64,000 nt of DNA. Source: Brevundimonas sp. (GTDB lineage Bacteria > Pseudomonadota > Alphaproteobacteria > Caulobacterales > Caulobacteraceae). Both the position numbers and the translations under genes were made by a program. The stretch covers positions 124,001-188,000 of the forward strand of contig NZ_JACESA010000001.1 in NCBI RefSeq assembly GCF_013912065.1, read 5' to 3'. The notes below the pieces were generated by a model. The model saw only the letters and a program-made list of their open reading frames with translations, was not told the origin of the DNA and searched no databases. Within the stretch, counting starts at the first letter, position 1, and each line of letters opens with the position of its first letter. Below are positions 1-64,000 of this stretch, piece by piece.

Positions 1-278
<278 letters not shown>

Positions 279-289
279 ACCAATGAATT

Positions 290-325
290 CTCGGCGGAGA
301 ATCAGCGTTCTCCGCCGAGTTCTTA
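290..325 (+). terminator. Rho-independent terminator after enolase
   Basis: A perfect 12-bp inverted repeat, CTCGGCGGAGAA (290-301) and TTCTCCGCCGAG (308-319), is separated by six bases and followed by a short T-rich stretch (TTCTT). It begins 11 bases after the eno stop and separates eno from the ftsB-like gene. Confidence 0.8.
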
Positions 326-404
326 CGGTCAAGCTACATTTTATTAGGCATTTTCGGGCACCCTTCCTGAACTGTGTATTTCGCGCTCAGAAGGAGCGTC
401 TGTA

Positions 405-716
405 TTGCCTGAACGGATGAAACCGTACCGCCTGTCCGCCGCTCTTCTGTTGCTGCTCGTCTATCTCGGCGTGCAGGCTCTGACGGGCGAGCGCGGTCTG
501 CTGAGCGGATCGTCACGCGACGCCCTGATGGGGCAGCGCGAGGATCAGCTCGCCCATCTGACCGAACAGCGCCGCGATCTGGAAACGCGAGTGCGCTATC
601 TGCGCACGGACAGCCTGTCAAAGGACCTGCTGGAGGAACGCGCGCGCGCCGTTCTCGGCTTTTCCGATCCGCGCGACTATGTGATCCGCGTTCAGGCGCA
701 ACCCGTTCAAGGGTGA
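405..716 (+). CDS. ftsB: FtsB/DivIC-like septum formation initiator
   Basis: This is a small bitopic division protein of the FtsB/DivIC family, expected to form a coiled-coil complex with FtsL and FtsQ in the divisome. The 103 residues show a short cytoplasmic start, one membrane segment (about residues 10-27, LSAALLLLLVYLGVQAL), then a charged heptad-rich helix (about 40-75) and a short periplasmic tail. The start is a TTG at 405 with AGGAG at 392-396, eight bases upstream; the next ATG, at 417, is too far from that site. The position between eno and pdhA is typical of alphaproteobacteria. Confidence 0.85.
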   Translation: MPERMKPYRLSAALLLLLVYLGVQALTGERGLLSGSSRDALMGQREDQLAHLTEQRRDLETRVRYLRTDSLSKDLLEERARAVLGFSDPRDYVIRVQAQPVQG

Positions 717-813
717 AAATCTCCGCCGCTTGAACTATTGTTACAGGCTGGGTCGCCCCCCTTTGCGTTCCGGGAAGGAAGGCTGCTAAAGCCCCCTTCC
801 GTAACGATAAGAA

Positions 814-832
814 GGCGCCGCTCCCCGGCGCC
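814..832 (+). other. Hairpin in the pdhA leader
   Basis: GGCGCCG (814-820) can pair with CGGCGCC (826-832) just upstream of the pdhA ribosome-binding site (GGGAG near 838-842). The 133-base gap between the ftsB-like gene and pdhA also holds an imperfect G/A-rich hairpin near 770-801. No T tract follows either, so an mRNA leader structure is as likely as termination. No known riboswitch was recognised. Confidence 0.3.
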
Positions 833-849
833 TAGCCGGGAGATGCCGG

Positions 850-1878
850 ATGGCGAAAGCCCCAGCCAAAGCCGCTCAGACCACAGCGCCTGACAAGCTT
901 TCAAATACGCCTTCGGCGTCCAAGGAGGATCTTCTCCGCTTTTACCGTGAGATGGTTCTCATCCGCCGCTTCGAAGAGCGTGCGGGCCAACTGTACGGCA
1001 TGGGCCTGATCGGGGGCTTCTGCCACCTGTATATCGGCCAGGAAGCCGTGGCCGTCGGCGTTCAGGAGAGCGTCAAACAGGGCCACGACAAGATCATTAC
1101 CGGCTACCGCGACCACGGTCACATGCTGGCCGCCGGCATGGACCCGAAAGAGGTCATGGCAGAGCTGACCGGCCGCATCGGCGGCTCGTCCAAGGGCAAG
1201 GGCGGGTCGATGCACATGTTCGACGTGCCGACTGGCTTCTATGGCGGTCACGGCATCGTCGGCGCCCAGGTTTCGCTGGGCACCGGCCTGGCCTTCGCCG
1301 GCAAGTACCGCGGCGACGATTCGGTGGCCTTCGTCTATTTCGGCGACGGCGCCTCGAACCAGGGTCAGGTCTACGAGAGCTTCAACATGGCCCAGCTGTG
1401 GAAGCTGCCGGCCATCTACATCATCGAGAACAACCAGTACGCCATGGGCACGAGCATCGAACGCTCGTCGTCCACGACCCAGCTGAGCCAGCGGGGCGCC
1501 AGCTTCGGCATCCCCGGCGAACAGGTGGACGGCATGGATGTTCTGGCCGTGCGTGACGCGGTCAAGAAGGCCGTCGAGCGCGCCCGCGCCGGCGAGGGCC
1601 CCTACATCCTCGAGGTCAAGACCTACCGCTATCGGGGTCACTCAATGTCCGACCCGGCCAAATACCGGACCAAGGAAGAGGTGGACGAGGTCAAGAAGAC
1701 GCGCGACCCGATCGACCATATCAAGGTCCTGCTGGCCGCCGCCAACGCGACGGAAGACGAGCTGAAGGCCATCGACAACGAGATCAAGGCCATCGTCGCC
1801 GAGGCCGTTCAATTCGCCCAAGAAAGCCCGGAGCCCGATCCGTCCGAGCTCTATACCGACGTCTACGTGGAGGCCTGA
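850..1878 (+). CDS. pdhA: Pyruvate dehydrogenase E1 component, alpha subunit
   Basis: This is the thiamine-diphosphate-binding alpha subunit of the heterotetrameric pyruvate dehydrogenase E1, which decarboxylates pyruvate and passes the acetyl group to lipoyl-E2. The 342-residue length is usual for the alphaproteobacterial form. The ThDP/Mg motif begins with GDG at residues 165-167 and ends at ENN near residue 193. Residues around 100-125 (KGKGGSMHMFD) match the conserved phosphorylation-loop region of the family. The first 20 or so residues are Ala/Pro/Lys-rich and poorly conserved. It leads an operon with pdhB, pdhC, a glutathione peroxidase gene and lpd. Confidence 0.97.
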   Translation: MAKAPAKAAQTTAPDKLSNTPSASKEDLLRFYREMVLIRRFEERAGQLYGMGLIGGFCHLYIGQEAVAVGVQESVKQGHDKIITGYRDHGHMLAAGMDPKEVMAELTGRIGGSSKGKGGSMHMFDVPTGFYGGHGIVGAQVSLGTGLAFAGKYRGDDSVAFVYFGDGASNQGQVYESFNMAQLWKLPAIYIIENNQYAMGTSIERSSSTTQLSQRGASFGIPGEQVDGMDVLAVRDAVKKAVERARAGEGPYILEVKTYRYRGHSMSDPAKYRTKEEVDEVKKTRDPIDHIKVLLAAANATEDELKAIDNEIKAIVAEAVQFAQESPEPDPSELYTDVYVEA

Positions 1879-1881
1879 TCC

Positions 1882-3258
1882 GTGACCGACATCCTCATGC
1901 CGGCGCTGTCCCCCACGATGGAAGAGGGCACGCTCACCAAATGGCACATCAAGGCAGGCGACACCGTGTCGGCCGGCCAGGTGATCGCCGAGATCGAAAC
2001 CGACAAGGCCACGATGGAAGTCGAGGCCGTGGATGAGGGCGAAGTGCTCGAAATCCTCGTCGCCGAGGGTTCGGAAAACGTGAAGGTCAATACGCCGATC
2101 GCGCGCCTGTCGGGCGACGATGCGGGAGCGACCCCGGCGACCAACGCCGCCTCCGCTCCGGCTGCCGTGGCCAAGCTCGAGGCCGCCGAGGCCAAGTCGG
2201 GCGACCCGGAAAAGGCGCCGGCCCAGACCGCCAGCCCGAAGGTCCAACTGCGCGATCCGGAAATCCCGGCCGACGCCAAACTGGTCAAGACGACCATCCG
2301 CGACGCTCTGCGCGACGCGATGGCCGAAGAAATGCGTCGCGACGACAAGGTCTTCCTGATCGGCGAGGAAGTCGCCCAGTATCAGGGCGCCTACAAGGTC
2401 AGCCGCGAACTGCTGCAGGAGTTCGGCGACCAGCGTGTCGTGGACACTCCGATCACCGAGCACGGTTTCGCCGGCCTGGGCGTCGGCGCCGCTATGGCGG
2501 GGCTGAAGCCCATCGTCGAGTTCATGACGTTCAACTTCGCCATGCAGGCGATCGACCACATCATCAACTCGGCCGCCAAGACGCTGTATATGTCGGGCGG
2601 TCAGATCAAGGCGCCCATCGTCTTCCGCGGTCCGAACGGCGCGGCGTCGCGAGTCGGCGCCCAGCACAGCCAGGACTATTCGGCCTGGTACGCCCAGGTG
2701 CCGGGCCTGAAGGTGATCGCGCCCTATGACGCGGCCGACGCCAAGGGCCTGCTGAAGGCCGCGATCCGCGACCCGAACCCGATCGTCTTCCTCGAACACG
2801 AGATGATGTACGGCCTCGAGTTCGACGTGCCCGAGGTCGAGGACTATGTCCTGCCGATCGGCAAGGCCAAGGTCCGTCGCGAAGGCAAGGACGTCACCAT
2901 CACGGCGCACAGCCGCATGGTCGGCTTCGCCCTGCAGGCCGCCGAGAAACTGGCCGAGGAAGGCATCGAGTGCGAGGTCGTCGATCTGCGCACCCTGCGT
3001 CCGCTGGACACCGACACCATCGTCGAAAGCGTCAAGAAGACCAGCCGCCTGGTCTCGGCCGAAGAGGGCTGGGGTCCGATGGGCGTCGGCGCCGAGGTTG
3101 TGGCGCGGGTCATCGAACACGCCTTCGACTATCTGGACGCCCCGCCGCTGCGGGTGCACCAGGAAGATGTGCCGCTGCCTTACGCCGCCAATCTGGAAGC
3201 CCTGTCGCTGCCGGGCGTGGACAAGATCATCGCAGCTGTGAAGCAGGTGATGGCATGA
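1882..3258 (+). CDS. pdhB: Pyruvate dehydrogenase E1 component, beta subunit, with N-terminal lipoyl domain
   Basis: This is the beta subunit of the pyruvate dehydrogenase E1 heterotetramer. The start is GTG at 1882, three bases after the pdhA stop, with GGAG nine bases upstream. Residues 1-80 form a complete biotinyl/lipoyl domain with the modifiable Lys at position 42 in [11 protein letters not shown]. An Ala/Pro/Lys linker follows, and from about residue 130 a transketolase-type pyrimidine domain and C-terminal domain (E1 beta core). At 458 residues it is about 130 longer than plain PdhB because of the lipoyl domain, a known feature in many alphaproteobacteria. Its stop overlaps the pdhC start (ATGA). 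Confidence 0.97.
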
Positions 3259-4541
3259 CCGACATCCTGATGCCCGCCCTGTCTCCGACCATGGAGGAGG
3301 GCGTCCTGGCCAAGTGGCACGTCAAGGTAGGCGACGTCGTCTCCGCCGGGGACGTGATCGCCGAGATCGAAACCGACAAGGCCACGATGGAAGTTGAGGC
3401 CGTGGACGAAGGCGAGATCACCGACATCCTGGTCGCCGAAGGGACGGAGGGCGTGAAGGTCAATACGCCCATCGCCCGCCTGAAGGACGAAGGCGGGGCG
3501 GCTGCGCCCAAGCCCGCAGCAAAGGCGGAAGAGGCCCCGAAGGCCGCTCCGGCCGCCGCTGAGGCGCCCAAGGCGGCCGCACCGGCGGCTGCCCCCGCTC
3601 CGGCCGCGCCGAAGTCGGACAGTGGCGAACGCATCTTCTCGTCGCCCCTGGCGCGTCGGATCGCCGCCCAGAACGGCGTCGATCTGAAGTCGGTCAAGGG
3701 CACCGGCCCGCACGGCCGGATCGTCAAGCGCGACGTCGAAGCCGCCGGCAAGGGCGCCGCCCAACCGGCCGCCGCATCGACCGCCGCCGCCGCGACCTCG
3801 GGCATTGCGCCGCGTCAGGTGCAGTCGCTGGCCCAGATGGGGATCCCGGACGGCAGCTACGACCTGATCCCGCTGGACGGGATGAAGAAGGCCGTGGCGC
3901 GTCGCATGGTCGACAGCATCCAGAACGTGCCCCACTTCCCGCTGTTCATCGACTGCGAGATCGACCAGCTGATGGCGGTCCGCGCCAAGGTCAACAAGAT
4001 GCTGGAGCCGCAGGGCGTCAAGGTGTCGGTCAACGACTTCGTCATCAAGGCCGCGGCCCTGGCGCTGAAGATGGTGCCCGAGGCCAACGCCTCGTACACG
4101 CCCGAAGGCATCGCCATGCACCACAACGCCGACGTCTCGATGGCGGTGGCGATCGACGGCGGCCTGATCACCCCGATCATCAAGAAGGCCGAGACCAAGG
4201 GTCTGGCGCAGATCGCGACCGAGTCCAAGGACCTGGCCAAGCGCGCCCGCGAACGCAAGCTGAAGCCCGAAGAGTTCCAGGGCGGCACCTTCTCGGTGTC
4301 CAACCTGGGCATGTTCGGCATCAAGCAGTTCACCTCGATTATCAATGAGCCCCAGGGCTGTATCATGAGCGTGGGCGCGGGCGAGCAGCGCGCGGTCGTC
4401 AAGGACGGTCAGATCGTGGCGGCCACCGTCATGACCGTGACCCTGACCTGCGATCACCGCGTGGTGGACGGCGCGACCGGCGCCCGCTTCCTGCAGGCGT
4501 TCAAGCCGCTGATCGAAGATCCCGTCGCGATGCTGGCTTAA
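3255..4541 (+). CDS. pdhC: Dihydrolipoamide acetyltransferase (E2 of pyruvate dehydrogenase)
   Basis: E2 transfers the acetyl group from lipoyllysine to CoA and forms the core of the complex. It has 428 residues. The lipoyl domain (1-80, Lys42) is nearly identical to that of PdhB, which suggests duplication. An Ala/Pro-rich linker follows (about 80-120), then the peripheral-subunit-binding domain (about 128-163, [15 protein letters not shown]), then the catalytic acetyltransferase domain with His401 and Asp405 in DHRVVDG. The ATG overlaps the pdhB stop by four bases, so translation is probably coupled. The long in-frame extension upstream runs antiparallel to no conserved domain and is not part of the gene. 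Confidence 0.97.
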
Positions 4542-4556
4542 GGGGAGGGTGAGGTC

Positions 4557-5036
<480 letters not shown>

Positions 5037-5038
5037 TC

Positions 5039-6445
5039 ATGGCTGCTGAATTCGATCTCGTCGTCATCGGCTCGGGCCCCGGCGGTTACGTCGCGGCCAT
5101 CCGCGCCAGCCAACTGGGCCAGAAGGTCGCCATCGTCGAGCGCGAGAACCTGGGCGGCATCTGCCTGAACTGGGGCTGTATCCCGACCAAGGCCCTGCTG
5201 AAGTCCGGCGAGAAGTTCGAGAGCCTGAGCCATCTGAAGGAATACGGCCTGTCGGCGTCCGGCGCGTCGTTCGACTTCGACGCCATCATCCAGCGCTCGC
5301 GCGGCGTGGCGGCGACGATGAACAAGGGCGTCGCCTTCCTGATGAAGAAGAACAAGATCGAGGTGATCGAGGGTTCGGCCAAGCTGGAAAAGGGCGCCGC
5401 GGCGCCCAAGGTTGTGATCGCGCTGAAGGCCGGCGGGTCGCGCACGGTCGAGGCCAAGTCGGTCATGCTGGCCGTCGGCGCCCGCGCCCGCGCCCTGCCG
5501 CAGATCGGCCTGGAGGCTGACGGTGACAAGATCTGGGCCTATCGCGACGCCCTGGCGCCGAAGAAGCTGCCCAAGTCCTTCGTCGTCATCGGCTCAGGCG
5601 CCATCGGCATCGAGTTCGCCAGCTTCTATCGCGCCCTGGGCGCCGAGGTGACGGTCGTCGAGGCCGTCGAGCGCATCATGCCGGTCGAGGACGAGGAGGT
5701 CTCCAAGGCCGCCCAGAAGTCGTTCGAGAAGCGCGGCTTCAAGTTCAAGCTGGGCGCCAAGGTGACCAAGGTCACCAAGTCCGCCTCGGGCGTGAAGGTG
5801 GATGTCGAGATCGGCGGCAAGGCCGAGACCCTGGAGGCCGAGGTCTGCATCTCGGCCGTCGGCATCACCGCCAACACCGACGGCATCGGCCTGGAGGCGC
5901 TGGGCGTCGAACTGGACCGGGGTCACATCAAGACGGACGGTCACTGCCAGACCAACGTCAAGGGCCTGTTCGCCATCGGCGACTGCGCCGGGGCGCCCTG
6001 GTTGGCGCACAAGGCGTCGCACGAAGGCATTCACGCCGCCGAATTCATCGCCGGCTACAAGACCCCGAACGTCCATTCGCCCGTCGCCGGCTGCACCTAC
6101 GCCCAGCCGCAGGTCGCCTCGGTCGGCGTCACCGAACAGGCCGCCCGCGCCGAGAAGCGAGAGGTCAAGATCGGCCGCTTCCCGTTCCGCGTGAACGGCA
6201 AGGCCGTGGCCGCGGGCGAGGTGGACGGTTTCGTCAAGGTGATCTTCGACGCCAAGACCGGCGCCCTGATCGGCGCCCATATGATCGGCCACGAAGTGAC
6301 CGAGATGATCCAGGGCTATGTCACCGCCATCACCATGGAGGCGACAGAAGAAGACATCCACGGCATCGTCTATCCGCACCCGACCATGTCGGAGGCCATG
6401 CACGAGGCGGCGCTGGACGCCTATGGGCGCGTGATCCACATCTGA
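5039..6445 (+). CDS. lpdA: Dihydrolipoyl dehydrogenase (E3)
   Basis: This FAD-dependent pyridine-nucleotide disulfide oxidoreductase reoxidises dihydrolipoamide using NAD. It has 468 residues, the usual size. The N-terminal FAD-binding motif is VIGSGPGGYVAAIRA (about residues 9-23). The redox-active disulfide is Cys42-Cys47 in GGICLNWGCIPTK. The NAD-binding motif is near residues 181-200 (VIGSGAIGIEFASFY), and the C-terminal dimer interface carries the catalytic His-Glu in HPTMSE. It closes the pyruvate dehydrogenase operon and probably serves other 2-oxoacid dehydrogenases as well. Confidence 0.97.
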   Translation: MAAEFDLVVIGSGPGGYVAAIRASQLGQKVAIVERENLGGICLNWGCIPTKALLKSGEKFESLSHLKEYGLSASGASFDFDAIIQRSRGVAATMNKGVAFLMKKNKIEVIEGSAKLEKGAAAPKVVIALKAGGSRTVEAKSVMLAVGARARALPQIGLEADGDKIWAYRDALAPKKLPKSFVVIGSGAIGIEFASFYRALGAEVTVVEAVERIMPVEDEEVSKAAQKSFEKRGFKFKLGAKVTKVTKSASGVKVDVEIGGKAETLEAEVCISAVGITANTDGIGLEALGVELDRGHIKTDGHCQTNVKGLFAIGDCAGAPWLAHKASHEGIHAAEFIAGYKTPNVHSPVAGCTYAQPQVASVGVTEQAARAEKREVKIGRFPFRVNGKAVAAGEVDGFVKVIFDAKTGALIGAHMIGHEVTEMIQGYVTAITMEATEEDIHGIVYPHPTMSEAMHEAALDAYGRVIHI

Positions 6446-6529
6446 TTGCAGAAAATTTTTGCGCAAAGGTAGGGTAGGAGCCGTTTCAGTCGTCGTTAGG
6501 TCAGAGAGCTTGGCTTTGCATGACCGGAA

Positions 6530-7063
6530 ATGACGCTTCTTGCCTTCCCCTCGACCTGTGAGACGAATGTCGATGCATTGCGGCTGGTCATTCGTGCGCG
6601 CCGCACGATCCTGCGGGAGTTGCCTCGCCGTCTGACGTTTCAGGCGACGGCCGACGAACTCGGCGTCAGGGGCATTGATCTGGAAGCGGCCTTCGCCCGC
6701 CTTCACACCAACGCCCGCCTTTTCATGCGCGTGGCCCGACTGTTGAAGCTTCACGAACAACTGAGGGCGGGCCAGGTGGATTCGGTGGGTTCCGCCCTCG
6801 TCCGCTGGGGGTTTCCGCGCTGCAGCGGCCAGGCGGCGGCGGACTACGAGTTTCTGTTCAGGGAGACACCCGAAGAAACCCTGTCGACCGCCGCCTGCAC
6901 GCCTTTCGCTTCCAGCTCGGAACCTGAGGAGTTCGACGATCCGGCGGCGATGATCGAGGCCCTGGCCCGCCTGGCGGGTCAGCTTCCGTCTAGCGGCGGG
7001 ATACGACAGAATACGAGCCAGTCGCCCCTGCCGACGCTCATTTCCCGGGTGTCGATCAGCTAG
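6530..7063 (+). CDS. AraC-like helix-turn-helix protein, small, no sensor domain
   Basis: This 177-residue protein has no recognisable N-terminal ligand-binding domain. Residues about 35-120 follow the AraC/XylS double helix-turn-helix plan: a TADELGV first turn, the linking helix with FMRVARLLKLHEQLRAG, then VGSALVRWGF as second turn, and a closing FRETPEETL block that matches the usual F-x-x-x-x-G-x-x-P-x-x-Y/R ending. This suggests a DNA-binding regulator made almost only of the DNA-binding unit, with an acidic, Ser-rich tail. It stands alone between lpd and the DUF3606 gene. The target is unknown. The assignment rests on pattern match and should be tested by profile search. Confidence 0.6.
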   Translation: MTLLAFPSTCETNVDALRLVIRARRTILRELPRRLTFQATADELGVRGIDLEAAFARLHTNARLFMRVARLLKLHEQLRAGQVDSVGSALVRWGFPRCSGQAAADYEFLFRETPEETLSTAACTPFASSSEPEEFDDPAAMIEALARLAGQLPSSGGIRQNTSQSPLPTLISRVSIS

Positions 7064-7077
7064 GTCCGGCGATTACG

Positions 7078-7260
7078 TCAGCGCTTCTTACCCAGTTCCG
7101 CCGCGATATCCTTGGTCATGCGGCCGACCTTGCGATGAGCGGCCGTGATCTGATCGCGGGTGACGCCCCAGCGCTTCATCCAGTATTCAACCGACTGACG
7201 CTCCGACAGGTCGATGCGGTCCTTGTCGATGAAGCCGCGCTTGTCCTTCAGGCCTGCCAT
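7078..7260 (-). CDS. DUF3606 domain protein
   Basis: This 60-residue basic protein matches the small DUF3606 family common in alphaproteobacteria and other soil bacteria. The pattern is DRIDLSERQSVEYWMKRWGVTRDQI, followed by a helix with Val-Gly, here in two halves around residues 15-50. Its function is unknown; related proteins are often stress-induced. It is monocistronic and lies between the AraC-like gene (convergent) and the family 2 glycosidase gene (same strand, upstream). Confidence 0.8.
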   Translation of the reverse strand: MAGLKDKRGFIDKDRIDLSERQSVEYWMKRWGVTRDQITAAHRKVGRMTKDIAAELGKKR

Positions 7261-7318
7261 GGTGTTTCCGTTTGCTGAGATAAATCCAGGGCTAGACTAG
7301 GCGGTTCGCGTCGGAGTG

Positions 7319-9379
7319 TCAGCGGCTCAGCCAGGCTGTGTCCAGCGTGACGCCCTCGCTCGTCAGTTCGATCCGGTTGAGACCAGGTTTCAGCTGCACA
7401 TCTGGCCAGACGGCCTCGTGGTCCACGACCTCTGCGGCCGATACGACGACGCCATTGACTTGGAGCGCCAGCGTCGGTCGGTTCGAAAAAGCACGAATGG
7501 CTGTCGTTGCCCCCGGCCGGGACGTCATCCTGCGATCGACGATGTGGGCCATGGGGGTTTGCGACCAGTTCGCCTGGTACCAATACCAGGCGTCCTTGCG
7601 TACAGACCGGTCATAGGTCACCAGCCCCTTGTCGTTGATGCCCGGCCGGTCGCCTTCGTTTCGACCGTCGGAAGCCAGGTCGAAACCGACCCAGATAAAG
7701 TTCGACCACAGCCAGGGCCGCTGGCGCAGTTCACGCCAATAGGCCTGGTGGAAGTCGGTCTGATATTGCTCGGGGTGCCAGTCGCCGTCGGGGCGAGGCC
7801 GGATGGGCGGGGTTTGTTGATGACGAACGCTGGCGCCGGCGCCGTACTCGCTCACCGCCATCGGTCGGTCCGGGGCGCGCGCATGTCGCTCGTCGGCCCA
7901 GGTCCCGATGCGGGCGAAGTCGTCGTCGTACCAGCCGAAATAGCGGTTGTAGGCGGTCAGGTCGGCGTGCAGCGCCTTTCGGTCCAGGTCATCCTGGCAG
8001 CAGTGGGCGTAGGCGGTAAGGCGTTGCGGGTCCTCGGCCTTGGCCACGGCCTGCATGCGGGCGATGGCGGCGTTCGCGGGATCGTCGGTGGCGTAGACTT
8101 CGTTGCCCAGACCCCAGATCACCACAGACGGGTGGTGCCGGTTCTGACGGATCAGTTCCGTCATCTGTTGGGCCAGATTGTCGGAAAAGGCCTGGGACGC
8201 ATCCACAGCGCCGTTCAGCGGCGCCTCGGTCCAGACCATGAGGCCCAGTTCATCAGCCAGGTCATAGGCGTGTTGCGGGTGCTGGAAATGCACGAACCGC
8301 AGTGCGCTGGAACCCATCTCGCTCATGATCTGGAAATCCTGGTCGATCTCCCAATCCTGGACGGCCAGTCCGCGCCCGGGGCGGCCGGCGTGGAAATAGT
8401 TGACCCCCCGCATCGGCGTGGCCACGCCGTTCAGCATGGCGCCCTGTACAGGATCGACTTTGAAGTCTCGCACTCCGGTCGCCAGCGTCACGACGTCCAC
8501 GACCTGGCCTGTCGCGTCGCGCACCGTCGTCTCGAGGGTGTACAGCTGCGGATCCGATACGCCGCGCCATAGTCGGGGGGCCTCCAGGCGGCCGGCCTCC
8601 TCGACCACCCGAATCGCGCCGGCGGCCACGGCGAAAGGCGCCTCCAGCACCATGGCTTCGAGACCTTGGGCGTCCAGCAGCCGCCAGCGCACTAGGCCGC
8701 GGGCCGTTTGAACTCCGTCGTTGGCGATTCGGGCCTGAAGGTCCAGATCGGCGGAGACGGCGCTGACACCCTGCGAAGTCATGACCACGCCGGGGCCGCC
8801 GAAATCCGCCAGGTCGATATGGAGCGGGGCCGTCTCGATCAGGCGGACAGGGCGATAGAGGCCGCCGAAAACGGTGAAGTCCCCACCCAAGGGGGCGACG
8901 TTCGTCGATCGTGAATCGACGCGGACGGCCAGCGTGTTCTCGCCGGGCCTCAACGCATCGGTGATGTCGAAGCGAAAGCGAGCGTAGCCGCCGTCGTGGC
9001 GTCCCACGGCTCGCCCGTTGACGAAGGCCTCTGTCTGAAGGGCGGCTCCGTCGAACTCGATCCATACGCGTCTGCCGGAAGAAGGAGCCACGAAGTTGGT
9101 CCTGTACCAGCCGACGCCACGGACATAGCCTCCGCCGTCTTCGCCGTCAGCACCGTTCCAGGTGTGAGGCAGACGCACCGACTTCCAGGACTGATCGTCC
9201 GCCGACGGCTGGGTCGAGGCGTCGATGTCGCCTTGATGAAAGCGCCAGGTCTGGTCGAGCGGATGGGTTCTCCGGCCCGGAACCTCCGCACTCGCCGCCG
9301 TCGCCAGCACCAGCAGGGACATCAGCAGCGACGCCGCCAGCGACTTTCCAATCCAGCTTATCATGTTCCGCCCCGCCAT
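7319..9379 (-). CDS. Secreted glycoside hydrolase family 2 protein (beta-galactosidase-like)
   Basis: This is a 686-residue retaining exo-glycosidase of family GH2, probably acting on beta-galactosides, beta-glucuronides or beta-mannosides; substrate cannot be fixed from sequence. It has an N-terminal Sec signal peptide ending near ATAASA, a jelly-roll sugar-binding domain (about 40-200), an immunoglobulin-like domain, then a TIM barrel. The acid/base Glu427 is in WGLGNE and the nucleophile Glu511 in VSEYGAG. The C-terminus carries a beta-sandwich domain. The start at 9379 is favoured by AGG six bases upstream; ATG 9364 is an alternative. A perfect inverted repeat overlaps the leader. No transporter or regulator is adjacent. 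Confidence 0.88.
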   Translation of the reverse strand: MAGRNMISWIGKSLAASLLMSLLVLATAASAEVPGRRTHPLDQTWRFHQGDIDASTQPSADDQSWKSVRLPHTWNGADGEDGGGYVRGVGWYRTNFVAPSSGRRVWIEFDGAALQTEAFVNGRAVGRHDGGYARFRFDITDALRPGENTLAVRVDSRSTNVAPLGGDFTVFGGLYRPVRLIETAPLHIDLADFGGPGVVMTSQGVSAVSADLDLQARIANDGVQTARGLVRWRLLDAQGLEAMVLEAPFAVAAGAIRVVEEAGRLEAPRLWRGVSDPQLYTLETTVRDATGQVVDVVTLATGVRDFKVDPVQGAMLNGVATPMRGVNYFHAGRPGRGLAVQDWEIDQDFQIMSEMGSSALRFVHFQHPQHAYDLADELGLMVWTEAPLNGAVDASQAFSDNLAQQMTELIRQNRHHPSVVIWGLGNEVYATDDPANAAIARMQAVAKAEDPQRLTAYAHCCQDDLDRKALHADLTAYNRYFGWYDDDFARIGTWADERHARAPDRPMAVSEYGAGASVRHQQTPPIRPRPDGDWHPEQYQTDFHQAYWRELRQRPWLWSNFIWVGFDLASDGRNEGDRPGINDKGLVTYDRSVRKDAWYWYQANWSQTPMAHIVDRRMTSRPGATTAIRAFSNRPTLALQVNGVVVSAAEVVDHEAVWPDVQLKPGLNRIELTSEGVTLDTAWLSR

Positions 9380-9385
9380 GCTGCG

Positions 9386-9402
9386 CCTGTAAGTTTTACA
9401 GG
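9386..9402. promoter_or_regulatory. Perfect inverted repeat over the GH2 ribosome-binding site (candidate operator or RNA hairpin)
   Basis: On the minus strand the sequence CCTGTAA-AAC-TTACAGG ends six bases before the ATG of the family 2 glycosidase, and its last bases are the AGG that serves as ribosome-binding site. It could be a repressor operator at the start of transcription or a translational hairpin. The regulator is not in the window. Confidence 0.5.
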
Positions 9403-9465
9403 CGAGGGAAAATTCATAGGCAGAACTATCAGGCCCGGCAAGTCGACGGGCGCTGAGGAGCGCGC

Positions 9466-11823
9466 CTAGTCGGCGCGTTCCACGAAACTGTCGATCACGC
9501 GCTTCTCGCCGGCCTTTTCGAACTCGACCAACAGCTTGTTGCCCTCGACGACGCGCACGCTTCCGTAGCCGAACTTCTGGTGAAAGACGCGTTCGCCCTT
9601 TTTCCAGCCGGAACTGGACTTCGGATCAGCCGTGGCGATCAGGCGGCCGTCGCCCTCGATCACGGCCTTACGGGCCGGGAGCTTGTTCGGGGTCTGGGCG
9701 GCGGTGAAGCTTTGGGCGCGTTTCCAGCCGGGGGAGGAATAGCCGCTGCCGAACGAGGGCGCGTCATCCCAGCGGCTCTTGGCCTCCTTCATGCCGGCGG
9801 AGGCGCCGTAGTAGCCGGTGTCGGATTGCGGATCGACATGGGCGATGGGCAGTTCGTCGACGAAGCGGCTGGGCAGTTGCGAGGTCCAGCGGCCATAGAC
9901 CAGCCGGTTGGCGGCGAACGAGATGCGCGCGTCCTGTTTGGCGCGGGTGACGCCGACATAGGCCAGGCGGCGTTCCTCCTCGAGGCCCTTTTCGCCCTTT
10001 TCGTCGATGCTGCGCTGGCTGGGGAAGACGCCTTCCTCCCAGCCGGGCAGGAAGACCAGCGGGAACTCCAGCCCCTTGGCGCCGTGCAGGGTCATGATCT
10101 GAACCGCCCCGTCGCCGTTCGGATCGTCGCTGGTCGCGCGCTCCAGATCCATGACCAGGGAGACATGCTCCAGATAGGCCTGCAGCGTCTCGAACTGCTG
10201 CATCGACTGGGTCAGTTCCTTCAGGTTGTCCAGCCGCGTCTGACCGCTGGTGCGGTCGGCCTTCTGCATGTCGGTGTAGCCGCTTTCCTCCAGCACCGTC
10301 TCCATCACCTGCCAGTGGGGCGTATTCTCGGAAAGCGCTCGCCAGCGGTCCAGGTCGCGCACGAAGTTGGACAGGGCGGTGCGGGTGCGGGCCTGAAGCT
10401 CGTCAGTGTTGATCAGGCCGCGCACGGCGGTCAGGGCCGAGAGGTCGTGCTGACGCGCGATCTGAAGGATCTTCTGGACGCTGGTGTCGCCGATGCCGCG
10501 CTTGGGCACATTGACGATGCGTTCGAAGGCCAGGTCGTCGTCCTCGGACTGGATCAGCCGCAGATAGGCGTGGGCGTCGCGGATTTCGGCGCGCTCGAAG
10601 AAGCGGGGGCCGCCGATGACCTGATAGGGGATGGCCAGCATGACCAGCCGTTCTTCAAAGGCCCGCATCTGAAAGGAGGCGCGGACCAGGATGGCCATGT
10701 CCTTGTATTTCAGACCGGGTTCGCCGGCGTGGGGGCGGCGGGCGGTCTCGATCTCGTCGGCGATCAGTCGGGCCTCGGCCTCGCCGTCCCAGACGCCGCG
10801 CACCCGCACCTTGTCGCCGCTGTCGTCCTCGGTCCACAGCGTCTTGCCCAGCCGGTCGCGATTGGCGGCGATCAGGCCCGAGGCGGCGCCGAGGATGTGG
10901 CTGGTGGAGCGATAGTTGCGCTCCAGCTTGACGATCTTGGCGCCGGGGAAGTCGCGCTCGAACCGTAGGATGTTGTCCACCTCGGCCCCGCGCCAGCCAT
11001 AGATCGACTGATCGTCGTCGCCGACGCAGCAGACGTTTCCGGTAGAGGCGGTCAGCAGCCGCAGCCACAGATATTGGGCGACATTGGTGTCCTGGTATTC
11101 GTCGACCAGGATGTAGCGGAAGCGACGTCTGTATTCCTCGGCCAAGTCGGCATGCTGGGACAGGATGGTGATGTTGTGCAGCAGCAGGTCGCCGAAATCG
11201 CAGGCGTTCAGGCTGCGAAGCCGGGCCTGGTAGGCGGCGTAAAGACCTTGGCCCTTGCCGTTGGCGAAATCCTCGCCGGGAGGCAGTTTCTCGGGCGTCC
11301 AGCCGCGGTTCTTCCAGTGGTCGATCAGGCCGGACAGCGACTTGGGCGTCCAGCGTTTGGTGTCGATATTGGCGGCTTCCAGCAGCTGTTTCAGCACCCG
11401 TTCCTGGTCGTCGGTATCCAGGATGGTGAAGCTGGACTTCAGCCCGACCAGTTCGGCGTGGCGGCGCAGGATCTGGGCGGCGATGGAGTGGAAGGTGCCC
11501 AGCCAGCGCAGGCCCTCGGCCGAGGGACCGATCAGATGGGTGATCCGTTCGCGCATCTCGCGCGCGGCCTTGTTGGTGAAGGTGACGGCCAGCAGTTCCC
11601 ATGGCTTGGCTCGGCCGGTCGCGAGGATGTGCGCCAGTCGCGTCGTCAGCACCCGCGTCTTGCCCGTGCCGGCGCCGGCCAGGACGAGGACGGGCCCTTC
11701 GGTCGTCTCGACCGCCTCGCGCTGCTCGGGATTCAGGCCGACCAGATAATCGCGCGCGTCTCCTTCTCCAGGCGCTCGCGCGCGAGCCAGGTCTGAAATA
11801 CGGGGCGCGGGAAGATCGGTCAC
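9466..11823 (-). CDS. uvrD: UvrD/PcrA-type ATP-dependent DNA helicase
   Basis: This superfamily 1A 3'-5' helicase acts in nucleotide excision and mismatch repair and removes RecA filaments. The core has Walker A AGAGTGKT, motif II VDEYQDTN, motif III GDDDQSIYGWRG and motif VI VGVTRAKQ. The C-terminal region ends with a Tudor-like basic domain (GERVFHQKFGYGSVRVVEGN) that binds RNA polymerase in PcrA/UvrD. The start is uncertain. The frame is open back to a TTG at 11955; the only ATG or GTG before the conserved core is the GTG at 11823, giving 785 residues. Neither has a good ribosome-binding site. An ATG near 11866 lies one base out of frame. Confidence 0.93.
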   Translation of the reverse strand: MTDLPAPRISDLARARAPGEGDARDYLVGLNPEQREAVETTEGPVLVLAGAGTGKTRVLTTRLAHILATGRAKPWELLAVTFTNKAAREMRERITHLIGPSAEGLRWLGTFHSIAAQILRRHAELVGLKSSFTILDTDDQERVLKQLLEAANIDTKRWTPKSLSGLIDHWKNRGWTPEKLPPGEDFANGKGQGLYAAYQARLRSLNACDFGDLLLHNITILSQHADLAEEYRRRFRYILVDEYQDTNVAQYLWLRLLTASTGNVCCVGDDDQSIYGWRGAEVDNILRFERDFPGAKIVKLERNYRSTSHILGAASGLIAANRDRLGKTLWTEDDSGDKVRVRGVWDGEAEARLIADEIETARRPHAGEPGLKYKDMAILVRASFQMRAFEERLVMLAIPYQVIGGPRFFERAEIRDAHAYLRLIQSEDDDLAFERIVNVPKRGIGDTSVQKILQIARQHDLSALTAVRGLINTDELQARTRTALSNFVRDLDRWRALSENTPHWQVMETVLEESGYTDMQKADRTSGQTRLDNLKELTQSMQQFETLQAYLEHVSLVMDLERATSDDPNGDGAVQIMTLHGAKGLEFPLVFLPGWEEGVFPSQRSIDEKGEKGLEEERRLAYVGVTRAKQDARISFAANRLVYGRWTSQLPSRFVDELPIAHVDPQSDTGYYGASAGMKEAKSRWDDAPSFGSGYSSPGWKRAQSFTAAQTPNKLPARKAVIEGDGRLIATADPKSSSGWKKGERVFHQKFGYGSVRVVEGNKLLVEFEKAGEKRVIDSFVERAD

Positions 11824-11970
11824 AGGCGGGAAAAGGTCCGGGCGGTCAGATTCGAATAGGGGAACATAAGGGGACCGGACGGCGATGTCAGCGCCGTGGG
11901 GAAAATGAAACTTCGGAACCCGCTTGTTCGACGGCCTGTTCCTGACCCGATGCAACGAAAGGCGCAGAAG

Positions 11971-12180
11971 ATGAGACAGTCCTCGGACCCGTCGCCGAAA
12001 GGCGAGAAGAGCGGCTGGCGCGCCTTCGCCCTGGGCATGGCCGCCATGTTCGCCGTGATGGCCCTGTGGGTCGTTCTGGTCGAGACGGGGTCAGACCCGG
12101 ACGACGAAGTCCGATTGATCGGCCGTCCCCAGACGGAGGGCGAGGCCGAACCGGAGCGACCTATTTCAGGCTATAGGTGA
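11971..12180 (+). CDS. Small single-pass membrane protein
   Basis: I do not recognise this protein. The 69 residues from ATG 11971 show a basic cytoplasmic start, one membrane segment (FALGMAAMFAVMALWVVLV, about residues 20-40) and an acidic tail. AAAGG lies eight to nine bases before this ATG. Upstream starts (GTG 11896, ATG 11905, ATG 11950) are in frame but would overlap the possible 5' end of the divergent helicase gene. The 3' end overlaps the convergent SIMPL-domain gene by 20 bases. Confidence 0.55.
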   Translation: MRQSSDPSPKGEKSGWRAFALGMAAMFAVMALWVVLVETGSDPDDEVRLIGRPQTEGEAEPERPISGYR

Positions 12181-12880
12181 TGGTGGTCACGACGCGGACC
12201 TTTTTGTCGATCGAACCGGCTTCGTCGCCGCCCGAACCGTCGCGCGGCAGGATCTCGAACGAGCCCTGGGTCGCCTGACGGATCGGCCCCAGGGGCGTGC
12301 CGGAATCCTTGGCGAACTGTTCGGCTCCGGTTCGCGCCGCGGCCGTGCCTTCGGCGATCATCTGCGGGCGGACCTGATTCAGCTTCGTGAAGATGTAGGA
12401 GGGACCCTGGAAGTCCTGCAGCACCACGCCCTGTCGCACCAGATCGTTCAGGGCGCGCGTCGTCGTCTGCACCCGCGCCACGTCATTGGTCCGCACGATC
12501 ACCGTCTGGGCCAGGATGAAGCGCGGGCCGCCGTTCTGGGAGCCATATTCGCGCGACCGGGTGTCGGCGACCTCGAGCCGGCCTAGATCGACGGCGCTCG
12601 CCGGATAGCCCTGGGCGTTCAGGAACTGCCGCACCAGGGTCAAGTCGCCGTCGATCCGCGCCTGGACCTCGGCCAGCACATCTCCGGAGGCGGTGAAACG
12701 CAGCGGGAGCACGGCCAGGTCGGCCTTTACATCACGCTCGGATAGACCGCGCACGGTCACGGTCCGGTCGCCGGCCCTGGCATGGATCACCCCCTGGCCG
12801 ACCAGGGCGCCGGCGCCGACGAGGCCGAGCGCCAACAGGCCGCCGAAGACGGCGGCCGGGATCAGACGGTCATGGTCCAT
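12161..12880 (-). CDS. SIMPL-domain (DUF541) envelope protein
   Basis: This 239-residue protein of the SIMPL/DUF541 family has an N-terminal membrane anchor or uncleaved signal (about residues 8-30), and the rest is predicted periplasmic. Family features are the opening TVTVRGLSERDVKADLAVLPL and the long central helix-strand alternation ending with RVVTTITYSL. Members such as Escherichia coli YggE are linked to oxidative-stress tolerance and others to outer-membrane assembly, but the biochemical role is not settled. AAGGGAGA lies eight bases before the ATG. It appears monocistronic. Confidence 0.88.
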   Translation of the reverse strand: MDHDRLIPAAVFGGLLALGLVGAGALVGQGVIHARAGDRTVTVRGLSERDVKADLAVLPLRFTASGDVLAEVQARIDGDLTLVRQFLNAQGYPASAVDLGRLEVADTRSREYGSQNGGPRFILAQTVIVRTNDVARVQTTTRALNDLVRQGVVLQDFQGPSYIFTKLNQVRPQMIAEGTAAARTGAEQFAKDSGTPLGPIRQATQGSFEILPRDGSGGDEAGSIDKKVRVVTTITYSLK

Positions 12881-12905
12881 GGGTATCTCCCTTTAGGGAG
12901 CGATG

Positions 12906-13130
12906 TTACGTCGCCGCGCCTTTCTCCGCCACCCAGTTCAACGCCATAAGGCGGCAGGCGGAGGCCAGCGGCCGGCGGCCGCGCGCCGCATCCACCTCCG
13001 CCAGAAGCTGGGCCTTGCTGAGACCTCGCTGCTGGGCGATGCGGTCCAGCACGGCCCAGAACTCCGGCTCCAGAGCGACAGAGGTGGCGTGGCCGGCCAA
13101 TACGACCGATCGCTTGCTCAGGCCGCTCAT
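12906..13130 (-). CDS. Ribbon-helix-helix domain protein
   Basis: This 74-residue protein has the alphaproteobacterial ribbon-helix-helix pattern: a short beta strand (KRSVVLAGHATSVALE) followed by two helices (EFWAVLDRIAQQRGLS and KAQLLAEVDAARG) and a tail with LASACRLMALNWV. It probably binds DNA as a dimer; the target is unknown. In many alphaproteobacteria this family sits beside fumC, a DUF4169 gene and sspB. Here those four genes lie within 7 kb but are not contiguous. Confidence 0.8.
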   Translation of the reverse strand: MSGLSKRSVVLAGHATSVALEPEFWAVLDRIAQQRGLSKAQLLAEVDAARGRRPLASACRLMALNWVAEKGAAT

Positions 13131-13292
13131 CGCGCCCGTTTCGAAACGGCGTCCAGCGGGGGGACGGAGGGAATCATCGGGACGTGGCGCATCGCGGCCT
13201 CCTTCAAATCCAGTCTGTCACACTCGGGCGCAAGACGTGAGCGGCGCCGTGGCGCGCGCGATGATAACGAGCCTCCGCAGCCGGAGCCCGTC

Positions 13293-14189
13293 ATGAGTCG
13301 CCCCTTTATGATCATCGCCATCGCCGTCTGCGCCCTGATCTGGGGAACGACCTGGTTCGCGATCACACTGCAACTGGGGCCGGTCGATCCGATCGCTTCC
13401 ATCGTTTGGCGGTTCGGCCTGGCCGCGGTCGTCCTTTTCGCCTTTTGCGCCCTGACGCGTCGGCCGCTGAAACTGACCCGCGCCCAGCATCTGGCCGCCG
13501 TCGGCCAGGGCGCTTTCGTCTTCGCGGTCAGCTACGGCTTCGTCTATGCGGCGGAGGAAAGGGTCGCCTCCGCCGTCGTCGCCGTGATTTTCGCCGCCCT
13601 GGCCTTCGTCAACCTGGTGCTGTTCCGCATCGTATCGGACCAGAAAGCGGCCCCCGGCGCCTGGCAGGGGGCGCTGCTGGGCGTCTGCGGCGTGGCGGTT
13701 CTGTCCTTTGGACAACTCACGGGGGCGGCGGGGGCAGGGGCCGGCCTCGATCCCCCGCTGGGCGTGATCTTCGCCCTGATCGCGGTTCTGGCGTCCGCCG
13801 TCGGCAACTGGTTCGCCTGGCGCGGCCAGCAGGCCGGCGCTCCGGTCCTGGGCGCCACGGCCTGGGCCATGGGCTACGGCACGGTCATGCTGGCGATCTA
13901 TGGTTTCGCGACCGGCGTCGAATGGCGGATCGAACCGACCCCGGCCTATATTCTGTCGTTGCTGCACCTGTCCCTGTTCGGTTCGGTGATCGCTTTCGGG
14001 CTCTATTTCACCCTGGCGCGTCAGAGAGGATATGCTCTCGCCAGCTATATCTCGGCCCTGACGCCCCCGATCGCGGTCATCATGTCCGTCGTTTTCGAAG
14101 GCGCCCAGGTCGGCGCCTCCATGCTGGTCGGGCTGGGACTGGTGCTCGGCGGCCAGGTCTTGCTGATCCGCGCGCCCAAGCCGGACTGA
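13293..14189 (+). CDS. EamA/DMT-superfamily transporter
   Basis: This 298-residue integral membrane protein has about ten hydrophobic segments in two EamA repeats (residues about 5-135 and 150-290), the plan of drug/metabolite exporters. The first repeat opens with ALIWGTTWFA, typical of the family. The substrate cannot be inferred. The start is ATG 13293, with CGGAG six bases upstream; the frame is open further upstream but that part has no membrane segments and no ribosome-binding site. It faces the DUF4169 gene tail to tail with only two bases between. Confidence 0.88.
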   Translation: MSRPFMIIAIAVCALIWGTTWFAITLQLGPVDPIASIVWRFGLAAVVLFAFCALTRRPLKLTRAQHLAAVGQGAFVFAVSYGFVYAAEERVASAVVAVIFAALAFVNLVLFRIVSDQKAAPGAWQGALLGVCGVAVLSFGQLTGAAGAGAGLDPPLGVIFALIAVLASAVGNWFAWRGQQAGAPVLGATAWAMGYGTVMLAIYGFATGVEWRIEPTPAYILSLLHLSLFGSVIAFGLYFTLARQRGYALASYISALTPPIAVIMSVVFEGAQVGASMLVGLGLVLGGQVLLIRAPKPD

Positions 14190-14191
14190 CG

Positions 14192-14398
14192 TCAGCTTTT
14201 CGGCGGGGTCTCGTCCGTCGCCGGAGCGGCGAGTTTCTGTCCGTCCAACAGCTGCGCGGCGCGCGAGCGTTCGATGTCCGCCGCAGTCTTCTGTCCTTTG
14301 GATCGACCATGGGCCACGCGGTTCGCGGCCGCGCGCGCCTTGTCGTCCGCCTTGACTCGAGCCTTGCGCACCCGGTTCAGGTTGATGACCTCCGCCAC
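14192..14398 (-). CDS. DUF4169 family protein
   Basis: This very basic 68-residue protein matches DUF4169: it opens with AEVINLNRVRKARVK and continues as one charged Ala/Lys/Arg-rich helix (DDKARAAANRVAHGRSK). The role is unknown. The family usually neighbours fumC and a ribbon-helix-helix gene in alphaproteobacteria. It follows the patatin gene on the same strand with a two-base gap, so the two may be co-transcribed. Confidence 0.85.
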   Translation of the reverse strand: MAEVINLNRVRKARVKADDKARAAANRVAHGRSKGQKTAADIERSRAAQLLDGQKLAAPATDETPPKS

Positions 14399-14400
14399 GG

Positions 14401-15642
14401 CTAGTTCTGTCCTGGCGAAACCGCCTCAGCCGCGCCCTTCGGCTTGAGCGCGTCAGGCACCTGATCCGCTGGTACCACCTCCACTGGGATGAAAGGGGCC
14501 GTTGGTGCGGTCTGGTCGAGGCGGGTCCATCCCTCGGGCGAGCGACCTCGTTCGCGCCCGAGGTCGAACATGGCGGTCATGGTCGGTTGATCGAATTTCA
14601 GGCTGGAAGCCTCGACATTGTCGGGAATGGCCGACAGCGCCAGGGTGGAGCCGTTGCGCTGGGCGAAGGCTGCGGTCGTCGCCAGATGGGTGCGAAGCGA
14701 CGCCTTGCTCATGCTGTCGTAGCTGCGCATCAGAATGTCGGTCAGGCGTCCCGGCGTGACGCCTTCATTGCGTCCCACCTGGCCGTTGACGATGACATAG
14801 AGTGCTCCGCCGGCTCGCTGGTCCGCGCTGCGCGTCCACAGTGTCAGGTTTTCCGGAATGGCCAGGAAGGGTATGTTCACCCCGCCATCGGCATGCATCT
14901 CCATGACCACCGTCCGGTCCGGCTGCATTCCGGCGATCAGCACCGGCGGGAAGACCCCCGGTATGCTGGCCGAGGCGACCAGCACCTCCCTGAACAGGGC
15001 GCGGGCGTTGTCGTCGTTCTGAGTGGCGAGAACGCCCATGTCCCATATGACGGTCTCCTCGCTGTCCAGGTTGGTCGTGGCGACCAGAAGCCGGCGACCC
15101 TTGGCATGTTCGCGAGCGATGGCCTGCAGCAGTTCGGGCGTGACGTTTTCGTCCACCAGTTCGCGCAGGGCCGAGGCGCTGAAAAGGCTTGGATAGAGGA
15201 AGATCGCGAAGCTGCGCCAACCCAGCAGGTTGCTGGCCCCGCCGCCGGTGTAGGCGCGTTTGAGCTGGGGGTCCCAGTCGGACCCGACGAAGGCGAACGG
15301 CGCAGCCAGGGCGCCGGTGCTGACGCCGGTTACGATATTGAAGACGGGTCGGTCCCCGCGTTCCGTCCACCCCACCAGCACGCCGGCCCCGTAGGCGCCG
15401 TTCGCGCCGCCGCCAGACAGGGCGAGCAGGTTGAAGGGTTTGTCGGCCGCGAGCAGTCCGCCCACTTCCTCGGTAAAGGCTTCCAGCCGCGCGGCGTCGT
15501 TGGAGCGAATCCGCGGATCCTCGGCCGGGACCAGCGATCCGTCAGCGATGCGCAACGGGCCGGTTGGGCGAGCCAGTGTGCCGCAGGCCGCCACCGTCAG
15601 AGCCATCACGGCCGCCAGCAGACTGGATGCGATCCGTCTCAT
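14401..15642 (-). CDS. Patatin-like phospholipase lipoprotein
   Basis: This 413-residue patatin-family lipid acyl hydrolase has a lipoprotein signal peptide (lipobox VAAC, with Cys near residue 20), so it should be anchored in the envelope. The oxyanion motif is SGGGANGAYGAG and the nucleophile Ser is in GVSTG; the catalytic Asp is in HADGG. The likely substrate is a phospholipid or other acyl ester. The start at ATG 15642 is set by AGGAG (15650-15654) seven bases upstream; an ATG 30 bases further up lacks a ribosome-binding site. DUF4169 follows on the same strand. Confidence 0.9.
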   Translation of the reverse strand: MRRIASSLLAAVMALTVAACGTLARPTGPLRIADGSLVPAEDPRIRSNDAARLEAFTEEVGGLLAADKPFNLLALSGGGANGAYGAGVLVGWTERGDRPVFNIVTGVSTGALAAPFAFVGSDWDPQLKRAYTGGGASNLLGWRSFAIFLYPSLFSASALRELVDENVTPELLQAIAREHAKGRRLLVATTNLDSEETVIWDMGVLATQNDDNARALFREVLVASASIPGVFPPVLIAGMQPDRTVVMEMHADGGVNIPFLAIPENLTLWTRSADQRAGGALYVIVNGQVGRNEGVTPGRLTDILMRSYDSMSKASLRTHLATTAAFAQRNGSTLALSAIPDNVEASSLKFDQPTMTAMFDLGRERGRSPEGWTRLDQTAPTAPFIPVEVVPADQVPDALKPKGAAEAVSPGQN

Positions 15643-15799
15643 CGAAATGCTCCTCATTGTGTGCGCCGTCATACAGCCGCGTCGATCGGTCTGTCATCAC
15701 GGGATAAATACACAGCGCCTTTAAGCGCCGCCGTTTGAAACCCCGTCGTGTAGGCGGACGTTGTCGGGCTCGGAGCCATCCAACCTAAGGAGGATCATC

Positions 15800-16039
15800 A
15801 TGCTCGACACGTCGCTCATCAAGGAACATCTCGAAGTCGTCGGTTCAGACGGCGGCCACGTCGGTCGTGTGGATCACGTTCTCGGAGATCAGATCGAGCT
15901 CGCCAAGCTGGATCTCGCCGGTGGGTTCAAGCACCACATGATCCCGGTCAGCTGGGTCGAGCGGGTCGACGACAAGCACGTCCATCTCAATCTGACCAAG
16001 GATGACGCCAAGGCCCGCTGGACCGAAAAGTCTCACTAG
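15800..16039 (+). CDS. DUF2171 domain protein
   Basis: This 79-residue protein matches DUF2171: SLIKEHLEVVGSDGGHVGRVDHVLGDQIEL, seen here in short conserved blocks, then HHMIPVSWVERVDDKHVHLN. The fold resembles PRC-barrel-like beta domains and the function is unknown. The ATG at 15800 follows a near-perfect AAGGAGG (15787-15793), which suggests high expression. A rho-independent terminator follows, so it is a single-gene unit. Confidence 0.85.
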   Translation: MLDTSLIKEHLEVVGSDGGHVGRVDHVLGDQIELAKLDLAGGFKHHMIPVSWVERVDDKHVHLNLTKDDAKARWTEKSH

Positions 16040-16067
16040 TCGCGAACCGGCTTACGACGAATTAACC

Positions 16068-16096
16068 AGGCCCCGCTGTCTTCGGCGGGGCCTTTT
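16068..16096 (+). terminator. Rho-independent terminator after DUF2171 gene
   Basis: The arms AGGCCCCGC (16068-16076) and GCGGGGCCT (16085-16093) form a perfect 9-bp stem with an eight-base loop, followed by TTTT. Confidence 0.85.
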
Positions 16097-16130
16097 GGCT
16101 ATCTGGTGAGTGTCGTTATCGGAGGGCGCG

Positions 16131-16517
16131 ATGATCCGGCTGATCCTGAACATTCTGTGGTTCATCTTCGGCGGCTGGCTGTCAGGTCTGCTGTGGCTGC
16201 TGGGCGGCTCCATCCTGGCCTTGACCATCGTCGGCCTGCCCTGGACCTTCGCCGCCTGGCGAATCGCCAGCTATTCCTTCTGGCCCTTCGGACGCGAGAT
16301 CGTCTGGCAGGAGGCCAATCCCGTATCCGGGTGTCTGGGACTGGTGCTGAACGTGGTCTGGTTCGTGGTCGCGGGCTGGTACATCGCCCTGTCTCACCTG
16401 ATCATCGCGGTCGCAGAGTTCGTGTCCATCATCGGCATACCCTTCGCGCTGAAGGATCTGGAACTGGCCAAGCTGGCGCTGGCGCCGGTCGGCCGGACGA
16501 TCCGGGACAAACCCTAG
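16131..16517 (+). CDS. yccF: YccF-family inner membrane protein
   Basis: This 128-residue membrane protein has the two YccF repeats: ILNILWFIFGGW opens the first and LVLNVVWFVVAGW the second, each followed by IVGLPW or IIGIPF. About four membrane segments are visible. The function is unknown. The ATG at 16131 follows GGAGGG by five bases. The 3' end overlaps the convergent DUF900 gene by four bases. Confidence 0.9.
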   Translation: MIRLILNILWFIFGGWLSGLLWLLGGSILALTIVGLPWTFAAWRIASYSFWPFGREIVWQEANPVSGCLGLVLNVVWFVVAGWYIALSHLIIAVAEFVSIIGIPFALKDLELAKLALAPVGRTIRDKP

Positions 16518-17587
16518 GGCGCATTCGGCCTGGTCGGTTCAGGCGGGCGGACGGGTCTCACGCCCGTTTCGGCGATGAGGCGCCATGATCGCTGCCGCTC
16601 GATGAAAACCCGGTTGGGGATTTCGTCCAGCACTGTATCGGACAGGACCGACGACATGTCGTCGCTCATCGCCTGGCTGCGGACATAATAGCTATGCTCG
16701 ATGAAGGGATCGGCGGCGCCCGCCACGACCCGGCAATCGACAAGCGCCACCTTCTTGGGGATCAGATCGATGAGCCTAGGTCCGTCGGACCCCAGTCTGT
16801 CCGGGTTGGCCTTGGTTTTGTCCGAGACCGTCAGTCCCTTGTCGTTGGGATTGAAGTAGACGGTCACCTGCCGCCCGATTCTGGGTAGCAGCCGCAGTTT
16901 CGTGTCGTGTTCGAAAGCGTCGTCGTCCTCGTCCGGGGCGGCGAGCAGAATCTGGTCGAACAGGCGCGTCAGGCCGTCCCGGTCCTTGGCGATCAGGGCC
17001 TGCAGCGCCTGGCGAAGCACATAGGCGCCCATGCTGTGGGTCAGCAGGTGAACCCGTCGCTGGCAATAGTCGGCCTCGTTCAACGCCAGGACGAAGTCAC
17101 GGAACTTCAGAAAGGCCCGCGCGATGGAAGGTCCCGACGCCCGAGCGTCCTCCCGGTCGCTGTAATAGGACATCCACGGCACTTTGGCGCCGTCCGACGG
17201 CCAGCTGAACACCACGATGTTGAGCGGGTGTCCGCCGACGTTCAATCCTTGGGCCAGCAGGGCCGCGGTCTGGAGCGCCGCTGTGAAACTGACGTTGAAT
17301 CCGTGGATGAAGACCAGGGTGTCGTATTTGCGCCCCGTCGCCATGGTCGTGCGGAGGTCCTCCATGAACATTCCGGCGCCTGTCTTGGTGACGTCGGGCT
17401 GGTTCAGAATGTCGGGATAGACGTTCAGATCCTCCAGGACAGGCCTGACGGGGTCTGGCCTGAAGTCGGCGTATCCGAACCGCAGCGCCGCCACGCCGTC
17501 CAGATTGAACGTCCGGCCGAAGATCTGCTTCTTGTTGGCCGGCTGGTAGTTGCGGTTGGTCGCGAAGAACACCCGGACGTCGGCCAT
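16514..17587 (-). CDS. Alpha/beta hydrolase of the DUF900 family
   Basis: This 357-residue protein is a predicted serine hydrolase with an alpha/beta-hydrolase fold (DUF900). The conserved opening VFFATNRN is followed by the oxyanion strand FIHGFNVSF and the nucleophile elbow THSMGAY (Ser near residue 185). Candidate acid Asp lies in LAAPDEDDD and the His in FIEHSYY. There is no clear signal peptide. Substrate is unknown. It is oriented like fumC but separated from it by a strong hairpin. Confidence 0.85.
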   Translation of the reverse strand: MADVRVFFATNRNYQPANKKQIFGRTFNLDGVAALRFGYADFRPDPVRPVLEDLNVYPDILNQPDVTKTGAGMFMEDLRTTMATGRKYDTLVFIHGFNVSFTAALQTAALLAQGLNVGGHPLNIVVFSWPSDGAKVPWMSYYSDREDARASGPSIARAFLKFRDFVLALNEADYCQRRVHLLTHSMGAYVLRQALQALIAKDRDGLTRLFDQILLAAPDEDDDAFEHDTKLRLLPRIGRQVTVYFNPNDKGLTVSDKTKANPDRLGSDGPRLIDLIPKKVALVDCRVVAGAADPFIEHSYYVRSQAMSDDMSSVLSDTVLDEIPNRVFIERQRSWRLIAETGVRPVRPPEPTRPNAP

Positions 17588-17608
17588 CGTCGCCTCCAGA
17601 ACGACGAC

Positions 17609-17633
17609 GGCCCGAGGGCTGATCCCTCGGGCC
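17609..17633 (-). terminator. Hairpin after fumC, probable terminator
   Basis: A perfect 10-bp stem, GGCCCGAGGG on each strand, with a five-base loop lies in the 77 bases between fumC and the DUF900 gene. There is no clear T tract, so termination may be partial or Rho-dependent. Confidence 0.5.
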
Positions 17634-17664
17634 GCGCCTTGGTTGCAAGTCTAGCAGCCGGACA

Positions 17665-19056
17665 TCAGCCCGGCGAGATCATCTTCTCGGGCCGCACTGC
17701 TTCATCGAACTCGGCATCGGTCAGATAGCCGCCGCCGACGGCTTCCTCGCGCAGGGTGGTGCCGTTCTTGTGCGCGGTCTTGGCGATCTTGGCGCAGAGG
17801 TCGTAGCCCAGCTTGCCGTTCAGGGCCGTGACCAGCATCAGCGAGTTGTTGAGGCCGCGCGCGATATTGTCCTCGCGCGCCTCGATGCCGACGACGCAGT
17901 TGTCGGTGAAGCTGATGGCCGCATCGGCGACCAGGCGGACCGACTGCAGGAAGTTGTAGGCCATGACCGGGTTGTAGACGTTCAGCTCGAAATGCCCCTG
18001 CGAGCCGGCGAAGGTCAGGGCGGCGTTGTTGCCGAACACCTGGACGCAGACCTGGGTCAGGGCCTCGCACTGGGTGGGATTGACCTTGCCCGGCATGATC
18101 GACGAGCCCGGCTCGTTCTCCGGCAGGGCCAGTTCGCCCAGACCCGAACGCGGTCCGGAGCCCAGGAAGCGGATGTCGTTGGCGATCTTGAACAGCGAGG
18201 CGGCGACCGTGTTGATCGCCCCGTGGCTGAAGACCATGGCGTCGTGGGCGGCCAGGGCCTCGAACTTGTTCGGCGCCGTGGTGAAGGGCAGGCCGGTGAT
18301 CTCGGCGATCTGGGCCGCGACCTTTTCGGCAAAACCAATGGGGGCGTTCAGGCCGGTGCCGACGGCGGTGCCGCCCTGGGCCAGTTCCATCAGCTTGGGC
18401 AGGGTCTGCTCGATCCGCTCGATGCCGTTGGCGACCTGTTGCGCATAGCCGCCGAACTCCTGGCCCAAGGTCAGGGGGGTGGCGTCCTGGGTGTGGGTGC
18501 GGCCGATCTTGATGATGTGGGCCCAGGCCTTGGCCTTGGCGTCCAGGGCGGCGTGCAGATGCTTCAGGGCCGGGATCAGGTCGTTGACCACCTGTTCCGC
18601 GCAGGCCACGTGCATGGCCGTCGGATAGGTGTCGTTCGACGACTGGCTCATATTGACGTGGTCATTGGGGTGGACCGGCTTCTTGGAGCCCATCTCGCCG
18701 CCCAGGATCTCGATGGCGCGGTTCGAGATCACCTCGTTGGCGTTCATGTTCGACTGGGTGCCCGAACCCGTCTGCCAGACGACCAGGGGGAAATGGTCGT
18801 TCAGCTTGCCTTCGATGACTTCGTTGGCGGCCTTGATGATGGCGTCGGCCAGGGCGGGGTCCAGCTTGCCCAGGTCGCGGTTGGTCTCGGCGGCGGCGCG
18901 CTTGACGATGCCAAGTGCCCGTACGACCGGCAGGGGTTGCTTCTCCCAGCCGATCTTGAAGTTTCCCAGCGACCGCTGCGCCTGGGCGCCCCAGTAGCGA
19001 TCGGCTGCGACCTCGATGGGGCCGAAGGTGTCGGTTTCGATGCGGACGTTGCTCAT
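17665..19056 (-). CDS. fumC: Class II fumarate hydratase
   Basis: Fumarase C converts fumarate to L-malate in the tricarboxylic acid cycle and needs no iron-sulfur cluster. It has 463 residues, typical for the family. Conserved blocks are [14 protein letters not shown] (about residues 97-110), [16 protein letters not shown] and the signature [13 protein letters not shown], whose Ser acts as base. The gene ends 32 bases before a hairpin. The divergent RusA-like gene starts 107 bases upstream. Confidence 0.97.
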
Positions 19057-19163
19057 GCGCGGGATCTCGTCTCTCAGGCGTGGCGATTGATTGCGCGGCG
19101 GTGTAGCACGGGAGCCATGCAGGGCAAGAAGCGCGGGGGCGTCCCCAGACCAAAGGCGAGCGG

Positions 19164-19520
19164 ATGACCGCCGGCTGGATCGGAACCGGCAAGGTCCGGG
19201 CGCGCGAGGACGGGGAGGCGGTCGAGATCGTCATCGAGGGCCTGACGACCCAGGCCAAATACTACAAGCCGCTGGTGTACGAGTTCATGCGCAAGGAATG
19301 GTCGTCACGGCCGTCCTGGGGCGACCATGTCGTCGAAATCCGCATGGAGCATGTCGGCGAGCCGCCGTGGATGGATCTCGACAACCTGGCTAAGGCCCTG
19401 CTCGATTCCATCAAGGGCTATCTGTTCCACGACGACGCCCAGGTCGCGCGGCTGCTGGTCGAACGACACGAGGGCGAGCGGGAGCGGATCACGATCCGCT
19501 CCTATCCCCGCCGGAACTGA
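19164..19520 (+). CDS. RusA-like Holliday junction resolvase family protein
   Basis: This 118-residue protein matches the RusA endonuclease family in its C-terminal half: [19 protein letters not shown] and then [15 protein letters not shown], where the Asp residues are the metal ligands and the DD pair is the family hallmark. RusA resolves Holliday junctions and is usually prophage-borne. The N-terminal 60 residues are less conserved. Nothing else phage-like is nearby; the gene lies between fumC and sspB and ends five bases before the sspB stop (convergent). Confidence 0.75.
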
Positions 19521-19525
19521 CCTGC

Positions 19526-19996
19526 CTATTTCTTCCGGAACTGGTCCAGGGACACGACCTTGGGGCCGTCCGTGCCGGGTGTCGGGTCTTCGGGCGGCGT
19601 GGCCTCCTCGATCGCCTCGACGATTTCGGGTTCGTCGAACTGCAGCAGAAACTGGACGCTGGGATCGTAGAAGCGGGTCACGGCCGAATACGGCATGGCG
19701 AGCGTGCGGGGAACGCCGCCGAAGCGCAGCTTGACCGAGAAGCGGTCGGCTTCGACGTGCAGATCCTCGTACTGGTGCTGCAGCACCACGGTCATTTCCT
19801 CGGGATATTTGGCCAGCATGTCCGGGGGGATGCTGACTCCCGCAGCCCGCGTCTTGAACGTGATGTAGAAGTGGTGGGCGCCCGGCAGGCCTTCGGCCAC
19901 AACATGGTCGAGCGCAGACCGGATCACGCCGCGCAGCGCTTCATGCGCCAGCCGCTCGTACTGCATCTCGTCGACCGGAGGGGTCTGGTCGGTCAT
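19526..19996 (-). CDS. sspB: SspB, ClpXP adaptor for ssrA-tagged proteins
   Basis: SspB binds the ssrA degradation tag and tethers tagged proteins to ClpX. This 156-residue protein has the alphaproteobacterial SspB core (HHFYITFKTRAAGVSIP and FGGVPRTLAMPYSAVTRFYDPSV) and ends in the ClpX-binding XB motif PKVVSLDQFRKK after an acidic, flexible linker. The ATG at 19996 with GAGG five bases upstream is preferred to the GTG six bases before it. It lies directly downstream of the tmRNA gene on the same strand. Confidence 0.93.
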   Translation of the reverse strand: MTDQTPPVDEMQYERLAHEALRGVIRSALDHVVAEGLPGAHHFYITFKTRAAGVSIPPDMLAKYPEEMTVVLQHQYEDLHVEADRFSVKLRFGGVPRTLAMPYSAVTRFYDPSVQFLLQFDEPEIVEAIEEATPPEDPTPGTDGPKVVSLDQFRKK

Positions 19997-20074
19997 CGTC
20001 ACCTCGCAATTGAGCGCGACTGATAGCGGCGCAGTGGCGCGCGCGAAAGATGCGAATAGGGTAAACCGTCAGTA

Positions 20075-20415
20075 TGTGCGGGAGAAGCGCCGGGATTCTG
20101 TTGCCAGGCTCCCGACAGGCCCCGCCCAAGGATCTGAACCCCTAGGACTTAAGATTCGAAATCACCCGAACCGCATTACGCGGCGAGAGCGACTTCTCCA
20201 GCGAAGTTATCGTTCGCAGTTAGAAAATGGCCCGATACGGTGGGCCAGGACGAGCGAAAGCAATCCTCTTTACACGTCCGTCGATGCTAGTCGGCCCCAT
20301 ACTGCCTCCGCCGATAACGCGGGGAAGACGATGGTGGAGCCGCCGGGAATCGCACCCGGGTCCGGTCCGCTTATTACAAGCGCGTTTATCGCTATAGTCC
20401 GGCCGAAACCGGACA
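20075..20415 (-). ncRNA. ssrA: tmRNA, circularly permuted two-piece form
   Basis: This is a transfer-messenger RNA in the permuted alphaproteobacterial order. On the minus strand the acceptor piece (about 20415-20332) comes first, with a T arm CCGGG-TGCGATT-CCCGG and 3' GGCTCCACCA. After a 33-base intervening segment (20331-20299) the coding piece starts at 20298 with GGGGCC, which pairs with GGCTCC of the acceptor, including the G-U pair that marks tmRNA. The tag reading frame (20217-20176) encodes ANDNFAGEVALAA and a stop. The outer ends are estimates; hairpins at 20397-20414 and about 20080-20112 set them. SspB recognises such tags. Confidence 0.92.
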
Positions 20416-20420
20416 AGACC

Positions 20421-20449
20421 AATATAGGCCGACCGATAGAGCATTCCAA
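20421..20449 (-). promoter_or_regulatory. Promoter of ssrA
   Basis: On the minus strand TTGGAA (20449-20444) and TATATT (20426-20421) are separated by exactly 17 bases and lie just upstream of the estimated 5' end of the tmRNA precursor. An inverted repeat ACCAGC-CAA-GCTGGT (20487-20501) lies further upstream and may be a binding site. Confidence 0.65.
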
Positions 20450-20550
20450 GAGGATTGCCGTAGGCTAAGTCACGAACCCGGATCCAACCAGCCAAGCTGG
20501 TCGGCGTCGACTGAGGCTTTAGCTGCGGTGTCAGCGTGATATCCGGAAGC

Positions 20551-20847
20551 TCAACCTCCGGAGGCGGTCGGCAACGGAGGAGCGGTCTGGGTGTCCAATC
20601 GTTCCCGCATGTCGCGGCTCTGCTCGCGCATGGAGGTGCGTTGTGCTTCGGTCATGCAGACGCGCTGACGTCGATTGGATCCTATAACGCTTTCAGTTCG
20701 GCAGATCAGCCGATCGCCGGGTCGGACGGCGTCAGGCAGAGAACCCGGGGTGCTGACTGCAGCTGAACTGTTAGGTGTGACTTGCACGACCCGGGGGGCG
20801 GGGTCCTGCTGCAGCAAGGCGACGAAAACGGCCAAAGCAATAGACAT
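20551..20847 (-). CDS. Small secreted or periplasmic hypothetical protein
   Basis: I do not recognise a named family. The 98 residues start with a short hydrophobic signal-like segment (MSIALAVFVALLQQDPA) and end with a block of two Cys flanked by basic residues (RLICRTESVIGSNRRQRVC, then a Met-Arg-Glu-rich helix). Proteins with this Cys-x-x-x-x-x-G-S-x-x-x-x-x-x-C pattern recur in caulobacters and sphingomonads, with unknown role. GGAGG five bases before ATG 20847 fixes the start. It precedes ssrA on the same strand. Confidence 0.65.
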   Translation of the reverse strand: MSIALAVFVALLQQDPAPRVVQVTPNSSAAVSTPGSLPDAVRPGDRLICRTESVIGSNRRQRVCMTEAQRTSMREQSRDMRERLDTQTAPPLPTASGG

Positions 20848-20876
20848 GGGATCCTCCAAAGAAGAGTCATGTTACT

Positions 20877-21815
20877 TCAGAGTTGCGCGGACGAAAGTGT
20901 TTTTCTCCAACTGGGGGTTTGGTTCCTGAACCATGTGAGCTGGCGTTTGGCATAGTTCCGAGTCGCCTGCTTAAGTGCGGTCGTCGCCTCATCCAACGTC
21001 GAGTCTCCGGCGAGGTGTCCCCGCAGTTCCCGGACGCCGACCGCCTTCATCGCGGGAAGCGAGGTAGACAAACCCCTTGCGATCAGGCCGCAAACTTCAG
21101 CTAGTGCGCCTTGATCCATCATTTGATCCACCCGTCGATCACAGGAGTGGTAGAGCATGCGCCGGTCCGGCTCGACCACCAGTCCAGCCCAAGAGCCAGG
21201 TTCCAGCAGCGGCCTTGTCTGCGCCTTCCAGGCGGTCAAAGATCGACCGCTGGCGGTATGGACGCTCATGGCTCGCACAAGCCGTTGCCAATCTCCCTGC
21301 TCAATAGCAAGGGCGGCTTGAGGATCGACCTCGGACAATCGGGTGCGAAACGCCGCTTCGCCCGTCGCCGTATAATTCGCCTCGACTTCATCGCGCACCC
21401 CCTGGGGCACGGAGGGAATATCCGCTAGGCCACGGGTCAGGGCCGAGAAATAGAGGCCGGTTCCCCCTACCAGGATCGCCGGACGCTTCTCGGCTTTCAG
21501 GTCGTCAAGCAGCGCCAGCGCGGCACGGCTCCACCTGCCGACGGACCAGGCCTCCGCCGCATCCGCGATTCCATACAGCCGGTGGTCCGCTTCAGCTTCT
21601 TCCTCAATCGATGGCCGCGCCGTCAGGACGCGCAGATCGGCGTAGAGCTGCTGGCTGTCCGCGTTGATGATGACGGCGTCCGTCTCGCGCGCCATCTTCA
21701 AGGCCAGAGCCGACTTGCCCGAGGCTGTCGGACCGGCGATCAGGGTCACTAATGGCGGCTGGGACAAATCGAGGCTCGCGGGCGGCATCCATGGGCGATA
21801 GAACGCGCGCCTCAT
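20877..21815 (-). CDS. miaA: tRNA dimethylallyltransferase
   Basis: MiaA adds a dimethylallyl group to N6 of A37 in tRNAs that read UNN codons. The protein (312 residues from ATG 21815) carries the P-loop GPTASGKSALALKMA, the conserved NADSQQLYADL block, GGTGLYF and the C-terminal RNYAKRQLTWFRNQ. A TTG nine bases upstream (21824) is an alternative start. It is divergent from mrp with only about 26 bases between start codons, so the two promoters must overlap the coding regions. Confidence 0.94.
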   Translation of the reverse strand: MRRAFYRPWMPPASLDLSQPPLVTLIAGPTASGKSALALKMARETDAVIINADSQQLYADLRVLTARPSIEEEAEADHRLYGIADAAEAWSVGRWSRAALALLDDLKAEKRPAILVGGTGLYFSALTRGLADIPSVPQGVRDEVEANYTATGEAAFRTRLSEVDPQAALAIEQGDWQRLVRAMSVHTASGRSLTAWKAQTRPLLEPGSWAGLVVEPDRRMLYHSCDRRVDQMMDQGALAEVCGLIARGLSTSLPAMKAVGVRELRGHLAGDSTLDEATTALKQATRNYAKRQLTWFRNQTPSWRKTLSSAQL

Positions 21816-21841
21816 CGCCTGCAAGTCTTCTGGAGACCGTC

Positions 21842-22921
21842 TTGGTCGAACGTTCCGCCGTCATCGCCGCGCTCGACGCCGTCATCGATCCGATCTCGGG
21901 CCAGGGGCTGGTCGCCGCCGGGCTGGTCCAGGGTCTGGTCGTGGCCGAGGATCGCGCCGGGTTCGCGCTGGAGGTGGATCGCAGCCAAGTCGCGGCCTAT
22001 GCGCCGGTTCGCGACGCCGCCGAGGCCGCGTTGAAGGCGATCCCGGGCATGAGCCGGGTCTCCGTCATCCTGACCGCAGAAGCCAAGCCGGGCCTCTCCG
22101 CGGCGCCCAAGCCCCGCACCGCCGGCCTGTCGAAGGCGGCTCTCGACCAGGGACGAGCCCGGGCGCCGGTCCCGACCGATCGTCCGGCGCATGTCCGCCA
22201 CGTCCTGGCCGTCGCCAGCGGCAAGGGCGGGGTGGGCAAGTCGACCGTGGCCGTGAACCTGGCCGCCGCCCTGGCGGCGCGCGGCCTCTCGGTCGGCATT
22301 CTGGACGCCGACGTCTATGGGCCGTCGCTGCCGACCATGCTGGGGATCAGCGGCCAACCCGCCTATGAGGACGGGGCCATCGTTCCGCATCATGCGCACG
22401 GGCTGAAGGCCATGTCGGTCGGTCTTCTGACGAAGATGGACGACGCCATGATCTGGCGCGGTCCCATGGCCTCCCAGGCCATCACCCAGATGCTGACCCA
22501 GACCCGCTGGGGCACGGTCGAGGCGCCGCTGGACGTTCTGGTGGTCGATCTGCCGCCTGGCACCGGGGACGTGCAACTGACCCTGATCCAGAAGACGCCG
22601 CTGGACGGCGCCGTCATCGTCTCGACGCCGCAGGAGGTGGCGCTGGCCGACGCCCGACGCGCCCACACTCTGTTCCAGAAGGTCGGGGTGCCGACCCTGG
22701 GCCTGATCGAGAACATGAGCGGTCCCGTCTTCGGCGAGGGTGGAGCGGAGGCCGAGGCGGCGCGTCTCGGCGTCGTCTTTCTGGGCGCTCTGCCGCTGGA
22801 CGCCAGTCTGCGCGAGGCGGGAGACGCCGGTCGGCCGCTGGTGACCGCCCAGCCGGAGGGCGAGATCGCCGCCCGGTTCGCCGCCGTCGCGACCGGCGTC
22901 GCCGGGGCGCTGGATCTCTAG
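21842..22921 (+). CDS. mrp: Mrp/ApbC-type iron-sulfur cluster carrier ATPase
   Basis: This cytosolic P-loop ATPase binds and delivers iron-sulfur clusters. Residues 1-75 form the MIP18-like domain (AVIDPISGQGLV near the start). The ParA-like NTPase follows with the deviant Walker A SGKGGVGKST near residue 125 and DVYGPSLPTMLG. The cluster-binding CxxC of many Mrp proteins is not seen; IENMSGPVF stands where ENMS-x-F-x-C-x-x-C often occurs. The start is a TTG at 21842 with GGAGA five bases upstream, which gives the expected N-terminus (359 residues). The stop overlaps the convergent YbjQ gene by four bases. Confidence 0.9.
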   Translation: MVERSAVIAALDAVIDPISGQGLVAAGLVQGLVVAEDRAGFALEVDRSQVAAYAPVRDAAEAALKAIPGMSRVSVILTAEAKPGLSAAPKPRTAGLSKAALDQGRARAPVPTDRPAHVRHVLAVASGKGGVGKSTVAVNLAAALAARGLSVGILDADVYGPSLPTMLGISGQPAYEDGAIVPHHAHGLKAMSVGLLTKMDDAMIWRGPMASQAITQMLTQTRWGTVEAPLDVLVVDLPPGTGDVQLTLIQKTPLDGAVIVSTPQEVALADARRAHTLFQKVGVPTLGLIENMSGPVFGEGGAEAEAARLGVVFLGALPLDASLREAGDAGRPLVTAQPEGEIAARFAAVATGVAGALDL

Positions 22922-23238
22922 ACGGGTTCGACGATCACGCCCGTGCCGTAGCACAGCACCTCGGTCACGCCGGGCATGATCTCGGTGGCGTCGTAGCGGA
23001 CGGCCAGAATGGCGTTGGCGCCGTGTTCCTGGGCGTGTCTGACCAGTTCGTCATAGGCTTCCTGGCGCCCGGCCTCGGCCAGTTTCACATAGGCGCCGAC
23101 CCGGCCGCCCAGCATGGATTGCAGACCGCCGACAGCGTCCGAAAGGGCGTTGCGCGATCGCACCGTCACGCCGCGCACCAGGCCGATATGGCGATTGATG
23201 CGAAAGCCGGGCAGGTCGTTGGTGGTGGTGACGTACAT
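22918..23238 (-). CDS. ybjQ: YbjQ/UPF0145 family protein
   Basis: This 106-residue protein of the YbjQ family (UPF0145, often called heavy-metal-binding domain) opens with VTTTNDLPGFRI and has the conserved GLVRGVTVRSRN and GANAILAVRYD blocks. Members form pentamers and the function is unproven. GGAG lies five bases before the ATG. Gene order suggests it may be co-transcribed downstream of folA, with eight bases between. Confidence 0.9.
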   Translation of the reverse strand: MYVTTTNDLPGFRINRHIGLVRGVTVRSRNALSDAVGGLQSMLGGRVGAYVKLAEAGRQEAYDELVRHAQEHGANAILAVRYDATEIMPGVTEVLCYGTGVIVEPV

Positions 23239-23246
23239 GATGGCTC

Positions 23247-23774
23247 CTAGCGGCGTTCCAGAACGCGGAAGGTGAAGGCGTGATCGTCCTTCTCCCCCGC
23301 AGGATGAGGTTCGGATACTACCTCGACCCAGGCCGTTTCGTCGAACGCCGGAAAGACCGCGTCGCCATCGGGGGCGGCGTCGACCTCGGTGATATAGAGA
23401 CGGCGCGCGCGGGGCAGGGCCGCCGCGAACAGGGCCGTGCCGCCGATGACGCAGATCTCGTCGACCCCATCCTCCTCGGCCGTCTCGCGCGCTATCTCTA
23501 TGGCCTCGTCCAGCGTGGCGCAGACCAGTGCGCCCTTGGACATGCCGTCCGCCTCGTACGACTCATCCTTGGTCAGGATCAGGTTCAGCCGGCCGGGCAG
23601 GGGTTTCAGCGGCAGGCTCTCCCAGGTCTTGCGGCCCATCAGACAGGGCTTGCCGATGGTGACGGCCTTGAATCGCTGCAGATCGCTGCGCAGCCGCCAC
23701 GGCAGGTCGCCGTCGCGGCCGATGACGCCGTTGCTTCCACGCGCGACGACGAGGGAGATCAGGGGAAGGCTCAT
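23247..23774 (-). CDS. folA: Dihydrofolate reductase
   Basis: Dihydrofolate reductase makes tetrahydrofolate with NADPH. The protein has 175 residues. Conserved parts are LISLVVARGSNGVIGRDGDLPW (seen in pieces; the substrate Asp is replaced by the usual D in the following helix LRSDLQRFK), GRKTWESLP and CVIGGTALFAAALPRARRLYITEVDA. The ATG at 23774 overlaps the stop of the NTP-pyrophosphatase gene (ATGA), with GGAG seven bases upstream. It completes a thyA / pyrophosphatase / folA operon. Confidence 0.95.
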   Translation of the reverse strand: MSLPLISLVVARGSNGVIGRDGDLPWRLRSDLQRFKAVTIGKPCLMGRKTWESLPLKPLPGRLNLILTKDESYEADGMSKGALVCATLDEAIEIARETAEEDGVDEICVIGGTALFAAALPRARRLYITEVDAAPDGDAVFPAFDETAWVEVVSEPHPAGEKDDHAFTFRVLERR

Positions 23775-24082
23775 GGCGTGACTCCAGCCACGGGCTCCAG
23801 CCATTTCAGCCATTTGCGTCGCATCGCCGTCTCCAGATCGATCCCGGCCCCGGCGCAATAGATCAGAAGCATGCCCAGCACGTCCGCCGCCTCGTCACCC
23901 AAGGCCTGAGCGTCGGGCGTGCCGCGCGCCCGTCCCGACAGCCTCAGATGCTCGGCCGTCAGCTCGCCTAGTTCTTCCTGCAATTTCAGTAGAGCCCAGT
24001 CGCGGTCGCGATCGATGTCGTGAGCGGCGGCGTAGATATCGGAAATGCGCAGGACGTCGGTCTGCAGGGCCTTGAGGTTCAT
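23771..24082 (-). CDS. MazG-like NTP pyrophosphohydrolase
   Basis: This 103-residue all-alpha NTP pyrophosphatase of the MazG/dUTPase superfamily carries the metal-binding pattern LQEELGEL followed by DEAADVLGMLL (E-x-x-E and E-x-x-D pairs). Such enzymes hydrolyse (d)NTPs to monophosphates; a small-nucleotide housecleaning role is likely. It is translationally linked on both sides: its ATG overlaps the thyA stop by one base and its stop overlaps the folA start by four bases. Confidence 0.82.
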   Translation of the reverse strand: MNLKALQTDVLRISDIYAAAHDIDRDRDWALLKLQEELGELTAEHLRLSGRARGTPDAQALGDEAADVLGMLLIYCAGAGIDLETAMRRKWLKWLEPVAGVTP

Positions 24083-24939
24083 CAGACGGCCACGGCGGCC
24101 TTGATGTGGGGCCAGGCCTCGTAACCCTCAAGCGTGAAGTCCGACAGGTCGAAGGCGAACAGGTCGTCCTTCGGCGCGATCCTCATGGTCGGCAGGGGCA
24201 GGGGCTCGCGCGTCAGTTGGAGCTCGGCCTGTTCCAGGTGGTTCAGATACAGGTGGGCGTCGCCGAAGGTGTGGATGAACTCGCCGGGCTCCAGCCCCGT
24301 CACCTGGGCCAGCATCATCGTCAGCAGGGCATAGGAGGCGATGTTGAACGGTACGCCCAGAAAGACGTCGGCGCTGCGCTGATACAGCTGGCAGCTGAGT
24401 TTTCCTTCGGCGACGAAGAACTGGAACAGGCAGTGGCAGGGCGGCAGGGCCATGTCGTCGACGTCGGCCGGGTTCCAGGCCGTGACGATATGGCGGCGGC
24501 TGTTGGGATTGGTCTTCAGCCCGTGGACCAGTTTCTCGATCTGGTCGATGACGCGGCCATCGGGCGCGGTCCAGGACCGCCACTGCTTGCCATAGACCGG
24601 ACCCAGCTCGCCTTCGGCATCGGCCCATTCGTCCCAGATGCGGACGCCGTTGTCCTTGAGCCAGGCGATATTGGTCTCGCCGCGCAGGAACCACAGCAAC
24701 TCGACGATGATCGAGCGCAGATGCAGCTTCTTGGTCGTCAGCACCGGGAAGCCCCTGGACAGGTCGAACCGCATCTGGCGACCGAAGACGCCCAGGGTGC
24801 CGGTGCCGGTGCGGTCGTCGCGTCGAACCCCGTTGTCCAGAATGTCGCGCAGCAGGTTCAGATACTGCCGCTCCGGATGATCGGCGGGCGCAGCCGTGAT
24901 CCGGGACTGAAGTTCGGCGGTGGCGACCTGGGCGTTCAT
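24082..24939 (-). CDS. thyA: Thymidylate synthase
   Basis: ThyA methylates dUMP to dTMP using methylenetetrahydrofolate and so generates the dihydrofolate that FolA recycles. It has 285 residues. Recognisable are [21 protein letters not shown] (in part), [11 protein letters not shown], the nucleophile block [30 protein letters not shown] and the C-terminal HIKAAVAV. The start at ATG 24939 fits the family; the frame runs open 255 bases further upstream without homology. It leads the operon with the NTP-pyrophosphatase gene and folA. Confidence 0.96.
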
Positions 24940-25060
24940 GGGGCGAGCTTGCCTCAGACTGGGTGATTCGTAACGCAGAACGCATGAGGTTCCGAAGGGC
25001 GTCCACAGGAAACCGAATCGGTTAGGCGGACGCGTCCTCCGCATCGTTGAGAAGCGATGG

Positions 25061-25603
25061 TCAGCCGCCGAAGCCGCCCTGGTCCAGGAAGGTCTGTTCC
25101 TCGGCCGTGGTCGCGCGACCCAGGGCGGGGTTGCGGTGGGGGAAGCGGCCGAAACGAACGATGATGTCGCGGTGGATGCCGCCCCATTTCTCAAGCTCCG
25201 CGTCGCCGGCGACCAGGCTCAGGTAGCGGTCCTGATTCTCGAGGCGTTCGGAATGTTCGAACGGCAGCAGCAGGAAGTTCTTCAGTTCGGGCGCGACCTG
25301 AAGATGAAGACCCTGCGCCACCGCCTGTTCGGCGAACATCAGGGCGAGCGGGTCGGTGGCGAACTGGTGGGCCGTCTCGCGAAAACTGTTGCGAGGATAC
25401 TGATCCAGCAGGAGCAACAGGGCCAGGGCGCCCTCGGGCGTGGCCATCCAGTCGTCGTGTTCGCGTCGCGCCGCCGCCCAGTGCGACTGATGCCCCCGGT
25501 CGCGAAAGACGGCGTCGAAAGCCTCATCCTTGGCGAACCACTTCTCGGGGCCGGCCTCTTTCCAGAAGGCGACGACGTCGGATGGGGTTATGAAGGCGGT
25601 CAT
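25061..25603 (-). CDS. DUF924 family protein
   Basis: This 180-residue soluble protein of the DUF924 family (TPR-like helical repeats) has the conserved pattern [21 protein letters not shown], seen in pieces, then [14 protein letters not shown] near the middle and [17 protein letters not shown]. The enzymatic role is unknown. The likely start is ATG 25603, whose CAT complement is shared with the ATG of the divergent reductoisomerase gene. No clear ribosome-binding site is seen. Confidence 0.85.
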
Positions 25604-26636
25604 GAGCCAGATACTATCCAATCCGCTTCCCGTCTTCCATGACCGCGACTGCGATCTGTCGATCATTCGCGGCAAGCGCGTCGCCATGATCGGCTATGGC
25701 AGCCAGGGCCGGACCCATGCGCTGAACCTGCGCGATTCGGGTGTGACCGACATCGTCGTGGGCCTGAAGGCCGGATCCAGGACTCGCGACCTGGCCAAGG
25801 CGGACGGATTCCCGGTGATGACCGCCGGGGAGGCCGCCGCCGGCGCCGATGTGGTCGCCGTCATGACCTCGGACGAGGCGCATCGTGACCTGTGGCGCGA
25901 CGAACTGGAGCCGAACGTAAAGCTCGGCGCCGCCCTGGTCTTCGCCCACGGCCTGTCGGTGCGGTTCGGTCTGGTCCAGCCGCGCGCCGACCTGGACGTC
26001 GTCTTGGCCTCGCCCAAGGGGATCGGACCCCGTATCCGCGACCTGTACGAAGCCGGAGAGGGGGTCTTCTGCCTGTTCGGGGTCCATCAGGACGCCACCG
26101 GCGGAGCCCACGCCCTGGGCCTGTCCTATGCGGCGGCCCTGGGCTGCGGCCGCAAGGGCATCCTCGAGACGACGATGAGGGACGAATGTGAAAGCGACCT
26201 GTTCGGGGAACAGGTGGTGCTGTGCGGCGGCATCGCCGAACTGATCGATTCGGCCTTCATGAAACTGGTCGAGGCCGGCTATCCGCCCGAGGTGGCCTGG
26301 TTCGAGTGTTTCTACGAGACCAAGCTGGTGACGGACCTGATGTATGAGCGGGGCATAGCCGGCGCCTTCGCCAAGATTTCGAACACAGCCGAATACGGCG
26401 CCTATCTGACCGGGCCGCGCGTGATCAACGCCGCCTCGCGCGCGGCGATGGATCAGGTGCTGGCGGAAGTGCAGGGGGGCGATTTCGTCAGGCGGTTGAT
26501 GGCGGACCATGACGCCGGATCGCCAGACCTGCTGGCGCGCCGCGAGGCCCTGGGCTTGCGTCCTATCGAAGCCGTGGGCGACCATCTGAACGGCGTGGCG
26601 AGAAGGGCCATGGAGACGGCGGCGAACGACGATTGA
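25602..26636 (+). CDS. Ketol-acid reductoisomerase, divergent class I
   Basis: This 344-residue protein is clearly of the ketol-acid reductoisomerase family (branched-chain amino acid synthesis). The Rossmann part has GYGSQGRTHALNLRDSG. The metal-ligand and catalytic residues of the knotted domain are present: DLFGEQ, FECFYE and ISNTAEYG. It departs from ordinary IlvC at several otherwise constant places: GRTHA for GHAHA, MTSDE for LLPDE, and SPKGIGP for APKGPGH. It could therefore be a specialised paralogue. The ATG at 25602 follows AAGGCGG by a few bases and overlaps the start of the divergent DUF924 gene. Confidence 0.82.
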   Translation: MSQILSNPLPVFHDRDCDLSIIRGKRVAMIGYGSQGRTHALNLRDSGVTDIVVGLKAGSRTRDLAKADGFPVMTAGEAAAGADVVAVMTSDEAHRDLWRDELEPNVKLGAALVFAHGLSVRFGLVQPRADLDVVLASPKGIGPRIRDLYEAGEGVFCLFGVHQDATGGAHALGLSYAAALGCGRKGILETTMRDECESDLFGEQVVLCGGIAELIDSAFMKLVEAGYPPEVAWFECFYETKLVTDLMYERGIAGAFAKISNTAEYGAYLTGPRVINAASRAAMDQVLAEVQGGDFVRRLMADHDAGSPDLLARREALGLRPIEAVGDHLNGVARRAMETAANDD

Positions 26637-26692
26637 CGCGTATGGCGGCGGGCCGAAAACCGCTGCTAACCTTGAAATCTCGAAAGAGAAGA

Positions 26693-26769
26693 TGGTCGGA
26701 GTGAGAGGATTCGAACCTCCGACCCCTGCGTCCCGAACGCAGTGCTCTACCAGGCTGAGCCACACTCCG
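26693..26769 (-). tRNA. tRNA-Pro (anticodon CGG)
   Basis: The cloverleaf reads, on the minus strand, acceptor CGGAGTG / CACTCCG, D arm GCTC...GAGC, anticodon stem CTGCG / CGCAG with loop TTCGGGA (anticodon CGG), T arm GGAGG-TTCGAAT-CCTCT, discriminator A, and an encoded CCA (26693-26695). Confidence 0.96.
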
Positions 26770-26815
26770 ACCGTGGGGGCGGGCCTGGCGGCGTCGCCCC
26801 GAAGTGAGGACGCGG

Positions 26816-26844
26816 CTTATAGCCATGGGTTCCAGCCCCCGCAA
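26816..26844 (-). promoter_or_regulatory. Promoter of tRNA-Pro
   Basis: On the minus strand TTGCGG (26844-26839) and TATAAG (26821-26816) are separated by 17 bases and lie about 47 bases before the tRNA 5' end. Confidence 0.55.
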
Positions 26845-26897
26845 GCACCCATTTCGACCTTCTTCCGACAGAGCGAAAATAGTCGTCAAAGAGGGTG

Positions 26898-26926
26898 TTG
26901 CATCCGAAAACGCTTTGGCCTATCTG
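26898..26926 (+). promoter_or_regulatory. Promoter of tRNA-Gln
   Basis: TTGCAT (26898-26903) and TATCTG (26921-26926) are separated by 17 bases, about 45 bases upstream of the tRNA. It is divergent from the tRNA-Pro promoter. Confidence 0.5.
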
Positions 26927-26970
26927 ACCGCCTCCGCCGCACGAGAGCGCTGCGGAAACACCGGTCCTGC

Positions 26971-27044
26971 TGGGGAATGGTGTAATGGTAACACTCCGGT
27001 TTTTGGTACCGTCATTCTAGGTTCGAGTCCTAGTTCCCCAGCCA
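26971..27044 (+). tRNA. tRNA-Gln (anticodon TTG)
   Basis: The cloverleaf has acceptor TGGGGAA / TTCCCCA, D arm with GGTGTAATGGTAACAC, anticodon loop TTTTGGT (anticodon TTG), T arm CTAGG-TTCGAGT-CCTAG, discriminator G and an encoded CCA. Confidence 0.96.
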
Positions 27045-27129
27045 CCGCACTCCCTGGATTTTAAGCGTTCGATCCTTGGAGACGAGGAACTGGCGCCGAT
27101 TGCCGATCTGGTCGGGCTAGGTTCTGGAC

Positions 27130-28677
27130 CTAGGCGCCGAACGATATTTCGAAGGCGCTGGCGTGGCGGGTGGGCGTCGGTCCGGGCAGGTCGATGATCA
27201 GGGCGGTCTCCGCCTGTCGAAACGCGAGGGGATGCGCATGGCCGAGCAGGCGGACGGCGCGCACCGGCCGCGTCTCGTGCCCGGCGTCGCGACCGAGCGA
27301 GGTGATCGCCACCCGGCCCTGGGGTTCGCCCATGGTGATGGCGTAGAGCGTATCGCCGCGCGTGGTGAAGCGGATGTCGGCGGGCGTATAGGCCGCGTTT
27401 TCCTGGAATGCGCCGGCCGCCGTCTCGGTCGGACCCTCGCCGTGGACGCGCCAGGGCCGCGTGCCGTGGATCGCCTCGGCATTGACGCGCATCCAGGCCG
27501 CGAGATCGGCCAGCAGCGCCTGTGATTGCGGGGGCAGGGACCCGTCCGGATAGAGCGCCACATTGAGGAGCATATTGCCGTTCTTGCTGACGATGTCCGC
27601 GAGCATGCGGATAATGTCGGGTCCGGTCTTGTAGGCGTCGTCGTCGGCGTAGAACCAGTCGCCGTTGGAGGTGTCGGTCTGCCAGGGCCGGTCGTTGATC
27701 CCGCTCAGAACGCCCCGTTCGACATCCTGCACGCAGGCCTCGCGGTGGAACTCACCCGAGCCGAGGTCTTTGCAATTATAGACCGCCTCGAGGCGCCCGT
27801 GGCGCGCCATGCTGCTGTTATAGAAATGCGCGACCAGCGAACGGCCGACCTCGCCGAAGGGAAGGCCGCCGTCCGAGTAGAGAAGATCGGGCTGGTAGGA
27901 ATCGACCAGGTCGCGAATCCGATCGAACCAGTGCTTATGGAACCGGGGATCGCGCGTGTACCAGCTGGCCGCGTCGCCGCGATAAGCCTCGTCGTGGGCG
28001 GGGTGGTAGAGATCGCTGAAGCGGGGATCGGCGCCGTCGTAGGGAACGCCGAGCTTGGGCCAGAACTGGTCGTAGAGATGACTGGGACGCCACCAGTTGT
28101 GGCTGGCGCCCAGATGTTCCGAAACCCCGAAGCGCAGGCCACGCCTCAAGGCGGCGTCGCGCCAGGCGCCCACGATGTCTCGTCTGGGGCCCATGGCGAC
28201 GGCGTTCCATTTGTGGTGGCGTGAATTCCACAGATCGAAATTGTCGTGGTGGACGCCCATGCTGACGAAATATCGGGCGCCGGCGGCGGTATAGAGGTCC
28301 ATCAGCGCCTCCGGATCGAAACGCTCCGCCTTCCACAAGGGAATGATATCCTTGTAGCCCTGCTCCGACGGATGGCCGTAGGTCTCCAGGTGGTGGAGGT
28401 AGTGGGGGTGGCCGGGCACATACATCCAGCGCGCATACCAGTCGCCCCGTCGCGGCACGGCCTGCGGCCCCCAATGCGCCCATATGCCCAGCTTGGCGTC
28501 CCTGAACCAGTCGGGCGTCCGATAGGTCTTCAGCGAGTCGGCGGTGGCGGAGAAGGGGCCGGGTGCGGTGTCGAGGCGAACGCCTTCGACGGGCTGTGGC
28601 GTATCGGCGACCGCGCGGGCGGCGAAGGCCGCGGCGAGCGGGGCTCCCAGAAGACTACGTTTGCTGAACATCACCAT
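27130..28677 (-). CDS. Secreted alpha-L-fucosidase (GH29)
   Basis: This 515-residue protein is a family GH29 retaining alpha-L-fucosidase. The N-terminus is a signal peptide (SKRSLLGAPLAAAFAARAVA) with a Lys-Arg pair, possibly Tat-like. The catalytic barrel opens with WFRDAKLGIWAHWGPQAVP and contains the HHDNFDLW block; the nucleophile is Asp269 in PDLLYSDGG. A C-terminal beta-sandwich follows. The ATG at 28677 has GGAGG seven bases upstream. It is divergent from a family 42 gene, and a LacI-type palindrome lies between them, suggesting joint control of the two enzymes. Confidence 0.88.
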   Translation of the reverse strand: MVMFSKRSLLGAPLAAAFAARAVADTPQPVEGVRLDTAPGPFSATADSLKTYRTPDWFRDAKLGIWAHWGPQAVPRRGDWYARWMYVPGHPHYLHHLETYGHPSEQGYKDIIPLWKAERFDPEALMDLYTAAGARYFVSMGVHHDNFDLWNSRHHKWNAVAMGPRRDIVGAWRDAALRRGLRFGVSEHLGASHNWWRPSHLYDQFWPKLGVPYDGADPRFSDLYHPAHDEAYRGDAASWYTRDPRFHKHWFDRIRDLVDSYQPDLLYSDGGLPFGEVGRSLVAHFYNSSMARHGRLEAVYNCKDLGSGEFHREACVQDVERGVLSGINDRPWQTDTSNGDWFYADDDAYKTGPDIIRMLADIVSKNGNMLLNVALYPDGSLPPQSQALLADLAAWMRVNAEAIHGTRPWRVHGEGPTETAAGAFQENAAYTPADIRFTTRGDTLYAITMGEPQGRVAITSLGRDAGHETRPVRAVRLLGHAHPLAFRQAETALIIDLPGPTPTRHASAFEISFGA

Positions 28678-28768
28678 TCCAGTCCCTCCCGGTTTGACGT
28701 TGTCGAACGTTCGCTCTTGGCCCGGAGACCGGGCACGGCATTGCAACGCCGTTAGGCCGCAGCTACAA

Positions 28769-28782
28769 TGTTAGCGCTATCA
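28769..28782. promoter_or_regulatory. LacI-family operator-like palindrome
   Basis: TGTTAGCGCTATCA has six of seven arm pairs matched around a central CG and fits the LacI/GalR-family pattern TG-N2-A-N-CG-N-T-N2-CA. It lies about midway between the divergent fucosidase and galactosidase starts (about 90 bases from each). No lacI-type gene is in the window. Confidence 0.6.
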
Positions 28783-28877
28783 ATAAACGGGTCAACCGTC
28801 AGGGCTGCGGCGTGCGAGCGCCATAAGGGGAAGAAACGCGGCGCCATTGGCGTCGGCAGGCATGCCGGAGGAAGCGA

Positions 28878-30926
28878 ATGAAAGCCTTGATGATCAGCCT
28901 GGCCGCTGTGGTCGCGACCTTGGCCGGCGTAGCGAACGCCGCACCTCCGGGCGATCGACCGGGCGCGGCCGTGGTTGGAGACCGCCTGTTCGTCGGCGCC
29001 AATTATCAGCCCGTGGACCGCACGCCGGAAGAAATCCATCGCGACATCGCCTTCATGAAACAGGCGGGCTTCAATATCGTCCGCATGGGCGATCTGGCGT
29101 GGGACTATTTCGAACCCGCCGACGGTCGTTTCGATTTCGCCCGGTTCGACGCGGTGATGGACGAAATGCACGCCAACGGGATTCGCGTGATCCTGGATAT
29201 TCCAGGCCAGCCCGCGCCGATCTGGCTGCATCACCGCTATCGGGGCGTGGACCTGGTCGATCAGGACGGCGTGCGTCTGCATCCCGCCGAACGCTATATG
29301 GATAATATCGCCGATCCCGATTACCGGCGCCTGCTTCACCGGATGGCCGATACGCTGACGCGCCGCTACGCGACGCATCCGGCCGTGATCGCGGTGGGCT
29401 ACAACAATGAAATCGGCAACGGATTCATGTCCTATTCCGCGGCGGATCGCGAGCGCTTCGTGACCTGGCTGAAGGCGCGTTACGGCGATCTGGACACGTT
29501 GAACCGGGCTTGGGCCACGCAGCGCTGGTCACGTCGGATCGGCGCCTGGGACGAGGTGCAGATCCCGTATGGCGACGGCCCCGGGCCGTTCGAACGGTAT
29601 CTGGATCTGCGGCGCTACTGGTCCGAGGAGACGATCGAGGTTCTGACGGAACTGGACGCCGTGCGCCAAGCCAACATGCCCGCCACGCCCGCCCTGTCGA
29701 ACCTGTGGCCGGGATCGGGGCGGCGCGGCTTCGACTATCTGTCCAGCTATCGAGGCTACGCCGATCACGGAGCCTTCGGCTATTACGCCGGCGATGCGAT
29801 CAGCGGCGCGTATGAAACCCTGCAGATGCGAGGCGCGTTGGAGACGCCGGTCTGGTTCAACGAATTCCAGGCGGGCGGCGGCGGCTATTATGGAACGCGC
29901 GGTCGCTCGCGCATGTGGGCCTATTTTGGTCTGCTGAACGGCGGTCAGGGCTTCCTGGCCTGGACCTTCAACACCCATTTGGGAGGCGAGGAACAGGCGC
30001 TGTTCGGCCTGATCGATCACGACAACACGCCGTCCTGGAAGCTGGACGAATGGGGCGCGATCGCGTCGGAATTCAAACGGCTCGAGACGCTGGGCTTCCC
30101 CCGCAGGCTCGAGCCCCAGGTGGCCTTCGCCTATTCGTTCGAGGCGGAGGCGGCCTCCGACCCCCGTTCACGCACCAATACGGTCCGCCAGTATTTCACG
30201 ACCCCCTATATGGATCAGCAGCGAAACGCCTTCGCGCCGATCTATGGCGACAATATCGACGCCGCCGTGATCGACGTCGCCCATGAGGATCTGACCCCCT
30301 ACAGGCTCGTTGTCGTTCCCGCTCTCTATCTGATGAGCGATGCGACGGCGGCGAACATTAGATCCTATGTAGGCAACGGCGGAACGGTCATCATGACCGC
30401 CTTTTCGGCCAAGGTGGGAGAGACGAACCAGTGGTTCGACACGCCGCTGCCGGGGCGGCTCACCGACGTGTTCGGCCTGCGCACCAAGGAATTCTATCGC
30501 GCTTCCCATCCTTTGAGCGGGACGATCGGCGCGGACGCCTTCACCTCGCCCATCGACTTCTACGAAGTGCTGGAGCCCTCCACCGCGACGGTGATGGGCC
30601 GGATCGAAAACGTGGAGGGCGCGCCGCCCATCGCCACCGTCAACGCCTATGGAAAGGGCCGCGCCATCTATGTCGCGACGCCCGCGCACCCGACCGTTAT
30701 GACGCCGCTTTACCGCGACCTCTACGCCGAACTCGGCATCGTTCGCGGGCCGATCACGCCTGAAGGCGTCTATGCCCGGGTCGTCGACGGCCGCACCCTC
30801 TATGTCAATACGACCGGCGAAACCAAGGAGGTCGCCCGCTCCGGGGACGGCCGGGGTCTTTTGTCGGACCGGCCGGTGGACAAAACACTCCACCTTGCGC
30901 CCTGGGGCGTCGAAGTCGTGGAATAG
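28878..30926 (+). CDS. Secreted beta-galactosidase (GH42)
   Basis: This 682-residue retaining glycosidase of family GH42 has a cleavable signal peptide ending near GVANA. The barrel opens with FVGANYQPVDRTPEE and has GFNIVRMGDLAWDYFEP. The acid/base is Glu178 in YNNEIG, and the nucleophile Glu329 is in WFNEFQAGG. A trimerisation-type domain (about 400-600) and a small C-terminal beta domain follow. GGAGG lies eight bases before the ATG. Together with the divergent GH29 it suggests release of galactose and fucose from glycans such as plant arabinogalactans or xyloglucan side chains. Confidence 0.9.
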   Translation: MKALMISLAAVVATLAGVANAAPPGDRPGAAVVGDRLFVGANYQPVDRTPEEIHRDIAFMKQAGFNIVRMGDLAWDYFEPADGRFDFARFDAVMDEMHANGIRVILDIPGQPAPIWLHHRYRGVDLVDQDGVRLHPAERYMDNIADPDYRRLLHRMADTLTRRYATHPAVIAVGYNNEIGNGFMSYSAADRERFVTWLKARYGDLDTLNRAWATQRWSRRIGAWDEVQIPYGDGPGPFERYLDLRRYWSEETIEVLTELDAVRQANMPATPALSNLWPGSGRRGFDYLSSYRGYADHGAFGYYAGDAISGAYETLQMRGALETPVWFNEFQAGGGGYYGTRGRSRMWAYFGLLNGGQGFLAWTFNTHLGGEEQALFGLIDHDNTPSWKLDEWGAIASEFKRLETLGFPRRLEPQVAFAYSFEAEAASDPRSRTNTVRQYFTTPYMDQQRNAFAPIYGDNIDAAVIDVAHEDLTPYRLVVVPALYLMSDATAANIRSYVGNGGTVIMTAFSAKVGETNQWFDTPLPGRLTDVFGLRTKEFYRASHPLSGTIGADAFTSPIDFYEVLEPSTATVMGRIENVEGAPPIATVNAYGKGRAIYVATPAHPTVMTPLYRDLYAELGIVRGPITPEGVYARVVDGRTLYVNTTGETKEVARSGDGRGLLSDRPVDKTLHLAPWGVEVVE

Positions 30927-31019
30927 TCGAAGGTCCGCCGCGAAATGAGCCGGTGAGGGCTTCCGCTCGATCGTCCCCGTCCCTAGCTAGACGGTAAGTC
31001 GCAGCCGAGGAGAACGACC

Positions 31020-31535
31020 ATGGCCACCGCCCCCGAAAAACGTCTGGCGCCGCTCAGAACCCCCACCAGTCTGTCCGAGGATGCGACGCGGGATGTCTCC
31101 GCCGCCCTGACGACGCTGCTGGCCGATGTCTTCGCCCTCTATATCAAGACCAAGAATTTCCACTGGCACGTCTCCGGGCCGCATTTCCGGGATTATCACC
31201 TGCTGCTGGATGAACAGTCGGCGGAAATTCTGGCCATGACCGACCTGATCGCCGAGCGCGCGCGCAAGATCGGCGGGACCACCCTGCGCTCCGTCGGTCA
31301 GATCTCGCGCGAGACGCGCGTCGCCGACAATGACGCCGACTATGTGGATCCGCTGGACATGCTGGCCGAGCTGCGGGAGGACAACAACGACCTGGTCGGC
31401 CGCATGCGCGAGCTCCACGACCTGTGCGACGAGCATGGCGACATCGCCACGGCCAGTCTGCTGGAAAACTGGGTCGACGAGACCGAGAAACGGGTCTGGT
31501 TCCTGTTTGAAACAGGACGTCGCGGCAACGTCTGA
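31020..31535 (+). CDS. dps: Dps-family DNA-protecting ferritin
   Basis: Dps forms 12-subunit cages that oxidise and store iron and protect DNA under stress. The 171-residue protein has the ferroxidase-site residues of the family in FHWHVSGPHFRDYHLLLDEQ, which includes the two His and the Asp/Glu ligands, followed by helix C and the GDIATASLLENWVDE block. The N-terminal 20 residues are basic and Pro/Ser-rich, as in DNA-binding forms. GAGGAG precedes the ATG. It is a single-gene unit. Confidence 0.93.
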   Translation: MATAPEKRLAPLRTPTSLSEDATRDVSAALTTLLADVFALYIKTKNFHWHVSGPHFRDYHLLLDEQSAEILAMTDLIAERARKIGGTTLRSVGQISRETRVADNDADYVDPLDMLAELREDNNDLVGRMRELHDLCDEHGDIATASLLENWVDETEKRVWFLFETGRRGNV

Positions 31536-31615
31536 CACAGGGCCGCCGTCCTTCCGCTTGCCAAATCTTAACGATCGGTAATACTCCGATCCGGAGGCAG
31601 CAGGGAGGAAGGACG

Positions 31616-31993
31616 ATGCGGATCTGGTCGATCGGTCGCGTTCTGGCGCTGGGCGTCGTCGTCATGGCGGCGCCGGTTCGAGCGGATATGGCGCAGGCGG
31701 ACATGGGGGACGCCTTCGGCAACACCATCGTTTCCCACTATCCCAACGGCCAGTGGGTCAAGCATTTCTTCGAGCCGGACGGCCGCTACGCCTCGCAGTT
31801 CTCGGACGGGCGACAGCTCAGCGCGCGCTGGAGCGTCGAGGGCGACAAGATCTGCCTCACGGGATTTCGTCCCCGCCAGATCCTGCCGCGGTTCTGCAGC
31901 CGCATGGTCGCGGCCGATGTGGGCGATACCTGGCAGGCCCGCGATCCTCTGGGCCGCACCATTCGCAACGAACTGGTCGCCGGCCGCCGTTGA
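31616..31993 (+). CDS. Small secreted hypothetical protein
   Basis: I do not recognise a named domain. The 125 residues begin with a signal peptide (about 1-23, cleavage near VRA-DM). The mature part has a repeated beta pattern (TIVSHYPNGQWVKHFF, then DGRYASQF, then SARWSVEGDKICLTG) that looks like a compact beta-sandwich with two Cys, a layout seen in short periplasmic proteins of caulobacters. GGGAGGAAGG lies before the ATG. A weak promoter (CTTGCC, 16 bases, TAATAC) may lie near 31558-31586. Confidence 0.7.
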   Translation: MRIWSIGRVLALGVVVMAAPVRADMAQADMGDAFGNTIVSHYPNGQWVKHFFEPDGRYASQFSDGRQLSARWSVEGDKICLTGFRPRQILPRFCSRMVAADVGDTWQARDPLGRTIRNELVAGRR

Positions 31994-32054
31994 CCGCGCA
32001 CCGCAGGCCCTTGTCAGGGGAGCCGCGGCCCTCTAGAGCCCACGACCTGCCCAT

Positions 32055-32139
32055 GCGGATGTGGCGGAACTGGTAGACGCACTGGATTTAGGTTCCAGCG
32101 CCGCAAGGCGTGGAGGTTCGAGTCCTCTCATCCGCACCA
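32055..32139 (+). tRNA. tRNA-Leu (anticodon TAG)
   Basis: This class II tRNA has acceptor GCGGATG / CATCCGC, anticodon stem CTGGA / TCCAG with loop TTTAGGT (anticodon TAG), a long variable arm (GCGCCGCAAGGCGT), T arm GGAGG-TTCGAGT-CCTCT, discriminator A and an encoded CCA. Confidence 0.96.
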
Positions 32140-32144
32140 CAGCA

Positions 32145-32174
32145 AAAAGGCCCGGGATCACTCCCGGGCCTTTT
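32145..32174. terminator. Bidirectional rho-independent terminator
   Basis: AAAAGGCCCGGGA (32145-32157) and TCCCGGGCCTTTT (32162-32174) form a 13-bp stem with A and T tracts on the two sides. It can end both the tRNA-Leu transcript and the convergent permease transcript. Confidence 0.88.
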
Positions 32175-32195
32175 CCTTTACCAATGGCTCGCGCC

Positions 32196-33806
32196 TCAGT
32201 CCCGCTCTTCCTTCGAGCCAGGGGCGGGCGCGCCGGGCATCGGCGGAACCGGGCCGCCGGGCGCGTCCGGAGACAGCTCCGGCACCTCGATGAGACCTTG
32301 GCCGACGTGGCTCTTGCGGTAGCCATACAGGAAGTAGATCACCAGGCCGACGGCGCCCCAGATCGGCAGCACCAGCTTGGCGTCGTGGGGCAGGTTCCAG
32401 AACAGGAAGGCGCAGCCGAAGGCGGACAGGGGCGCGAAGACCCAGATCAACGGCGTGCGGAACGGGCGCTTGCGGTTGGGGTCTTTCACACGCAGCACCA
32501 GGACGGCGATCGAGACCATGAAGAAGGCGAACAGGGTGCCCGAGTTCGAGATGTCGGCCAGCTGACCGACCGGGAACAGGGCGCCGCCGATGGCCACCGC
32601 GATGCCGGTGAAGGCGGTCACGATGTACGGCGTCTTCCACTTGGAGTGGATCTTGGTCAGGCCTTCCGGCAGAAGGCCGTCGCGCGCCATCACGAAGAAG
32701 ATGCGGGTCTGGCCGTAGATCATCATCAGAATGACCGAGGGCAGGGCCAGGAGGGCGGCGGTGCCGAGGGCGTTGCCGATCTGCGGGTGACCGATGACGC
32801 GCAGCACGTGAGCCAGGGCTTCGTTGGAGCAGACCAGCGCATCGGCGTTGGCCGGCAGGGCGCAGGCGGCGACGAAGGCGGGCGAGCCCGGCTGGACCGC
32901 TTCACCGGCGGCGCCGAGCACAGGCTGTGCCCCGATGGCGCCGGCCGCGCCAAGGGCGACCAGCAGGTAAAAAATGGTGCAGATGGCCAGTGAGCCGATC
33001 AGACCGATCGGCACGTTGCGCTGCGGGTTCTTGGTTTCCTCTGCCGCAGTCGAAACGGCGTCGAAGCCGACATAGGCGAAGAAGATAGAGGCGGCGGCGC
33101 CGACGACGCCCATGCCCGAATAGGCGCCGAACATGCCGTTTGGCGCGAAGGGCGACAGGTTGGCCGTCTTGATCACCGGCAGGGTGATGACGATGAAGAC
33201 GGTCAGGGCGGCGACCTTGATCAAGACCAGGAAGGCGTTGACGCGCGCCGATTCCGTCGTGCCGAGCATCAACAGACCCGTCACCAGCAGCGCCACGACG
33301 ATGGCCGGAATATTGACGATGCCGACGGAGAAGTCAGGCGTGGGAATGAAGCCGTTCATGGACCAGGTCGGTCCGGCGGATAAGAGGTCGGGGAAGTTGA
33401 ATCCCAGCCCCTGTTCTATCAGACCCAATACATACCCTGACCAACCGACAGACACGGCGGACGCCGCTACAGCGTATTCGAGGATCAGCGCCCAGCCGAC
33501 TGTCCAGGCCAACAACTCGCCCATGACGGCGTAGGTATAGGTGTAGGCCGAGCCTGATACAGGCGCCATGGCCGCCAGTTCGGAATAGCAGAGGGCCGCG
33601 ACGGCGCAGACCGCGCCGGCGATGACGAAGCTGACCATCATGCCGGGACCGGCCTTCTGGGACGCAGCCGCCGTCAGAACGAAGATGCCGGTGCCGATGA
33701 TGGCGCCAATGCCCAGCAAGGTCAGTTGAACAGGACCGAGCGACCGATGAAGCGATTTCTTCTCGGCCGTGGCCAGAATCGCGTCGAGCGACTTAACGCG
33801 CCACAT
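32196..33806 (-). CDS. APC-superfamily amino acid permease (CAT type)
   Basis: This 536-residue integral membrane protein of the APC superfamily resembles cationic amino acid transporters such as YfnA. It has about 12-13 membrane segments. The opening LGIGAIIGTGIFVLTAAA holds the unwound helix-1 Gly motif that binds the substrate backbone, followed by ELAAMAPVSGSAYTYTY. The long loop near residues 300-350 contains two Cys. The Pro/Gly-rich tail is cytoplasmic. The start is ATG 33806, with GGGGGT five bases upstream. The specific amino acid is unknown. Confidence 0.88.
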   Translation of the reverse strand: MWRVKSLDAILATAEKKSLHRSLGPVQLTLLGIGAIIGTGIFVLTAAASQKAGPGMMVSFVIAGAVCAVAALCYSELAAMAPVSGSAYTYTYAVMGELLAWTVGWALILEYAVAASAVSVGWSGYVLGLIEQGLGFNFPDLLSAGPTWSMNGFIPTPDFSVGIVNIPAIVVALLVTGLLMLGTTESARVNAFLVLIKVAALTVFIVITLPVIKTANLSPFAPNGMFGAYSGMGVVGAAASIFFAYVGFDAVSTAAEETKNPQRNVPIGLIGSLAICTIFYLLVALGAAGAIGAQPVLGAAGEAVQPGSPAFVAACALPANADALVCSNEALAHVLRVIGHPQIGNALGTAALLALPSVILMMIYGQTRIFFVMARDGLLPEGLTKIHSKWKTPYIVTAFTGIAVAIGGALFPVGQLADISNSGTLFAFFMVSIAVLVLRVKDPNRKRPFRTPLIWVFAPLSAFGCAFLFWNLPHDAKLVLPIWGAVGLVIYFLYGYRKSHVGQGLIEVPELSPDAPGGPVPPMPGAPAPGSKEERD

Positions 33807-33951
33807 AGAATACCCCCACGTTTTTACTGCGGCCCACGGCCGCGTTGGCGGGACGCTAGCGGCGGATCGCGGGCCGCGCAACGCGCATGACGCAGCGGTA
33901 AAGGCCTCACGACGCTTTCGTGATCCCGCTGCATCGGGCTAGAGGCGGGTG

Positions 33952-36399
33952 ATGTTGCCGATCCACGCCGTTCTCGAACCGCTGAAAGCCGCTCTCGCGG
34001 CTGGAAACACCGCGGTGCTGGCCGCTCCGCCGGGGGCGGGCAAGACGACGGTCGTGCCCCTGGCCCTGCTCGATCAGGCGTGGCTGGGAGAGGCGAGGGT
34101 GCTGGTGCTGGAGCCGCGCCGGATCGCCGCACGGGCCGCCGCTGACCGGATGGCGACTACTCTGGGCGAAGAGGCCGGGGGGACCGTCGGCTATCGCACC
34201 CGACTGCAAAGCCGGATCGGGCCGAAAACCCGGATCGAGGTGATCACGGAGGGTGTGTTCACTCGAATGATTCTGGACGATCCCGGCCTGGACGGGGTCG
34301 GGGCGGTCCTGTTCGACGAATTCCACGAACGTAACCTGGACGCAGACCTGGGCCTTGCCCTGGCGCGGGAGACGCAAGGGGTGCTGCGCGACGACCTGCG
34401 GCTGCTGGTGATGTCGGCGACCCTGGACGTGGCGGGGGTGTCGCGTCTGCTCGAGGGCGCGCCGGTGATCGAGGCGGAGGGCCGGGCCTATCCTGTGGAA
34501 ACTCGCTATCTGGGGCGCAATCCGGCCGAGCGGTTCGAGGAGGCCATGGCGCGGGCCTGTCTGACCGCCGTGGGCGAGGAGACAGGGTCGGTGCTGGCCT
34601 TCCTGCCAGGGCAGGGCGAGATCCACCGAGTGGCGCGGCTGGTCAATGAGCGGTTGCGGCTGGCGAATGTCGATGTGGTTCCCTTGTACGGCGGGCTGGA
34701 CCGGGCCGAGCAGGATCGCGCGATCGAGCCGGCGGCGCCTGGACGACGCAAACTGGTGCTGGCGACCTCGGTGGCGGAAACCAGTTTGACCATCGACGGG
34801 GTTCGGGTGGTGCTGGACGGCGGCCTGTCGCGCGTGCCTCGGTTCGAGCCGTCCAGCGGCCTGACGCGACTGGCGACGGTGCGGGTCAGCCGATCCTCGG
34901 CCGAGCAGAGGCTGGGTCGGGCGGGGCGGACCGAGCCCGGCATCTGTTACAGGCTGTGGGACGAGGAACAGACACGCGGTCTGGTCCCACACCAGAAGCC
35001 CGAGATTCAGGAAGCGGACCTGACCGGTCTGGCGCTGGATCTGGCCCGTTGGGGCGCGCGGTCGGTCGAGGGGCTGGCCCTGCTCGATCCGCCGCCGGCC
35101 GGCGCCATGGCCGAGGCGCGCAAGATATTGACGCGGCTGGGCGCGCTGGACGCGGACGGAGGGCTGTCGGATCACGGCAGGCGGCTGACGCGGATTCCGC
35201 TGTCGCCCAGACTGGCTCATATGGTCGCCGTGGCCTCGGACGCCGGAGATGCGATGACCGGCGCGCGGATCGCGGCGGTGTTGAGCGAACCGGGCCTGGG
35301 CGGATCGGGCGTGGATCTGGCGGATCGGCTGGTCGGGCTGGACCGGGACCGGTCGCCACGAGCGCGGGATGCGTTGAAACTGGCGGACCGCTGGGCGCGG
35401 GCGGCGGGCGGCGGGCGGGGCGAAGCCGTCGAGCCGGGCATGCTGCTGGCCGAAGCCTTTCCCGAACGGATCGCCAAGGCGCGCGGCAAGCCCGGCGAAC
35501 TGCTGCTGGCCAGCGGGCGGGGCGCGGTGCTGGACGCGACCGATCATCTGGCGCGCGAACCCTGGCTGGCGGTGGCGGAACTCGCAGGGGGCGGGGCCGG
35601 CGGCGAGGCGCGCGACCGGGTTCGGCTGGCGGCGGCGCTGGACGGGACGCGGATCGAGACCGACCTGGGGCGGCTGATTGAGGTCGAGGACCGGCTGACC
35701 AAGGCGCCCTCCGGGCGGATGGAGATCCGACGGGCGCGGAAGATCGGCGCCCTGGTCCTGGACGAAAAGGTCATCGGGGCGCCGGACGCCAAGGCCATGA
35801 CGGCGGCGCTGAAGTCGGAGATCGAGGCCGAGGGGCTGGGCGCGCTGAAATGGGGCGAACAGGCGACGGGATTGCGGGCGCGCCTGGCCTTCCTGCATGG
35901 GCTGGACCCGACATGGCCCGACATCTCGGACACGGCCCTTCTGGCACGACGCGCGGACTGGCTCTGGCCGTTGCTGGAGGGGGCGAAGTCGTTGGAATCC
36001 ATCGTTGATGGACGTTTGGCGGATGCGCTGCGCGGCCTGATCCCCTGGGATCTGCAGCGCAGGCTGGATGATCTGGCGCCGAGCCGGCTGACGACGCCGC
36101 TGGGGTCGGCGAGCATCGACTATGGCGCCGAGGGCGGGCCGCGCGTGGAGATCCGCGTTCAGGAACTGTTCGGCGTCGTCACCCATCCGGTAGTCGGGGG
36201 CGGGCGCGTGCCCTTGACCCTGTCCCTGTTGTCGCCGGCGCGGCGGCCGGTTCAGGTGACGAAGGATCTGCCGGGTTTCTGGGCTGGATCCTGGGCGGCG
36301 GTGCGGTCGGAGATGCGGGGCCGTTATCCCCGCCATCCCTGGCCCGAGAACCCAGCCGAGGCCCAGGCCACGAACCGGGTCAAACCGCGAGGGACGTGA
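33952..36399 (+). CDS. hrpB: ATP-dependent helicase HrpB
   Basis: This DEAH/DExH-box helicase of the HrpB family has 815 residues. Motif I is APPGAGKTT, the DExH box is DEFHERN, motif III is SATLD and motif VI is QRLGRAGRTEPG. The C-terminal HrpB domain follows the helicase-associated 2 domain. HrpB is widespread in proteobacteria but its RNA target is unclear. GAGG six bases upstream favours ATG 33952 over the GTG directly before it. The last bases run into the leader of the MFS gene. Confidence 0.95.
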   Translation: MLPIHAVLEPLKAALAAGNTAVLAAPPGAGKTTVVPLALLDQAWLGEARVLVLEPRRIAARAAADRMATTLGEEAGGTVGYRTRLQSRIGPKTRIEVITEGVFTRMILDDPGLDGVGAVLFDEFHERNLDADLGLALARETQGVLRDDLRLLVMSATLDVAGVSRLLEGAPVIEAEGRAYPVETRYLGRNPAERFEEAMARACLTAVGEETGSVLAFLPGQGEIHRVARLVNERLRLANVDVVPLYGGLDRAEQDRAIEPAAPGRRKLVLATSVAETSLTIDGVRVVLDGGLSRVPRFEPSSGLTRLATVRVSRSSAEQRLGRAGRTEPGICYRLWDEEQTRGLVPHQKPEIQEADLTGLALDLARWGARSVEGLALLDPPPAGAMAEARKILTRLGALDADGGLSDHGRRLTRIPLSPRLAHMVAVASDAGDAMTGARIAAVLSEPGLGGSGVDLADRLVGLDRDRSPRARDALKLADRWARAAGGGRGEAVEPGMLLAEAFPERIAKARGKPGELLLASGRGAVLDATDHLAREPWLAVAELAGGGAGGEARDRVRLAAALDGTRIETDLGRLIEVEDRLTKAPSGRMEIRRARKIGALVLDEKVIGAPDAKAMTAALKSEIEAEGLGALKWGEQATGLRARLAFLHGLDPTWPDISDTALLARRADWLWPLLEGAKSLESIVDGRLADALRGLIPWDLQRRLDDLAPSRLTTPLGSASIDYGAEGGPRVEIRVQELFGVVTHPVVGGGRVPLTLSLLSPARRPVQVTKDLPGFWAGSWAAVRSEMRGRYPRHPWPENPAEAQATNRVKPRGT

Positions 36400-36413
36400 A
36401 CCTAGGCTTGACG

Positions 36414-36428
36414 TGGAACGGCGTTCCA
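36414..36428. promoter_or_regulatory. Perfect inverted repeat upstream of the MFS transporter gene
   Basis: TGGAAC-GGC-GTTCCA starts 15 bases after the hrpB stop and 34 bases before the MFS start. TTGACG (36408-36413) abuts it, but no good -10 box follows. It may be a regulator site. Confidence 0.4.
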
Positions 36429-36461
36429 AGCATTGCCCGTGCGCCCAGACAGGATGCCGAC

Positions 36462-37748
36462 GTGTCAGACGCAAAAAACATTTCGCCGACCGCCAAGAAC
36501 GGTCGCGTTCTTTTCGCCAGTCTGATCGGCACCACGATCGAGTTCTACGACTTCTACATCTACGCCACGGCGGCGGTGCTGGTGTTTCCGCGCCTGTTCT
36601 TTCCCGGCGCAGATCCGACCACGGCAATGCTGTCGTCCTTCGCCACCTTCTCCATCGCCTTTTTTGCGCGCCCCGTCGGCGCCCTGGCCTTTGGCCATTT
36701 CGGGGACCGGGTGGGGCGCAAGGCGACCCTGGTGGCGGCACTGATGACCATGGGGGTGTCGACCGTCGCCATCGGACTGTTGCCGACGCATCAGACGGCT
36801 GGCGTGCTGGCGCCGCTGCTGCTGGCCCTGTGCCGGTTCGGACAGGGGCTGGGCCTGGGCGGCGAATGGGGCGGGGCCGTGCTGCTGGCCACCGAGAACG
36901 CCCCGCCGGGCAAAAAGGCCTGGTTCGGCATGTTCCCGCAGCTGGGGGCGCCGATCGGCTTCATCCTGTCGACCACCTCCTTCATAGTCCTGACCTCGAC
37001 CATGAGCGAGAGCCAGTTCGAGACCTGGGGATGGCGTATCCCGTTCGTGGCCAGCGCGGTCCTGGTTCTGGTCGGCCTGTGGGTGCGGCTGAAGATCACC
37101 GAAACGCCAGAGTTCCAGCAGGCGCTGGACCGGAACGAACAGCTGAAGGCCCCGGCCGTAACCCTGTTCACACGTCACAAGGCGGCGTTGTTCCTGGGGA
37201 CCTTCAGCGGGGTGACGACCTTCACCCTCTTCTATCTGATGACCGTCTTCGCCCTGGGCTGGGCGACGACAGGCATGGGGTTGGCGCGGGCGGACATCCT
37301 GCCGATCCAGTTGATCGGAGTGCTGTTCTTCGCCGCCTTTATTCCGGTGACCGCCCTGCTGGCCGACAAGTACGGCCAGGCCCGAGTGCTGATCGCCTCG
37401 TCCATCGGCATCGGCCTGTTCGGCGCCTTGTTCGCCCCGCTGTTCGCAGCGGGCCTGACCGGGCTCCTGATCTTCTTCGCCCTGGGATTTGGGCTGATGG
37501 GCTGCACCTATGGACCGATAGGCGCGGCCATGGCGCGGCCCTTCCCGACGACGGTTCGTTATACGGGGGCGTCGATGGCCTTCAATCTGGCCGGCATCGT
37601 CGGGGCGTCGCTGGCGCCCTATCTGGCGACCTGGCTGGCGCGAAACTATGGACTGGCGGCGGTGGGCGGCTATCTGGCCGTATCCGCCTCCGTCACCATA
37701 CTGGCCCTGTGGGGAATGGCGCGGCTGAGCCCGGAGACCGAGCTCTAG
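36462..37748 (+). CDS. MFS transporter, metabolite:H+ symporter type
   Basis: This 428-residue MFS protein of the metabolite:H+ symporter subfamily (relatives of ProP, KgtP and ShiA) shows the signature openings TTIEFYDFYIYATAA and FGHFGDRVGRKATL, the latter being the loop 2-3 motif, and LCRFGQGLGLGGEWGGA. Twelve membrane segments can be drawn. Substrate is not clear; a dicarboxylate, shikimate or compatible solute is possible. The start is taken as GTG 36462, with AGGA about eight bases upstream; a GTG at 36396 that overlaps hrpB is the alternative. It ends four bases inside the convergent methyltransferase gene. Confidence 0.88.
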   Translation: MSDAKNISPTAKNGRVLFASLIGTTIEFYDFYIYATAAVLVFPRLFFPGADPTTAMLSSFATFSIAFFARPVGALAFGHFGDRVGRKATLVAALMTMGVSTVAIGLLPTHQTAGVLAPLLLALCRFGQGLGLGGEWGGAVLLATENAPPGKKAWFGMFPQLGAPIGFILSTTSFIVLTSTMSESQFETWGWRIPFVASAVLVLVGLWVRLKITETPEFQQALDRNEQLKAPAVTLFTRHKAALFLGTFSGVTTFTLFYLMTVFALGWATTGMGLARADILPIQLIGVLFFAAFIPVTALLADKYGQARVLIASSIGIGLFGALFAPLFAAGLTGLLIFFALGFGLMGCTYGPIGAAMARPFPTTVRYTGASMAFNLAGIVGASLAPYLATWLARNYGLAAVGGYLAVSASVTILALWGMARLSPETEL

Positions 37749-38554
37749 GTCCCGTCGGTGGCGGCGTAGACCATAATCCCGGTCGCGATGGCCAGGTTCA
37801 GGCTGTCGGCCCGGCCCCGCATCGGGATCTTGACGTTGAGGTCGCAGGCGGCGGCCAGTTCGTCGGTCAGGCCCGCCTGTTCGTTGCCCATCAGGATCAG
37901 CGACGGCTGGCGCATCACGGCCGAGCGGTGGCTGACGGAGGCGTCCAGGCGGGTGCCGACCACGCTGCCGGGCCAGGTCTTGCGCCAGGCCAAGAAGGCC
38001 TCCGGCTCGGTCCGAGTGATCGAGACGGCGAAGACCGAGCCCATGGTGGCCCGCACGGCCTCGACCGAATAGGGGTCGACGCAGTCGCCGATCAGTATGA
38101 CCCCGCCGCATCCGGCCGCGTCGGCGGTGCGGATGATGGTGCCCAGATTGCCTGGGTCACGGACCTGCTCCAGGGCCACCCAGCAGGGCGCGGATGTGGG
38201 GTCCAGGCTGTCCAGGGGCGCATAGACCTGATCGAACACGCCGAGCACGGTCTGGGGATTGTCGCGGCGGCTGATCTTTTCGAGGATGGCGTGGGTGACA
38301 ATGACGATGTCGCCGCCGGCGTTGCGTGTCTCTGCCTTGGCCCGGTCCAGCAGGGGATGGGGGCGGGCGTCTTCGCCGACCAGCAGCATCCGGGGCGCGC
38401 GGCCCAGGTCCAGGGCCTCACCAATGAACTTCAAACCCTCCGCCAGGAAGGCGCCGGTCAGGTCGCGTTCTTTGCGCATATGCAGGGCGCGAACGCTCTT
38501 GATCGTGTCGTTGGTCAGGGAGGTGATGACCCGGTATTCGTCCTTGGCGCTCAT
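37745..38554 (-). CDS. SpoU/TrmH-family RNA 2'-O-methyltransferase
   Basis: This 269-residue RNA ribose methyltransferase of the SPOUT class has an N-terminal RNA-binding domain (RVITSLTNDTIKSVRALHMRKER, in parts) and the knotted SAM-binding domain with the motifs RDPGNLGTIIRTADA, MGNEQAGL and IPMRGRADSLNLAIA. Such enzymes modify 23S rRNA or tRNA; the site is not known. The ATG overlaps the stop of the upstream methyltransferase gene (ATGA), so the two RNA methyltransferases are probably translated together. Confidence 0.9.
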   Translation of the reverse strand: MSAKDEYRVITSLTNDTIKSVRALHMRKERDLTGAFLAEGLKFIGEALDLGRAPRMLLVGEDARPHPLLDRAKAETRNAGGDIVIVTHAILEKISRRDNPQTVLGVFDQVYAPLDSLDPTSAPCWVALEQVRDPGNLGTIIRTADAAGCGGVILIGDCVDPYSVEAVRATMGSVFAVSITRTEPEAFLAWRKTWPGSVVGTRLDASVSHRSAVMRQPSLILMGNEQAGLTDELAAACDLNVKIPMRGRADSLNLAIATGIMVYAATDGT

Positions 38555-39492
38555 CCCCGGCTCCAGCGCGCGAAGAAGGACAGGCCGATGGAGCGCGCTT
38601 CTGGGCCGTCTTCGGACAGGGCCAGTTCGCCCCAGTCGATGCGGCCGCCGCGATCTTGGGTCGCCTCGGCCATTAGATGGGCCAGCGACAGGCCGGACAC
38701 CCGCGCGGCATAGGCGTTCAGCAACAGGAAGTCGGCGTCGTCGGACAGAAGGGCGGCGCAATCCTTCAGCAGGGCGGGCATATCCTCGAACAGCCGCCAG
38801 ACTTCGCCGGTCGGGCCGCGTCCGTATTTGGGCGGGTCCAGGATGATCCCGTCGTATCGAGAGCCGCGACGAACCTCGCGGGCTACATATTTGCGGGCGT
38901 CCTCGACGATCCAGCGGATCGGACGATCGGACAGGCCGGACTGTTCGGCGTTCTCGCGGGCGTAGTTGACCGACTTCTTCGACGCATCGACGTGGGTGAC
39001 CTCGGCGCCCGCGGCGGCGGCGGCAAGGCTGGCGACGCCGGTATAGCCGAACAGATTGAGAATCTTCGGGACTTTTCCAGTGGCGCTATCGCCCTTCGGG
39101 CTGCTTGAGCGCGTGAACGCTCGCACCCGGCCATCCAGCCACTCCCAGTTCGCCGCCTGTTCGGGGAAGAAGGCCAGATGGCGGAAAGGGGTGAAACGGC
39201 CGGTGAATTTCACATTGCGCCAGGACAGGGGGAAGGCGTCGATGGGTCCGTGCCGGTCGAACTTCCAGCGGCCGGAGTCTTCCTCTTCCTGCTGCGGGTC
39301 GAACTGGGCGTTGGCCCTGTCGAAGGCCGAGGGATCGCGGGGTGACCAGAAACACTGAGGCTCGGGTCGGACCACCGTATAGGGGCCGTAGCGCTCCAGC
39401 TTTTTGCCATCGCCGGAATCCAGCAGGGCGTAGTCTGACCAGCCGGTGGTCACGAGGGTTTCGGGTGTGGGAGAGAGCAGGGGCGCCATCAT
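38551..39492 (-). CDS. Class I SAM-dependent RNA methyltransferase (RlmI/RlmK-like)
   Basis: This 313-residue Rossmann-fold methyltransferase resembles the 23S rRNA (cytosine) methyltransferases of the RlmI type without their PUA domain. Motif I is LNLFGYTGVASLAAAAAG, motif II is THVDASKKSVNYARENAE, and motif IV is DPPKYGRGPTGEVW. It precedes the SpoU-type methyltransferase with an ATGA overlap. Two adjacent ATG codons (39492 and 39489) can start it; no strong ribosome-binding site is visible. Confidence 0.85.
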   Translation of the reverse strand: MMAPLLSPTPETLVTTGWSDYALLDSGDGKKLERYGPYTVVRPEPQCFWSPRDPSAFDRANAQFDPQQEEEDSGRWKFDRHGPIDAFPLSWRNVKFTGRFTPFRHLAFFPEQAANWEWLDGRVRAFTRSSSPKGDSATGKVPKILNLFGYTGVASLAAAAAGAEVTHVDASKKSVNYARENAEQSGLSDRPIRWIVEDARKYVAREVRRGSRYDGIILDPPKYGRGPTGEVWRLFEDMPALLKDCAALLSDDADFLLLNAYAARVSGLSLAHLMAEATQDRGGRIDWGELALSEDGPEARSIGLSFFARWSRG

Positions 39493-39507
39493 GCGGCTGA
39501 TAGGCGG

Positions 39508-40908
39508 TCAGGCGGCCTCACGTCCAGCGTCCAGCACGACGACGGGCGCGCATTCCGCGTCGATCTCCGCATCATGGGCGGTCTTGTCCCAGACGTGGGG
39601 GGCCACGATCAGCCGCCAGACCGCATGGGCGAGGGCCAGGCTGAGCAGGGACCAATAGGCGGGCGCCGCCAGCATGTCTGTGAGCCTGTAGTCCAGTCCG
39701 GCCCGCCGCGCGCCGACGGCGCAGCCCATCCAGGCGGCGATGACGCCCACGGCCAGGACAGCGCAAGAGGCCAAAGGGGTTTCGGGCGCTATTCCGGCAT
39801 GCAGCCCAACCATCAGGGCCGAGGCGATCCAAGCCAGGGCCGGGGCATGGCAGGCGGCCGAGACGATGGCCGCGCCCAGGGTCATAACGAGAGAAAGGAG
39901 ACCGCGTTTTCCGAGCGCGAAGGGCGCACGGGTATGAACGCCCCAAGTCTGCATATAGCCCTTCAGCCAGCGGGTGCGTTGCGGCAGCCAGCGCTCCAGG
40001 CCGCCGGGCGGGGTTTCCCAGGTCGGACTGTTCAACACCCCCAACCGCCAGCCGGCCGACCATAGCCGGAAGCCCAGATCGGCGTCCTCGGTCACATTAT
40101 GGGCGTCCCAGCCGCCGACGCCGCGCAGGGCCGCGGTGCGCAGATGATTGCTGGTGCCGCCTAATGGAAAGGGCAGGTTCAGACGGGCCATGCCAGGCAG
40201 ATTGACCTCGAACAGGGCCGCATATTCGAAAGCGAACTGCCGGTCGAGGAAGCTGGACAGGTCGGCGCCGGTGCGACGGATGCGCAGCGGCGCCTGGAGG
40301 CAACCCAGTCGCGGCGCCTCGGCGAACCGGGCCGCCGCCTCGCGCAACTGGCCGGGATCGGGCGCATCCTCGGCGTCATAGATGGTGATCAGTTCGCCGG
40401 TGGCGAAGGATAGGGCGTGGTTCAGGGCGCGCGGCTTGGTCTGGGGGCTTCCCGGAGGGACGACGATGATCTTCAGCCAGTCGGGACGGTGCGCGGCCAT
40501 GGCGGCGTTAAGTGTGGCGCAGTCGTGGGCCTCCAGCACCAGAAAGCCCTCGAGCTGGCGCCGGGGATAGTCGATGCGCGACAGGCGCTGGATCAACTGA
40601 GGCACGACGGCGGCCTCGTCGTGCAGGGCGGCCATTATGGTGTAGCGGGGCCAGCGCCGGGGACGCGCGGGGGGCGAAAGAGGGCGGAGACTGGCGACGG
40701 CCAGAGCGGTCCGCCACACGGCCGCTATGACGAAGCCGGCCTGGAGCGCGATCACCCATCCCGCCAGGGTGGAGCGCGGCCACGCGGCGAGGGCGGCGAT
40801 CAGGATCGCAGTCAGGACCGCGACGACCACAGCCTGCCAGGCCGTCGGCGTTCGCTGCGCTGCGCCGATCCTCTCCCGCTCCATCGTCGTTCGCCCCATC
40901 CGCCCCAT
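39508..40908 (-). CDS. Family 2 glycosyltransferase, membrane-bound, processive type
   Basis: This protein of about 466 residues is an inner-membrane glycosyltransferase of family GT2, of the cellulose-synthase-like or N-acetylglucosaminyltransferase plan. Two N-terminal hydrophobic segments precede the catalytic domain, which has the DxD-like YDAEDAPD, the acceptor motif TEDADLGFRLW and QRTRWLKGYMQ, the Q-x-x-R-W element of processive enzymes. Four more membrane segments follow. No partner genes for polysaccharide export are next to it. Several starts are possible (40908, 40899, 40884). Confidence 0.85.
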   Translation of the reverse strand: MGRMGRTTMERERIGAAQRTPTAWQAVVVAVLTAILIAALAAWPRSTLAGWVIALQAGFVIAAVWRTALAVASLRPLSPPARPRRWPRYTIMAALHDEAAVVPQLIQRLSRIDYPRRQLEGFLVLEAHDCATLNAAMAAHRPDWLKIIVVPPGSPQTKPRALNHALSFATGELITIYDAEDAPDPGQLREAAARFAEAPRLGCLQAPLRIRRTGADLSSFLDRQFAFEYAALFEVNLPGMARLNLPFPLGGTSNHLRTAALRGVGGWDAHNVTEDADLGFRLWSAGWRLGVLNSPTWETPPGGLERWLPQRTRWLKGYMQTWGVHTRAPFALGKRGLLSLVMTLGAAIVSAACHAPALAWIASALMVGLHAGIAPETPLASCAVLAVGVIAAWMGCAVGARRAGLDYRLTDMLAAPAYWSLLSLALAHAVWRLIVAPHVWDKTAHDAEIDAECAPVVVLDAGREAA

Positions 40909-41017
40909 TGGGATATACAACTAGAAATACTCATTACGTGCAACTGCGTTATGCGAGACCGATTGGCGCCGGTGACGGATTGTCGCTATTCAAGGCGCGC
41001 CTGATCCGGAGTCGCCC

Positions 41018-41647
41018 TTGTCCGTCGTTTCGCCATCCTCGCGTTCCAGCCGTAAACCCAAGGGCGAAGGCCATTCGCGACGCGGTGAAATTCTCGCCGC
41101 CGCTGAACGCATCTTCGTCGAGCACGGCTACGAGGGGGCGACCATCCGCAAGATTGCGGACGAGGTCGGGCTGTCATCGACGGCCCTCTATATGCATTTT
41201 CCTGACAAGGGAGCGATCCTGCAGGAGATTTGTCGCCACGCCTTCGGCGAGTTGATCGCGGCGACAGAGTCGTTGTCAGCGATGGACGGACCGCCCGAGG
41301 TCCGTCTGCGCCGCCTGATCGAGGCCTATGTCGATTTCGGTTTCGAATACCCGAACGCCTATCGACTGATCTATCTGACCCGGCCCGCCGAGGCCCGCGA
41401 GGGCGCACAGAGCCTGGCCCAGGAACTGGGCGCCGACGTCTTTTCGGCTTTTGAAGCCCTTGTGGCAGAGGCGATCCAGTCGGGGCGGATGGCAGGAGAT
41501 CCGCGCGCCGTCGCTCAGGCGATCTGGGCCTCGGCCCATGGCGTCGTCTCCCTGATGATCACCAAGCCCTATTTCCCCTGGGTCGATCGCGACGCTCTGG
41601 TGAAGACCACGCTGGACGCCGTCTTCGCGGGCTTGATGAAGCCATGA
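41018..41647 (+). CDS. TetR/AcrR-family transcriptional regulator
   Basis: This 209-residue TetR-type repressor has its helix-turn-helix in residues about 22-68: RRGEILAAAERIFVEHGYEGATIRKIADEVGLSSTALYMHFPDK, given here as the family pattern in parts. The C-terminal domain resembles the TetR_C_33/WHG type. The start is TTG 41018 with GGAG six bases upstream. Its stop overlaps the start of the ABC substrate-binding gene (ATGA), so it is translated together with the importer it probably controls. No clear palindrome was found in the 109 bases upstream. Confidence 0.92.
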   Translation: MSVVSPSSRSSRKPKGEGHSRRGEILAAAERIFVEHGYEGATIRKIADEVGLSSTALYMHFPDKGAILQEICRHAFGELIAATESLSAMDGPPEVRLRRLIEAYVDFGFEYPNAYRLIYLTRPAEAREGAQSLAQELGADVFSAFEALVAEAIQSGRMAGDPRAVAQAIWASAHGVVSLMITKPYFPWVDRDALVKTTLDAVFAGLMKP

Positions 41648-42447
41648 ACCCTGGGGGGGGCGCGGCGCTGGCGGTCATGGTTCTGGCCCTCGCCCAGACC
41701 GCCGAAGCGCGCCCGCAAAGGATCATGGCGCTGGATCAGTGCGCCGATCAATATGTGTTGGCCCTGGCGCCCGACGCCGATCTGGCCCTGTCGCCGCGCG
41801 CCGACGATCCCGACGCCTGGCTGCGACGCGAGGCCGCCGGCCATCGCCGCCTACGCCCGACGCTGGAGGCGGCGGTCGGGTTCAAGCCGGATGTCGTGGT
41901 CCGCTACTGGGGCGGCGAGCCTCGGCTGTTGAATGCGCTGGAAAGACGTGGCGTGAAGGTGGTCACCATAGAGGACGCGAACGATCTGGCCGGGGTGAAG
42001 GCAAACCTTCGCGCGACGGCGAAGGCGCTGGGCCAGGTCGAGCGGGGCGCCCGGCTGGAGCGGACCATGCAGGCCAAGCTGGATCGCGCCGCCCCGGCCC
42101 CTGGAGCGTCCAGGCCGGGCGCCGTCTATCTGACCGCCGGCGGTTTCACGTCCGGTCCCGGCACGCTGATGGATGCGATGCTGCGGGCCGCCGGGTTTCA
42201 CAACCTGACCCAGGCGCCGGGGTTCGGGGCGATCAGCGTCGAGCGGATCGCGCTGGAGCCGCCGATCCGGTTCGTGCTGGGCTTCTTTGATCAACTGCGG
42301 TCCGACTGGCGCGGACCGGGACGTCATCCCGTCGTTCGGCGGGCGGCCAAGGGACGAACGGCGGCCAGCCTGCCTGCGGCGGTGCTGACCTGTCCGGCCT
42401 GGTTCGCCGCGGACGGAGTCGAGATGATGGCGAAGGGCCGGCCATGA
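41644..42447 (+). CDS. ABC importer substrate-binding protein (BtuF/FhuD-like)
   Basis: This 267-residue periplasmic binding protein of class III (TroA/BtuF fold) has a signal peptide ending near AEA. The mature domain starts RIMALDQCADQYVLAL, which is typical of cobalamin, haem or iron-siderophore binders, and continues with GFKPDVVV and RRGVKVVTIED. The rigid central helix lies near residues 115-150. The ligand is unknown. It overlaps tetR by four bases and the permease gene by four bases. Confidence 0.85.
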   Translation: MNPGGGAALAVMVLALAQTAEARPQRIMALDQCADQYVLALAPDADLALSPRADDPDAWLRREAAGHRRLRPTLEAAVGFKPDVVVRYWGGEPRLLNALERRGVKVVTIEDANDLAGVKANLRATAKALGQVERGARLERTMQAKLDRAAPAPGASRPGAVYLTAGGFTSGPGTLMDAMLRAAGFHNLTQAPGFGAISVERIALEPPIRFVLGFFDQLRSDWRGPGRHPVVRRAAKGRTAASLPAAVLTCPAWFAADGVEMMAKGRP

Positions 42448-43433
42448 GCCGGACGGCGCGTCTGTGTCTGTTACTGGGCTTGGCGATCGTCGCGGCCCTG
42501 GCGGCGGCGGTTCTGGTCGGGGAGACGCCCTTCGATGGCGGTCAGTATGCGGCGGCCTTTGGCGATCCGGCGTCCGGGCCTTGGGAAGTGCTGTGGCAGG
42601 TGCGGGCGCCGAGGGCGGTTTGCGCCCTGGTGGTCGGGGCGGCCCTGGGTCTGGCGGGGGCGGTGATGCAGGGATTGCTGCGCAACCCGCTGGCGGATCC
42701 CGGCGTGTTGGGCGTGTCGGCGACGGCGGCCCTTGGGGCGGCGCTGGCCATAGTTTTAGGCGGGGCGGGCGTGACGGGACTGGTCGAGGGCTCGGCCCTG
42801 GCCGGGGCGGCCGCCGCGGGCGGGCTGTTGATCGTGGCTTCCAGTCTGGTCCGGGCCCCCGAGGCCCTGATCCTGTTCGGGGTCGCCCTGTCCAGTTTCG
42901 CCGGCGCCGCGACGGCCCTGATCTTCAATCTTTCTCCGTCGCCCATCGCCCAGGCCGAGGTAATGGCCTGGCTGCTGGGGTCGGTGCAGAACCGAAGCTG
43001 GATCGACGTGGCCTGGGTCACGCCTGCGGTTGTGGTCGCGGCGGTCTTCGCCGGTCTGTCGGCGAGCGGACTGCGTATGTTGACGCTGGGCGACGAGGCG
43101 GCGGCGGCCTCGGGCCTGTCGATGGGGCGGCTGCGGGTATTCGCCCTGATCGCGGCGGCGGTGGCGACCGGAGCGGCAGTGGCGGTGGCCGGGGTGATCG
43201 GCTTCGTCGGTCTGGCGGCGCCCCATCTGGTGCGGGCGGCCGTGCGGGGCGATGCGGGACGAATACTGGCCCCTTCGGCCCTGGCGGGCGGTCTGATGCT
43301 GGTGGTCGCCGACCTGCTGGCCCGCCTGACGCCGACGGATCAGGAACTGAAGCTGGGGGTGTTCACCGCCTTGATCGGCGCGCCCCTTTTCGCCCTGATC
43401 GCTTGGCGCGCGGCGCGGGAGTGGCGGTTGTGA
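42444..43433 (+). CDS. ABC importer permease (BtuC/FecCD family)
   Basis: This 329-residue permease of the FecCD/BtuC family has about ten membrane segments. Family marks are the RAPRAVCALVVGAALGLAGAVMQGLLRNPLADPGVLG region (seen in pieces near residues 50-90) and the late FVGLAAPHLVRAAVRGDAGR coupling block. It functions as a dimer with two ATPase subunits in type II import. It overlaps both neighbours (ATGA upstream, GTGA downstream). Confidence 0.93.
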   Translation: MSRTARLCLLLGLAIVAALAAAVLVGETPFDGGQYAAAFGDPASGPWEVLWQVRAPRAVCALVVGAALGLAGAVMQGLLRNPLADPGVLGVSATAALGAALAIVLGGAGVTGLVEGSALAGAAAAGGLLIVASSLVRAPEALILFGVALSSFAGAATALIFNLSPSPIAQAEVMAWLLGSVQNRSWIDVAWVTPAVVVAAVFAGLSASGLRMLTLGDEAAAASGLSMGRLRVFALIAAAVATGAAVAVAGVIGFVGLAAPHLVRAAVRGDAGRILAPSALAGGLMLVVADLLARLTPTDQELKLGVFTALIGAPLFALIAWRAAREWRL

Positions 43434-44185
43434 ACCTGCTGACGTTCAAAGGCGTCCGCGCCAGCCTGGGGCAGGTGCGGGTTCTCGACGGGATCGACAT
43501 CGCCGTGAAGGCGGGCGAGGTGACGGCCCTGTGCGGTCCGAACGGCGCGGGCAAGTCCAGCGTCATCCGCGCGGCGGCGGGACTTCTGCCGGTCGAAGCC
43601 GGCGAGGTCCGTCTGAGCGACGTGGCTATAGGACGGCTCTCGCCGCGCCAAAGGGCCGAGCGCGTCGCCTATCTGCCGCAGGAGCGCCGGATCGCCTGGA
43701 ACCTGCCGGCCGTCGAGGTGGCCGCCCTGGGAGCACCCTTCCTGTCGGGCGAGGCTGCGCTGGCGAAGGCGGCGGCTTCGCTGGAGGCGGTCGGCGCGGG
43801 GCATCTGGCGGATCGAGGCGTGGCCGACATGTCGGGCGGGGAGCGGGCGCGTGTCCTGTTGGCCCGCGCCCTGACGACGCAGGCGCCTCTGATGCTGGCT
43901 GACGAGCCGATCGCAGGACTGGATCCGGACGCCCAGCGACTGGTGCTGGAACGGCTGAAGGCGCGGGCAGAGGCGGGGGCGGGGGTTCTGGTCAGTCTGC
44001 ACGACCTGACCCTGGCCGCCGCCTTTGCGGATCGGGTGATCGTGTTGGATCGAGGCCGGGTAATCGCCGACGCGGCCCCGATCACTGCCCTGGCGCCGAC
44101 GGTGCTGCGACAGGTGTTCGGACTGGACGCCCGCTGGGTCGAAGGACCGGACGGGCCGCTGTTGGCGGCCCGCCGGACTCAGTAG
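43430..44185 (+). CDS. ABC importer ATP-binding protein (BtuD/FecE-like)
   Basis: This 251-residue ATPase of a type II importer has Walker A GPNGAGKSS, Q-loop LPQE, signature MSGGERARVLLARAL, Walker B LMLADEPIAGLD and switch His in SLHDL. The start is GTG 43430, which overlaps the permease stop as GTGA, with GGGAG about nine bases upstream. It completes a tetR / binding protein / permease / ATPase operon. It overlaps the convergent lytic transglycosylase gene by seven bases. Confidence 0.93.
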   Translation: MNLLTFKGVRASLGQVRVLDGIDIAVKAGEVTALCGPNGAGKSSVIRAAAGLLPVEAGEVRLSDVAIGRLSPRQRAERVAYLPQERRIAWNLPAVEVAALGAPFLSGEAALAKAAASLEAVGAGHLADRGVADMSGGERARVLLARALTTQAPLMLADEPIAGLDPDAQRLVLERLKARAEAGAGVLVSLHDLTLAAAFADRVIVLDRGRVIADAAPITALAPTVLRQVFGLDARWVEGPDGPLLAARRTQ

Positions 44186-46257
44186 GCGATGTAGGGGCGG
44201 GGACCGGCGGCCGCGCCTCGGGCGATGTCAGCCGAGGGCGTCAGGGGCGCCGAGCCGCCGTTCAGCCGGGCTTTGTAGACGGCCATATTCTCCATCACCC
44301 GCATCATATAGTTACGCGTCTCCGTGAAGGGCGCGCATTCGATGAAGTCTATGGCGGCGTTCGCGTCGCCGCGCGGATCGCCACAACGCGCGATCCATTG
44401 GTTCGGTCGGGCCGGGCCGGCGTTATAGCCGACCGTCGCCAGCAGCATGGAGCCGTTGTTCGCGGCCATCAGCTCGCCCAGGTGATAGCTGCCGAGGGTC
44501 ATGTTGTAGTCGGGATCCCACAGCTGTTCGGCCGAGAACCCCATGCCCAGGCGACGCGCGACGCCGGAGGCGGTCGCGGGCAGGAACTGCATCATTCCGC
44601 GCGCGTCGGCCCCGGATCGGGCGCGGGGATCGAAGCTGGATTCCTGACGAGTGATGGCCTGGGTGAACTCCAGCGGTGCGGCGCCGGCGACCTGGGGCGG
44701 GACGCGGACGGGGTACATGCGTTCAGGCAGGACGAACCCACGCTGGCTGGCCGCGCGTCCGACCATCATGGCGGTGAAACCCTCGCCATAGCCACGCGTC
44801 AGGTCCATCAGCAGAGCCAGATCCTCAATGGTCGGTAGGTCATTGTCGAGCTGATAGGCGAAGACGCGCACCAGGCTGGTTTCACCGGTCTCGCCGAGGA
44901 TGCGCGTGGCGCGGACGATCTCGTTGCCCTCGAACCGGGCTACGTCGGCCGCGGTCGGCGCAGGTTCGCCGGGCAGGGTCAGGGTCGCGATGCCGGCCTT
45001 TTCAGCCGCCAGCTGGCCATAGAAGGTCTGCCAATGCTGCGCGCCGTTGCGATAATAGCTGAGCGCGGCCTCGCGTTCGCCGCGCGCTTCCGCCGCTCGA
45101 CCCAGCCAATAATAGGCGCGGCCCTGGGTGATGGGGGTAGAGGAGGCGGTGCGTAGGGCCTCGAAGTGGCGGGCGGCGACCTCGGGCTGGTTCAGCTTGG
45201 TCAGGGCGACCCAGCCGGCGAAGAACTCGGCGTCCACCATCCGGTCGCCGGAGGTGAAGCCGTGGCCGTTCATCGCCTCATAGGCGGCGCGCCAGTTCCC
45301 CTGTTGCAGGGCGTCCAGATAATAGTTCCGGCGTTCGGTCCAAAGCGTGTTGTCACCTGTCGTATGGCCCGGCGCCGGCGGTAGGTTGGCCAGCAGGGGG
45401 AAGGCTTCCGACTGGCGATTTTGGGAGCGCAGGATGCGAACCCGTTCCAGCGTCACCGCAGGGTCCGTCGCCTGGGCCGAGGTCAGGCCAGCGACGACGG
45501 CGTCGGGGCTATAGGCCGTGCGCAGGCTGATGACGGTGTTCGCGACGGCCGCCCGTTCCGGCGAGACCAGCCCCAGCATGGCGAGCGTGGCCGGACCGTG
45601 AGGGCCCAGCAGCAGCAGGTTCAGTCGCGCCTCGTGATCGGCGGGGGTCAGCCAGCCGGACCAAGCGGATAGGATGCGCGATTGGGGCGCCTCGTCGAAG
45701 GAGCGGGTACGCCACCAGTCGCGAATCAGGGCGCGGGCCTGGTCGCGACGTCCGCGCTGCTCAAGCGCCGAGGCATAGGCGATGGCCCCTTCGACCGTCT
45801 CGGGCTCCTGATCGGCGAACAGGGCCAGGGCGGCGTCCGGGCCGACGCCAGAGCGGTCCAAGACTTTTTCGGTCGCCTCGCGTCGCGATTCGGCGCGTGG
45901 CCAGCCGGCGAGGGCGGTCTGGGCCTGGGCCAGTTCGGCGTAGGACAGCTGCTCGCCCGAAGTGTCGATCAGGGCCCACTCAACAAGCTTGCGCGCGGTT
46001 GGGTCGCGCAACTGGGAAATCGCCGACTGGGCGCCGAAGACGTCGCGGGCGCGGGCGGCGGCGAGCCCTTGCCGGAACAGGGCCGTGTCCTGATCATTCA
46101 GCACGCGGCCTTGATAGGTCGGGCTGTAACCCGGCACGGACTGGGACACGGACGCATAGGGAACGGGCTGGCCAGACGGCATATCCTGGGGGTTCGGCGC
46201 AAGCACGGCGAGGGCCGCAGCCAGACTGGTCGCAATCATGATCTTTCCTGTTCTCAT
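44179..46257 (-). CDS. slt: Soluble lytic murein transglycosylase (Slt70-like)
   Basis: This 692-residue periplasmic lytic transglycosylase cleaves the glycan of peptidoglycan to anhydromuropeptides. It has a signal peptide at residues 1-20, a long superhelical region of TPR-like helices (about 60-500), then the SLT catalytic domain with Glu539 in ITRQES, the GMMQFLPATA motif, and AYNAG-like VGYNAGPARPNQW. The start at 46257 gives a proper charged n-region; ATG 46239 has a better ribosome-binding site (AGGA) but no positive charge. It is monocistronic. Confidence 0.92.
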   Translation of the reverse strand: MRTGKIMIATSLAAALAVLAPNPQDMPSGQPVPYASVSQSVPGYSPTYQGRVLNDQDTALFRQGLAAARARDVFGAQSAISQLRDPTARKLVEWALIDTSGEQLSYAELAQAQTALAGWPRAESRREATEKVLDRSGVGPDAALALFADQEPETVEGAIAYASALEQRGRRDQARALIRDWWRTRSFDEAPQSRILSAWSGWLTPADHEARLNLLLLGPHGPATLAMLGLVSPERAAVANTVISLRTAYSPDAVVAGLTSAQATDPAVTLERVRILRSQNRQSEAFPLLANLPPAPGHTTGDNTLWTERRNYYLDALQQGNWRAAYEAMNGHGFTSGDRMVDAEFFAGWVALTKLNQPEVAARHFEALRTASSTPITQGRAYYWLGRAAEARGEREAALSYYRNGAQHWQTFYGQLAAEKAGIATLTLPGEPAPTAADVARFEGNEIVRATRILGETGETSLVRVFAYQLDNDLPTIEDLALLMDLTRGYGEGFTAMMVGRAASQRGFVLPERMYPVRVPPQVAGAAPLEFTQAITRQESSFDPRARSGADARGMMQFLPATASGVARRLGMGFSAEQLWDPDYNMTLGSYHLGELMAANNGSMLLATVGYNAGPARPNQWIARCGDPRGDANAAIDFIECAPFTETRNYMMRVMENMAVYKARLNGGSAPLTPSADIARGAAAGPRPYIAY

Positions 46258-46364
46258 TCATCCCGGTTGCGGCGGAGCCGCTGGCGACCTAACGTCCCGC
46301 GCTCTAAAGACAGAGGCGTTGGACATCCGTCCTTCGCCCCTCCCCACGCAGGCTAGCTAGTCCC

Positions 46365-47249
46365 ATGACCGCCCCTTTGTTCAAGGGCGTGATCACCGCC
46401 CTGATCACACCTCTTCGTGACGGAAACGTGGACGAAGCCGCATTCGCCACCCTGATCGACCGTCAGATCGCCGCAGGCGTCAGCGGGCTCGTGCCCGTCG
46501 GGACGACCGGCGAAGGCGCCAGCATGGATCTGGACGAGCATAAGCATGTGATCGAACTGTGCGTGCGGCTGGTGGCGGGCCGTGTCAGCGTCATCGCTGG
46601 AACAGGGTCGCCCTATACCAAGGAAGCGCTCGAACTCACGCGCCACGCCAAGGCGGTGGGCGCGGATGGGGCCCTGATTGTCACGCCCTACTATATCCGC
46701 CCGTCGCAGGCGGGCATGGCGGCGCATTTCGAGACCATCGCCGACGCCGTCCAACTGCCGATCCTGCTCTATAACGTGCCGGGGCGAACGGGGGCCGATC
46801 TGGCCAATGAGACCGTGGCGCGGCTGGCGGCTCATCCGAACATTGTCGGCGTCAAGGACGCCACCGGCGACATGAGCCGGGCCGCTTGGATGCACGCCAA
46901 CATCAGCGGCCAGTTCGACCTGATCTCGGGCGATGATTCGAGCTATCTGGGTTATCATGCCTGCGGCGGCGTCGGACTGATCTCGGTGGCGTCCAATGTC
47001 GCGCCCGAGGCCATGGTAGCCCTTCACAATGCGCTGGCGGCCGGCGATTACGCCACCGCCCGAGACTGGCAGGACCGGCTGATCGGCCTGTGCAAGGCGC
47101 TGTTCCTCGACAATTCTCCGGCGCCGACCAAATACGCCCTGGCCCGATTGGGTCTGTGCAGCGAGGAGGCTCGCCTGCCGCTGTCGCCGACCTCGGATGA
47201 GGTCAAACCGCTGATCGACCGCGCCATGGCGGACGCAGGCGTGGTCTGA
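46365..47249 (+). CDS. dapA: 4-hydroxy-tetrahydrodipicolinate synthase
   Basis: DapA condenses pyruvate with aspartate semialdehyde in lysine and diaminopimelate synthesis. It has 294 residues, the usual length. The Schiff-base Lys is Lys164 in VGVKDATGD; Tyr136 lies in [10 protein letters not shown], and the substrate loop is [11 protein letters not shown]. The stop overlaps the smpB start as TGATG, so the two are probably translated together. The same dapA-smpB order occurs in other alphaproteobacteria. Confidence 0.97.
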
Positions 47250-47722
47250 TGGCGCCACAACCCCAGTCGAAGTCCAAGGTCATCGCCGAGAACCGCCGCG
47301 CGCGGTTCGATTATTTCCTCGAGGACAATATCGAGGCCGGCATCCAGCTGCTGGGCACCGAGATCAAGGCGCTGCGCGACGGGCGGGCCAATATCGCGGA
47401 AAGCTATGCGGCGGTGGAGGGTCGCGAGATCGTGCTGATCAACGCCGACATCCCGCCGTACAAGCAGGCCAACCGCTTCAATCACGAGCCCCGTCGGCCG
47501 CGCAAACTGCTGCTGCACAGAAAGCAGATCGACCGGTTGATCGGGGCGGTGCAGCGCGATGGTCAGACGATCATTCCGTTGAAGCTATATCTGAACGACG
47601 CCGGCAAGGCGAAGCTGGAAATCGCCCTGGCCAAGGGCAAGAAGCTGCACGACAAGCGCGAAGCCTCGGCCGAACGCGACTGGCAGCGGGACAAGGCGCG
47701 GCTGATGCGGGACAAGGGCTAG
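47249..47722 (+). CDS. smpB: SsrA-binding protein SmpB
   Basis: SmpB binds tmRNA and brings it to stalled ribosomes. The 157-residue protein has the oligonucleotide-binding core ([17 protein letters not shown], then [19 protein letters not shown]) and the positively charged C-terminal tail ([19 protein letters not shown]) that enters the mRNA channel. It is coupled to dapA. The tmRNA gene and sspB lie about 27 kb away in the same window. Confidence 0.97.
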
Positions 47723-47752
47723 GTCGCCAGCCCTGATCTTTGATCCTCAGGC

Positions 47753-47947
47753 CTAACCCAGGGGCCTGGCGTCCATGACGCCGGGAAGATCGGCGACCCT
47801 GTATCCGGCCCGTCCGCCAGTGCCGGCGGAGGGGGAGAAAAGCCCGCCCGTGATCAGCGTCAGCAGCGTAACGGCGACGACGACGATCGCGGCCAAGGCC
47901 GCGAGCCGGCGCTCGCGTTGAGTGAAAATCCCGTTGGTGCGTCGCAT
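47753..47947 (-). CDS. Small single-pass membrane protein
   Basis: I do not recognise this protein. The 64 residues contain a basic start (MRRTNGIFTQRERR), one membrane segment (LAALAAIVVVAVTLLTLITGG in parts, about residues 15-36) and a short periplasmic tail. GGAGG seven bases before the ATG is good evidence that it is translated. The rest of the 325-base gap between smpB and the glycosylase gene shows only short hairpins. Confidence 0.6.
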   Translation of the reverse strand: MRRTNGIFTQRERRLAALAAIVVVAVTLLTLITGGLFSPSAGTGGRAGYRVADLPGVMDARPLG

Positions 47948-48047
47948 GGTCCAGCCTCCCGCTGGGAAACGAACGCGATGCGCCCGCCTCTGTTCCGCCT
48001 CAATTCAGAATGGCAGAGTCGTGCGACACACAAGCAACAGTTGATGG

Positions 48048-48686
48048 TTAGTTTTGCACGATCTCGCGCGCGCGTGCGAACACCGCCTCGAACATCGCCG
48101 GCGTCAGACGGCCCGTGTTCGTGTTGAGGCGTGAGCAGTGATAGGAGTTCAGGATCACATAGCCGCCGGCTTCGCCCTCTGACCCGTGGCCCGCGGGCAT
48201 TGAGGCGGCGGGGCGGCCGAAGGCCTTGAGGATGTTGCGGCGTGAAACGTCGCCCAGGGTCACGATCACCTTCAGATTGGGCAGCAGCGCCAGCCGGTCG
48301 ATCAGGAAGGGACGGCAGGTAGTTTCCTCGATCGGCAGAGGCTTGTTGCCGGGCGGGGCGCAACGAACGGCGTTGGTGATCATGCAGTCGACCAGGGTCA
48401 GATCGTCGTCGCCGTTCGGGTCGTAGGTTCCCTTCGCGAAACCCGCTTTCTTCAGCGTGTCGTACAGAAGCCAGCCGGCATGGTCGCCGGTGAAGGGGCG
48501 GCCGGTGCGATTGGCGCCGGTGCGGCCGGGCGCCAGACCTGCCACCAGCAGCCGGGCGTTCGGATCGCCGAAGGAGGGGGCGGGACCGTTCCACCAATCG
48601 GGGTTCTGACGGGCGTTCTCGCACCGGTACTCGACCAGGCGCGGGCAGAGCGGACAGTCGCGGGGGGGCTCTGGCGTCAGGCTCAT
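48048..48686 (-). CDS. Uracil-DNA glycosylase, type 5 (UdgB-like)
   Basis: This 212-residue iron-sulfur uracil-DNA glycosylase removes uracil and other deaminated bases. The four cluster Cys are in CPLC near the N-terminus, VRCAPP and the later TTCRPFL. The catalytic motif 1 region is GLAPGRTGANRTGRPFTGD, and motif 2 is SYHCSRLNTNTGRL, both in the type 5 form. The start is ATG 48686, overlapping the stop of the NYN gene (ATGA). The frame extends open far upstream of this ATG, but that part is a shadow of folK and rpoZ. Confidence 0.9.
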   Translation of the reverse strand: MSLTPEPPRDCPLCPRLVEYRCENARQNPDWWNGPAPSFGDPNARLLVAGLAPGRTGANRTGRPFTGDHAGWLLYDTLKKAGFAKGTYDPNGDDDLTLVDCMITNAVRCAPPGNKPLPIEETTCRPFLIDRLALLPNLKVIVTLGDVSRRNILKAFGRPAASMPAGHGSEGEAGGYVILNSYHCSRLNTNTGRLTPAMFEAVFARAREIVQN

Positions 48687-49225
48687 TGGGCGGCGCCGGT
48701 CTTGGGGCGACTGAACTCGGCCATCAGGTCGTTGAGGTCCAGGAAGGCGTCGGCCTGACGGCGCAGTTCGTCGGCGATATGGGGCGGTTGGGTCTTCTGG
48801 GTTGAAATCACGGTCACCCGCACGCCTCGCGCCTGAACCGCCTGGACCAGCCGACGGAAGTCGCCGTCGCCGGAAAACAGGACCGCATGGTCGATCGCCG
48901 GCGCCAGTTCCAGCATGTCCACCGCGATCTCGATGTCCATATTGCCCTTGATGCGGCTGTGGCCGGAAGAGTCCGTGAACCGCTTGACCGGCTTGGTCAC
49001 GACTGAAAACCCATTGTAGTCCAGCCAGTCCACTAAAGGCTTGATCGGTGAGAACTCTTCGCCCTCGACCACCGCCGTGTAATAATAGGCCCGTGTCAGG
49101 ATGGATTTCTCGCGAAACCAGTCCAGCATGCGCCGGAAGTCCATGTCGTGCTGAAGGGCGCGGGCGGCGGAATAGAGGTTCGAACCGTCGATGAAGATCG
49201 CCAGCCGGTCGGTGGAATGAAACAT
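48683..49225 (-). CDS. NYN-domain (LabA/DUF88-like) predicted ribonuclease
   Basis: This 180-residue PIN-like NYN-domain protein has the first Asp in AIFIDGSNLYSA, the pair KGNMDIEIAVDML and the last acidic cluster FSGDGDFRRLVQAV. These Asp residues match the metal-binding set of the family, so an RNase role is likely. The start codon at 49225 shares CATG with the divergent folK. The stop overlaps the start of the uracil-DNA glycosylase gene, so the two are translationally linked. Confidence 0.9.
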   Translation of the reverse strand: MFHSTDRLAIFIDGSNLYSAARALQHDMDFRRMLDWFREKSILTRAYYYTAVVEGEEFSPIKPLVDWLDYNGFSVVTKPVKRFTDSSGHSRIKGNMDIEIAVDMLELAPAIDHAVLFSGDGDFRRLVQAVQARGVRVTVISTQKTQPPHIADELRRQADAFLDLNDLMAEFSRPKTGAAQ

Positions 49226-49799
49226 GAAAGACGCCGTCGAAAGGGATGAAGAATATGACGTCCGGCCAGACGGCGGCCTCGACGTGGGAATCGAGGAGAC
49301 GCTGGAATTGGACGCCGCAGTCATCGTGGCGCTGGGCTGTAATGACAAGGGGGTCTGGGCTTCCTGTCGCGAGGCGCTGGAGGCGGCGTTGGCGCGGTTC
49401 CGCAGCGAGGGGATCGACGTGGTGGCACGGTCGTCCTGGTGGTCGTCCCGGGCCTGGCCCGACCCCGAAGACCCGACCTTTCTGAACGGGGCGGTGATCG
49501 TCCGCACCGATCACGATCCTCATGAGCTGATGGCGGCGTTGGGTCGGATCGAGGAGGTGTTCGGCCGCGAACGTTCGGTCCGCAATGCGCCGCGCACCCT
49601 GGACCTGGACCTGATCGCCTATGGTCGGCTCAGCGGCGATCTGGACGGGCTTATCCTGCCCCATCCGCGCGCCGCCGAGCGAAAGTTCGTCATGGGCCCG
49701 ATCGCCGAGATGGCGCCCGCCTGGGTGCATCCGCATGGGGGGGAGGCGGGGGTGCTGGCCGCCGCTGCGTTGGTCGGTACTGACGCTCATCCGGTCTGA
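49224..49799 (+). CDS. folK: 6-hydroxymethyl-7,8-dihydropterin pyrophosphokinase
   Basis: HPPK transfers pyrophosphate from ATP to 6-hydroxymethyl-dihydropterin in folate synthesis. The 191-residue protein has VALGCNDKG, the pterin-binding FLNGAVIVRTD region, and the signature RNAPRTLDLDLIAYG with the Mg ligands. The first 30 residues are acidic and extend beyond the usual start. The ATG at 49224 is preceded by GGTGGA seven bases away, and a GTG at 49284 is possible. It is divergent from the NYN gene, sharing CATG. Confidence 0.92.
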   Translation: MKDAVERDEEYDVRPDGGLDVGIEETLELDAAVIVALGCNDKGVWASCREALEAALARFRSEGIDVVARSSWWSSRAWPDPEDPTFLNGAVIVRTDHDPHELMAALGRIEEVFGRERSVRNAPRTLDLDLIAYGRLSGDLDGLILPHPRAAERKFVMGPIAEMAPAWVHPHGGEAGVLAAAALVGTDAHPV

Positions 49800-49823
49800 G
49801 GCCAAACTTCCGCCGCTCTGGCG

Positions 49824-49852
49824 TTGCAAAATATAGTCCCCATCTGTATTTG
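49824..49852 (+). promoter_or_regulatory. Promoter of rpoZ
   Basis: TTGCAA (49824-49829) and TATTTG (49847-49852) are separated by 17 bases, 31 bases before the rpoZ start. It probably also drives the (p)ppGpp synthetase gene. Confidence 0.5.
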
Positions 49853-49883
49853 ACGCGGTTCTCCCCCGCGTCCGAGGAATTTC

Positions 49884-50243
49884 ATGGCCCGCGTCACCGT
49901 CGAAGATTGCATCGAGAAGGTCCCGAACCGCTTTGGTCTGGTTCTGCTGGCCGGCCACCGTGCCCGCAGCATTGCCAATGGCGCCGCCCTGACGATCGAC
50001 CGCGACAACGACAAGAACCCCGTCGTCGCCCTGCGCGAGATCGCCGACGACACTGTCGTGCCGGACGAACTGCAGGAAACCATCATCACCACGCTGCAAC
50101 GCGTCGATGAGCGCACCGAAGCCGAGGACGAGGCCGAAACCGTCGCCCTGCTGGCCGAGCCGCAGCACATGAACATGGCCGAGGCGGAACTGATCCGCGC
50201 CCTGCAGAGCGACCGCGACGGCGGTCAGGAGGAGCGCTACTGA
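49884..50243 (+). CDS. rpoZ: RNA polymerase omega subunit
   Basis: The omega subunit helps assemble the beta' subunit and, in proteobacteria, forms part of a ppGpp-binding site on RNA polymerase. The 119-residue protein has the conserved start [33 protein letters not shown] (in parts) and the [12 protein letters not shown] helix. The C-terminal acidic tail is longer than in Escherichia coli. The stop overlaps the start of the (p)ppGpp enzyme, an arrangement found in many proteobacteria. Confidence 0.96.
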
Positions 50244-52534
50244 CTCCCGAGGGAGCTCCTGGCGTCACTATCCTGCCGGCGCGGACCGAAACGGTTCCGC
50301 CGGCGCCCCAAGCTGCGAACAAAAACGACCCGGTATCGGCCGCCGAACCTGGCCAGCCGGTTCAGAAGCGCGCGCCCGTTCTGCGTCAGTTCGAGCTGAT
50401 TGAGGCCGTCAAGGCCTATGATCCCACCGCCGACGAAGCGCTGCTGAACCGCGCCTATGTCTATGCGATGAAGATGCACGGCTCGCAGTTGCGGGCCTCG
50501 GGCGATCCGTATTTCGCCCACCCGATCCAGGTCGCGGGCATTCTGACCGACTACAAGCTCGACACGGCCACCATCGTCACGGCCCTGCTGCACGACGTGG
50601 TCGAGGACACCTCGGCGACGCGCGATGACATCGCCCAGATGTTCGGCGAGGAGGTCGCGGTCCTGGTAGAGGGCGTGACCAAACTGAGCCGCCTAGAGCT
50701 GCAGGCCGAACATACCCGACAGGCCGAAAACCTACGGAAATTCATCCTGGCCATCAGCCGCGACGTGCGGGTGCTGTTGGTCAAGCTGGCCGACCGGCTG
50801 CACAACATGCGCACCCTCCAGTATGTGAAGCCGGAAAAGCGCGAGCGGATCAGCCGCGAGACCCTGGAGGTCTATGCGCCCCTGGGCCGGTCCATCGGCA
50901 TTCATTCGATCGCTTCCGAACTGGAAGAACTGGCCTTCACCTATCTGAACCCGACCGCCAAGACCGCCATCGAGCGGCGGCTGGAGGCGCTGAAGCTGGA
51001 GCATGGCCGCGCCATCGAAGGGGTGGCCGCCGAGGTCGAGCGCGTCCTGTCGGAAGCCGGGGTCGGGGCCCATGTGTTCGGGCGACAGAAGACGCCCTAT
51101 TCGATCTGGCGCAAGCTGCAGCGCAAGTCCGTCGGTTTCTCGTCGCTGTCGGACATCTACGGCTTCCGCGTCCTGGTCGAGGCTGAGGACGACTGTTACC
51201 GCGCCCTGGGGGTGATCCATCGCGAATGGCCGATGGTGCCGGAGCGGTTCAAGGACTTCATCTCGACGCCCAAGTCGAACAACTACCGCTCCTTGCACAC
51301 GACCGTCGTAGGACCGCGCGGTCTCCGGATCGAGATGCAGATCCGGACCGAGGCCATGGACCGGGTCGCCGAGGACGGGGTCGCCGCCCACTGGCGCTAC
51401 AAGAACGAATCCTATGGCTTCGATCGGGAAGCGATGGCCAAGGGCGGTGGTCGCGACCCGCTGCAGAACCTGCGCCACCTCGTCCAGGTGATCGAGCATG
51501 GCGAAGGCGGCGAAGACTGGGTCGAGCACGCCAAGCTCGAAATGTACCTGGATCAGGTCTTCGTCTTCACGCCCAAGGGACGTCTGGTGACCCTGCCGCG
51601 CGGCGGCATGCCGCTGGACTTCGCCTATGCGGTCCATACGGAGGTCGGCGACACGGCCGTCGGGGTCAAGGTGAACGGCGAACTGAAGCCGATGCGCACG
51701 CCGCTTCAGAACGGCGACGTGGTCGAGATCATCCGGGGCGCCAAGCGGGAAGTGCCCGCCGACTGGCGCAGCCTGACCGTCACCGGCCGGGCGCGTTCGG
51801 CCATCCGCCGCCACATCCGCACTTCCGAGCGGGAGGAGTTCGTCAAACTGGGACGGGTGGCGTTGCAACAGACCCTGGCCCGCGTCGAAAAGACCCTGGC
51901 GGAAGTCTCGCTGAAGCCGATCCTAGAGACCCTGGCGGTCGCCAGCGACGACGATGTCTTCGAAAGCCTGGGCCGGGGGCGTCTGTCGCCGACGGCGGTG
52001 GCCGAAACCCTGTTCCCGTCGCTGCAGGGTCGATTGAAAGCTGGACCGGAAAAGCAGAGAATCGAAGGGGAGACCGCGCGCCTGTTCGTGCGCGGCGGCG
52101 GTCTGACGCCCGGCGTCAGCGTCCATTTCGGCCAGTGCTGCACCCCGGTGCCCGGCGACCGGATCGTCGGCATCCTGGAGCCCGAGGTCGGACTGACGGT
52201 CCACACCATCGATTGCCAGACCCTGGCCGCGTTCGCGGACGACGATTCGGTCTGGCATGACCTGCAATGGACGCCCCAGGCCGAGACAGACGCCGTCGCG
52301 GCGGTGCGGCTCAAGGCGACCATCCGCAATGCCCCGGGGGTGCTGGGCCAGGTCACGACCCTGATCGGCGAGGCGGGCGGAAACATCATCAATCTGTCGA
52401 TGGCCTATCGACAGCAGGACTTCTTCGACGTGACCATCGACGTCGAGGTCGAGGACGCGAAACATGCGACCATGCTGATGGCGGCGTTGCGGGCCAATCC
52501 GTCGGTCGACAACGTGGACCGCGGTCGGGGCTGA
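50240..52534 (+). CDS. spoT: Bifunctional (p)ppGpp synthetase/hydrolase (Rsh/SpoT)
   Basis: This enzyme makes and degrades (p)ppGpp. The frame is open from the rpoZ end and has no ATG, GTG or TTG before 50468, yet residues before that point ([26 protein letters not shown]) belong to the conserved HD domain. CTG 50240 has AGGAGGAG (50227-50234) at the right distance and overlaps the rpoZ stop (CTGA), giving 764 residues. Domains in order: HD hydrolase with His118 in HDVVED, synthetase (about 290-400, with [15 protein letters not shown]), TGS (about 435-500) and C-terminal ACT. If only ATG 50468 were used, 76 residues would be lost. Confidence 0.9.
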
Positions 52535-52572
52535 GCCTTTTACTCGCCCGTGCGACCCGCTAAGACCGCGCC

Positions 52573-53157
52573 ATGAACACCGAAGACGTCCTGAACGAAT
52601 TCCGCGACGCCGGCGCCCTGCGCGAAGGCCATTTCGTCCTCTCCTCCGGCCTGCACAGCCCGGTCTTCCTGCAGAAGAACCTGGTCTTCATGCAAACCAA
52701 CCGCTGCGCCCGGCTGTGCAAGGCCTTGGCCGAGAAGATCATCGCCGCCGTCGGGCCGGTCGATGTCGCCATTTCACCGGCGGTGGGCGGCATCATTCCC
52801 GGCTACGAGACCGCGCGTCACCTGGGCGTGCCATCCATGTATGTCGAGCGGGAAGGCGGGACGTTCAAGCTGCGTCGTGGCTTCTCTGTCGAACCTGGCC
52901 AGAAGGTGGTGATGGTCGAGGATATCGTCACCACGGGCCTGTCGTCGCGGGAATGCATCGCCGCCATCCAGGCAGCGGGTGGCGACGTCGTGGCGGCCGC
53001 CTGTATCGTCGATCGCTCGGGAGGCAAGGCCGATGTCGGGGTTCCCCTGATCGCCCTGGCCTCGCTGGAGGTCCCGGCCTATGCGGCCGACGCCCTGCCG
53101 CCGGAACTGGCCGCCCTGCCGGTCGAGGATCCCGGCAGCCGCAGACTGTCGAAATGA
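52573..53157 (+). CDS. pyrE: Orotate phosphoribosyltransferase
   Basis: PyrE converts orotate and PRPP to orotidine monophosphate in pyrimidine synthesis. The 194 residues include the [16 protein letters not shown] region, the [14 protein letters not shown] strand and the PRPP-binding motif [13 protein letters not shown]. It lies 38 bases after the (p)ppGpp enzyme and 24 bases before pdxJ, likely in one transcript. The short-branch form without a long N-terminal extension is usual for alphaproteobacteria. Confidence 0.93.
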
Positions 53158-53181
53158 TCCCCGTCATGAGCAGGAACTGAG

Positions 53182-53922
53182 ATGCGCGAACGGGTCAGGC
53201 TGGGCGTCAACATCGATCACGTCGCGACGGTGCGAAACGCGCGCGGCGGAACCCATCCCGACCCGGCCCGCGCGGCCGAGGCGGCGCTGGCGGCTGGCGC
53301 TGACGGCATCACCGCCCATCTGCGCGAGGATCGCCGCCACATCACCGACGCCGATATCGAGGTGCTGAGCGCCCTGTGCGCGCGGGCCGGCAAGCCGTTG
53401 AACTTCGAGATGGCGGTCACGGATGAAATGCTGGCCATCGCCCTGCGCCATCGCCCCCACGCCGCCTGCCTGGTGCCCGAGCGGCGTGAGGAAGTGACGA
53501 CCGAGGGAGGATTGGCGGTCGCCGGTTTCGAGGCGCGTATCGCCCCCGTGGCCAAGGTTCTGGCCGAGGCCGGGGTGCGCGTCTCCCTGTTCATCGAGCC
53601 GTCCGAAGAACAGGTCGAGGCCGCTGCGGCCGTGGGCGCCCAGGTCGTCGAACTGCACACCGGCCGCTATTGCCATCTGACTGACCCGGCCGAGCGGGAG
53701 GTGGAGTTCGAACGGATCGCCGCAGCCGCCGCCCAGGCCGACATCCTGGGGCTCGAGGTCCATGCCGGACATGGACTGGATTACGACACCGCGCCGCGCA
53801 TGCTGGCCATACGCGAGATCCGCGAGCTGAACATCGGCCATTTCCTGATCGGCGAATCCATCTTCATCGGCCTGGACGCCGCGATCCGGCGAATGCGGGC
53901 GGCGATGGACGCGGCCAAATGA
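53182..53922 (+). CDS. pdxJ: Pyridoxine 5'-phosphate synthase
   Basis: PdxJ forms pyridoxine 5'-phosphate from 1-deoxyxylulose 5-phosphate and 3-amino-2-oxopropyl phosphate. The 246-residue TIM barrel has [16 protein letters not shown] at the start, then [24 protein letters not shown] and, at the end, [12 protein letters not shown] and [14 protein letters not shown] precedes the ATG. Its stop overlaps the acpS start (ATGA), a pair conserved across proteobacteria. Confidence 0.97.
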
Positions 53923-54320
53923 TCGTCGGCGTCGGCGCCGACCTCTCGGACATCCGGCGCATACAGGCCTCGCTGGACCGGTTCGGCGAGCGGTTCAAAC
54001 AGCGCTGTTTCACCGAAATCGAGCGGACGCGGTCGGATCGCAAGCCAGACCCGGCCTGGAGCTACGCCAAGCGGTTCGCCGCCAAGGAAGCGTGCGCCAA
54101 GGCGCTGGGGACCGGAATGCGGGCGGATGTCTACTGGCGCGACATGGGGGTGGTGAACCTGCGTTCGGGGCAGCCGACCCTGGCCTTGACCGGCCATGCG
54201 GCCGATCATCTGGCGCGGCTGATCCCCCCCGGTCACGAAGCCAGGATTCACCTGACGCTGAGCGACGAGAACCCCTATGCGCTCGCCTTCGTGGTGATCG
54301 AAGCCTTGCCGCTGTCGTAA
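53919..54320 (+). CDS. acpS: Holo-acyl-carrier-protein synthase
   Basis: AcpS attaches the 4'-phosphopantetheine arm of CoA to apo-ACP. The 133-residue protein has [14 protein letters not shown] with the Mg-binding Asp, and the second signature [14 protein letters not shown] with the Glu and Lys. It overlaps pdxJ by four bases and is followed after 58 bases by lepB. The run pdxJ-acpS-lepB-rnc-era is typical for alphaproteobacteria. Confidence 0.95.
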
Positions 54321-54378
54321 TCGCGATATACCCGTCTCTCGACGACCGCGCCGACGCGGCAAGGGGATGCCTGATCGC

Positions 54379-55326
54379 ATGAGCGAAGACCAGAAGCCGC
54401 ACGACGCCGATGCGATCGAAACCAAGGTGGACGACGCCACGCCGGAGGAAGTCTTCGCCGCGTCCGAGGCCGATGCGCCTGTCGAGGCGGTGCAGGAGCC
54501 CACGTCGGCGAAGCGTCCGATCTGGAGCGACGACGGCGACGCGCCCTTCGAGGAGACTCCTGCTCAGCCCGCGCGCGCCGCCAAGCCGGAAGAGCCCGCT
54601 GGGAACGAGACGGTCGAGATCTTCAAGACCATCGCCTTCGCCCTGCTGATCGCCATGGTGCTGCGGATATTCCTGTTCCAGCCCTTCACCATTCCGTCGG
54701 CCTCGATGGAGCCGAACCTTTACGAGGGCGACTATATCGTCGTGTCGAAATGGTCGTACGGCTATTCGAAACACTCGATCCCGTTCAGCCCGCCGCTGTT
54801 CGACGGCCGGGTGATGGGTTCGGCGCCGAAGCGCGGCGACATCGTCGTGTTCAAGCTGCCTCGCGACGACAAGACTGACTTCATCAAACGGGTCATCGGC
54901 CTGCCGGGCGACCGTATCCAGATGATTTCCAACAAACTCTATATCAACGGCCAGCCGGTTGAGGACGTCGTCGTATCTGAGCGTGAGCTTAACGACATCT
55001 TCGGCATGCATCCGGTCGCCGAGGTCCGCGAGACCCTGCCGGAAGGCAAGAGCTTCATGACCCAGGACTTCGGTCCCGGAAACGACCTGGACGACACCGG
55101 GGTCTATGAGGTGCCGGTCGGCCACTACTTCATGATGGGCGACAACCGCGACAACTCGATCGACAGCCGCGTCGAACAGTCCAGCGGCGTGGGCATGGTC
55201 CCGGCCGAGAACCTGGTCGGCAAGGCGCAGATCATCCTGTTCTCATGGAAGCCCGGTTCGTCGCTGTGGAACCCGGTGAGCTGGTTCAACGTGCGGCTCG
55301 ACCGGTTCTTCAACGTTCTGCACTGA
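54379..55326 (+). CDS. lepB: Signal peptidase I
   Basis: LepB cleaves Sec signal peptides at the outer face of the inner membrane. The 315-residue protein has an acidic cytoplasmic extension (residues 1-80) before a single membrane segment (IFKTIAFALLIAMVLRIFLF). The catalytic dyad is Ser109 in SASMEPN and Lys170 in DFIKRVIGLPGD; the box E motif MMGDNRDNSIDSR is near the end. ATG 54379 is preferred to ATG 54367 because AAGGGG lies immediately before the latter. The stop overlaps the rnc start (TGATG). Confidence 0.93.
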   Translation: MSEDQKPHDADAIETKVDDATPEEVFAASEADAPVEAVQEPTSAKRPIWSDDGDAPFEETPAQPARAAKPEEPAGNETVEIFKTIAFALLIAMVLRIFLFQPFTIPSASMEPNLYEGDYIVVSKWSYGYSKHSIPFSPPLFDGRVMGSAPKRGDIVVFKLPRDDKTDFIKRVIGLPGDRIQMISNKLYINGQPVEDVVVSERELNDIFGMHPVAEVRETLPEGKSFMTQDFGPGNDLDDTGVYEVPVGHYFMMGDNRDNSIDSRVEQSSGVGMVPAENLVGKAQIILFSWKPGSSLWNPVSWFNVRLDRFFNVLH

Positions 55327-56036
55327 TGGCTAATGTGAGAGCAGAGGCGGTCGCGGCGCTGGAAACGCGCATCGGACGCCCCTTCAAGGACAAGGCGCTG
55401 CTGGAGCGCGCCCTGACCCATGCCAGCGTGGGAGAGGGTGCGCCGGTCGGTGTTCACGGACCGCGCGACAACGAGCGGCTGGAGTTCCTGGGCGACCGGG
55501 TGCTGGGCCTGCTGGTGGCTGAGCGGCTGACGCGCGAGTATCCCACGGCGGACGAGGGACAGCTGTCGTCCAGCCTGCACGCCTTGGTCGACAAGACCGC
55601 CTGCGCGCGGGTGGGCGAGGCCCTGGGGGTTGGGCCGGCCCTGCGGCTGTCGCCCGGCGAGACCAAGACGGGCGGGCGGCGAAAGGCCGGGGTCATCGCC
55701 GATGCGGTGGAGGCCCTGTTGGCGGCCGTCTATCTGGACGGCGGGCTGGACGCGGCGCGGGCCTTCTTCGACAGGGCCTGGGCTGAGGAACTGTCGGCCC
55801 CGCCGTCGCGCACCGTGACCAATCCCAAGTCGGCGCTCCAGGAATGGGCCCAAGGCAAGGGACGACCGCTTCCGACCTACCGCGTGGCGGACCGGACGGG
55901 TTCGGATCATGCGCCGACATTCACCGTCGAGGTGGAAGTCGAGGGGGTTCAGCCCTTGACCGCGCAGGGGCGTTCGCGTCAGGAGGCGGAGAAGGCGGCC
56001 GCGACGGCCCTGTTGAAACGCGAAGGCATGATTTGA
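55326..56036 (+). CDS. rnc: Ribonuclease III
   Basis: RNase III processes rRNA precursors and double-stranded RNA. The 236-residue protein has the catalytic signature NERLEFLGDRVLGL with the acidic residues, DAVEALLAAVYLDGG in the second half, and a C-terminal double-stranded RNA-binding domain (about 160-232, PKSALQEWAQGKGRPLPTY in parts). The start ATG overlaps the lepB stop, and the stop overlaps the era start (TTGA). Confidence 0.95.
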   Translation: MANVRAEAVAALETRIGRPFKDKALLERALTHASVGEGAPVGVHGPRDNERLEFLGDRVLGLLVAERLTREYPTADEGQLSSSLHALVDKTACARVGEALGVGPALRLSPGETKTGGRRKAGVIADAVEALLAAVYLDGGLDAARAFFDRAWAEELSAPPSRTVTNPKSALQEWAQGKGRPLPTYRVADRTGSDHAPTFTVEVEVEGVQPLTAQGRSRQEAEKAAATALLKREGMI

Positions 56037-56980
56037 CCGATATCGAAAACCAGCGGGCGGGCTTCGCCGCCATCATCGGCGCGCCGAACGCCGGCAAGTC
56101 GACGCTGGTGAACAGACTGACCGGATCCAAGGTCTCCATCGTCACACAGAAGGTGCAGACCACGCGCTTTCCCGTGCGCGGCATCGCCATGGACGGCGAC
56201 GCCCAGATCGTGCTGGTGGACACCCCCGGCATCTTCACCCCGCGCCGTCGCCTGGACCGGGCCATGGTCGCCTCGGCCTGGGGCGGGGCGCAGGACGCGG
56301 ACGTGGTGGTCCATCTGATCGACGCCCAGTCGCACATCAATTCCGAAGGCCGTGAAGGCACGGCGGCGGATCGCCGCTCGGCCGAGGACACCGAGACCAT
56401 CATCGCCAATCTTCAGTCCACGGGGACGAAGGTAATTCTGGCGCTGAACAAGATCGACGGCATGCGCCGCGACACCCTGCTGGCCCTGTCTCAGAAACTG
56501 TTCGAGAGCGGCGTCTATGAAGAGGTCTATATGATCTCTGCGGCCAATGGCGACGGGGTCGAGGACCTGAAGCAGCGGCTGGCGCGGTCGATGCCCCAGG
56601 GGCCGTGGCTCTATCCGGAAGATCAGGCGGCCGATGTGCCCGTGCGGGTTCTGGCGGCCGAGATCACGCGCGAGAAGGTCTATCTGCGCGTCCACGAGGA
56701 ACTGCCCTATTCGGCGGCGGTGGAGACGACCAGTTTCGAAGACCGCGCGGACGGTTCGGCCCGGATCGAACAGACCATCTATGTCGAGCGCGAGAGCCAG
56801 CGGCCCATCGTCCTGGGCAAGGGCGGCCAGACGCTGAAGTGGATCGGCCAGAAGGCGCGCGAGGAGCTGAACGAGATCCTGGGCCGCCAGGTCCACCTGT
56901 TCCTGACGGTCAAGGTCGATCCGAAGTGGCAGGATTCGCGGGCGCTCTACGCCCAGTTCGGTCTGGATTTCGACGTCTGA
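56033..56980 (+). CDS. era: GTPase Era
   Basis: Era is a GTPase for 30S subunit maturation. The 315-residue protein starts at TTG 56033, overlapping the rnc stop, with AAGG six bases upstream. G1 is GAPNAGKST (residues 16-24), G3 is DTPG and G4 is NKID. The C-terminal KH domain with VERESQRPIVLGKGGQTLK binds 16S rRNA. In related genomes recO often follows era; here four other genes lie between them. Confidence 0.95.
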   Translation: MTDIENQRAGFAAIIGAPNAGKSTLVNRLTGSKVSIVTQKVQTTRFPVRGIAMDGDAQIVLVDTPGIFTPRRRLDRAMVASAWGGAQDADVVVHLIDAQSHINSEGREGTAADRRSAEDTETIIANLQSTGTKVILALNKIDGMRRDTLLALSQKLFESGVYEEVYMISAANGDGVEDLKQRLARSMPQGPWLYPEDQAADVPVRVLAAEITREKVYLRVHEELPYSAAVETTSFEDRADGSARIEQTIYVERESQRPIVLGKGGQTLKWIGQKAREELNEILGRQVHLFLTVKVDPKWQDSRALYAQFGLDFDV

Positions 56981-56986
56981 GTTCCC

Positions 56987-58231
56987 GTGTTTGATGTGCC
57001 GCGTACCGCCGGGTCCCATCCCCGGCTCGTTCTGGGCGCCCTGGGGGCGCTGATCCTCGGCGGCGCGGTCTGGGCCGGGATCGCCACGGCCACCCGGCCC
57101 CCGAGCGACGCGGTCCAGATCGCGTTGCGTCCTGCGGCTCCACCCCGTCCGCCGCTTGTGGTGGTCGAGGATCTGCCGCAACTGGCGGCGCGCCTGGATC
57201 GCGAAGCCGCCGCCGGGCGATTCATGGGTGCTGTCCTTGTCGCAAAGGGGGATCGGGTCCTGTTCCGCCAGGTCTATGGCGAGGCCGACCGGGAACAGAA
57301 CCGCGCGATGAAGCTGGATTCCCGCTTCCGCCTGGCTTCGATCTCGAAACAGTTCACCGCGACGGCGATCCTGCGCCTGCAAGACGAAGGCAGGCTTCGC
57401 GTCTCGGACCCTGTCTGCCAGTGGATCCAGCCGTGTCCGAAGGCTTGGGAGCCTGTGCGGATCAGCCATCTGTTGTCCCACACCTCGGGCATTCCCGACC
57501 TGATGGCCCGACCCGGCTGGGGGATGCGGCGTACGACCCCGGCGACCCTGGCCGAACTGACCGAGGACTCGAAACGGTTCGGCCTGCAGTTCGCGCCGGG
57601 AACCAAGGTCCGTTACGACAACGCCGGCTTCAATCTGGCGGCGGCCATCGTCGAGAAGGCCAGCGGCAAGCCGTTCGAAACCTATATGCGCGAAACCTTC
57701 TTCAAGCCTCTGGGCATGAAGGACAGCGGGCTGGATCTGGACGGCGGGGACCACAGGGTGATCATGGGCTATGCTCACTTCCCCGCGGGCCTGGCCCCGC
57801 AGCCGAACGCCAACACCTCGATCGTGGCTGGAGCGGGCGCCGTCTATTCTACGCTGGACGATCTGCTGGTGTGGCAGAGGGCGCTGCACCGGGGCGAGCT
57901 GCTGAAGCCGTTCAGCTATCAGCAGATGCTGGCCGATCATGCGCCGGAAAATACGCCGAAGGAGCGCGGGCATCCGCGCCGCGACTGGGGCTACGGAATC
58001 TTTTCGAACCGGCTGGGCGATCAGGTTCGGCCCAGTTTCCAGGATCGCCAAATCTATCACACCGGCAGCTGGGGCGGGTTCCGCAATCTCATGCTCTATC
58101 AGCCAGAGGCCGATGTGACGGTGATCGTGCTGTCGAACAATTATCATCTGCGCGACCAGGTCTTCCTGATCAGCCAGCAGGCGATGGCCGAGGCCCTGGG
58201 CCGCGAGTTCCCGACGACGCTGGACCGATAG
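56987..58231 (+). CDS. Membrane-anchored serine hydrolase, beta-lactamase/class C type
   Basis: This 414-residue protein of the serine beta-lactamase-like family (class C, EstB or D-aminopeptidase relatives) has an N-terminal membrane anchor (about residues 12-34) and a periplasmic catalytic domain. The nucleophile Ser118 and general base Lys121 are in SISK, the Tyr is in YDNAG, and the HTSG-type third element is HTGSWGG near the end. It could be an esterase or peptidase; a role in antibiotic resistance cannot be inferred. The start is GTG 56987, six bases after era, so it may be in the era transcript. Confidence 0.85.
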   Translation: MFDVPRTAGSHPRLVLGALGALILGGAVWAGIATATRPPSDAVQIALRPAAPPRPPLVVVEDLPQLAARLDREAAAGRFMGAVLVAKGDRVLFRQVYGEADREQNRAMKLDSRFRLASISKQFTATAILRLQDEGRLRVSDPVCQWIQPCPKAWEPVRISHLLSHTSGIPDLMARPGWGMRRTTPATLAELTEDSKRFGLQFAPGTKVRYDNAGFNLAAAIVEKASGKPFETYMRETFFKPLGMKDSGLDLDGGDHRVIMGYAHFPAGLAPQPNANTSIVAGAGAVYSTLDDLLVWQRALHRGELLKPFSYQQMLADHAPENTPKERGHPRRDWGYGIFSNRLGDQVRPSFQDRQIYHTGSWGGFRNLMLYQPEADVTVIVLSNNYHLRDQVFLISQQAMAEALGREFPTTLDR

Positions 58232-58263
58232 GTCCACGCTGGCGGCGTGGCGCAAAAAAGAGG

Positions 58264-58304
58264 GCGCCAAACGCGCCAAAGGCGCCAAACCTGCCAAACG
58301 CGCC
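58264..58304. repeat. Nine-base tandem repeat
   Basis: The unit GCGCCAAAC occurs as GCGCCAAAC, GCGCCAAAG, GCGCCAAAC, CTGCCAAAC and a partial GCGCC, 4.5 units in all. It lies in the 202-base gap between two convergent genes, where I see no gene or clear terminator. Confidence 0.8.
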
Positions 58305-58433
58305 ATCCGTCAGTCTCTCCATCAACGGCTCCAGTCTAAGGGCGTTTGAGGGAGTGGTGAGGTGAAGGGTGAAAACGGGGCGCAAAGCCTTGCGCCGCCG
58401 TAGTCGGGATGGGTGGGAAATAAATCTGGACCG

Positions 58434-59993
<1,560 letters not shown>

Positions 59994-60151
59994 TTAAGCG
60001 GGGTCGCCAGGCTGATCCATTCGACCTTGGTCGAGGGTGGGCGAAACATCCATGATCTCCATCAAAAGAAGACCTTGGCGAATGGAGGCCTTGGATCAGG
60101 AACGCCGGGCGCGACGGTGGGTTAGCGAATGACCGATAGAAAGGAGCGCCG

Positions 60152-60757
60152 ATGAAAGCCCTGATCCTGAACTGCACCCTGAAACCCTCTCCGGCGACGT
60201 CCAGCACCGAGGCCCTGGCCCAGGTGGTGATCGACGAACTGGCCAGGGGCGGGGCCGAGACCGAACTGGTTCGTCTGGTGGACCTGAACCTGAAGCCGGG
60301 CGTGGCGACCGACGAGGGCGAGGGGGATGACTGGCCCTCGGTTCATGAGAAGATCATGGCGGCGAACATCCTTATCTTCGCCACCCCGACCTGGGTCGGC
60401 CAGATGTCCAGCGTCTGCATGCGGGCGCTGGAGCGTATGGACGCCCTGTTCGAGGAGACCGACCACAGCGGTCGCCCGGTCGCCTTCGGCAAGGTCGCCG
60501 GCATCGTCATCACCGGCAACGAGGACGGCGCCCACCATATCGTCGCCACCGTGTCCCAGGCCCTGATCGACATGGGGTTCACCATCCCGGCCCAGAGCTG
60601 GACCTACTGGCACCTCGGCCCTGGCGCGGGACCGGACTATGTCGAGACCGATCAGGGGCACGATTATTCGGACCGGGTCGGACGCAATGCGGCGCGGAAT
60701 GTGATGGCCCTGGCGAAGGTGCTGAAACCGGACACCTATCCGGTTCCCGAAAGCTGA
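60152..60757 (+). CDS. NADPH-dependent FMN reductase / flavodoxin-like oxidoreductase
   Basis: This 201-residue flavodoxin-like-fold oxidoreductase has the FMN phosphate loop (LNCTLKPSPATSST) at the N-terminus and the family's middle strand with ATPTWVGQMSS. GIVITGNEDGAHH is the third nucleotide-contacting block. The substrate is unknown; quinones, azo compounds or flavin are typical. GAAAGGAG lies seven bases before the ATG. It stands just downstream of the divergent CoA-transferase gene. Confidence 0.87.
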   Translation: MKALILNCTLKPSPATSSTEALAQVVIDELARGGAETELVRLVDLNLKPGVATDEGEGDDWPSVHEKIMAANILIFATPTWVGQMSSVCMRALERMDALFEETDHSGRPVAFGKVAGIVITGNEDGAHHIVATVSQALIDMGFTIPAQSWTYWHLGPGAGPDYVETDQGHDYSDRVGRNAARNVMALAKVLKPDTYPVPES

Positions 60758-60778
60758 GAACAGGACTAGAACAGCGGC

Positions 60779-61291
60779 ATGATCGCCGCCCTGCTCACCG
60801 TTCTGGTTCTTCAATCCCCGCCGCCGCTGGCGGCGATGGTCCCCGCGCGAGACGACAGTGTCGGCATCGCTGCCCAGCGCGGGGCCGACGAGGCGGCGGC
60901 GACTCTGGATCGGATGCACCAGGCGGCTGCGGACGCGGACGGCGCGACCTATTTCGCCCAGTTCAGCGACGGCGCCCGTTTCGTCGGGACCGACGCCTCA
61001 GAGCATTGGGATATGCCAGCGTTCAAGGCTTATGCCGAGCCGGTCTTCGCAAAGGGCCAGGGCTGGACCTATCGGCCGCATGATCGGACCCTGATCATCT
61101 CCGGGGACTTCGCGTGGTTCGATGAGAAGCTGGAGAACGATGCCTACGGCGCGCTTCGTGGATCCGGGCTGCTGAGGCGGACCGGTCCGGGAGAGATCTG
61201 GAAGATCGAGCAATATGTGCTCAGTTTCACGGTGCCGAATGATCGGACCGAAGCAGTTGTCGACGCCATCAAGTCCGCGCCTGTCGACTGA
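60779..61291 (+). CDS. SnoaL/NTF2-like domain protein, secreted
   Basis: This 170-residue protein has an N-terminal signal peptide (about 1-18) and a mature cone-shaped NTF2-like fold of the DUF4440/SnoaL type (DADGATYFAQFSDGARFVGTDASE in parts, then a nuclear-transport-factor-like strand block GPGEIWKIEQYVLSF). Ligand and function are unknown. Its TGA overlaps the recO ATG (TGATG), so it is translated just before recO. Confidence 0.8.
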   Translation: MIAALLTVLVLQSPPPLAAMVPARDDSVGIAAQRGADEAAATLDRMHQAAADADGATYFAQFSDGARFVGTDASEHWDMPAFKAYAEPVFAKGQGWTYRPHDRTLIISGDFAWFDEKLENDAYGALRGSGLLRRTGPGEIWKIEQYVLSFTVPNDRTEAVVDAIKSAPVD

Positions 61292-62022
61292 TGGATTTTC
61301 AGGAAGAGGCTTTCGTCCTGTCGGCGCGCGCCCATGGCGACACCGGCGCTGTGGTGGATCTGCTGACCGAGAGCCACGGTCGGCGCGCCGCCTATGTAGC
61401 GGGCGGGGCGTCGCGCAAGATGCGGCCGTTCCTGCAGCCGGGCGCGCGGGTCGTCGCCGACTATAGGGCGCGGACCTCGGATCATTTGGGCGGGGCGCGG
61501 CTGGAGCCGATGGGCGAAGGGCCCAGTGCGCTGTTTGACGACGCCTTGGCCCTGACTGGTCTGGCTGCCGCGTCAGGCGTGGCCCAGGGCGCCTTGCCGG
61601 AACGCGAGCCGCATCCGGGCGTCTTCCTGGCCTTCGAGGCCCTGATGAGCGCCTTCGCCTTACCGGAGGTCTGGCCCGCCATCTTCGTGCGGTTCGAGGC
61701 GGGACTGCTGGAAGACCTCGGGTTCGGGCTGGACCTGTCGAAATGCGCGGCGACGGGGACCGCCGACGACCTGATCTATGTCAGTCCTCGCACCGGCCGG
61801 GCGGTCAGCCGCGAGGCCGGCGCGCCCTATGCCGACAAGATGCTGGCCCTGCCGCCCTTCATGCTGGGCGCGCAAGCGGGACTGGTCGAGGGTGACGTCA
61901 AGGCCGGGCTCGACCTGACCGGCCATTTCCTCGAGCAGTTCGTCTTCCACCCGCAGAACAAGCCTCTGCCGCCCGCGCGGGTGTGGATGCTGGACAAGCT
62001 GGCGGAAGCCGGACGGCTTTAG
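61291..62022 (+). CDS. recO: DNA repair protein RecO
   Basis: RecO helps RecR load RecA onto SSB-coated single-stranded DNA. The 243-residue protein has the N-terminal OB fold (EEAFVLSARAHGDTGAVVDLLT in parts) and the helical C-terminal region. The cysteine-rich zinc site of some RecO proteins is not obvious; only one Cys lies in DLSKCAATG. It begins on the stop of the SnoaL-like gene. In related genomes it usually follows era. Confidence 0.94.
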   Translation: MDFQEEAFVLSARAHGDTGAVVDLLTESHGRRAAYVAGGASRKMRPFLQPGARVVADYRARTSDHLGGARLEPMGEGPSALFDDALALTGLAAASGVAQGALPEREPHPGVFLAFEALMSAFALPEVWPAIFVRFEAGLLEDLGFGLDLSKCAATGTADDLIYVSPRTGRAVSREAGAPYADKMLALPPFMLGAQAGLVEGDVKAGLDLTGHFLEQFVFHPQNKPLPPARVWMLDKLAEAGRL

Positions 62023-62029
62023 CGCCCGG

Positions 62030-62635
62030 CTAGAAGATCAGGGTGGCGATGCCGATCTCGCCGCCCGGCGTATAGCTGATCTGATAACCTGCAAGCAGGG
62101 CGAGTTGGTCTTCCGTTTCCGGCGAGAAGAACAGACCCACCGAAATCTTGCCGGCGGCGTCCAGGCCCATCCGCATTCCACCGCCCAGCTTCCAAGTATC
62201 GTAGCGAAGCCCATCGACGAAGCCTGCCCAGTTTCGCAGCGACTCGCATTTCAGCTCGACGACGATCTCGTCCGCCGCGGGGTTTTCGAAGGGATTGTTG
62301 ACCAGCAGATCGGCGCGTCCGCCGTCGGGATAGACGCGAGCCTCGCGTTCTATCCAGCTGTCCTCGACATTGGCGTTGATATAGCCGGCGATTTCGGCCT
62401 GCGCCCAGGCTTCCCATCCCCCTGCCAGAGGCCAGACCAGTCTTATTCTGTCGACGTTGGCGGCGGCCCATTGGGAGACCAGGGTCACGAAGTCTGCGGT
62501 TGACATCGGCATCTGAGCTATTCCTGATTTGAACGCCGCATGCGGCGACTGATCTGGGGGCGCTGTGGGTTCGGACCTGGTCTTTCGCCCGTCCGCGACG
62601 AGATGGAGCAGGGCCAGGCTGAGCATTCTCGTCAT
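62030..62635 (-). CDS. Hypothetical protein with a PD-(D/E)XK-like nuclease motif
   Basis: I do not recognise a named family. The 201-residue protein has a possible PD-(D/E)XK core: an Asp in GGRADLLVNNPF, followed about 15 residues later by the E-x-K in EIVVELKCES, which would place a metal-dependent nuclease-like site. The remainder alternates alpha and beta. The start is ATG 62635, with AAGGAG seven bases upstream; ATG 62512 is an alternative. It diverges from the reb genes with about 270 bases between. Confidence 0.6.
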   Translation of the reverse strand: MTRMLSLALLHLVADGRKTRSEPTAPPDQSPHAAFKSGIAQMPMSTADFVTLVSQWAAANVDRIRLVWPLAGGWEAWAQAEIAGYINANVEDSWIEREARVYPDGGRADLLVNNPFENPAADEIVVELKCESLRNWAGFVDGLRYDTWKLGGGMRMGLDAAGKISVGLFFSPETEDQLALLAGYQISYTPGGEIGIATLIF

Positions 62636-62905
62636 GAATGAACTCCTTGTTTTCACGGCCCTTCCGCGTCTCAGCCGCGTCCCGGAAGACTGCGACGCGT
62701 CGGATGGTGTCCCGAAGGCCAGACGCGGTCGGAAGGCGTCTGTGAAAGAGCGGGCAGCGTTTCGTTCACTCAAGGCGAGTTAAAAAATCAATCTGTAGTC
62801 GTTCACACAGGGGTGCGTCGGGCGTCATGGCTATCGGGGGTCGCCTTCAACGGGGCCATGCGACCTTCGAGCCACCGGCCTCAATCCAATGGAAGGAGAC
62901 AACTC

Positions 62906-63244
62906 ATGGCTATTCCGACACCCGTGAACGGTCAGATCACCGACGCCGTCACCCAGGCGAATGTGAAGGTCCTCGGCGACGCCCCGGCGATGGCCATGGG
63001 CGCGATCTACCAGTCGCTGGCCCACTCGACCGGCATTCTCTACGAAAACGCCACCTCGTCGCAGCAGCAACTGGCGATCGCCGCCCAGGCCGCGACCAAT
63101 CAGGGCGTGATCCAGATCTACAGCGTCGACACCATGGCCGGCGCCGTGGCGACCTCGAAGATCGCCCAGTCCGACACGCCCGACAACATGCTGGCCCTGC
63201 TGACCGCCCTGCGCGCCGTCGGACCGTCGGCCGCCGTCTCCTGA
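62906..63244 (+). CDS. RebB-family R-body protein, copy 1
   Basis: This 112-residue protein of the RebB family (R-body structural protein) has the strongly conserved core ITDAVTQANVKVLGDAPAMA and the Gln/Ala-rich helix SSQQQLAIAAQAATNQGV. There is no signal peptide and few charged residues apart from the core. Related proteins in Caedibacter and Azorhizobium polymerise into R-bodies, hollow ribbons that uncoil when pH drops. AAGGAG seven bases before the ATG suggests high expression. A near-copy follows after 32 bases. Confidence 0.88.
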   Translation: MAIPTPVNGQITDAVTQANVKVLGDAPAMAMGAIYQSLAHSTGILYENATSSQQQLAIAAQAATNQGVIQIYSVDTMAGAVATSKIAQSDTPDNMLALLTALRAVGPSAAVS

Positions 63245-63595
63245 CGCTCAACCCACAACAAAGAAGGACTTGAGACATGGCGCTTCCCACACCCGTCAAC
63301 GGCATGATCACCGACGCCGTCACCCAGGCCAACGTGAAGGTTCTGGGCGACGCTCCGGCTATGGCCATGGGCGCGATCTACCAGTCGCTGGCTCACTCGA
63401 CCGGCATTCTCTACGAAAACGCCGCCTCGTCGCAGCAGCAGCTGGCGATCGCCGCCCAGGCCGCGACCAACCAGGGCGTGATCCAGATCTACAGCGTCGA
63501 TACGATGGCCGGCGCCGTCGCGGCGAGCAAGATCAGCCAGTCGGACACGCCCGACAACCTGATGTCGCTGTTGACCGCCCTGCGGGCTACGGCGG
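62906..63595. repeat. Tandem duplication of the rebB coding sequence (371-base period)
   Basis: Copy 1 begins at 62906 and copy 2 at 63277. The two share about 92% of bases in their aligned coding cores. The proteins differ at only about eight of the first 100 residues and then diverge at the C-terminus. Confidence 0.9.
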
Positions 63596-63600
63596 TCTGA
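63277..63600 (+). CDS. RebB-family R-body protein, copy 2
   Basis: This 107-residue protein is almost the same as its upstream neighbour, with conservative changes near residues 3, 10, 50, 83 and 87 and a shorter C-terminus (TALRATAV). AAGGA lies eight bases before the ATG. It is probably co-transcribed with copy 1. Reb genes occur in clusters whose products co-polymerise into R-bodies, and the mix of nearly identical subunits fits such an assembly. Confidence 0.88.
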   Translation: MALPTPVNGMITDAVTQANVKVLGDAPAMAMGAIYQSLAHSTGILYENAASSQQQLAIAAQAATNQGVIQIYSVDTMAGAVAASKISQSDTPDNLMSLLTALRATAV

Positions 63601-63653
63601 CGCCGATGCGTTCGGCGACGCCAGCGCGCGTCGAACGGCCAGACCTTGACTGC

Positions 63654-63680
63654 CGCGGCGGGAGACTGGAGCCCGCCGCG
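63654..63680 (+). terminator. Hairpin between rebB copy 2 and the third reb-like gene
   Basis: The stem of nine pairs (63654-63662 with 63672-63680; arms CGCGGCGGG and CCCGCCGCG) encloses a nine-base loop. There is no T tract, so it may be an attenuator or an mRNA 3'-end stabiliser that raises the level of the two upstream transcripts over the third gene. Confidence 0.45.
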
Positions 63681-63700
63681 CCCACCCCTGGAGGACGACC

Positions 63701-64000
63701 GTGGCCGAGGCGAACGAAAAGAAGCCGGCGAGCGAAACCGGACGGACCAACCTCGGCGATTATGAGGAAGTCCTGAAGCTCGCCATGGAGCTGAGCCGGA
63801 ATCCGGCGACGGCGCCCATAGCGGAATCTGTGGCCAGCACCCTGCTGACCGTTATCGGTTCCGGCCCAAGCTTCGCCGCGATGCAGAGCCTGGTCGCCGC
63901 CAATCAGGCCAGCGGGATGATGTATCACAATGCGGTCGCCAACCAGCAGACCACCAACATCCTGGGCATGGTGGCGACCATGAACTGCGTACAGGCGCTG
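63701..64000 (+). CDS. RebB-like protein, longer form (3' end outside window)
   Basis: The frame starts with GTG 63701, with GGAGG (63690-63694) six bases upstream, and is open for 100 codons to the window edge. Residues 1-20 are charged and polar (AEANEKKPASETGRTNLGDY); the later part, SFAAMQSLVAANQASGMMYHNAVANQQ, matches the RebB family's Gln/Ala/Asn helix pattern. It may be a larger R-body subunit or accessory protein. Length and C-terminus are unknown. Confidence 0.75.
   Translation, partial: MAEANEKKPASETGRTNLGDYEEVLKLAMELSRNPATAPIAESVASTLLTVIGSGPSFAAMQSLVAANQASGMMYHNAVANQQTTNILGMVATMNCVQAL

Follow-up and report, generated by a model that had tools for sequence, protein, structure and literature searches.

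Expression of the reb genes of P. aeruginosa PA14 is stochastic, occurring in 0.26% of cells, and needs both FecI2 and RcgA, with FecI2 required for expression of rebP1 (PMC8322103). In Azorhizobium, reb control has been assigned to PraR and to RebR, a regulator of the Crp-Fnr type (PMC5527310). Across genomes, Raymann et al. described two reb synteny patterns that were mutually exclusive (PMC3583457). A 2026 survey of reb genes excluded neighbours that are not Reb proteins, and both Brevundimonas and Caulobacter go unmentioned in its main text (PMC13430693).

We analysed a window of 64,000 nucleotides from Brevundimonas sp. (the whole stretch, G000:C1:124001-188000), together with an overlapping region, L007 (C1:184001-204000), whose coordinates become window coordinates when 60000 is added. 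The right edge of the window falls within what we consider likely to be a sigma-switched R-body regulon, a single cassette between recO and dsbD that includes a co-regulated, nuclease-like protein, HypU. R-bodies are coiled ribbons of protein deployed by some bacteria against the cells that feed on them. The gene set and regulon found here are a new variant of an R-body family that is itself already known. Within the titles and abstract openings of open-licence PMC articles, a corpus with subscription journals mostly outside its scope, we found no description of a Brevundimonas R-body locus, its motif or HypU. The features of the locus and its flanks are:

recO: L007 1291-2022, plus strand, named from reading of its translation
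hypU: window 62030..62635 (L007 2030-2635), minus strand, 201 codons, divergent from reb1, start codon checked
promoter-like motif before hypU: window 62722..62746, minus strand, 86 nt upstream of the start codon
promoter-like motif before reb1: window 62802..62826, plus strand, 79 nt upstream of the start codon
reb1: window 62906..63244, plus strand, 112 aa, RebB family, PF11747 at 97.1 bits
reb2: window 63277..63600, plus strand, 107 aa, RebB family, PF11747 at 95.1 bits
reb3: window 63701..64000, plus strand, cut by the window edge (ends at L007:4066), 121 aa in total, PF11747 at 35.6 bits
orfX: L007 4063-4389, plus strand
reb4: L007 4415-4642, plus strand, PF11747 at 64.4 bits (profile search)
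reb5: L007 4646-4981, plus strand, PF11747 at 74.3 bits (profile search)
reb6: L007 5001-5234, plus strand, PF11747 at 75.8 bits (profile search)
reb7: L007 5266-5649, plus strand, Reb-like by profile comparison
orfA: L007 5672-6022, plus strand
orfB: L007 6041-6304, plus strand
orfC: L007 6301-6615, plus strand
motif before the sigma factor gene: L007 6660-6684
sigma factor gene: L007 6836-7597, TIGR02937 at 60.1 bits (cut-off 42.9)
dsbD-like gene: L007 7594-9324, minus strand
parC: L007 9472-11673, named from reading of its translation

A sequence-only reading had taken 62906-64000 for three consecutive RebB-type genes, the first two nearly identical. The three open reading frames are present, all score above the curated PF11747 (RebB) cut-off of 24 bits, and the Reb1 and Reb2 proteins share 92% identity over 104 aa. 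Further reb genes, anticipated beyond the window edge, are found there as reb4, reb5 and reb6, and with the search extended to the right six genes exceed the cut-off (35.6-97.1 bits). These six, held by one locus, are all the RebB matches of the genome in a whole-genome family search, which found none in 14 control genomes. Reb3 carries an N-terminal extension. Its score of 35.6 bits (cut-off 24) places it clearly within the family, though as a distant member; profile comparison gave a 91% probability of kinship with the clear Rebs, and 84% for Reb7. Proline-flanked QITD, KxxxD/E and QQQ motifs, as defined in the 2026 survey (PMC13430693), occur in reb1; in reb2 the QITD position reads MITD. 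Several reb genes lie side by side, an arrangement used to recognise RebB, or R-body, proteins. A phage-protein family of unknown function, PHROG 32040, also matches reb1 (1.2e-18). The stretch is a reb locus, as the earlier reading had it.

When genes of the locus and recO were compared against those of three other species, reb1 gave a dN of 0.008-0.021 with a dS of 0.34-0.39, and reb6 a dN of 0-0.006 with a dS of 0.23-0.43, both lower in dN than recO (0.027-0.042, with dS 0.48-0.54). Since dN in reb1 lies far below dS, the genes are under constraint as coding sequences and did not arise as random open frames. Reb1, Reb2 and Reb6 are nearly fixed at the protein level, with reb3 and reb5 less constrained. 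The fastest-evolving gene is orfB (dN 0.25-0.50, dS 0.70-0.99), and hypU, for which two comparisons were possible, gave dN 0.14-0.27 and dS 0.79-1.22. Homology, synteny and purifying selection together suggest that the organism may be able to make R-bodies, as the earlier reading had proposed. We regard it as distinctly improbable that the reb genes form some other helical polymer or inclusion in place of an extensible R-body, or that the locus is silent. R-body formation from reb genes was described as still to be proved for many taxa that carry them (PMC3583457), and the ribbon is here predicted from genes; yet the PF11747 matches in several paralogues, the QITD, KxxxD and QQQ motifs of reb1 and the strong purifying selection argue for the R-body.

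From reb1 to orfC the genes lie on one strand throughout, overlapping or no more than 100 bases apart, an arrangement expected of one operon. We therefore propose that this stretch would be expressed as one long operon, in which Reb1, Reb2 and Reb4-Reb6 would be the ribbon proteins, Reb3 and Reb7 distant Reb-like proteins, and OrfX, OrfA, OrfB and OrfC small proteins whose role is unassigned. No Pfam match over cut-off was found for orfX, reb7, orfA, orfB or orfC. OrfX had seemed plausible by eye as a Reb paralogue and was rejected when profile comparison gave a probability of 0.05%; the same approach found no kinship of OrfA, OrfB and OrfC with Reb or with each other. The predicted structure of OrfC (pLDDT 74, pTM 0.36) has two long helices, and neither supports nor excludes an anti-sigma reading. 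An Rfam scan of L007:1-10000 and a tRNA scan of L007 returned nothing.

A regulator had also been expected to the right of the window edge, and an ECF-type sigma factor, the likely regulator, is encoded there. The PA14 cluster (rebP1P2, rebD, rapA, rcgA, fecI2), compared here by its description and not by sequence, is alike in its RebB-family genes, its short Reb and its linked sigma factor. It differs in needing the transcription factor RcgA, a counterpart of which was not seen in the Brevundimonas locus. A Crp/Fnr-type gene is part of the PA14, Azorhizobium and Ruegeria loci, whereas none was seen within the Brevundimonas locus. Among plasmid records, the closest Reb (62.5% identity) is that of the Ruegeria pomeroyi megaplasmid, which also encodes a related sigma factor (8e-8) and places an exact or one-mismatch copy of the promoter-like motif before its reb genes. 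Unlike the Brevundimonas locus, it includes a gene of Crp/Fnr type as well as a 207-aa protein, the ORF of which reached a best E value of 0.91 against the Brevundimonas locus; its sigma and Crp/Fnr genes beside reb correspond to the 'Group 2' of Raymann et al. An Azospirillum plasmid has a reb locus with gene sizes as in their 'Group 1'. There, the ORF of a 116-aa protein next to reb matches reb7 (1.7e-8), but a 361-aa protein is present and the stretch read has no sigma gene. Caedibacter taeniospiralis (pKAP298) likewise encodes RebB-family proteins, with reb6 best matching its short third Reb (3.8e-18), but its reb genes are plasmid-borne in an endosymbiont; neither the sigma factor nor orfA-C is matched in the 3.9 kb of it that were read.

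Set against the two published patterns, the Brevundimonas locus has the linked sigma factor of Group 2 (HP2.3), with neither HP2.1/HP2.2 (about 205-220 aa) nor the Crp-type HP2.4 between reb1 and sigma; HypU, at 201 aa, is close in size to HP2.1/HP2.2. From Group 1 it has an HP1.2-like protein, Reb7, the Azospirillum ORF being taken as HP1.2 by its size and place, and between reb1 and sigma there is no gene of the size of HP1.1 (about 360 aa). By combining a sigma factor of Group 2 type with a reb7 of Group 1 type, the locus mixes two patterns called mutually exclusive, and relative to both it adds orfA, orfB, orfC and hypU.

The full locus is present in 8 of 131 Brevundimonas genomes, always in the same gene order. 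Relatives with a name are B. intermedia VKM B-1499 and Brevundimonas mediterranea DSM 14878. RebB was found in 11 of the 131, 10 of them over the cut-off: eight with the full locus, two with two reb genes, and one weak match. In wider samples RebB occurred in 28/398 genomes of the order and 11/246 of the class. Outside the genus the order has 23 carriers, of which 20 had their loci read (all except G174, G224 and G303); of the 10 other class carriers, all except G655 were read. The sole syntenic copy outside the genus, among the 20 order carriers read, belongs to a different genus of the family (G185, locus L076); it has the complete gene set in the same order, hypU included, between different flanks, and carries three reb1-type copies, one extra. 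An orthologue of reb1 is present in eight Brevundimonas genomes and in this one genome of another genus. Within the genus, the eight full-locus genomes are exactly those with orfC and a close sigma orthologue (E below 1e-60), and an orfC profile matched 0 of 384 other class genomes sampled, the overlap of that sample with the reb carriers being unchecked.

The locus is flanked by recO and dsbD in seven of the eight carriers, G004 having a different far flank. In 8 of 12 locus-less relatives recO and dsbD are directly adjacent, their matched coding stretches being 2-17 bases apart, and the remaining four have no dsbD match beside recO in the stretch examined; of the 12, 11 lack RebB and one, G063, carries two reb genes at another site. 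In a recO tree built from the eight carriers plus these 12 relatives, one change suffices to account for the carriers (weak support, 63/46), so that a single gain of the locus fits the tree without being proved by it. Three carriers (L036, L039, L040) have about 5.6 kb of extra DNA between orfC and sigma.

Several neighbouring arrangements were observed along the way. Between orfC and sigma, L040:8509-13377 holds autotransporter-like and glycosyltransferase-like genes, as judged from reading of the ORFs. Two further Brevundimonas loci, L042 and L043 (G063, G093), have two reb genes only, the other locus genes being unmatched in the stretch read. Five genomes from a further genus in the family (L084-L088; G212, G190, G222, G259, G451) encode a single longer Reb-containing ORF of about 167-187 aa, with no second RebB match in the genome. 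A phage or plasmid origin was considered and rejected: reb1 had no match in 50,697 phage records, one scan of viral contigs confirmed none, its matches among plasmids are rare (17 of 72,556 records), and orfC and reb7 matched none of these records.

Alignment of the regions upstream of reb1 and of sigma revealed a common promoter-like motif, TTCACR-N15-CGTC, whose two-part form we take to be that expected for an ECF sigma factor. It lies upstream of reb1 in 9/9 loci, at a distance of 77-95 nt from the start codon; upstream of sigma it is exact in eight of nine, the remaining locus (L035) having one mismatch (CGTT) with the 15-base spacer kept. As another locus, L039, has masked bases and its sigma gene was matched in two pieces, it was excluded from the reb3 and sigma alignments, and its sigma start was set by hand for the motif distances. 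The counts for reb1 and sigma are not independent, because the motif was derived from these same regions. The hypU sites, by comparison, were found after the motif had been fixed and are an independent test: the motif precedes hypU in all six loci that have the gene, 58-103 nt from its start, five of these loci being from one genus. Across the nine loci (164 kb) there are 24 exact matches, 23 of which precede reb1, sigma or hypU, against a chance expectation of 0.65 (mean of 60 shuffles of the same loci; maximum 3). A search of L007:2600-7700 found no promoters of the sigma-70 type.

At the scale of whole genomes the picture is different. STTCACR-N15-CGTC, a form not matched by the reb1 sites in L037, L038 and L041, where A precedes TTCAC, occurs 4-9 times per genome in the eight carriers and 3-11 times in 22 reb-less genomes. 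With such similar frequencies, the motif by itself does not single out a target, and most other genomic copies are likely due to chance. A control with the reversed pattern gave fewer copies than the pattern itself in most genomes, reb-less ones included. One candidate for a further regulon member, a pstS-like gene (L138, G000:C6 near 22045), was set aside as probably unrelated after its TTCACA-N15-CGTC copy proved near-identical in the reb-less G003; the copy is also present in G004, G023 and G096. Separately, an imperfect inverted repeat, AACCA-N4-TGGTT, was seen by eye over the start of the TTCAC box in several relatives (window 62790-62803). It is weak in the window itself and might be an activator or repressor site of the reb1 promoter.

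From these observations we propose that a dedicated ECF-type sigma factor would read three TTCACR-N15-CGTC promoters: its own, that of the operon and that of hypU. By reading its own promoter the sigma factor could set up positive feedback, and so an on/off subpopulation; once a threshold was crossed, feedback would lock the cell into making both ribbons and HypU. As in other bacteria, ribbons would remain coiled up to the moment when the cell was eaten by a grazer and acidified, and would then extend and break membranes. The sigma factor is a candidate reader of the motif, and the genus has many weaker sigma paralogues, so the motif might be read by a different regulator, with the sigma gene a mere passenger. 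We hold this to be very improbable: sigma orthologue, motif and reb occur together in 9/9 loci, and control loci in which no sigma gene was detected have no excess of the motif.

Those controls form part of a comparison with reb loci of other families. Six such loci together contain 7 exact copies of the motif, where shuffles give 0.43, and 11 copies of a looser form, with K for the first T, where shuffles give 0.83; the set was hand-picked after motif hits in these loci had been seen, and the looser form was defined on the tested loci themselves. One of the six, L185, has no sigma match on its 12.7-kb contig, and leaving it out lowers the totals to 6 exact and 9 loose; the sigma gene of another, L180, was pieced together by eye out of two ORFs. 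Among 29 control loci in which a sigma gene went undetected, one of which (L044) has a RebB match below threshold, there were 2 exact copies against 2.0 expected and 4 loose copies against 5.67. Exact or one-mismatch sites stand directly before reb in R. pomeroyi (L097), G726 (L185), G592 (L180) and G257 (L079). The other two of the six come from a single genus and bear a related sigma gene; L178 has no motif copy and L184 only one, inside the sigma gene, so that neither has a site before reb.

The earlier reading had placed any toxin to the right of the window edge. Instead, HypU, our strongest candidate for an effector or partner under the same control, is encoded on the left, inside the window and on the minus strand. 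Among 131 genus genomes, hypU is found in five, all reb carriers, and is always divergent from reb1; it is missing from three of the eight Brevundimonas full-locus carriers. G185 has it at the equivalent position, with 42% identity. Residues E40, D68 and E86-x-K88 (alignment numbering) are invariant in the six HypU homologues, an E ... D ... E-x-K arrangement like that of the PD-(D/E)XK core, and all six proteins begin with a short hydrophobic segment followed by a Pro-rich linker. HypU (queried as 62030-62638) had no Pfam, NCBIfam, PADLOC or PHROG match, and a PDB profile search gave none. As its single-sequence AlphaFold model (pLDDT 44) was too poor for a fold search, the fold assignment draws on the sequence motif only. 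HypU thus resembles the PD-(D/E)XK superfamily in the order of E, D and E-x-K, with no profile match and a putative fold, and we describe it as a PD-(D/E)XK-like protein and putative nuclease.

A HypU profile matched, among 372 class genomes, only its own genome and G592, also a reb carrier, in which the relative (L181) lies on a different contig from reb, adjoining a Crp/Fnr gene; about 750 bases upstream of it stands the motif with one mismatch. In G644, about 5.5 kb away from reb, there is a weak relative (L183; 6.7e-6 in a search of the ORFs of 17 loci). L183 lacks both the D and the E-x-K, while L181 retains D and E and has lost K. Relatives in two actinomycete records (E values of 3e-6 and 0.1) keep both D and E-x-K. 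In L097, the locus of R. pomeroyi, nothing matched the profile.

In the proposed regulon, HypU would be a partner or a payload released with the ribbon. As a payload, it would be a nuclease toxin freed into the grazer when the ribbon ruptures the vacuole. Several findings suit this role: the reb-type promoter motif before hypU in 6/6 loci, the restriction of the gene to reb carriers among the 131 genus genomes, the PD-(D/E)XK-like residues invariant in six homologues, and an N-terminal hydrophobic segment and Pro-rich linker that could serve as a docking tag. A precedent may exist in P. aeruginosa, where host delivery of the nuclease Ribocin has been proposed to go through R-bodies; Ribocin is, however, also delivered from E. 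coli without R-bodies (PMC13189344) and, as a member of the RNase A superfamily, is unlike HypU. Against a payload also stand the absence of hypU from three of the eight carriers, the degraded relatives in reb-bearing genomes (L183 without D and E-x-K, L181 without K), the relatives in the two actinomycete records, which may or may not be linked to reb, and the still putative nuclease activity; we judge the payload role unlikely. HypU might instead be a partner that helps to assemble, anchor or regulate the R-body, its fold nuclease-like and its activity beside the point. The family is kept in reb-bearing genomes despite loss of catalytic residues, and co-regulation suits a partner as well as a toxin; but all putative catalytic residues are kept in the six Caulobacteraceae members, and three carriers manage without the gene, so we put this forward tentatively, as somewhat unlikely.

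One locus from another family bears on the payload question. In L079, an additional exact motif lies on the opposite strand, 27 nt before a two-gene set (L079:3947-6122), an arrangement that speaks for a payload. The second gene of the set matches eCIS_core (66.1 bits, cut-off 22) and, below its cut-off of 29.6, the toxin-deaminase family BURPS668_1122 (28.4). For the first gene, which lacks a family match, a resemblance to EEP/DNase I-like enzymes was judged by eye from motifs, a reading for which Pfam, NCBIfam and PDB searches gave no support. Sigma-bearing R-body loci might then share one old motif that drives the ribbon together with an exchangeable, locus-specific enzyme, these enzymes being the sought R-body toxins: a PD-(D/E)XK-like nuclease in Caulobacteraceae and a deaminase-toxin-like two-gene set in another family. 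This general proposal seems quite unlikely to us. The R-body toxin is still described as unknown in the 2026 survey (PMC13430693), and, if the proposal were true, the motif would be a means of finding R-body toxins across bacteria.

As it stands, a motif that links reb, sigma and an adjacent enzyme-like gene nominates candidate payloads or partners in many genomes. With named, cultured Brevundimonas species among the carriers, the putative switch, the ribbon and its partner are open to deletion tests.
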